A stretch of 26,351 bases of DNA from a virus. The position numbers were made by a program, and so were the translations under genes. A model generated the notes under the pieces. It made no database searches and was not told the DNA's origin. It worked only from the letters and a program-made list of their open reading frames with translations. This document shows positions 1 through 26,351 of the stretch, one piece after another. How positions within the stretch are numbered: the first letter of the stretch is position 1; each line of letters opens with the position of its first letter. The stretch is taken from IMG/VR virus record IMGVR_UViG_3300023180_000343, positions 1-26,351 of that record, one strand, 5' to 3'.

Positions 1-153
1 AAAGATAAGACAGATGGTGGATGGAATGAAACTTTGTCAAGAGTAGCTGAATCAAACCCGTATTCAGCGTTAGCCGATAAACATGGTGCAAAAGATAGTA
101 AATCTGTTGTGCGTAGAAATCTAGTGAATAAACATTTTCGTGGAAAGAAATGA
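1..153 (+). CDS. C-terminal 50 residues of an unknown protein (partial)
   Basis: The first frame is open from the window edge to a TGA at 151-153. The visible end is basic and hydrophilic and finishes in NKHFRGKK. The stop overlaps the next start in an ATGA arrangement, so the two genes are probably translationally coupled. I do not recognise the family; too little is present to assign a function. A basic tail fits a nucleic-acid-binding protein, but that is only a guess. Confidence 0.6.
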   Translation, partial: KDKTDGGWNETLSRVAESNPYSALADKHGAKDSKSVVRRNLVNKHFRGKK

Positions 154-1157
154 AAGAACAGGTCATTGATGATTTTTTAGATTTAGATACATTGAATGCT
201 ATTGAGTATTATTATCGTAATAATGTTTCTTTTGGTTGGAAATCAAATAGAGATTTAGATTATGATTTTGGTCATTGGTCGAAAATCATTACTAGCCATT
301 CTAAAGCTTTTAATTTAGATACGAAACTTACTCCTTCGTTTGAAAATAATCATTATTACATAAATCTTATTTCCGATAAGATAGAAGAAATAATAGGAAA
401 AAGAGGTCTATATAGATGTTATTATAAGTATTATACTTATGGTACTGATGCGTATATTCATAAAGATGTTTCTTCGAAATTAGACTGGGATTCTGAATGT
501 GAGACTGTTATATTGTATCTCACACAGGATTGGAATCCTGATTGGTATGGTATGACAAATTTATATGAAGAAAACGGATATGACATATATAAATCAGTTA
601 TGCCAAAATATAATAGATTATTTATTTTTGATGGAAAGATACCTCATTCAGCCACTCCTCTCAGTAGAGCTTGTAGCGCTACTAAAAAAATATTAGTTTT
701 CAACTACATGCCGGTGAATAAAACAGATAAAGCTTTTTTATTCATTAAAAAAATTACTGAGGATTTGGGTCACGGCGACAAAACTTTATTTGAACATCTT
801 TATAATACTTATAGATTTTTAGATAATCATAGTAAACTTCCAAGTTTTGTAGCTAAAGCAGGGTTATTTCATAGTATATACGGAACTGACTATTATCATG
901 AATCCAAACAATTAAATATATCTAGATATACTGTTAGAGAATTGATCGGTGAAGAAGCTGAAAATCTAGTATACCAATTTTGTACTATGAAAAATAGAGA
1001 AGAACAAATAATAAAAGGCGATAACATGTGGCTAAAAATGTTAGAACTTTCTAATTATAGAGACCAAATGCATTATCTTTCGAAACAAGAAAATAATAAA
1101 GTCGATTATGTCATTAAAACTTTGTCTAAACAAATAAAAGAATCCGAAAATGAGTAA
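150..1157 (+). CDS. 2OG-Fe(II) oxygenase fused to an HD-like (DUF6817-type) domain
   Basis: 335 residues. The N-terminal ~190 residues look like a prolyl-hydroxylase-type 2-oxoglutarate/Fe(II) oxygenase: HKD at His104/Asp106 matches the H-x-D iron motif, a jelly-roll strand follows, and GKIPHS supplies the distal His166. Lys179/Lys180 lie near the place where the 2OG-binding basic residue is expected. The C-terminal part (about 195-300) resembles from memory the DUF6817 group of HD-like proteins: His208, His216 in an EHL helix, His241 in GLFHSIYGT, and RELIGEEAE near 263. Such oxygenases hydroxylate proteins, nucleobases or small molecules; the substrate cannot be read from sequence. The start overlaps the previous stop by ATGA and the end overlaps the exonuclease start at 1150. 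The oxygenase call is firm; the C-terminal call is weaker. Confidence 0.8.
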   Translation: MKEQVIDDFLDLDTLNAIEYYYRNNVSFGWKSNRDLDYDFGHWSKIITSHSKAFNLDTKLTPSFENNHYYINLISDKIEEIIGKRGLYRCYYKYYTYGTDAYIHKDVSSKLDWDSECETVILYLTQDWNPDWYGMTNLYEENGYDIYKSVMPKYNRLFIFDGKIPHSATPLSRACSATKKILVFNYMPVNKTDKAFLFIKKITEDLGHGDKTLFEHLYNTYRFLDNHSKLPSFVAKAGLFHSIYGTDYYHESKQLNISRYTVRELIGEEAENLVYQFCTMKNREEQIIKGDNMWLKMLELSNYRDQMHYLSKQENNKVDYVIKTLSKQIKESENE

Positions 1158-1797
1158 ATATGAACCCTATCTGATGGAAAGAGTAACTACACCTGAAGGT
1201 CGTAGATACAAGATACCTGATACAGATGAAACCTATGAGAGCGTAACAACGGCTCTCGGTAAAAACCCAGAAAAGAAGAAGTCTCTTTTTGAATGGCGTC
1301 AAAGAGTTGGTGAAGAAGAAGCCAACCGTATCAGCCGTATTGCCGCTTCAAGAGGAACAAAGGTTCACAAAATGGCCGAAGATTACCTTAATGGTGTACA
1401 AGATTATACCCAAGGTCATCTTCCACCTCACATAGAAATGTTTGAGTCAATGCGACCATACCTTGACACGAACATCGCGAGTGTATATATGCAGGAAGCG
1501 TTTCTGTTTTCTCATAAATACAAATTGGCAGGGCAAGTGGATTGCATTGCTAATTGTGATGGTTTTAGATGTGTTATAGATTTTAAAACATCATCTAAAC
1601 CGAAGAAGAAAGAATGGATTGAAGATTATTTTTTACAGTGTGCAGCATATTCGTTTATGTTTGAAGAAATGTATGGCGACGAGATACATTATAATATTGT
1701 TTTGATTGCAGTCGAGAACGATAAACCTCAAACCTTTCTTACAAAACCATATGATTATAAAAATCATGAATTTTTTACACAGAGGTTAGTATCATGA
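1150..1797 (+). CDS. PD-(D/E)XK exonuclease (RecB-like)
   Basis: 215 residues with the RecB-type nuclease layout: an early helix with GTKVH (residues 69-73), then GQVDCI with Asp131, VIDFKTSSK with Asp144 and Lys146 as the D-x-K core, and QCAAYSF with Gln163 and Tyr167 as the trailing Q-x-x-x-Y motif. These are the metal-binding and catalytic positions of the superfamily, so an active Mg-dependent DNA exonuclease is expected. In T4-like marine phages similar proteins sit among replication and recombination genes, and host DNA degradation or recombination end processing are reasonable roles. It overlaps the oxygenase gene upstream and the secreted-protein gene downstream (ATG at 1794), so it belongs to one operon. 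Confidence 0.8.
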   Translation: MSKYEPYLMERVTTPEGRRYKIPDTDETYESVTTALGKNPEKKKSLFEWRQRVGEEEANRISRIAASRGTKVHKMAEDYLNGVQDYTQGHLPPHIEMFESMRPYLDTNIASVYMQEAFLFSHKYKLAGQVDCIANCDGFRCVIDFKTSSKPKKKEWIEDYFLQCAAYSFMFEEMYGDEIHYNIVLIAVENDKPQTFLTKPYDYKNHEFFTQRLVS

Positions 1798-2375
1798 GAT
1801 TGTTACCATTTTTAAGTTTTGTTCTTTTAGTTACGTTTGCACAACATGCAAATTCACAGACTCCAATTCCATCTCCTTTTTGGAAAGAGAAAGACAAATC
1901 TATTGAACAAGTACAAGAGAAAGAAGAACCTAAATTGGAAATGTCTTTGTTTCCCACACTCATGGCTTGTAGCGACGAACAAACATTTAACGAATTTGTT
2001 AGAAGAAAGGGTTATGATTTTTCTTCTTTTACTGGAGAATCAGAAGTAGCCAAGAATATTACAGTTTTGTTTTATCATAACGAAAAGACCAATGAGTTTG
2101 CGGTTGTAAGAACAGATGGTGAACGATATTGCATTCTTGAAATGGGTAAACAGAATCTAGGTTCTACACTTGAAGCTGATAAACAAGACGTTTTTGGAAC
2201 ACCTCCGCCAGGTAGTCCTTTGTTAGCTCTTGTACCACCATCTCCTCTTCTTGAGGATGACTTTGATCCGAACCTACTTCCTGAACCTGCCGCTGGTCCA
2301 CAAGTTGTATTACTTGAACTTCCAGCAAGACCAGTGGTTAGACATGGTGGTGGTGCACTAGCTAGTCCTAATTAA
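1794..2375 (+). CDS. Small exported protein with signal peptide, unknown function
   Basis: 193 residues. Residues 1-21 form a Sec signal: a short basic start (MR), a hydrophobic core (LLPFLSFVLLVTF) and a likely cleavage after AQHANS. The mature part has a charged stretch rich in Lys and Glu (about 30-48), a compact middle with two Cys (ACSDE and RYCILE), and a Pro-rich C-terminal tail (about 135-185) that looks unstructured. No lipobox Cys directly follows the signal, so a periplasmic or virion-released protein is more likely than a lipoprotein. I do not recognise the family. The ATG overlaps the exonuclease stop and the TAA shares a base with the next ATG (TAATG), which supports both starts. 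Confidence 0.7.
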   Translation: MRLLPFLSFVLLVTFAQHANSQTPIPSPFWKEKDKSIEQVQEKEEPKLEMSLFPTLMACSDEQTFNEFVRRKGYDFSSFTGESEVAKNITVLFYHNEKTNEFAVVRTDGERYCILEMGKQNLGSTLEADKQDVFGTPPPGSPLLALVPPSPLLEDDFDPNLLPEPAAGPQVVLLELPARPVVRHGGGALASPN

Positions 2376-3679
2376 TGACCTATGAAGAATATACTGATTT
2401 TCTTCTAGCAAATGTTCATAAACAATCAAATTGTAAATTTGCTCACCTTATTATAGAATCGTCTAGAAGATGTAATTTAGTATGGAATGATAACAAAAAA
2501 ACATTAGTTGATGTTACCTTTTCTTCGGTTTATTTTCCTAATTCTAATTTTGATATCTTATTTTCAAAAACTATAGATGAAGGTTTAGATAAATGTGAAA
2601 AATATAGCCATGTTATTGTGAGTTCTATAGGATGCGTATATGAATATAAAGAAATATATGAATGTTTTTTTGAATTTGTTGAAAATGAGGAACCTTGTAG
2701 AGGCCATATAATGGCACCTCCTGATCATTCTTATGTTTGGTTACATGAACAAAGCATTTTTTTGAATTTGATGCACTGGAGAAAAATAGGAAGACCTTCT
2801 TTCGGCAGATATAGCGGATATGTTCGTGGATTTGATAGATCAAAAGAGAATATTCATCACGATTATACGCCTTATTGGATAAAGCCTAATCATGAAAAAA
2901 TAAAGGTTCAGAATTTTCCACAATCTGAATACATTTCAAAAGTATTAGAAGATGGTAAAGAAATAAAAAACTTCTTCGAAGAAAGAAATCATAAATTTTT
3001 TCTTTATCCTAAGGACACCGAAACAGAAGATTATCGCAAACTTTGTAGAGAAAGAAATGTTAGTAAACCTTTATTTTTTATTAATACGAGTAAAACATGG
3101 AAAGAAAGCTTTCGTTTAGTTCATGACAAGGGTGTTAGAAATCGTCATATTAAATATGATGTAATTTATTGTGTAGCTAGTGGCGCTATTTCTGAATATT
3201 TGTTAACTAACTATGGTCATAAACATACTAAATTAGTTATATTCGATTATAACGAATATATTCTAGAATGGAAGAAAAATTTACATATAATAAAGGATGT
3301 TGATATCGTTAATAAACATTTTGAATTTAAGATTAATAGAAATGAAATAAAAAATGTCTATATTAATAGGTTACCGGCGAAATTTGGATCCAATCATAAT
3401 GATTTTGATTGGAATAAATCTCTTGAAGAAATTGATTTACGAAATGTCGAGTATCAAAAAATTGATGTATTGGTAAATAATTTTGATATTAATGAGGATA
3501 AAAGAAATTTGATTTTTCTTTCTAATATTTTCAATTATATGCCTATGTTTTTAGAATATTCCTTTGAAACTATGTTAGAACGTCAAAAATATTTTTATTC
3601 TATTCCGAATTCTGTCATAGCATCTTGGCATAGGTTTAATTTACCTTGGATTATCGATAATTTGAATAGAGGGGATTGA
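2375..3679 (+). CDS. Unknown 434-residue protein, possible Rossmann-like C-terminal half
   Basis: No family is recognised with confidence. The N-terminal half (about 1-190) has alternating strands and helices, an acidic/aromatic stretch around HVIVSSIGCVYEYK and a GHIMAPPDHSYVWLHEQ segment, somewhat like a glycosyltransferase-type alpha/beta fold. The C-terminal half (about 260-434) has YDVIYCVASGAISEYLL followed by KLVIFDYNEYILEWKK, then NLIFLSNIFNYMPMF; the strand-turn-helix, an acidic end of strand 2 and a later hydrophobic strand resemble a SAM-methyltransferase Rossmann core, but a clear G-x-G is missing. The coding sequence is very AT-rich. The TGA stop (3677-3679) lies inside the -35 box of the next promoter, so the gene ends exactly where the RNA transcription unit begins. 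Confidence 0.65.
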   Translation: MTYEEYTDFLLANVHKQSNCKFAHLIIESSRRCNLVWNDNKKTLVDVTFSSVYFPNSNFDILFSKTIDEGLDKCEKYSHVIVSSIGCVYEYKEIYECFFEFVENEEPCRGHIMAPPDHSYVWLHEQSIFLNLMHWRKIGRPSFGRYSGYVRGFDRSKENIHHDYTPYWIKPNHEKIKVQNFPQSEYISKVLEDGKEIKNFFEERNHKFFLYPKDTETEDYRKLCRERNVSKPLFFINTSKTWKESFRLVHDKGVRNRHIKYDVIYCVASGAISEYLLTNYGHKHTKLVIFDYNEYILEWKKNLHIIKDVDIVNKHFEFKINRNEIKNVYINRLPAKFGSNHNDFDWNKSLEEIDLRNVEYQKIDVLVNNFDINEDKRNLIFLSNIFNYMPMFLEYSFETMLERQKYFYSIPNSVIASWHRFNLPWIIDNLNRGD

Positions 3680-3704
3680 CATTGTAACCGGATTATGATA
3701 TAAT
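3676..3704 (+). promoter_or_regulatory. Consensus sigma70-type promoter for the RNA region
   Basis: TTGACA at 3676-3681 and TATAAT at 3699-3704 are perfect boxes with a 17-base spacer. Transcription should start near 3711-3712, just ahead of the tRNA-like hairpin. The -10 context TATGATATAATGGA is identical to that of the promoter ahead of gp32. It would be used by unmodified host RNA polymerase. Confidence 0.85.
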
Positions 3705-3716
3705 GGATGCATAAAT

Positions 3717-3800
3717 AGAAACATACTAGGTTCAGTACGGTGGGACGTGCAGATGGACAACACTAGGACAAGGTTCGAATCCAAAACTTAGTATGTTTCT
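3717..3800 (+). ncRNA. tRNA-like structured RNA or decayed tRNA, long terminal helix
   Basis: Bases 3717-3731 pair with 3786-3800 over 15 positions with only one G.U, enclosing 54 bases. Inside are tRNA signatures: a D-arm-like GTTC (3730-3733)/GGAC (3743-3746) around AGTACGGTG, and a T-loop TTCGAAT (3774-3780) flanked by GG/CC. A 7-pair acceptor register ACATACT/AGTATGT (3721-3727/3790-3796) is available. However, the T stem has only two good pairs, the anticodon arm does not form a proper 5-pair stem with T33, and no CCA follows. It is therefore not a standard tRNA. It sits at the predicted 5' end of the tmRNA transcript. It may be a degenerate tRNA, a processing signal for the tmRNA, or a transcript-stabilising element. 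Confidence 0.5.
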
Positions 3801-3872
3801 TAATCAGAATAATCGTATAATCGGTGAACTGGAGGCATTGCGGACGGGAGTTCGATTCTCCCCACCTCCACC

Positions 3873-3972
3873 AAAAGCGTACTATGGTTTGACCTGAACT
3901 TTGACATTGCGAGATAAGGGAAACCTGACGTAGATAATCTTAGGATAGGAGTTAGGATAGTATGCTTTTGAT
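3873..3972 (+). other. Intervening segment of the permuted tmRNA
   Basis: The segment between the CCA end and the 5' G of the coding piece is removed in two-piece tmRNAs. Here 3873-3885 pairs with 3957-3969 over 13 positions (one G.U), stacking directly on the acceptor stem, so the precursor would form one long helix that brings both processing sites together. Inside it, 3911-3930 is a near copy of 3998-4016 in the coding piece (GAGATAAGG then AAACTGACG-like bases), which points to an internal duplication. Confidence 0.75.
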
Positions 3973-4059
3973 GGGGGTGACAAGGTTTCGACGTGGTGAG
4001 ATAAGGTAAACTGACGATTCATCAGGCGAATGATGTAAAACTAGCAAACTAAAGTAAAC

Positions 4060-4104
4060 GCAAACGATGCTTACTTTGAGCCTGAAATGGCTCTAGCTGC
4101 CTAA
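4060..4104 (+). other. tmRNA tag reading frame, ANDAYFEPEMALAA
   Basis: The resume codon GCA (4060-4062) starts a 14-codon frame that ends at TAA 4102-4104, with a second in-frame TAG at 4108-4110. The tag begins with AND and ends with ALAA, the ClpXP-recognised end. The bases before the resume codon keep A at -4 and T at -5, as in the E. coli RNA. The central YFEPEM part is unusual. Confidence 0.9.
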
Positions 4105-4111
4105 GAGTAGC

Positions 4112-4135
4112 AGGAGGAGTTGCTCCGTCCTTTTT
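4112..4135 (+). terminator. Rho-independent terminator of the tmRNA
   Basis: AGGAGGAG (4112-4119) pairs with CTCC-G-TCCT (4123-4131) with one bulged G around loop TTG, followed directly by a T run (4131-4135). An alternative helix, TTGCTCCGT (4120-4128) with ACGGAGCAA (4142-4150), could form instead and would compete with the terminator stem. Confidence 0.65.
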
Positions 4136-4184
4136 ACCCAAACGGAGCAAATTTTACACACACAACACACACAGGAGAAAAGTT

Positions 4185-4352
4185 ATGAGTAAAATTAAAA
4201 ATTGGTTTAAGTCTTGGATTACAGCAAGAGAAAGAGAAGCTATTACACGTTCGGCAATCTATTACAATCGCCACCGTGTCAATCTAGAATCTGCGGTTGA
4301 CCGTGTAGACCTTGATGCAAGGCTGCGCAAAGCAGGATACGGAGGAATCTAA
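4185..4352 (+). CDS. Small hypothetical protein, 55 aa
   Basis: The frame runs from ATG 4185 to TAA 4350-4352 and has a strong ribosome-binding site (AGGAGAAAAG) eight or so bases upstream. The product starts MSKIKNWFKSW, has a basic, helix-prone middle (TAREREAITRSAIYYNRHR) and ends RKAGYGGI. It is rich in Arg and looks helical throughout. The next gene starts two bases after its stop and uses the GGAGG inside its 3' end as ribosome-binding site, so the two are coupled. Small proteins of this type are common in T4-like marine phages, but no function can be given. Confidence 0.75.
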   Translation: MSKIKNWFKSWITAREREAITRSAIYYNRHRVNLESAVDRVDLDARLRKAGYGGI

Positions 4353-4353
4353 G

Positions 4354-4584
4354 ATGAGCAAGAATCCATATGAACTAAGATTTGATCTTTTACAAATGGC
4401 AAAAGATATGCTTGATAAGCAATATGAAACAAATGTTTCTGCATACCATACATTGTTGTTTAATGCTGCAGAACAGAATAAGGAGTTATACAAGGATTAT
4501 GTTAAGTATCTTCCTAAGATGTTTACTCCTGAAGAAATCATAAAGCAAGCAACTCAGTTACAAGAGTTTATCGACAAGAAGTAA
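4354..4584 (+). CDS. Conserved small T4-like phage protein, 76 aa
   Basis: I take the start at ATG 4354 (MSKNPYELR) because GGAGG at 4341-4345 is a good ribosome-binding site; a longer reading from 4312 would overlap the upstream gene by 41 bases and lacks such a site. The product is all-helical in appearance: a first helix to about residue 40 (DLLQMAKDMLDKQYE), a middle with several aromatic residues, and a last helix (PEEIIKQATQLQEFIDKK). Similar short proteins occur in T4-like marine phages near gp33/gp32, from memory. Function unknown. Confidence 0.75.
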   Translation: MSKNPYELRFDLLQMAKDMLDKQYETNVSAYHTLLFNAAEQNKELYKDYVKYLPKMFTPEEIIKQATQLQEFIDKK

Positions 4585-4585
4585 T

Positions 4586-4990
4586 ATGTCTAAAGAAATT
4601 ATGGTGGCAGCTGTCATGGCTGCCACGCCTCTAGATTGTTTAGCACTAAACATATATCATGAGGCAAGAGGTGAAATTAAACAGGGACAAATTGCAGTTG
4701 GTCATGTTACATTGAATCGTGTTAGATCAAAAAAATATCCCAACTCAATTTGTGAGGTAGTTTATCAACGCAAACAGTTCTCTTGGACACATGATAAAAT
4801 ATCAGATGTACCAAAAGATCAACGACTATATAAAAGTGCCAGAGATTTAAGTTCAAAAATATTGAGAGGTAAATATAAAGATCCTACAAACGGTGCAATA
4901 CATTTTCACGCTAAGAAATGTAGACCATATTGGGTCAATAAAGTGAAAAAAACCGTAACTATCGGGAATCATATATTTTATAGAAAATGA
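4586..4990 (+). CDS. SleB-type cell-wall hydrolase, probable endolysin
   Basis: 134 residues covering one Hydrolase_2/SleB domain. The signature is the N-terminal NIYHEARGE (residues 22-30; Glu26 is the candidate catalytic acid), then GQIAVGHVTLNRV, a region with NSICEVVYQRKQFSW, and a C-terminal GAIHFHAKK with WVNK and GNHIFYRK. SleB enzymes cut the glycan backbone of peptidoglycan, and in phages of Gram-negative hosts they act as lysins. There is no clear signal peptide, only a mildly hydrophobic stretch at residues 6-14 (MVAAVMAAT), so export might need a holin that is not visible here. The gene begins one base after the upstream stop and overlaps the next start by ATGA. Confidence 0.88.
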   Translation: MSKEIMVAAVMAATPLDCLALNIYHEARGEIKQGQIAVGHVTLNRVRSKKYPNSICEVVYQRKQFSWTHDKISDVPKDQRLYKSARDLSSKILRGKYKDPTNGAIHFHAKKCRPYWVNKVKKTVTIGNHIFYRK

Positions 4991-5169
4991 ACAATCACGA
5001 CGATAAATTGGATATGAGAATTGAGAAGGCTCTGAAACGGCGTTTTCATATTGAATGCGTTAAGCGTGATGTTTCAATGGCTTATATGATTAAAGATTAT
5101 ATTCGTAAACAGCTTCGTTTTTGGGATGAACAAGAACGAAAGAAAGGTGTGAGACCAGATAATGATTGA
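4987..5169 (+). CDS. Ribbon-helix-helix-like small protein, 60 aa
   Basis: The pattern of a short strand (DMRIEKALKRRF), a first helix (HIECVKRD) and a second helix after VSMAYMIKDYIRKQL resembles the MetJ/Arc/CopG ribbon-helix-helix fold used for DNA-binding repressors. The protein is strongly charged and ends in a hydrophilic tail. It overlaps the hydrolase stop (ATGA) and the gp33 start (5162). A role as a transcriptional regulator is inferred from fold-like pattern only; no operator can be pointed to. Confidence 0.6.
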   Translation: MNNHDDKLDMRIEKALKRRFHIECVKRDVSMAYMIKDYIRKQLRFWDEQERKKGVRPDND

Positions 5170-5389
5170 TTCGAATAATTTTTGTATTCAAATTGAAAGA
5201 TTTGCAAATGAAAATAGATTAGACCTCATGGATGCGGTCTTATTTTATTGCGAAGAACATGGAATGGAAGTAGAAACTGCGGCCACTCTTCTTCATCGTA
5301 ATAAGAAAATAATGGAGCTTCTTGAAATAGAGGCAAAAGAAAATCGGTTATTAAAAGATAACACGATGTTTGCTACACTCCCCATTTAG
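5162..5389 (+). CDS. 33: Late-promoter transcription coactivator, gp33-like
   Basis: 75 residues matching the gp33 family of T4-like phages: an N-terminal IQIERFANENRLDLMDAVLF helix pair, the YCEEHGMEVETAATLL turn, and a last helix IMELLEIEAKENRLL. In T4, gp33 binds the RNA polymerase beta flap and, with gp55 and the gp45 clamp, activates late promoters. Its place close to gp32 is as in T4 (33-59-32), but no gp59 lies between. The TATAAATA motifs ahead of tail genes in this window fit its presence. The stop codon overlaps a small CCCC/GGGG hairpin (5380-5392) that abuts the -35 box of the gp32 promoter. Confidence 0.8.
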   Translation: MIDSNNFCIQIERFANENRLDLMDAVLFYCEEHGMEVETAATLLHRNKKIMELLEIEAKENRLLKDNTMFATLPI

Positions 5390-5392
5390 GGG

Positions 5393-5421
5393 TTGACAAT
5401 CATATACAAATATGATATAAT
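5393..5421 (+). promoter_or_regulatory. Consensus sigma70-type promoter for gp32
   Basis: TTGACA (5393-5398) and TATAAT (5416-5421) with a 17-base spacer. Bases around the -10 (TATGATATAATGGA) are the same as at 3693-3706, and GGGG precedes both -35 boxes (directly here, with one base between at the other). The leader to the gp32 start is about 50 bases and ends with a GGAG ribosome-binding site. Confidence 0.85.
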
Positions 5422-5478
5422 GGACTCGTTGAACAAAACAACATATACTTTAATACAAATAATACGGAGTAAATACTT

Positions 5479-6369
5479 ATGAATACATTCGCAGATATGA
5501 AGAAAAACAAAAAGTCACTGTACGACAAAATCGTACAAGAAACAAACAAAATGCAGTCCGGTGAAAAAGGTTCAGGTGATGACCGCTTCTGGCAACCAGA
5601 AGTAGACAAAGCAGGTAACGGTTCTGCAATCATCCGTTTTCTACCAGCACCACAAGGTGAAAGTCTACCATGGGTTCGATTGTTCTCACATGGTTTTCAA
5701 GGCCCTGGTGGTTGGTACATCGAAAACTCTCTCACTACTCTAGGTGAGCAAGATCCAGTTAGTGAATACAACACGATGCTTTGGAATCGTGGTGATGACG
5801 CTGGTAAAGATCAAGCTCGTACTCAGAAGCGTCGTCTTTCTTACATCAGCAACATTTATGTTGTAAAAGATCCAGCACGACCAGAACGCGAAGGTAATGT
5901 TTACCTTTACAAGTACGGTAAGAAAATCTTTGATAAGATTAACGATATGATGCACCCAGAGTTCGATGATGAAACTCCAGTTAACCCATTCGACTTCTGG
6001 GAAGGCGCAAACTTCCGTATGAAGATTCGTAACTTCGAAGGTTATCGTAACTATGATAAGTCCGAGTTTGGTTCACCATCTGCACTGTTGGATGACGACG
6101 ATGAACTCGAAGCCGTTTGGGGTAAAGAGTTTTCTCTTCAAGAGTTTCTTGACCCTAAGAACTTTAAGACTTACGCGGAACTCAAAACCAGAATGACTCG
6201 TGTTCTTGGTCTTGAAGCAGTATCGTCTGGTAACAAATCATTTGCTGACGATGTTGCTGAAGCAGAAGATTCGTTTGGTTCTTCAGATGCAGATGAACTT
6301 CCATGGAAGTCTGAAGAATCAGAAGATGATGATATGTCTTTCTTCAAGAAGTTAGCTGAAGAGGCATAA
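5479..6369 (+). CDS. 32: Single-stranded DNA-binding protein, gp32-like
   Basis: 296 residues, close to T4 gp32 (301). The basic N-terminus (MKKNKKSLYDK) corresponds to the region for cooperative binding, the core holds RFWQP, IIRFLPAP, LFSHGF, YVVKDPA, LYKYGKKIFDKIND and PFDFWEGANF, and the C-terminus (about 250-290) is a highly acidic tail followed by FFKKLAEEA, the part that recruits partner proteins in T4. It coats single-stranded DNA in replication, repair and recombination. The T4 zinc site is gone: His71 remains, but the three zinc cysteines correspond to Ser84, Asp92 and Ser95, and the protein has no Cys at all. Codon use is less AT-rich than its neighbours, fitting high expression. 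It has its own promoter and terminator. Confidence 0.95.
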   Translation: MNTFADMKKNKKSLYDKIVQETNKMQSGEKGSGDDRFWQPEVDKAGNGSAIIRFLPAPQGESLPWVRLFSHGFQGPGGWYIENSLTTLGEQDPVSEYNTMLWNRGDDAGKDQARTQKRRLSYISNIYVVKDPARPEREGNVYLYKYGKKIFDKINDMMHPEFDDETPVNPFDFWEGANFRMKIRNFEGYRNYDKSEFGSPSALLDDDDELEAVWGKEFSLQEFLDPKNFKTYAELKTRMTRVLGLEAVSSGNKSFADDVAEAEDSFGSSDADELPWKSEESEDDDMSFFKKLAEEA

Positions 6370-6388
6370 CGACTTCTTTCTTCATTTC

Positions 6389-6415
6389 AAGAGGTTCGTC
6401 TTGAGCCTCTTTTTT
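6389..6415 (+). terminator. Rho-independent terminator after gp32
   Basis: AAGAGGTTC (6389-6397) pairs with GAGCCTCTT (6403-6411) over nine positions (one G.U) around a five-base loop, followed by T residues to 6415. It separates gp32 from the convergent tape-measure gene. The opposite strand lacks a T run after the stem, so it should act only for gp32. Confidence 0.8.
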
Positions 6416-9400
6416 ACCACTTTCTCTTTAGGATTACAGCATCTGTGGGTTGAGTAGTATAATAATTGTTTGTGGTACTGTTACCGGAACCATTATATTG
6501 TGGTCCGCCCAAAGCAACAATTCCTGGGCTACCACCTTGGGATCCGCCTTGGGATTGGTTTGTTGGTTTAAAATTATATCCTTTTTCGGTTTTAGTCACA
6601 GTTAGTCTACCCTCATCCAATCTTTGTAGATTTTGTCGTGCAATCCTTTTTACAGTTTTAGGTGCATTAGATTCTAGACGTTTTTCTAGGTTTGCGCGAT
6701 AATTATTCACAAAGGTTTTCGGCATATTTGACATGTTGGCTGTTTGTCCAATAACCATCTCGGCTGGATCTACTATCTTTTCTGTTCCTAAAACTTTATT
6801 CCGAGGATAACCATCATGCGCGCCGGCACCATCGTGCGTGCTTTTACCAGCACCTTTCGATTTTACATCGATATCGCCTATACCCTTGTGTTCGATGGCA
6901 TTATAACTTTCGATATTAATATCAGGTTTAAATACTTCTGAAAGTTGTTTTAATACTCCAGTCTTTGCTAATTCATGTAAATGTTTCAATTCGCCATCAT
7001 TGATAAAGTCAGCTAATTGTTCTAATCCTGCTCCTAACGATTTAAAATTTGTTACTAAACCTGTCGAAGACATTTCACTGAATTTTTCAAACTTAGGTGC
7101 ATTTAAAGCTATATGTTCAAGAACTTTTTCATTGTTTAGATCAATTAAAGTCTTTGTGAAATCTTCTTTGAATTCCCAGGTCTTTAAACCTTTGCCGACA
7201 GCTTCAAGAAATCCTTGAAGTGCAACCGATTCTTTAGGAATGGTTACCTCTCCAAACATTTTCATTCCTTCTGCTACACCTTGTAGTGTTTCTCCTGGCG
7301 AGAATTTCGTTTTCGCCATAACTGTAATTAAAGGTCTAATTTTGCTTACAATCAATTCCAAACCTTTAGCTACATTATCAAAATTTGTTCTAGCGATTGT
7401 TTGTAATCCTAATGCGAATTTTTGCAGAGCTAATCCTGCATCGGTTAATCTTTTCGCTACACCCTCTTCGCCTAATTCAGATAATTTTGTGAATTTATCG
7501 ACAAGTGCTTTTCCTTCATCTTCTGTACCAAATATACTGGTGATAGTAGAAAGAAAATCTTTCTTTAATCCTTCTGAAGCATCTTTTAGACCTTGACCCA
7601 ATGATTTTATTGCGGGTCCTATTCTTTGCATTTTATCAACATCAAGTTTTTCGAACGCTGAGAGGCCAGTGACCATTTCATTTAATTGGTCAGATAAAGA
7701 TTTTTGTTCTCCTCCAAATACTTTCGAAAGTGCATTACTAATTGTTCCAAATAACTCGCCTAGTTTTGTATCTTTAAAGGCACTTCCTAATGCTGCGATT
7801 GCTGGTCCGACATTTTTGATATTGTCTATATTAACATCTTTGAATTGAGATAAGTCTTTTCCTAATTGGCCGAGCGGTCCTAATTCACTACCTTCGTTTA
7901 CCTTGTATTCTATAGTTCCTAGATTTTGTGTATTATCTACTATAGGTTTGAGGCCTTCTCCAATCTTTTTAAGATTATCTCCATTCAAGTTTTCATCCAT
8001 TGATTTCAATACTTTAGAAAGATTGATTAATTTTTCAATATCGGTTTGTTCAAATTTGAAACCTGAGGCCTTTTCTAAACTTTGGAATATTCTTTCTAAA
8101 GCTACAGCAGAATTTGTTACATTCTGTGCGTTTAATCCTTCAAATTGTTTTAAGGATTTGCCTAGATTCTCTAAATCTTTGGGATCAGGTAATGTGAAAT
8201 TAGAAAGTAATCCTCCTAATGCACCGCCTACAAAAGCATCGAAAAATCTTTCTATGCCAACAGAAACTTTAGATAGTTTATCTCCATCTAAAGATTCAAA
8301 CGTTTTAAGTGATTCGCTTAACTTAGGTAATGATTCAGCGAGAGGTTCAATTCCAAATTTAGCAATAGCACCAACTGCTGCTATGAAACCACCAATACCA
8401 GCGCCAATAAGAGGAAGAGTTACAGCAAATATTCCTGCTGCTTTAAATAGTGCTGGGTTTCCAAATGCGAGTACAAAACCAGATATTGCATTACCTAAAG
8501 CACTTCCTATAAATCCTCCAATCAACCCGCCTAACTTACCGCCTATCTTAGCAGCTCCTGAACTTCCTTTTCCTTTTGAAGATTCCGAAGGATCTTCACT
8601 AGATCCTTCGTCTTTCTTTCGATTAAATATTTTTGATAGTAAAGACGGTTTCGCATCTTTGGAACCAGGGTCATCAGATTTATCTACTAATCCTTTCCAG
8701 AAATTTAAGGTTTCTTCAAGAGTTTCTTTTATACCTTTTAACGCTGAAACTTCTGGTTTCTTTTCCTCATCTGTAGTTTTTACACCTGAATTAGACAATC
8801 CTTTTTCTGAAAATTTCTTTAAGTCTCCGAACAACTTAACAGAAAGGTCTTTTAATATTCCAGCGGACTCGCCGAAACCTTTAGCCTTTTGTGTTATAAA
8901 TTGCCCTGGTCCGCTTTTAAGTAGACTATCTTTTCCTTTGCGTAGAGCTGATAAAGAACCTTCTTTTAAACTTCCTAAACCTTCTTTAAATTGACCTACT
9001 TTTTTGGTTAAGAATTCTCCTGGACCAGATTCGAGAAATTTATTCTTTCCTAATTCAAAAGCTAACCCTACGAAATTTTTACCCGCTTCATACCCAGAAG
9101 AAAGTAATTCTTTGCTTCCTTTTAAGAGACTGGATATGATTGGTTTCGTTGCGTCTCTAAACTCTTTATAACTTTGTACTATTAATCCTTTGAAGAATTG
9201 AACGAAATTTGTTTGGTATAATTTTTCGAAACCTTTCTGTATTACAGATAGAATTGGTTTACTTAACTCTCTAAATGTTTCGAGAATGGATTTAGTTGCT
9301 AGTTTAAGGCTTTTCTTTTCCTTTTCGGAAATAGTATCGCCTATATTTCGTAAAGAAACATTTTCTAGATTTTTCGTAAAACTTTTAACGGTTTTGTCTA

Positions 9401-9503
9401 TAGAGGTTAATAGGTTTACAGATTTTTCCATAGAACGCAGAGAAACATTTTGGTATTTCTTTTGTTCTTTGAAAATGTCGCTATTAGAAACTATTTCCGC
9501 CAT
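6414..9503 (-). CDS. Probable tape measure protein (very long tail protein)
   Basis: 1029 residues, the longest gene here. The N-terminal third is Lys-rich and helical (repeats of KGSKELLSSGYEAG, KKVGQFKEGLGSLKEG type). Residues about 315-385 form a Gly/Ala-rich hydrophobic block that would make membrane-spanning helices. Residues about 385-640 carry at least five degenerate helical repeats. The C-terminus is Gly/Ser/Asn-rich. Length, helical content, hydrophobic centre and its place directly behind gp26 plus a -1 frame extension are the classic setting of a tail tape measure. In T4 that role belongs to gp29 (590 aa); I see no clear sequence likeness. At about 1.5 angstrom per residue the tail would be near 150 nm. 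An inner virion protein is the alternative. Confidence 0.7.
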   Translation of the reverse strand: MAEIVSNSDIFKEQKKYQNVSLRSMEKSVNLLTSIDKTVKSFTKNLENVSLRNIGDTISEKEKKSLKLATKSILETFRELSKPILSVIQKGFEKLYQTNFVQFFKGLIVQSYKEFRDATKPIISSLLKGSKELLSSGYEAGKNFVGLAFELGKNKFLESGPGEFLTKKVGQFKEGLGSLKEGSLSALRKGKDSLLKSGPGQFITQKAKGFGESAGILKDLSVKLFGDLKKFSEKGLSNSGVKTTDEEKKPEVSALKGIKETLEETLNFWKGLVDKSDDPGSKDAKPSLLSKIFNRKKDEGSSEDPSESSKGKGSSGAAKIGGKLGGLIGGFIGSALGNAISGFVLAFGNPALFKAAGIFAVTLPLIGAGIGGFIAAVGAIAKFGIEPLAESLPKLSESLKTFESLDGDKLSKVSVGIERFFDAFVGGALGGLLSNFTLPDPKDLENLGKSLKQFEGLNAQNVTNSAVALERIFQSLEKASGFKFEQTDIEKLINLSKVLKSMDENLNGDNLKKIGEGLKPIVDNTQNLGTIEYKVNEGSELGPLGQLGKDLSQFKDVNIDNIKNVGPAIAALGSAFKDTKLGELFGTISNALSKVFGGEQKSLSDQLNEMVTGLSAFEKLDVDKMQRIGPAIKSLGQGLKDASEGLKKDFLSTITSIFGTEDEGKALVDKFTKLSELGEEGVAKRLTDAGLALQKFALGLQTIARTNFDNVAKGLELIVSKIRPLITVMAKTKFSPGETLQGVAEGMKMFGEVTIPKESVALQGFLEAVGKGLKTWEFKEDFTKTLIDLNNEKVLEHIALNAPKFEKFSEMSSTGLVTNFKSLGAGLEQLADFINDGELKHLHELAKTGVLKQLSEVFKPDINIESYNAIEHKGIGDIDVKSKGAGKSTHDGAGAHDGYPRNKVLGTEKIVDPAEMVIGQTANMSNMPKTFVNNYRANLEKRLESNAPKTVKRIARQNLQRLDEGRLTVTKTEKGYNFKPTNQSQGGSQGGSPGIVALGGPQYNGSGNSTTNNYYTTQPTDAVILKRKW
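7575..8340 (-). repeat. Degenerate helical repeats inside the tape measure protein
   Basis: At least five units share the pattern L-x-x-x-L-x-x-F-x-x-L(D/N)-x-x-x-(L/M/I)-x-x-(V/I)G: LSESLKTFESLDGDKLSKV, LGKSLKQFEGLNAQNVTNS, LSKVLKSMDENLNGDNLKKI, LGKDLSQFKDVNIDNIKNV and MVTGLSAFEKLDVDKMQRI. A sixth, weaker unit lies near 7340-7440. They are about 35-65 residues apart and only similar at protein level, not as DNA repeats. Confidence 0.65.
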
Positions 9504-9690
9504 TTTTTTGCTTCTCTATTTCTTCTTTTTCTTCTTCTAGAGTTTTTATTAATAAATCAATATATATTTTCCTTTCAAATGGTATCATGTTCTCTAATTC
9601 GGTTAAACTGTATTTATGATAGTACATTAAGTCGCTATTCATCTTATACATAAAGTATAAATTTTCATTACCTAAGGTTAAGCGAAAAAA
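9484..9690 (-). CDS. -1 frame extension of gp26 (tail assembly chaperone T-like part)
   Basis: An open frame overlaps the gp26 end and runs to TAA at 9486-9484. It has no good start: the first ATG (9651) lacks a ribosome-binding site. Instead gp26 ends with T TTT TTC (9690-9684), a standard -1 slippery heptamer, and GGAGG (9705-9701) lies exactly 10 bases upstream, the spacing of the stimulating internal Shine-Dalgarno in E. coli dnaX. Slipping there gives gp26 residues 1-236 plus 66 residues (about 302 in all), adding a segment with YYHKYSLTELENMIPFERK and a Lys/Glu-rich helix. Short helical, acidic extensions of this kind are typical of the T part of G/GT tail assembly chaperones, which bind the tape measure. 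The extension ends 20 bases inside the tape measure gene. Confidence 0.75.
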   Translation of the reverse strand, partial: FFRLTLGNENLYFMYKMNSDLMYYHKYSLTELENMIPFERKIYIDLLIKTLEEEKEEIEKQKNGGNSF

Positions 9691-10391
9691 GACATTAAGC
9701 CCTCCATCGTAACACTTTCTTTCTTACCACAAGCCTTGCATTTGTAGGTAATTTCTTTCTTTAATGCTGGAAGAGTCGCAAAGAATTTCTGTACACTTTG
9801 TAACTGGTCTTCGGTCATATCTTCTATGAAGTCATCCAGTTCTTCGTCTGTGAACTCTTCGTATACATTTTCTTCATCGAATACCTGTAGTATACATTCT
9901 TTAATGAGTAGTAAACTTTTTTCAGTTTCGGTTTTATCACTTGCATTTACTTCTTGTATTACCTTGAAGGTCGGATATTTCATTTTTAATCCAATTTCTT
10001 CGTTTAATTTCACTATTGGATCATTCTCTTCGTCAAATACGACATTTACATCATCTAAGTTAAGCTCGATTTCTGTGGTTTCCTGACACTCATTATCCTC
10101 ATCATGTTTTGCTGTTAGACTAACAGTTTCGCCTATTGATTTAGAACGAATGCGTAGAAACAAGAATTCTAAATCAAATGAAGGCAATTCTCTTGCTACA
10201 ATTTTCTTATTCAATACACACGATTCAACAATGTTTTCTACTGCATGTAAAATTTCGGTTTCATCGTCTCCTTCAGAAGCCATAAGTAAAAGTTTTTGTT
10301 CTTTCACAAGGAAAGGTCGGTAAATGATTTCTTCTTTTGTAGAAGGCATTTCAGTTTTAAATTCAGGTGCAGTAAGTTTTGGTAAAGCCAT
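9678..10391 (-). CDS. 26: gp26-like baseplate hub assembly protein / tail assembly chaperone
   Basis: 237 residues (T4 gp26 has 208). The beginning MALPKLTAPEFKTEMPST, then FLVKEQKLLLMASEGDD and ILQVF followed by an acidic helix, match the T4 gp26 (T4_baseplate) family. The C-terminus has YKCKACGKKESVTMEGL, a CxxCG zinc-knuckle half-site (Cys218, Cys221) seen in this family. In T4 gp26 is needed to assemble the baseplate hub. Here a slippery heptamer four codons before the stop and an open -1 frame suggest that a longer form is also made. The ribosome-binding site AGAGGAA lies ahead of ATG 10391. Upstream is the tail tube gene (36-base gap) and downstream the tape measure gene. Confidence 0.85.
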   Translation of the reverse strand: MALPKLTAPEFKTEMPSTKEEIIYRPFLVKEQKLLLMASEGDDETEILHAVENIVESCVLNKKIVARELPSFDLEFLFLRIRSKSIGETVSLTAKHDEDNECQETTEIELNLDDVNVVFDEENDPIVKLNEEIGLKMKYPTFKVIQEVNASDKTETEKSLLLIKECILQVFDEENVYEEFTDEELDDFIEDMTEDQLQSVQKFFATLPALKKEITYKCKACGKKESVTMEGLMSFFA

Positions 10392-10427
10392 AATATTTCC
10401 TCTTTTATTAATTACATTTCAAAGTCG

Positions 10428-11033
10428 TTATTCTTTCCCGGATCTATATAAATTCAAGTCTCTTTGTATCTGTTTTTGTTTTTCCTGCTGTCTCAAATTT
10501 GCATCATAATGTCTATCAGTTTCATAGTATCTATAAGCAAAAGTTACATCTACTGTGGCATATTCTGAATTTCCCCAATCATAAGATATATCTCCTATAG
10601 TTGTTGGAAAAGCTTCTAATAGTCTAACAGTTTTAGTTTTTGTACTAACTTCATTATAAATGTTTATATCTATAGTTTGTACATAATCTTTATAGTATTC
10701 CGATTGAAGAAATCCTCCGAAATTTGTTCTTCTATGATTTCCAACTATTTTGTCCTGCCAAATTAAAAAATATTCTCTTTCGCTTAAATCTTCGCCGCAA
10801 AGAAACTCGATAGAAACATCTGTGTAATTTGGAAAAGATCCTAATTTATATTCTGGTCCTAGTTCAAAGTATTCTAATACGTTGACATTTCTTCCAGGTA
10901 AATTCACTGAACGAGCTCTAAACCTCAAGTCATCGCCTTGACTTGGACCAGGAAAGAAAATTTCAAATAGGTCAGACCTTGATATACCGTTTTTATTGAT
11001 TGAAGAATAAAATTCATTTATGTTAAATGGCAT
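10428..11033 (-). CDS. Tail-tube-fold protein (gp19/gp54-like)
   Basis: 201 residues from ATG 11033 (MPFNINEFYSS). A longer reading to 11084 would need a TTG start deep inside the upstream gene, while ATG 11033 has GGAGAG close upstream. The pattern is that of T4-type tube proteins: RFRARSVNLPGRNVNVLEYF, then GSFPNYTDVSIEFLC, REYFLIWQDKIVG, and the C-terminal LEAFPTTIGDISYDWG with VTFAYRYYE. In T4 this fold is shared by the tube protein gp19 (163 aa) and the tube initiator gp54 and cap gp48. The location next to gp26 and the single copy here favour gp54 or a gp19 relative; I cannot separate them. The start overlaps the end of the upstream gene by 11 bases. Confidence 0.75.
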   Translation of the reverse strand: MPFNINEFYSSINKNGISRSDLFEIFFPGPSQGDDLRFRARSVNLPGRNVNVLEYFELGPEYKLGSFPNYTDVSIEFLCGEDLSEREYFLIWQDKIVGNHRRTNFGGFLQSEYYKDYVQTIDINIYNEVSTKTKTVRLLEAFPTTIGDISYDWGNSEYATVDVTFAYRYYETDRHYDANLRQQEKQKQIQRDLNLYRSGKE

Positions 11034-11592
11034 TGTTGCTGTCTCTCCAAACGTCTCTGTTAGTAGCCTTTTCGAATCTTGCAATAGGTAACATGATTGC
11101 TGCGTTCCATTGTTCTGGCATTATCTCTAGAAACCTTGACTCTAAATGCGACTTTAAGTATCTTTTTAATGCGGGTTTAAATAATCTTGTTCTTGAATTG
11201 CCTTTTAATATTTGATAAGTGACCTGTATTCTACTTTCTTCGTTCAACTCTTCATCGCTTGCGTACTCATACAGGGCGTTCATCAGTATAGCTCTTTGTT
11301 TGTAATGTAGATAATGAAAATTGATGCCTAGAAATCCTTCTGGTAATTTTTTTAGTTTCAATACCAGAGGAAATCGATCATAGTATTTTAGTCTTTTCTT
11401 CGTTTTAGGATCATATTGAAATAGATACATTTTACCATTTAATGGTTGCATCGTCATATTATCACGGCCTTCGCGAATGACTCGTTCCGGTGTAGTTTGC
11501 ATACGAGTAACATTATCCCGAAACCAGTCAATTGAACCTTGACCAGAACCAGGGCTGTTTCTTAATGCTCTTTCAAATGTTGTTGCTGGCAA
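11023..11592 (-). CDS. Conserved T4-like virion or assembly protein (possible gp2)
   Basis: 189 residues. The start is a TTG at 11592: an in-frame TAG lies only four codons upstream and no ATG lies between, while AGGA sits seven bases before the TTG. Features are MYLFQYDPKTKKRLKYYD, PEGFLGINFHYLHYKQRAILM and FKPALKRYLKSHLESRF. From memory, proteins with this YDPKTKK...YYD...GINxHYL pattern are conserved in T4-like marine phages and sometimes annotated as DNA end protector gp2, which fits its position beside gp4 (2 and 4 are neighbours in T4). T4 gp2 itself is longer (274 aa), so this remains a guess. A late promoter motif lies just upstream. Confidence 0.7.
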   Translation of the reverse strand: MPATTFERALRNSPGSGQGSIDWFRDNVTRMQTTPERVIREGRDNMTMQPLNGKMYLFQYDPKTKKRLKYYDRFPLVLKLKKLPEGFLGINFHYLHYKQRAILMNALYEYASDEELNEESRIQVTYQILKGNSRTRLFKPALKRYLKSHLESRFLEIMPEQWNAAIMLPIARFEKATNRDVWRDSNNAI

Positions 11593-11616
11593 TTTAAAAT
11601 CCTATCGTTTATATTC

Positions 11617-11624
11617 TATTTATA
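11617..11624 (-). promoter_or_regulatory. T4-type late promoter (TATAAATA)
   Basis: An exact TATAAATA on the minus strand in the 32-base gap between the gp4 stop and the TTG start of the next gene. It would direct late transcription of the 189-residue protein, tube, gp26 and tape measure genes. Confidence 0.6.
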
Positions 11625-12071
11625 TCAATATTTGATGTTGAGTTCATTTTCTGTGAGTATTCGAAATTTATACCCATGTTTCTTACACCATTTCTCAGCA
11701 TAGTCCCACTTGTATCTATTCACCGCATATGTTTTTACTTCGTACAGATAGTTTTTGGTTACTCGTTTTTTCTTCTTAGGTTCTTTTGTTTGTTTAAATG
11801 GCTTGATCTCAACAATCCATTTTTCGACCTTCTTATCTTTCGTTCTTACTTTTACAGAGAAGTCCGGAAAGTATCGATGATATCGGCCGTCAAGAGGACT
11901 TTTATAAGGTATTATTACTTCTTCTGATCCCCATTCTATGATGCTTTCATTAGTGTCACAGAACTTCATGAACTTGAGTTCCCAACCAGATCGAAAAATG
12001 ATGTTAGTAGGATTGCCGCGATACTTCTTTGGATTGGTCGGTTTGAATTTACCCTGATAATATTCTGGCAT
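11625..12071 (-). CDS. 4: Head completion nuclease, gp4-like
   Basis: 148 residues (T4 gp4 has 150). N-terminal MPEYYQGKFKPTNPKKY, FRSGWELKFMKFCD with Glu31, then YHRYFPDFSV with Asp70 and WIVEIKPFK with Glu88 and Lys90 give the E...D...ExK layout of a PD-(D/E)XK nuclease. T4 gp4 (also called gp50/65) is a head completion protein added after packaging, before the tail joins. It is the first gene of the minus-strand operon and starts 43 bases from the divergent baseplate operon. C-terminal AEKWCKKHGYKFRILTENEL is typical of TnsA/very-short-patch-like nucleases. Confidence 0.88.
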   Translation of the reverse strand: MPEYYQGKFKPTNPKKYRGNPTNIIFRSGWELKFMKFCDTNESIIEWGSEEVIIPYKSPLDGRYHRYFPDFSVKVRTKDKKVEKWIVEIKPFKQTKEPKKKKRVTKNYLYEVKTYAVNRYKWDYAEKWCKKHGYKFRILTENELNIKY

Positions 12072-12076
12072 GTCGT

Positions 12077-12084
12077 TATAAATA
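12077..12084 (+). promoter_or_regulatory. T4-type late promoter (TATAAATA) for the baseplate operon
   Basis: Exact TATAAATA in the 43-base divergent gap, 31 bases before the first baseplate start. On the other strand of the same gap CTAAATAC (about 12103-12110) is a weaker candidate for gp4. Confidence 0.65.
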
Positions 12085-12114
12085 TAAAATAAACATTAAA
12101 GAGTATTTAGTTTT

Positions 12115-13014
12115 ATGTCAGAATTAGACGCAGACAACACCGCCATAGGTAAACTTGGCCCTCTAACAGTAGAAGAAACGGTTAAAGGCTTCCGAAAAGT
12201 AGGTGATAAAATTGTAGAGCAGTATGCGTATGAAGTAGGAACTATAGGTCAACGCGATGAAGCTTATCCTCTTGAAGAAGTAGAACAATGGTGTAATATA
12301 GGAGTCTATAAATTTGTATACAGAGCTGAAACTGAAAAAAGTTTAAAAAATAGTGTTGGTAATATAAGATTACCTTTACCTCTACAATTACAAACGCAAT
12401 ACCAACAACAATGGAATAATTATGAAAATTTAGCCAGTTTAGCTATAGGAAGTTTCAATTCAGACGCTAAGGCAGGCGATATTGTTAAAAACTTATTCTT
12501 AACAGAAGAAGCAGCTGCTGGTGTAGGCGCGCTTATTGGTAAAATTCCTGGCGGATCTAACCTTGGAGCTTTATTAGGAGGCACTACTGCGCCTTCTATA
12601 TCCCAAGGTTTAGGTGCTTTAGCTGGAGTTTCTGCTAATAAATTCGAAACAGTGACCTATCAAAAACCGGAACTAAGACCTCATCAGTTTAGTTGGAATT
12701 TAACGGCAAAAAGCAGAGAAGAAGGTCAAGCTATACAAAACATAATTCAGAAATTAAAATACCATTCACACCCAGGTGGCGGCGACGGTGCTTATTTTCA
12801 ATATCCTGAAATCTTTGTTATTAAATTTTTCTCCGATGAAAATCTATTCACTATAGGTCCGTCAATAATGGAAAACTTTTCTGTCGATTATCACGCTTCT
12901 GGTAGACCTCTCTATCAAGCAACTGATAGAATGCCAATCAATGTAAGTATTACTTGTTCTTTCAAAGAAACAGCAGCACTTACGAAGAAGTTAATAAAAG
13001 ACGAAAGGAGATAA
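12115..13014 (+). CDS. 48: Baseplate tail tube cap/initiator, gp48/gp54-like
   Basis: 299 residues. A small N-terminal part, then IGVYKFVYRAE and NIRLPLPLQL (tube-fold entry), a Gly/Ala-rich inserted loop (about 130-175, GVGALIGKIPGGSN) and a conserved second half with FETVTYQKPELRPHQFSW, KSREEGQAIQNIIQKLKYHS, FSVDYHASGRPLYQATDRMP and a final strand ITCSFKE. This matches the T4 gp48/gp54 proteins, which cap the central hub and start polymerisation of the tail tube. T4 gp48 is 364 and gp54 320 residues. Which of the two it is cannot be told. The stop TAA at 13012-13014 lies inside the GGAGATAAA ribosome-binding site of gp53. Confidence 0.8.
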   Translation: MSELDADNTAIGKLGPLTVEETVKGFRKVGDKIVEQYAYEVGTIGQRDEAYPLEEVEQWCNIGVYKFVYRAETEKSLKNSVGNIRLPLPLQLQTQYQQQWNNYENLASLAIGSFNSDAKAGDIVKNLFLTEEAAAGVGALIGKIPGGSNLGALLGGTTAPSISQGLGALAGVSANKFETVTYQKPELRPHQFSWNLTAKSREEGQAIQNIIQKLKYHSHPGGGDGAYFQYPEIFVIKFFSDENLFTIGPSIMENFSVDYHASGRPLYQATDRMPINVSITCSFKETAALTKKLIKDERR

Positions 13015-13015
13015 A

Positions 13016-13597
13016 ATGTCATTCTATTTTAGAAATTTTCCATTCGTTTCTTATGATATTGACGGCGACGGTATTTCACAGGTCGTACAGAATCCTCTTG
13101 TTCGATTTAAGATTGTCGAAAAGCTTAAAAACAGTAAATTTCTATATCAAGAATATATCATAGAAGAAGAAAGTGCTTCTGAAATAAGTTTCAAATTTTA
13201 TGGAAACGAAACTTTAGATTGGGTCATTTATGTCACGAACAATATTATTGATCCAAAATATGACTGGCCTCTAGGTTATCGTGATTTTAATAATTTCATT
13301 ATAAAGAAATACGGTTCTGTTGAAAACGCTTCAAGAGAAACTACTACCGATAATATCCATCATTATGAGTGGATTGTTCAACAACAACAGGTTTTATTTG
13401 ACGGCACAAAAATACCAGAAAAAAGGTTGATTATCGATAAGGCCAAATACGACACTTTGCCTGTCAGCGAAAGGGATATTGTTAGAAATTTTGAATACGA
13501 ACAAAGATTAAACGATGACAAAAGAAATATAAAACTACTGAGAGAGGAGTTTTTACAACAATTTTTATCTGAAGTGAGAAGCGCGCTTTCATCATGA
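13016..13597 (+). CDS. 53: Baseplate wedge protein gp53
   Basis: 193 residues (T4 gp53 has 196). The beginning MSFYFRNFPFVSYDIDGDG, then NPLVRFKIVEKLKNSKFLYQ, FYGNETLDWVIYVTNNIIDP with YDWPL, and YEWIVQ in the middle are diagnostic for the gp53 family, whose N-terminal half has a LysM-like shape. It clamps neighbouring wedges to form the hexagonal baseplate and contacts the hub. Strong ribosome-binding site (AAAGGAG) ahead of ATG 13016; the stop overlaps the gp27 start by ATGA. Confidence 0.92.
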   Translation: MSFYFRNFPFVSYDIDGDGISQVVQNPLVRFKIVEKLKNSKFLYQEYIIEEESASEISFKFYGNETLDWVIYVTNNIIDPKYDWPLGYRDFNNFIIKKYGSVENASRETTTDNIHHYEWIVQQQQVLFDGTKIPEKRLIIDKAKYDTLPVSERDIVRNFEYEQRLNDDKRNIKLLREEFLQQFLSEVRSALSS

Positions 13598-15255
13598 CGC
13601 AAGAGAATTACAATAATACATTTCAGGTTGATTTACAATATTGTGTTTTATTTAATTATTTAAATGCTCCTGAAAATATAGAAGTAATAGTAGATTCTAT
13701 AGATATAGGGTATGATTTATTTCAAAATGCCATTAACTGTAAAATTCAGGTTACAGATCCAGCTGCTTTTCTTGAAAACTTTCCTATTATAGGTGATGAG
13801 ACTTTAGTTTTAGGGTTTAAAACTCCTCTGTTAGAAATAAATCCCACTATTACCAAATTCGATAAACTATTGACATTTGTTTTTAGAATTTACAGAATAG
13901 AAGATAGAAAGCAAACTGCCAACAGAGCTTCACTTTATACTCTTTACGGAATATCTTCAGAAGCAATTAATAATATGCGGTATTCTGTCAATAGAACTTA
14001 TTATGATTGGAGAGGTGAAAATGTTGTTCAGGATATTTACGATAATTATCTGAAACCTAGTCCTATCGAATATGATTTAATTAAACAGGTCGATGAAACT
14101 GCTAGTGGCAAAAAACTAAAGAGATTACCGAGTGGTGAAAATATATGTTTGAATTTTTCTAACTTTCGGCCTTTAGATGCGATTAACCGAGTTTGTTTTG
14201 AAACTCAGGACATAGACAATACTTTAGTCACACAAAAGATAAAGTATAATAGTAATGCGTCTAGTAATACTCAGTTTCAACAGCCTCCTAAAAAAGAATA
14301 TACGGTAGACATAACGGAAAGAACTAAAAGTACAAAATCTTCTAATTTCATTTTTTATGAAAATGATGATGGTTGGAATTTTGTAACTATAGATCATTTA
14401 CTCTATAGAGACAGAACATTAATAGACGGTGGTGGATTAGTACAAGATTTTTACTTTTTAGACAGTAGAGTTGATCCTTCCACAAGTAAGTCTATTTTCG
14501 GCAAAAATATTAGGCAAGATCAAAGAATATTAGAATTAAATTTTATTAGGCAGATGGATAATGCTGAAAATATGGATAGAGGTCTATATTCCAGCACTCT
14601 AGTTTCTCTTGACCCTCTAACAAAAAGAATAGAGTTTGATCCCTTTATTTACGATAGAGATTATAAAGATATAGCTCATCTAGAAACAGATTTAGAAGGT
14701 CCTCAAAGAGTAGGTATATTTTCGGAGACTTCGCTCTACACAGAGTCTAAGGTCAACAACCATAAAACTAAATGTGATGAATTTCAACATAAAAATTATG
14801 TTATTACGAATTTAGGACCTGAATATGATGATACAGATGGTGTTTTCAAAAATGCAAGAGCCCGTGATCATCAATTGAGAAATCCTAAGAAATTTCATGA
14901 ATTTCTGAAATATGATTACGCCTCGAAAGTACAGTTTAACAATATCATCATATCCTTTACGATACCAGGAAACAGTGATATACAAATTGGTCACATGGTC
15001 AATCTAAACATTCTTTCTAATAACATTGACGATTTTGAACAAAAACAATTATACAATCGACTTTTTGGTAACGAAAACTTTGGAGGTTTCTTTTTAGTAA
15101 CAAAGGTTAATCACACAATATTATTTGCAAATAAATCTTATGTGACGGAAATTGAATGTGTGAAGGACACTTATGCTACAACTAAATTCAGAGATACGGA
15201 TAAAGTAACAGCTAGAAGACGAGAAGTTCAAACTCAGGTGGACACTTTTGGATAA
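13594..15255 (+). CDS. 27: Baseplate hub protein gp27-like
   Basis: 553 residues, clearly longer than T4 gp27 (391). The first 110 residues (IEVIVDSIDIGYDLFQNAINCKI, VTDPAAFLENFPIIGDE, FVFRIYRIEDRKQ) match the first tube-like domain of gp27/VgrG hubs; then YDWRGENVVQDIYDNYL and NLNFSNFRPLDAINRV-like segments fit the middle domain, and GNSDIQIGHMVNLNIL with FLVTKVNHTI the last. The gp27 trimer forms the centre of the baseplate and holds the gp5 spike. The genes for hub and spike are adjacent here. Extra length lies mainly around 200-430. ATG overlaps gp53 stop; gp5 begins five bases after its stop. Confidence 0.8.
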   Translation: MTQENYNNTFQVDLQYCVLFNYLNAPENIEVIVDSIDIGYDLFQNAINCKIQVTDPAAFLENFPIIGDETLVLGFKTPLLEINPTITKFDKLLTFVFRIYRIEDRKQTANRASLYTLYGISSEAINNMRYSVNRTYYDWRGENVVQDIYDNYLKPSPIEYDLIKQVDETASGKKLKRLPSGENICLNFSNFRPLDAINRVCFETQDIDNTLVTQKIKYNSNASSNTQFQQPPKKEYTVDITERTKSTKSSNFIFYENDDGWNFVTIDHLLYRDRTLIDGGGLVQDFYFLDSRVDPSTSKSIFGKNIRQDQRILELNFIRQMDNAENMDRGLYSSTLVSLDPLTKRIEFDPFIYDRDYKDIAHLETDLEGPQRVGIFSETSLYTESKVNNHKTKCDEFQHKNYVITNLGPEYDDTDGVFKNARARDHQLRNPKKFHEFLKYDYASKVQFNNIIISFTIPGNSDIQIGHMVNLNILSNNIDDFEQKQLYNRLFGNENFGGFFLVTKVNHTILFANKSYVTEIECVKDTYATTKFRDTDKVTARRREVQTQVDTFG

Positions 15256-15260
15256 TAACG

Positions 15261-17405
15261 ATGCATAATATAGGTACAGATTTTGTTTGGTTTATGGGTG
15301 TAGTCGAAGATAGAAACGACCCGCTGCAGATGGGTCGTGTTCGTGTTCGCACCCATTGGCAAACAGCCGACAAAGATATTTTGCCTACGGAAGATTTGCC
15401 GTGGGCTCAAATAACTGTACCTTCTTCCGCTACTTCTGGTGATGTTGGCGGCACATCCACTGGTTATGCAGAAGGTTCATGGGTTGTTGGTTTTTTTATG
15501 GACGGAGAACATAAACAACACCCACTAATACTCGGTGCGATATCAGGTATACCAACAAAATATCCAGATTCGACTTGTGGTTTCAATGATCCTAGAGGTG
15601 TCTATCCTCAAAGAGTAAATGAACCTGATATGAATCGTTTGGTTCGCACAAAAACGATACGGGAAGAATCTGTAAAACTTTTAAGAACCGAAGAAGAAAC
15701 AAACGCTAATTTGCATCCCTCGATTGCGTTTAGAAATCAATATGTGGACGATTTGACAGGAGAACCTGTACCGAGTAGAAACAGTGAGTACCCATATTCA
15801 CAAGTAAGAGAAACCGAATCTGGCCATATACAGGAATTTGATGATACACTAGGCGCCGAAAGAATTGCTACCATGCACCGTACAGGTACAATGGAAGAAT
15901 ATCATCCTGACGGCAGCCGTGTAAATCGCACTATGAAAGATAATTATCACATCACTTATGGTGATGATTATGTGAGAGTCCGTGGTGTTTCAAAAGTGTA
16001 TGTTGATGGTGATGCGTCTTTATATGTCAGAGGAAAATTAGTCACGCAAGTTGACGGTGATATGGAAACATATGTCGCTGGAAACTACACCATGGATGTG
16101 GGCGGTAGTATTAATGTGACTACAGATGGCAGTCACACATTGGAGGCCAAACAAGCTATAAGTCAAACTACCACATCTACCTATACATCTTTATCGTCTG
16201 GTAAAATGACCTTTAGCACAAAAGACCAACTACTCGCTCAGTCTGAAAAGAATTTTGATATCAACACGAAAGATGAGTTTAGAGTTCGTTCAGGTGAAAT
16301 TGAACTGCATTCTTCGGATGGTGGAAATATCACATTTTATTCTGCGAAAAATATTACTGGTTTTTATTGTGACAATACGGACTTCTTAAAAGTTTGTGTT
16401 TTCGAGTCTCCTGATAATATTGCAGCTGTTACTGTACCAGACGCATTAATTCTGGAGTCTTATGCTCTGAATGAATACCCTAGTATATTCCCTAGGTATG
16501 GTAGAAAATTAGATATAGGAAAAGGTTTTCAAGATGTTTATCGAGAAGATTTAGGCTCAACGCCTGGCGGTGAACAAAGCGGTTTTGCACCAGACGATTC
16601 AGGCCAAGATTCAAACTCATCTTCTAAGTACGAAACTGATGTTACCACTTCAAACGAAGCGTTAACTACAAGCAGAGCTGTCGGTAATAGTGGCGTAACA
16701 GATTCTAATAATAGACCTACAGGACAACAAGTTGAAGACCAAAATGCTCATGGTAAAGATAAACCGCATTCAAATGTTTTAGATGTAGCACTTTCAGCAA
16801 AAGATTTAGGTCCTGATGCATGGGTAGACGGCGACGCAGCTGAAGGTCGAGCTAAGTATTCGAATCCAGGAAATCCAAACATAATAAGATGTTTTGAGGA
16901 TATGGGATGCTTAGGAGTCGCTAAGTCAATTAATCCTTTGAGATATGATAAAACTGCATGGTGTGCTGCTTTTGCTGGCGCAATGCTTCGTAGATCCGGT
17001 AATAAATACCTAAAGACTTTATCTTCTAGAGCATATGAGCAAAATGCGAGTAAAATCGGCATTTTAATTTCGACTACTTATGAACCCGATAAAATGAAAC
17101 CTGGCGATATACTTGTTTTTGGTCGTAGCGGTAAGAGTGGTAAACCTTTTAGGTCTTCCCCTTACGGACATATAGGATTTTGGACAGGTAATAAGAACGC
17201 TCCTGCTGGTAAAGTCATGTGTTTAGGAGGCAATCAGAGCAACAAGGTCACGGTTAGACCTTATTCGATAGAAAAGGGAACAGAATTCGGATTAGTTGCA
17301 GTAATACGGCCTGTATCTGGAAATGACGGTAAAACACCTCAACCAGATCCAGGTTCAATCAGAGAAATAGTAGCAGACCAAGGCGGATCAGACAGAGTAA
17401 CATAA
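15261..17405 (+). CDS. 5: Baseplate spike gp5-like with C-terminal NlpC/CHAP-like hydrolase
   Basis: 714 residues. Residues 1-120 are the gp5 OB fold (FVWFMGVVEDRNDPLQMGRV, WVVGFFMDGEHKQHPLILG). Residues about 165-235 hold the VgrG-like ETESGHIQEFDDT part, and 238-345 a triple beta-helix with YVDGDASLYVRG, VDGDMETYVAGN and MDVGGSINVTTDG repeats. A low-complexity Ser/Asp linker follows (about 430-500). Residues about 505-695 are a papain-like amidase/endopeptidase: TAWCAAF with Cys568, a KPGDILVF strand, GHIGFWTG with His637, and GGNQ with Asn658. T4 gp5 instead carries a lysozyme domain between OB and helix; that insertion is absent. The spike pierces the outer membrane and the hydrolase would open peptidoglycan at infection. 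Confidence 0.88.
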   Translation: MHNIGTDFVWFMGVVEDRNDPLQMGRVRVRTHWQTADKDILPTEDLPWAQITVPSSATSGDVGGTSTGYAEGSWVVGFFMDGEHKQHPLILGAISGIPTKYPDSTCGFNDPRGVYPQRVNEPDMNRLVRTKTIREESVKLLRTEEETNANLHPSIAFRNQYVDDLTGEPVPSRNSEYPYSQVRETESGHIQEFDDTLGAERIATMHRTGTMEEYHPDGSRVNRTMKDNYHITYGDDYVRVRGVSKVYVDGDASLYVRGKLVTQVDGDMETYVAGNYTMDVGGSINVTTDGSHTLEAKQAISQTTTSTYTSLSSGKMTFSTKDQLLAQSEKNFDINTKDEFRVRSGEIELHSSDGGNITFYSAKNITGFYCDNTDFLKVCVFESPDNIAAVTVPDALILESYALNEYPSIFPRYGRKLDIGKGFQDVYREDLGSTPGGEQSGFAPDDSGQDSNSSSKYETDVTTSNEALTTSRAVGNSGVTDSNNRPTGQQVEDQNAHGKDKPHSNVLDVALSAKDLGPDAWVDGDAAEGRAKYSNPGNPNIIRCFEDMGCLGVAKSINPLRYDKTAWCAAFAGAMLRRSGNKYLKTLSSRAYEQNASKIGILISTTYEPDKMKPGDILVFGRSGKSGKPFRSSPYGHIGFWTGNKNAPAGKVMCLGGNQSNKVTVRPYSIEKGTEFGLVAVIRPVSGNDGKTPQPDPGSIREIVADQGGSDRVT

Positions 17406-17406
17406 C

Positions 17407-17808
17407 ATGTTTGTAGAATCAAAAAATAAAGTTTATTCGGACATACCATTATCGTTTACAGCTCATCCTGTAACTGGTAATGTTAAAGCTGTCAAAAATG
17501 CAGATTCAATTATACAATCTGTTAAGAATATTGTTTTGACTAATTTTTTTGAAAGACCTTATGAACCATATCTTGGTGGTAATATTTACAATCGTTTATT
17601 TGATAATGTCGAATCTACTTATACACAATTTCTAATTGCTGAAGATATCACCACATCACTTGAAAACTATGAACCAAGAGCAGATATACTAAATGTTTCT
17701 GTATTTCCAGATGCAGATCGAAACACACTTAAAATAACAGTAAAATTCATTCCAGTAACCTCAGCAGAGCCCGTGACTGTCGATGTTATCGTAGAAAGAG
17801 TAAGATAA
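17407..17808 (+). CDS. 25: Baseplate wedge protein gp25
   Basis: 133 residues, the same size as T4 gp25 (132). The GPW/gp25 family pattern is clear: SFTAHPVTGNVKAVKNADSI, SVKNIVLTNFFERPYEPYLG with the conserved ERP-x-x-P-x-x-G, then LFDNVES, YEPRADILNVSV and a final strand pair KITVKF/VDVIVERV. gp25 forms the core bundle of the baseplate wedge with gp6 and gp7 and starts sheath assembly. It begins one base after the gp5 stop, and gp6 begins one base after its own stop. Confidence 0.95.
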   Translation: MFVESKNKVYSDIPLSFTAHPVTGNVKAVKNADSIIQSVKNIVLTNFFERPYEPYLGGNIYNRLFDNVESTYTQFLIAEDITTSLENYEPRADILNVSVFPDADRNTLKITVKFIPVTSAEPVTVDVIVERVR

Positions 17809-17809
17809 A

Positions 17810-19645
17810 ATGTCACAAATAGATGTAACAGAATTAGATTTTAGTAAAATAAAACAATCGATCAAAGATTACATATCAGACCAAGATGAGTTCAAAGATT
17901 ATAACTTTCAAGGGTCTGTAGTTAATCTTTTATTGGATATGCTTGCATACAATTCGTACCAGAATGCTTTCTATACGAGTATGATAGGTAATGAAATGTT
18001 TCTTGATTCAGCACAACTCAGAGACAGTGTTGTTTCAAGAGCTAAGATGCTTGATTACATACCCGCGTCCGTAAGGTCTGCAAGAACAAGTATGAATATT
18101 ACATACAACGAAACCGATGATTCAGATGTTGTGACGATACCGAAAGGAGAAATTTTTAAAGTTACTTCCGACACAGGCGAAGTTTTACAGTTTGTCACAG
18201 GTCAAGCTTACAATGTTTATAAGACTCTGAACTACACAACCGATATTGATGTTTTTGAAGGAATATATGTCGATCAAACCTTTACTGTCAGTGATTCAAA
18301 TCCTGTAAAATATGTTTTAACGAATACTAACATAGACACCGCATCAATAACCGTCACAATTCGACAGACTCTAGGCTCGACAAACACAGAAATCTTTACT
18401 TTAGCAAATAATATCGAAGAGGTAAAATCAACTTCAGCGGTTTACTTCCTACAAGAAGTGACAAATGGCACATACGAACTTTATTTCGGTGATGATAACA
18501 TAGGTAAAAAATTAACAGATGGTAACATTGTCGAAGTGAATTATAGAGTATCGGTGGGAGATGATGGTAATGATGTTAGAACCGATTCTTCTTGGTCAGC
18601 TGTAGACCCTGATATCACAATAAACAGCGTTTCAAATCAAACATATGATGGTGCTGATATAGAGACAATCGAATCAATAAAATATAATGCTCCTAAAAAT
18701 TATGAAACACAGAATCGCGCCGTATTAGCTGAAGATTATAGAAGAATATTACTCAGAGATTTTCCAGGTTTAATCAATTCTTTGCGTATTTGGGGTGGTG
18801 AAACAAATGATCCTCCTGTTTATGGTAAAGTATTTGCTAGTATTCAACCAAAGGGTTCTAGAACTCTTTTATCGACTAATCAAAAGGATGACATAAGAAA
18901 GCAATTAAAAAGATATAATGTTATGACAAATGAAATTGAATTCATTGACCCTTCATATAATTATATCATACCAAGTATAACGGTTTACTATGATAGTAAT
19001 GCCACTTCCTTAGACGCAGGACAAATTGCAAATAAGGTGGCCACTACTGTACAGAATTTCGAAACGACCTATTTGGGTAATTTTGAAAATAGATATTTCC
19101 GTTATTCACTCTTCTCTAGGCTTATAGACCAAACTGACCCGTCTATACTCTATAGTGACACGAAAATACAATTACAAAAAAGATTTACTCCTTTACAGAG
19201 TTTAAAATCTAAGTATACGATTAACTATTCGAAAAAACTAATTAATATTTCAGGTCAATCAAATATTTCATCTTCTTCTTTTACCGTAGGTGGTAGAAAA
19301 GTCTTTTTTGATGACGATTCAAATGGAAATTTAAGATTGTATTATTTTAACGATCTGAATCAGGTTGTGTATACGGATAATAATATAGGAACAATTGATT
19401 ACGAAAATGGTATTTTAACTTTACCTAATTTCGGACCTGATAGTGTATCGGGAAATGAAATAAAAATAAACGCTACTCCAGTAGATTCTAATTTAGTTAC
19501 ATCTAAATATTTAATCATGTTATTGTCCGATACTAAAATAACTGTCATAGACGATAGACAACAAGAAACTTCAAGTTCTATAACAGTTACAACAACAGGC
19601 TCAGTAACACAAATTAATGAAACAAACCTCGGTACAATTATATGA
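17810..19645 (+). CDS. 6: Baseplate wedge protein gp6 (J-like)
   Basis: 611 residues (T4 gp6 has 660). The N-terminal DFSKIKQSIKDYISDQDEF, NFQGSVVNLLLDMLAYNSYQ, MIGNEMFLDSAQLRDSVVS and AKMLDYIPASVRSAR is highly typical of gp6 of T4-like phages. The middle has the Baseplate_J strand-rich part (GNIVEVNYRVSVGDDGND), then the domain NRAVLAEDYRRILLRDFPG and VFASIQPKGS. gp6 dimers join neighbouring wedges and form the inner ring of the baseplate. The stop overlaps the next start by four bases (ATGA type). Confidence 0.95.
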   Translation: MSQIDVTELDFSKIKQSIKDYISDQDEFKDYNFQGSVVNLLLDMLAYNSYQNAFYTSMIGNEMFLDSAQLRDSVVSRAKMLDYIPASVRSARTSMNITYNETDDSDVVTIPKGEIFKVTSDTGEVLQFVTGQAYNVYKTLNYTTDIDVFEGIYVDQTFTVSDSNPVKYVLTNTNIDTASITVTIRQTLGSTNTEIFTLANNIEEVKSTSAVYFLQEVTNGTYELYFGDDNIGKKLTDGNIVEVNYRVSVGDDGNDVRTDSSWSAVDPDITINSVSNQTYDGADIETIESIKYNAPKNYETQNRAVLAEDYRRILLRDFPGLINSLRIWGGETNDPPVYGKVFASIQPKGSRTLLSTNQKDDIRKQLKRYNVMTNEIEFIDPSYNYIIPSITVYYDSNATSLDAGQIANKVATTVQNFETTYLGNFENRYFRYSLFSRLIDQTDPSILYSDTKIQLQKRFTPLQSLKSKYTINYSKKLINISGQSNISSSSFTVGGRKVFFDDDSNGNLRLYYFNDLNQVVYTDNNIGTIDYENGILTLPNFGPDSVSGNEIKINATPVDSNLVTSKYLIMLLSDTKITVIDDRQQETSSSITVTTTGSVTQINETNLGTII

Positions 19646-22413
19646 CGACCGATAATAGAACTTCTGTTTTTATAGAGGACCAATTTCCTCTCTTTGCTAG
19701 GTTATCTGGCCAGAAGCTCATTCAATTTATTAAGAGATATTACGAATCTCAAGAACAGGCCAATAATTATATTGAGGCTGTACACAGTCTTTTAGACTAT
19801 CAAGACATTGATACTGCACCAGAAGATTATTTTGATTATATTGCTCGTGAAATTATACCAAGCATACCTGAAAGATTAATTGCAAATAGAGATTTACTTG
19901 CGAAACACATCAAAGAAGTTTATAAAGTAAGAGGTTCACCGGTAGGTTATCGTATTCTTTTCCGTGCTTTGTTCGGAGAAGAGATTGAGATTTACAATCC
20001 TGGTGACGATTTACTTCGTGCGTCTGATGGTCGTTGGGTACAAGAAGTCGCAATTAAAGTAGAATACGTTGTGAATGGTGAACCTTCAGATTTGCCAGGC
20101 GTTAGATTAATTGGAGAATCTTCTGGTTCTTCTGCGATTGTTAACCGCATTGAATTAATCGAAGACCAAGGTGTAAAATTATACCTTGTTTATCTGATCA
20201 ATCGAATTGGTGAATTTGAATTAGGCGAAAAATTAACAAGTTCTGATGGTAAACTTTCCGTTGATCTGCAACCTGCTGATGTAGGTCCCGTCATATCTGT
20301 TGCAATGACCGCTGATGGTGGTTATGGTCACGAAGTTGGCGACCGCTTATCTTTGACTGGCGACGGTAGTGGTACAGGAGGACAAGCCACGGTACTAACA
20401 ACTCGTGCCGATTCTGCTGTCGAGTTCTTTGTCGCAAATGGTGGTTCTGGATATGCTGTAGGTGATATTGTATCAACTTCAAACGAACCACAGGTAATTG
20501 GCGGTAGCGGACAAGAAGCTTCGTTTATTGTTTCTCAAGTTGGTCCGCCCTTCGTCGAATATCCAATCTTTGATGATTTTATTGAATATGCACTTGATGT
20601 TGTTCCTGGTCAAAGTAATACCGGCGCTAATGTCACCTTTGTTCAAGCTTACGATTCAAATTGTACATTCGATGCTACATCAAATACGATCATCAAAACT
20701 GGCCACGGATTTGAAGATAACGATGTTGTGAGATTCTTTTTCATAACAGGTAATACACAATATATTGGTGTTGATGATAATGTAAGTGGTTATACTGGAC
20801 CTGGTTCTAGTTTTACTGTAAATACGAGTGCGAATTCTTATGTAGTAACCGATTCTACTACAAATACATTTAAAGTTAAAGATGGTCTATTTTTTGGAAT
20901 TAGACAAGAGATTTTTGAAGGTGGTCCTGGAATACATGGCCGCGTTTCTAGATTATCTGCTAACCTTGCTTTATCGAATGTTAACTCAACAATTGTTAGT
21001 GCTTTAGGAACATCGATTGTAAATACCGGAACAATTACTTCAGTCACAACAACCGATTCTGGTTTTGGTTACAATCCTTTGAGACCTATTGGTAGAGTTA
21101 GATATGATTTCTTAGCTGATCAAAATATAGCAAACAATGCTGGTCTTCCTGGAGGTATACTTGGGTTTAACGCTGATATTCAAGCAGTGTATCGTTCAGG
21201 AACGATTGCAAGTGTTAGAGTAGATCTTCAAGGCGATAACTATGTTACGGGTAATGAAGTGACTCTTGATAACCTAACAAGGGAACAAACTGAACCTGGT
21301 GTGGGTATCACGACCTCATCATCAATTATTCAATTCTTGGGTCGTTATACAGATACAAAGGGTTGGTTGAGTTGGGATAAGTATTTACAAGATAACTATT
21401 ATTATCAAGAGTTTTCTTATGAAATAAGATCTGATCAAAACTTAACTTCTTATAGAGACACTGCCTTAAACACAATGCATCCTGCTGGTATGAAATTGTT
21501 TGGTGGTGTTTATCTTTCAGATACACTGGATCAATCATTAGAAGAAGATAATGAGATTCTAATTAAATTTGAAATTCTGGATGCGAATCTGTCTATTGAA
21601 GTAAGTAAACCATCGATAAACACAATCGCTTTGGCTCAGGTCACTTCAAACACTGGTGACACAATATCTTCAAATAACAATATTTTCCAAAATGTTCAAG
21701 CCAACGATAAAGTAGAAATAACAGGTTCTTATCTTTCAGACGGAGTTTACACGGTCAAAAGTGCTATTGACTCAAACACGATATCTGTATTCGATACTAG
21801 AAGAACCGTTAAACTTTCGCCTTCTTTACATCAAGATGTTGGATTTGGTTTTGCAACTGGTAATGTTATTATCGCCAACACATCTATTCGTGGTGTTGCA
21901 AATGTTGGTGATACGATTAATATCTCCAAGGCTATCAATAAACAAAACAACGGTGGCCCATTCTTGATTACAAATAAAGTTGGATCAAATGTCGTTGTTC
22001 AAACTTATTATGGCGGAAATGTAACTCCGTTTGTTGCATATACTGGAGATAAAACTGCGAAGATATCGATAGATAAAAACTTTGCGTTCCTTGCTAATAC
22101 AAATGCAAATGTGACATTTACAGCTACTGGTAATCTAGTCACAAGAAATTCTCATGAGTTCTCAAACAATGATAATGTTATCTTCTATAATATTGCAAAT
22201 ACCTCTGCTGCAAATATAAATATAGTAGACGGAACAACATACTATGTGTTGAACACCACGACGAACACCTTCCAGATTGCTGCGAATAGTACTACAAATA
22301 CCGTGATTAATATTCAATCAGATGGTACGGCTCGTCTCGAAGCCAACACTTACAACATCGTTATTTCTCGATATGCGAACACATATCCTTTCAGTAACAC
22401 TACTGTTTTGTAA
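19642..22413 (+). CDS. 7: Baseplate wedge protein, gp7-like, with beta-rich repeats
   Basis: 923 residues (T4 gp7 has 1032). The first ~140 residues match wedge proteins of T4-like marine phages: FIEDQFPLFARLSGQKLIQF, IPSIPERL, KEVYKVRGSPVGYRILFRAL, YNPGDDLLRASDGRWVQE. Then come Gly-rich turn motifs (GGYGHEVGDRL, GGSGYAVGDIV) and two copies of a beta-sandwich-like unit: near 335-415 (FDATSNTIIKTGHGFEDNDV ... TTNTFKVKDG) and near 825-900 (FTATGNLVTRNSHEFSNNDN ... TTNTFQIAAN). Such units occur in phage fibres and adhesins. Between them is TSYRDTALNTMHPAGMKLFGG-like sequence, conserved in these proteins. Order 25-6-7-8 as in T4 supports gp7, but direct likeness to T4 gp7 is not evident to me. 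Confidence 0.75.
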   Translation: MTTDNRTSVFIEDQFPLFARLSGQKLIQFIKRYYESQEQANNYIEAVHSLLDYQDIDTAPEDYFDYIAREIIPSIPERLIANRDLLAKHIKEVYKVRGSPVGYRILFRALFGEEIEIYNPGDDLLRASDGRWVQEVAIKVEYVVNGEPSDLPGVRLIGESSGSSAIVNRIELIEDQGVKLYLVYLINRIGEFELGEKLTSSDGKLSVDLQPADVGPVISVAMTADGGYGHEVGDRLSLTGDGSGTGGQATVLTTRADSAVEFFVANGGSGYAVGDIVSTSNEPQVIGGSGQEASFIVSQVGPPFVEYPIFDDFIEYALDVVPGQSNTGANVTFVQAYDSNCTFDATSNTIIKTGHGFEDNDVVRFFFITGNTQYIGVDDNVSGYTGPGSSFTVNTSANSYVVTDSTTNTFKVKDGLFFGIRQEIFEGGPGIHGRVSRLSANLALSNVNSTIVSALGTSIVNTGTITSVTTTDSGFGYNPLRPIGRVRYDFLADQNIANNAGLPGGILGFNADIQAVYRSGTIASVRVDLQGDNYVTGNEVTLDNLTREQTEPGVGITTSSSIIQFLGRYTDTKGWLSWDKYLQDNYYYQEFSYEIRSDQNLTSYRDTALNTMHPAGMKLFGGVYLSDTLDQSLEEDNEILIKFEILDANLSIEVSKPSINTIALAQVTSNTGDTISSNNNIFQNVQANDKVEITGSYLSDGVYTVKSAIDSNTISVFDTRRTVKLSPSLHQDVGFGFATGNVIIANTSIRGVANVGDTINISKAINKQNNGGPFLITNKVGSNVVVQTYYGGNVTPFVAYTGDKTAKISIDKNFAFLANTNANVTFTATGNLVTRNSHEFSNNDNVIFYNIANTSAANINIVDGTTYYVLNTTTNTFQIAANSTTNTVINIQSDGTARLEANTYNIVISRYANTYPFSNTTVL

Positions 22414-22421
22414 TATAAATA
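22414..22421 (+). promoter_or_regulatory. T4-type late promoter (TATAAATA) ahead of gp8
   Basis: Exact TATAAATA in the 35-base gap between the gp7-like stop and the gp8 start, followed by further AAATAAATAA. The gap also has a CGGAGTTT ribosome-binding site close to ATG 22449. It would give gp8 and the downstream genes a separate late start. Confidence 0.6.
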
Positions 22422-22448
22422 AATAAATAAGTTTTTCGGAGTTTGTAA

Positions 22449-24242
22449 ATGCCTGCAAAAGTAACAAGATTTTTAAGAAGTGACAATGCTCAGCACTTCA
22501 TTGATAACTTTGCTGAAGAAGGCAGTTACTATTTGTTTATAGGCAACACTCAAGAATGGCTTTGGGACAGTGACCCGCCTGATGAATCTTTTAGGGATCC
22601 GCCGAATCCTACCGAAGGTGTAGAATCAATCGATTTTGACATTTGGGACAGAATCGTTGCAATGAAACGAATCGACGTAACTGATTTATCATTAGCGATT
22701 CCAAGATATAATTGGACTTCTGGTACAGTATATTCCAAGTATAAAGATAGTGTGGATTTATTTGCCAATACAACAAATCCATTTTATGTAATCACTTCCG
22801 ATTTTAGAGTTTATAAGTGCATCGACAACAATAAAGGCACACAATCAACTGTAGAACCAAGACAAACAGAACTGACCGATACTGTTATTACCGACGATGG
22901 TTATGAATGGAAATATATGTACCCTGTCGTTGGGTCTGATATCGAAAAGTTTTTAAGCTCTGAATATATTCCAATCAAGAAAGCTACTGTTCTCGATAAC
23001 TTTAATGCAGACCAATTTAACATCCAAACAGCAGCCACAATTGGTACAGTAGATAGTATTGATGTTATCAGTTCAGCAAATGGATTTATTAACTTCTCTG
23101 GATTCATTAAAGAGTATATAAATACCTCTACAATTATTTTGCCTACAGAAGCAAACGCTGTAGATGATCAATACTATAAAGACTGTAATGTATTTGTAGA
23201 AACCGGTGACGGTTCTGGACAATTAAGAAAGGTCTCGAATTATGCAGCGACAACAAGGACAATAACTTTTGAAGATCCTTTAAGCTTACCTTTATCTAAC
23301 ACTGCTCCAAATCCTAGTTATATTGTTTTGGGACCTAGAGTGGAAGTTCTTGCTGATGGCGACGGAACTCCTACTGCTTATGCGAATATCAATCCTCTAG
23401 CGTCAAATAGTATTAATTACATTAATATGATTAATAGAGGCAGAAACAATACGACTGCTACCGCAATAGTAAAAGATGGATTTTTTAATAACCCTGCTAA
23501 TCTTGTGTCGGTAACGACAACTGCTTTACCAAACATTTCGCCACCAGGTGGCCATGGTTCAGACGCGGTTAGAGAATTGCATAATGGCGATTTAATGTTC
23601 AGTATTAAGTTATCGAAAACTGAACAAGAAGAATTTTTAGAGACAAAAGATTTCAGAACATATGGAATATTACAATACCCTAGATATAGGTCTAACAATG
23701 CTTTAATCACTGAAAGAGCGGTAGATAATACCTTAAAACTTAAATTAAAACAAATTAGGGGATTATCAAATACAACATTTGAAGCTTATGGTTCAAATAA
23801 TTCTGGAATGTTAGCTGTAGGCATGGTAAGTTTTGATGAATTCGCTAAGAATTACGAACTTGCTAATAGTGCTGCCGCTGGGGCATTAGATGCAGAATTA
23901 TACGCACAGGTGAATAGAGCTTTTGCTATTGATTATGTTTCAAATACATCAGCGACAGGTATACTATCACTTACTTCTCCTAGATACAAAGATGGTTACA
24001 TCTTTTTAGACGAGGGAGAAGGTAATAGTGGAGAATTGATTAGACTAAAACACGACAGCGCGGCCATAGATTGGCCGATTGATGCAGAAGCTACTTCTTC
24101 TGAATATGAAGGCATTGTTGAAGAAGTTATATATCCTGTTGTCAAGAAGGGTAGTGGCGATATACTTTATATAGAAAATAGATTTCCAATAATTAGAGAT
24201 TCAGATCAAATCGAAGATCTGAAAATGATAATAACATATTAA
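22449..24242 (+). CDS. 8: Baseplate wedge protein gp8-like
   Basis: 597 residues, longer than T4 gp8 (334). The N-terminal half has the gp8 hallmarks: RSDNAQHFIDNF, YYLFIGNTQEW with WDSDPPDES, WDRIVAMKRID, IPRYNWTSGTVYSKY, NPFYVITSDFRVYKCIDNN, GYEWKYMYPVVGSDIEKF and SEYIPIK. Near residues 400-440 and 490-590 are KLSKTEQEEFLETKDFRTYG-type segments and a C-terminal YIENRFPIIRDSDQIEDLKM that are conserved in the long gp8 forms of marine T4-like phages. In T4, gp8 dimers sit on top of the wedge near gp7 and gp10. Extra length lies in the middle. The next start is 13 bases after its stop. Confidence 0.9.
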   Translation: MPAKVTRFLRSDNAQHFIDNFAEEGSYYLFIGNTQEWLWDSDPPDESFRDPPNPTEGVESIDFDIWDRIVAMKRIDVTDLSLAIPRYNWTSGTVYSKYKDSVDLFANTTNPFYVITSDFRVYKCIDNNKGTQSTVEPRQTELTDTVITDDGYEWKYMYPVVGSDIEKFLSSEYIPIKKATVLDNFNADQFNIQTAATIGTVDSIDVISSANGFINFSGFIKEYINTSTIILPTEANAVDDQYYKDCNVFVETGDGSGQLRKVSNYAATTRTITFEDPLSLPLSNTAPNPSYIVLGPRVEVLADGDGTPTAYANINPLASNSINYINMINRGRNNTTATAIVKDGFFNNPANLVSVTTTALPNISPPGGHGSDAVRELHNGDLMFSIKLSKTEQEEFLETKDFRTYGILQYPRYRSNNALITERAVDNTLKLKLKQIRGLSNTTFEAYGSNNSGMLAVGMVSFDEFAKNYELANSAAAGALDAELYAQVNRAFAIDYVSNTSATGILSLTSPRYKDGYIFLDEGEGNSGELIRLKHDSAAIDWPIDAEATSSEYEGIVEEVIYPVVKKGSGDILYIENRFPIIRDSDQIEDLKMIITY

Positions 24243-24254
24243 GAGAGATAGTCA

Positions 24255-26351
24255 ATGGCATTAGCAAATACAGGAACATTGCAAACTAATTTTAATGTAG
24301 ATCCTTACTACGACGACTATGATGAATCGAAGAATTTTCATCGAGTTTTGTTTAAGCCAGGTCTTGCTGTTCAAGCTCGTGAATTGACTCAACTTCAAAC
24401 AATTCTACAAAACCAGATTGATCGCTTCGGTGAACACGTCTTTAAAGAAGGCAGTGTCGTAAGAGGCAACGCTGTTTCTGTTGACGATAAAATTCAATGG
24501 GTTAGATTATTAGATGAACAATCTGGAACCACAGTAGATGTTAGTGATTTTCTAGGAAAATCGATTACAGGAGGAACTTCTGGATTAACAGCAGTTGTTT
24601 TAGATACCGCTGATGGTGTAGAAGCTTCTTTACCAGATACCAAAACTCTATTCGTTAAAACAACAAACTCGGGTTCAAATAGTTCAGTAAAAATATTTAG
24701 AAGTGGAGAAACTATTACCTCAAATACAGGTGTTACTGCTACTTTATTAAGTGCAAATGCGTCTGGTTATGGTTATCAGGTAGTTATAAACGAAGGTATA
24801 CTTTTTGCTAAAGACCATTTTATACGAGCTGATAGACAATCGATAATTGCGTCGAAGTATAATAACAGACCAAGTGTAAGAGTTGGTTATACCATAGACG
24901 AAGAAATTGTATCATTTACAGACGATAATACTCTTTTAGATCCAGCACAAGGCGCATATAACTATGCTGCTCCTGGTGCAGATAGACTGAAACTTACTCC
25001 AACTATTAAAGTTTTAAATGAAGGCGAATCCATTACCGACAATTTTATAGAAAGAGTTGTTGTTGAAGATGGTTTTATTAAAGAAAAATATGATAAAACA
25101 GTTTATTCTGCTATTCGCGATTATCTAGCTGAAAGAACATATGATGAGTCTGGAGATTACATTGTTAGTGGATTAAACTTGACCATTAACGAACATTTAC
25201 AAGGAACAGGTAATAGAGGGATATGGAGTGGTACAACACAAAATGGTAATACAGCACTTTTAGCAGCAGGCGTTTCTCCTGGTAAAGGTTATGTTTCTGG
25301 TTATGATTTTGATATATTAAAAACGTATTATGTTAATGTTGAAAAGGGTATTGATATAGAGTCAATTGAAGGAACAACTCAATATGCGAATATAGGTAAT
25401 TATGTTGTTGTTGATCAATTGTTAGGAGATTTTGATTATGATGAACATAAGACGGTACAACTACATGATGTTGCAGCAAATGCTGTTCTTGAATCTGCAA
25501 AATCTGCTGGAGTAAGTCCTCCTGCTTCACAAATAGGTTCAGCTAAAATTCGCGGATTAGAATGGCAATCTGGAGTAAAAGGTAGTTTTGATGCTCGGTA
25601 TAGGATGTATTTGTACGATGTTCAGATGACAGCAAATTCTTTTGCTCATGTAAGATCGATATACACGCCGACTTCTCCAGCATCTTATGCAGATGTGGTT
25701 CTACAAGACGGTGTATTAGGATTTTCAAATACTGCTGCTCTAGAAGATACGAATCTCAATAGTTATTTAATTAATTTGCCTGCTGAAGATCTAGTAACCG
25801 ATACTTCATCTTATGAGGCCATTGACAGTGTTGCTTTAGAGAATCAATCGTATCAAACAAAAAGACATATTACAGGTACATGGAGTTCTACCACAGGTAC
25901 TGTAGGAATTGGAGATTTATCTGGTGCTAGTTTTGTGGAAACTGCTAGTCAACAAGTTGGATCTTCTGGCGTTAGAACGAGATGGCAAATAACGTCTGAT
26001 CAATCAGTTGAAGCTAAATATGCTTTAGATACTTCAGCTACAAGAGATGCAGGATCAAATACATTTGTTTTATCCGGCGCAACGGCACCTTCTGCCTATT
26101 TAAATATTGGAGACCAATTTAGAATAGTGGGTGATACCGCTAACTCTTTTGTAGTAAGTGCTTTTAGGACAGGTAATAAAGTAGATGTATCTGGTCCTAC
26201 TAGAACATTTGGTTCTTCAGGAACAGTTGTTCTTAAAAAGGTTTTTAGAGCTGGTCAAGTGATACCTCTCGCAGATGGTTTTGGTGATGCTCCTGGCGGA
26301 AATAACACCGTACAATCAGATAGATCTATTACAATGGGTACTGTTTTAACT
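24255..26351 (+). CDS. DUF4815-type virion structural protein (3' end outside window)
   Basis: The frame is open from ATG 24255 to the window edge, 699 codons with no stop. AGAGAGA upstream can serve as ribosome-binding site. The start ALANTGTLQTNFNVDPYYDD, then SKNFHRVLFKPGLAVQARE, LTQLQTILQNQIDRFGEHVF and KEGSVVRGNA are typical of the DUF4815 family, found in T4-like marine phages in the place of T4 gp9/gp10 right after gp8. Later parts are strand-rich: a LAERTYDESGDYIVSGL segment near 295, LAAGVSPGKGYVSGYDF near 335, and Ser/Thr-rich beta repeats from about 540 to the end. A role as baseplate-to-fibre connector or short tail fibre anchor is inferred from gene order. Confidence 0.85.
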   Translation, partial: MALANTGTLQTNFNVDPYYDDYDESKNFHRVLFKPGLAVQARELTQLQTILQNQIDRFGEHVFKEGSVVRGNAVSVDDKIQWVRLLDEQSGTTVDVSDFLGKSITGGTSGLTAVVLDTADGVEASLPDTKTLFVKTTNSGSNSSVKIFRSGETITSNTGVTATLLSANASGYGYQVVINEGILFAKDHFIRADRQSIIASKYNNRPSVRVGYTIDEEIVSFTDDNTLLDPAQGAYNYAAPGADRLKLTPTIKVLNEGESITDNFIERVVVEDGFIKEKYDKTVYSAIRDYLAERTYDESGDYIVSGLNLTINEHLQGTGNRGIWSGTTQNGNTALLAAGVSPGKGYVSGYDFDILKTYYVNVEKGIDIESIEGTTQYANIGNYVVVDQLLGDFDYDEHKTVQLHDVAANAVLESAKSAGVSPPASQIGSAKIRGLEWQSGVKGSFDARYRMYLYDVQMTANSFAHVRSIYTPTSPASYADVVLQDGVLGFSNTAALEDTNLNSYLINLPAEDLVTDTSSYEAIDSVALENQSYQTKRHITGTWSSTTGTVGIGDLSGASFVETASQQVGSSGVRTRWQITSDQSVEAKYALDTSATRDAGSNTFVLSGATAPSAYLNIGDQFRIVGDTANSFVVSAFRTGNKVDVSGPTRTFGSSGTVVLKKVFRAGQVIPLADGFGDAPGGNNTVQSDRSITMGTVLT

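Follow-up and report, generated by a model that had tools for sequence, protein, structure and literature searches.

The locus described here raises the question whether a T4-like phage carries a working two-piece tmRNA (ssrA) of its own, to which bacterial type this RNA belongs, and how the phage could profit from it. It is located in the virus record IMGVR_UViG_3300023180_000343, a linear genome fragment of 26,351 bp that was analysed over its whole length and is called the window in the following. With a probability of roughly 85%, we regard the locus as a functional ssrA gene belonging to the phage, circularly permuted and betaproteobacterial in type.

A complete circularly permuted tmRNA gene

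The gene occupies positions 3801-4157 of the window (Table 1). A permuted tmRNA with the tag ANDAYFEPEMALAA is predicted by ARAGORN at 3781-4195. Of the Rfam models, neither of which contains pseudoknots, tmRNA_permuted (RF04321) matches positions 3811-4104 over model positions 1-213 with 142.2 bits (E 2.5e-28, cut-off 47 bits), and beta_tmRNA (RF01850) matches 3762-4156 with 137.8 bits (cut-off 84 bits). Such a match is far beyond chance. A first-pass annotation, made from the letters alone, had proposed a permuted tmRNA of the two-piece type in a phage and had named ARAGORN and the Rfam models as the check; both programs agree with it, and the flanking genes are T4-like.

In the gene, the piece with T arm and CCA end precedes the 5' piece, and an intervening segment lies between them. 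The 3' piece consists of one strand of the inter-piece helix, the T arm GGGAG-TTCGATT-CTCCC, the acceptor strand CACCTCC (3863-3869), the discriminator A (3870) and CCA (3871-3873). After exactly 99 nt (3874-3972), the 5' piece begins with GGGGGTG (3973-3979), followed by the GGTTTCGACG signature at 3984-3993, the tag frame and a 3' hairpin of the betaproteobacterial type. GGGGGTG and CACCTCC form seven base pairs, including G3975.U3867, the G3.U70 pair that serves as alanine identity element. The tag frame is open after the resume site and encodes a hydrophobic C-terminus. The helix joining the two pieces is predicted by RNAalifold with pairs that have changed on both sides in the related locus L078. 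The first-pass annotation had listed these elements, from the T arm to the resume codon and a 14-residue tag ending in ALAA, and every one of them is present. Its extent of 3801-4135 located the gene but ends too early on the 3' side, where the hairpin of the 5' piece reaches about 4157.

Table 1. Features of the tmRNA locus and its neighbouring genes in the window.
Feature	Position	Strand	Remarks
Exonuclease	1150..1797	+	PHROG 298, E 2e-67; upstream marker of the conserved slot
Sigma-70 promoter TTGACA-17-TATAAT	3676..3704	+	perfect, 12/12 matches; extended -10 (TG)
Leader hairpin	3716..3800	+	about 85 nt, 16-bp stem, tRNA-like motifs; between promoter and tmRNA
tRNA-like 3' piece	3801..3873	+	RF04321 and RF01850 alignments; pairing with the 5' piece shows compensatory changes in L078
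Intervening segment	3874..3972	+	99 nt, predicted to be excised; closing stem AAAAGCGTACTAT/ATAGTATGCTTTT
Partial, degenerate duplicate of the beginning of the 5' piece	3899..3930	+	inside the intervening segment
mRNA-like 5' piece	3973..4157	+	RF01850 alignment to 4156; hairpin fold of 4100-4157
Tag reading frame ANDAYFEPEMALAA-stop	4060..4104	+	resume codon GCA; 14 residues, ends in ALAA
gp33-like late-transcription coactivator	5162..5389	+	PHROG 254, E 4.6e-12; downstream neighbour in the slot
gp32-like single-strand DNA-binding protein	5479..6369	+	PHROG 224, E 3.3e-112

Type and ancestry of the RNA

The beta model leads the alpha and cyanobacterial models by more than 90 bits. A SAR11/alpha origin (RF01849, 39.5 bits, cut-off 50) and a cyanobacterial type (44.9 bits, cut-off 70) were both rejected, as each score lies below its cut-off. 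The tmRNA of the window is thus clearly of the betaproteobacterial type, an assignment that concerns the RNA and not the host of the phage. Further beta-type phage tmRNAs in IMG/VR are found at the loci L078, L057, L058, L045, L051 and L029.

A maximum-likelihood tree was built from 77 permuted tmRNAs; in it, the window is placed together with its near copy L124 and with L078 (support 99/94). Deep resolution of this tree is weak and its bootstrap had not settled; because of these poorly resolved deep branches, a bacterial donor cannot be named. A search of GenBank phages at the DNA level returned only one short match to the T arm, and a DNA pattern aimed at permuted genes in bacteria mostly picked up one-piece genes.

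A conserved slot in T4-like genomes

The T4-like gene set of the window comprises exonuclease, endolysin, gp33, gp32, tail tube, head closure, baseplate hub and wedge, and gp6. The gp6 protein is 35-38% identical to its counterparts in Synechococcus phage S-B43, Caulobacter phage Cr30, HTVC008M and Melnitz, and the top-ranked match of gp32 is an uncultured marine virus (59% identity). The genes are arranged in the order exonuclease, two genes, tmRNA, small genes, endolysin, gp33 and gp32, which places the tmRNA between exonuclease and gp33 on the same strand, as in Melnitz and HTVC008M.

This slot recurs in many IMG/VR contigs. Out of 57 loci with a permuted tmRNA call, 39 share their strand with at least one of the four genes exonuclease, endolysin, gp33 and gp32; the exonuclease lies upstream in 29, and endolysin, gp33 or gp32 downstream in 34. 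In one related marine virus region, exonuclease and gp33 adjoin, and the record of this virus is without a match to the permuted model.

Although the first-pass annotation implied novelty and named only one-piece tmRNAs as known in phages, two-piece phage tmRNAs had already been published: the OM43 phage Melnitz was described in 2022 with one at the same position, just upstream of gp33, and of 133 tmRNA structures from phages, 53 were called two-piece, 50 of these being of marine or aquatic origin (PMC9004378). The paper on the tmRNA database contains 79 tmRNA sequences from phages, along with the merged permuted model (PMC11915505). The tmRNA of the window is therefore not a first but a good new example of an RNA known from related marine phages. 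What it adds is a beta-type RNA in the Melnitz slot, an exchangeable intervening hairpin and a leader hairpin.

Melnitz (MZ577097, ssrA at 45984-46436) is, like the window, T4-like and carries its permuted two-piece tmRNA in the order exonuclease, tmRNA, gp33, gp32. Its tag ANDNYVPVDYALAA is similar in length to that of the window, whereas its RNA is of the alpha type (106.7 bits to alpha_tmRNA). The Melnitz tmRNA is also followed by a glutamine riboswitch, for which neither the window nor the surroundings of the gene gave a match. Pelagibacter phage HTVC008M (KC465899, 145161-145370; loci L251 and L260) has a permuted tmRNA that is absent from the annotation of its record. It lies between exonuclease and the late-promoter transcription factor (gp33), again the slot of the window, but is of the alpha type (83.8 bits) with the tag ANFNEYALAA.

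The permuted tmRNAs of Betaproteobacteria (RF01850) agree with the window in how their parts are ordered, in the tRNA-like domain and in the 3' hairpin; the few bacterial copies sampled have intervening segments of 4 to 33 nt and mostly ten-residue tags, compared to 99 nt and 14 residues here. L078 (IMGVR_UViG_3300017697_000632), which, near copies aside, stands closest to the window in the tree, is beta-type (148.8 bits) and occupies the same slot, but it has an intervening segment of only 28 nt and lacks the leader hairpin.

One slot thus carries RNAs of different bacterial lineages, since alpha-type tmRNAs (in the SAR11 and OM43 phages) and the beta-type RNA of the window are found at this fixed T4-like position. 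Replacement in place and repeated acquisition are the natural readings, and the mixture points to a ribosome-rescue RNA that was replaced or separately acquired during host changes. The type of a phage tmRNA need not match its host: Melnitz, which infects OM43, has a permuted alpha-type RNA, while the Methylophilaceae genomes sampled have one-piece tmRNAs.

Promoter and leader hairpin

The perfect promoter upstream of the gene predicts a transcription start at about 3711. Sites of this kind occur twice in the window, with 0.05 expected; the second, also extended, lies at 5393-5421 just upstream of gp32. The hexamers are retained in L124 (TATAAT), L316 (TAGAAT) and L078 (TATACT), with differing spacers. 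Across 37 loci, 12 have a promoter site matching at 10 or more of the 12 positions; the promoter is hence not strong in every relative. The ssrA of Melnitz was likewise placed after an early promoter by its authors (PMC9004378).

Between promoter and tmRNA, the transcript would form a leader hairpin with a folding z of -4.4, and none of 200 shuffled sequences was equally stable. It is conserved in L316 (84/85 identical positions) and L124 (83/85) and absent from more distant relatives, including L078. The hairpin contains a D-arm-like hairpin and the T-loop-like motif GGTTCGAATCC. It was, however, not recognised as a tRNA or another known RNA: ARAGORN gives no match, the Rfam match is at chance level (E 5.3), and only two of five stem pairs form when it is read as a T arm. 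Nor does its similarity to the intervening segment or to the tmRNA exceed that of shuffled sequences.

An exchangeable intervening segment with a covarying closing stem

Rfam models depict the intervening segment as unpaired. Over 43 distinct intervening segments, however, the ten closing pairs are standard in 85% of cases versus 59 +/- 2% when the 3' arms are dealt out anew (2000 shuffles, maximum 68%); as these segments are mostly from interrelated phages, with three from bacteria, the shuffles do not give a strict probability. Shifted registers reach 33-56% pairing, and G-C, A-U, U-A and C-G are mixed at the same pairs. This in-register contrast together with the mixture of pairs is hard to explain without a covarying closing stem. 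The stem is not a phage invention, since it is also present in three bacterial beta-type genes (L266, L268 and L270).

In the sister phage L316, the intervening segment shares 50 of 99 positions with that of the window, with 23 gaps, and was therefore replaced wholesale. Both segments are bounded by a perfect stem, the sequences of the two stems being unrelated beyond AAAAG/CTTTT. Within the segment of the window, the stretch 3899-3930 aligns locally to about 3986-4016 over 31 columns, a match reached by none of 1000 shuffles. This degenerate copy is limited to the present phage and its near copies and is absent from L316.

Conservation of the mature RNA and variation of the tags

Despite the exchanged intervening segment, the mature RNA is 98% identical between the window and L316: 69/73 positions agree in the T piece, 131/132 in the 5' piece and 52/53 in the 3' hairpin, compared to 26/35 in the promoter region and 148/168 in the next reading frame. 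This pattern is a purifying one. The tag frame is preserved in all three relatives compared. L316 encodes ANDAYFEPETALAA, with an exchange of M to T, L124 encodes ANDAYFEPEMALLAA after an in-frame insertion of 3 nt, and L078 encodes ANDDVYFEDFALAA, which has the same length as the tag of the window.

The common bacterial tag has the ten-residue form ANDxxxALAA. Tags of 14 residues are found in the window, L078, L046 and L048. In addition, the permuted viral tmRNAs L047, L070 and L110 have tags that end in ANA instead of the usual LAA (ANDSHFLQAANA, ANDSSFLMTANA and ANDSTYALRANA), which may change the degradation of tagged proteins.

Proposed function and alternative explanations

Transcription from the strong sigma-70 promoter by the host RNA polymerase would take place probably early in infection and yield a single precursor, in which leader hairpin and 3' (T-arm) piece are followed by the intervening hairpin and the 5' piece. 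Host tRNA-processing enzymes would then remove the intervening hairpin, RNase P cutting at GGGGGTG and 3' nucleases trimming to CCA, and the two RNA pieces would stay joined by acceptor stem and inter-piece helix. Charging with alanine is expected via the G3.U70 pair. The RNA would act together with SmpB of the host, a dependence proposed because no SmpB gene was found in the window, which as a genome fragment leaves room for one in the rest of the genome. Ribosomes stalled on cut or incomplete mRNAs would be rescued and AANDAYFEPEMALAA added to the unfinished proteins for proteolysis. Cleavage, alanylation, SmpB action, tagging and proteolysis are proposed here by analogy to established tmRNA biology. 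Ribosomes might in this way stay in supply during the breakdown of host nucleic acid by the phage, and the phage would presumably benefit from the freeing of ribosomes from cleaved mRNAs, from recycling, or from both.

A working tmRNA could also serve mainly in marking host or abortive proteins for degradation and thus amino-acid recycling, or in redirecting tagged proteins via a phage-specific tag, rather than in freeing ribosomes. Recycling of host proteins was proposed by the authors of the Melnitz study (PMC9004378), and the tags of this group depart from ANDxxxALAA in length (14 residues) and C-terminus (ANA ends). The tag of the window, on the other hand, ends in ALAA, an ordinary ClpXP-type degron, and numerous phages carry ordinary ten-residue tags in this slot. 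We consider this emphasis rather unlikely. A more far-reaching idea takes the conserved leader hairpin, together with the intervening hairpin that covaries and is exchangeable, as a maturation device tuned by the phage. In this view, the intervening loop would be an exchangeable site where foreign RNA can land, and the extended tag would send tagged proteins along a route other than that of the host's tag; this is speculative, and we regard it as quite unlikely.

That the gene is a functionless passenger, captured from a host and now decaying, appears very improbable. The degenerate duplicate of tmRNA sequence within the intervening segment could be seen as a sign of decay, and capture would be easy with ssrA being a known integration target (PMC9004378). 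Yet the mature parts are nearly invariant while the segment between them was exchanged, compensatory changes are found in the closing stem and in the inter-piece helix, tag frames are intact in dozens of phages at one conserved slot, and the promoter hexamers are conserved. Just as doubtful is a decoy that competes with the host tmRNA or sequesters SmpB and thereby blocks host rescue. Its precedent, as cited in PMC11915505, is mycobacteriophage DS6A, whose tag-less tmRNA is reported to act in this way when expressed in E. coli; the DS6A RNA has no tag frame, whereas in the window every catalytic and coding part is intact, and the relatives have preserved their tag frames. Bacterial contamination or a chimeric contig, suggested by the bacterial type of the tmRNA, has a practically negligible chance given T4-like genes on both flanks and the same gene order in independent contigs and in the isolates Melnitz and HTVC008M.

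The differing tags, intervening segments and leader provide natural variants with which the advantage that a phage draws from having its own trans-translation can be studied, as can the maturation of two-piece tmRNAs.

Further observations at the compared loci

Directly upstream of the tmRNA promoter, positions 2375-3679 encode a protein of 434 aa that is without a PHROG match and matched only contigs of this same phage in a scan of viral contigs and by tblastn among the loci compared. The tags predicted for L006, L085, L091 and L054 are very long, with 22-27 residues, and some of them may be ARAGORN errors. Finally, the contig of L046, which also has a permuted tmRNA, carries a manA RNA motif at 5575-5791 (RF01745, 63.4 bits).
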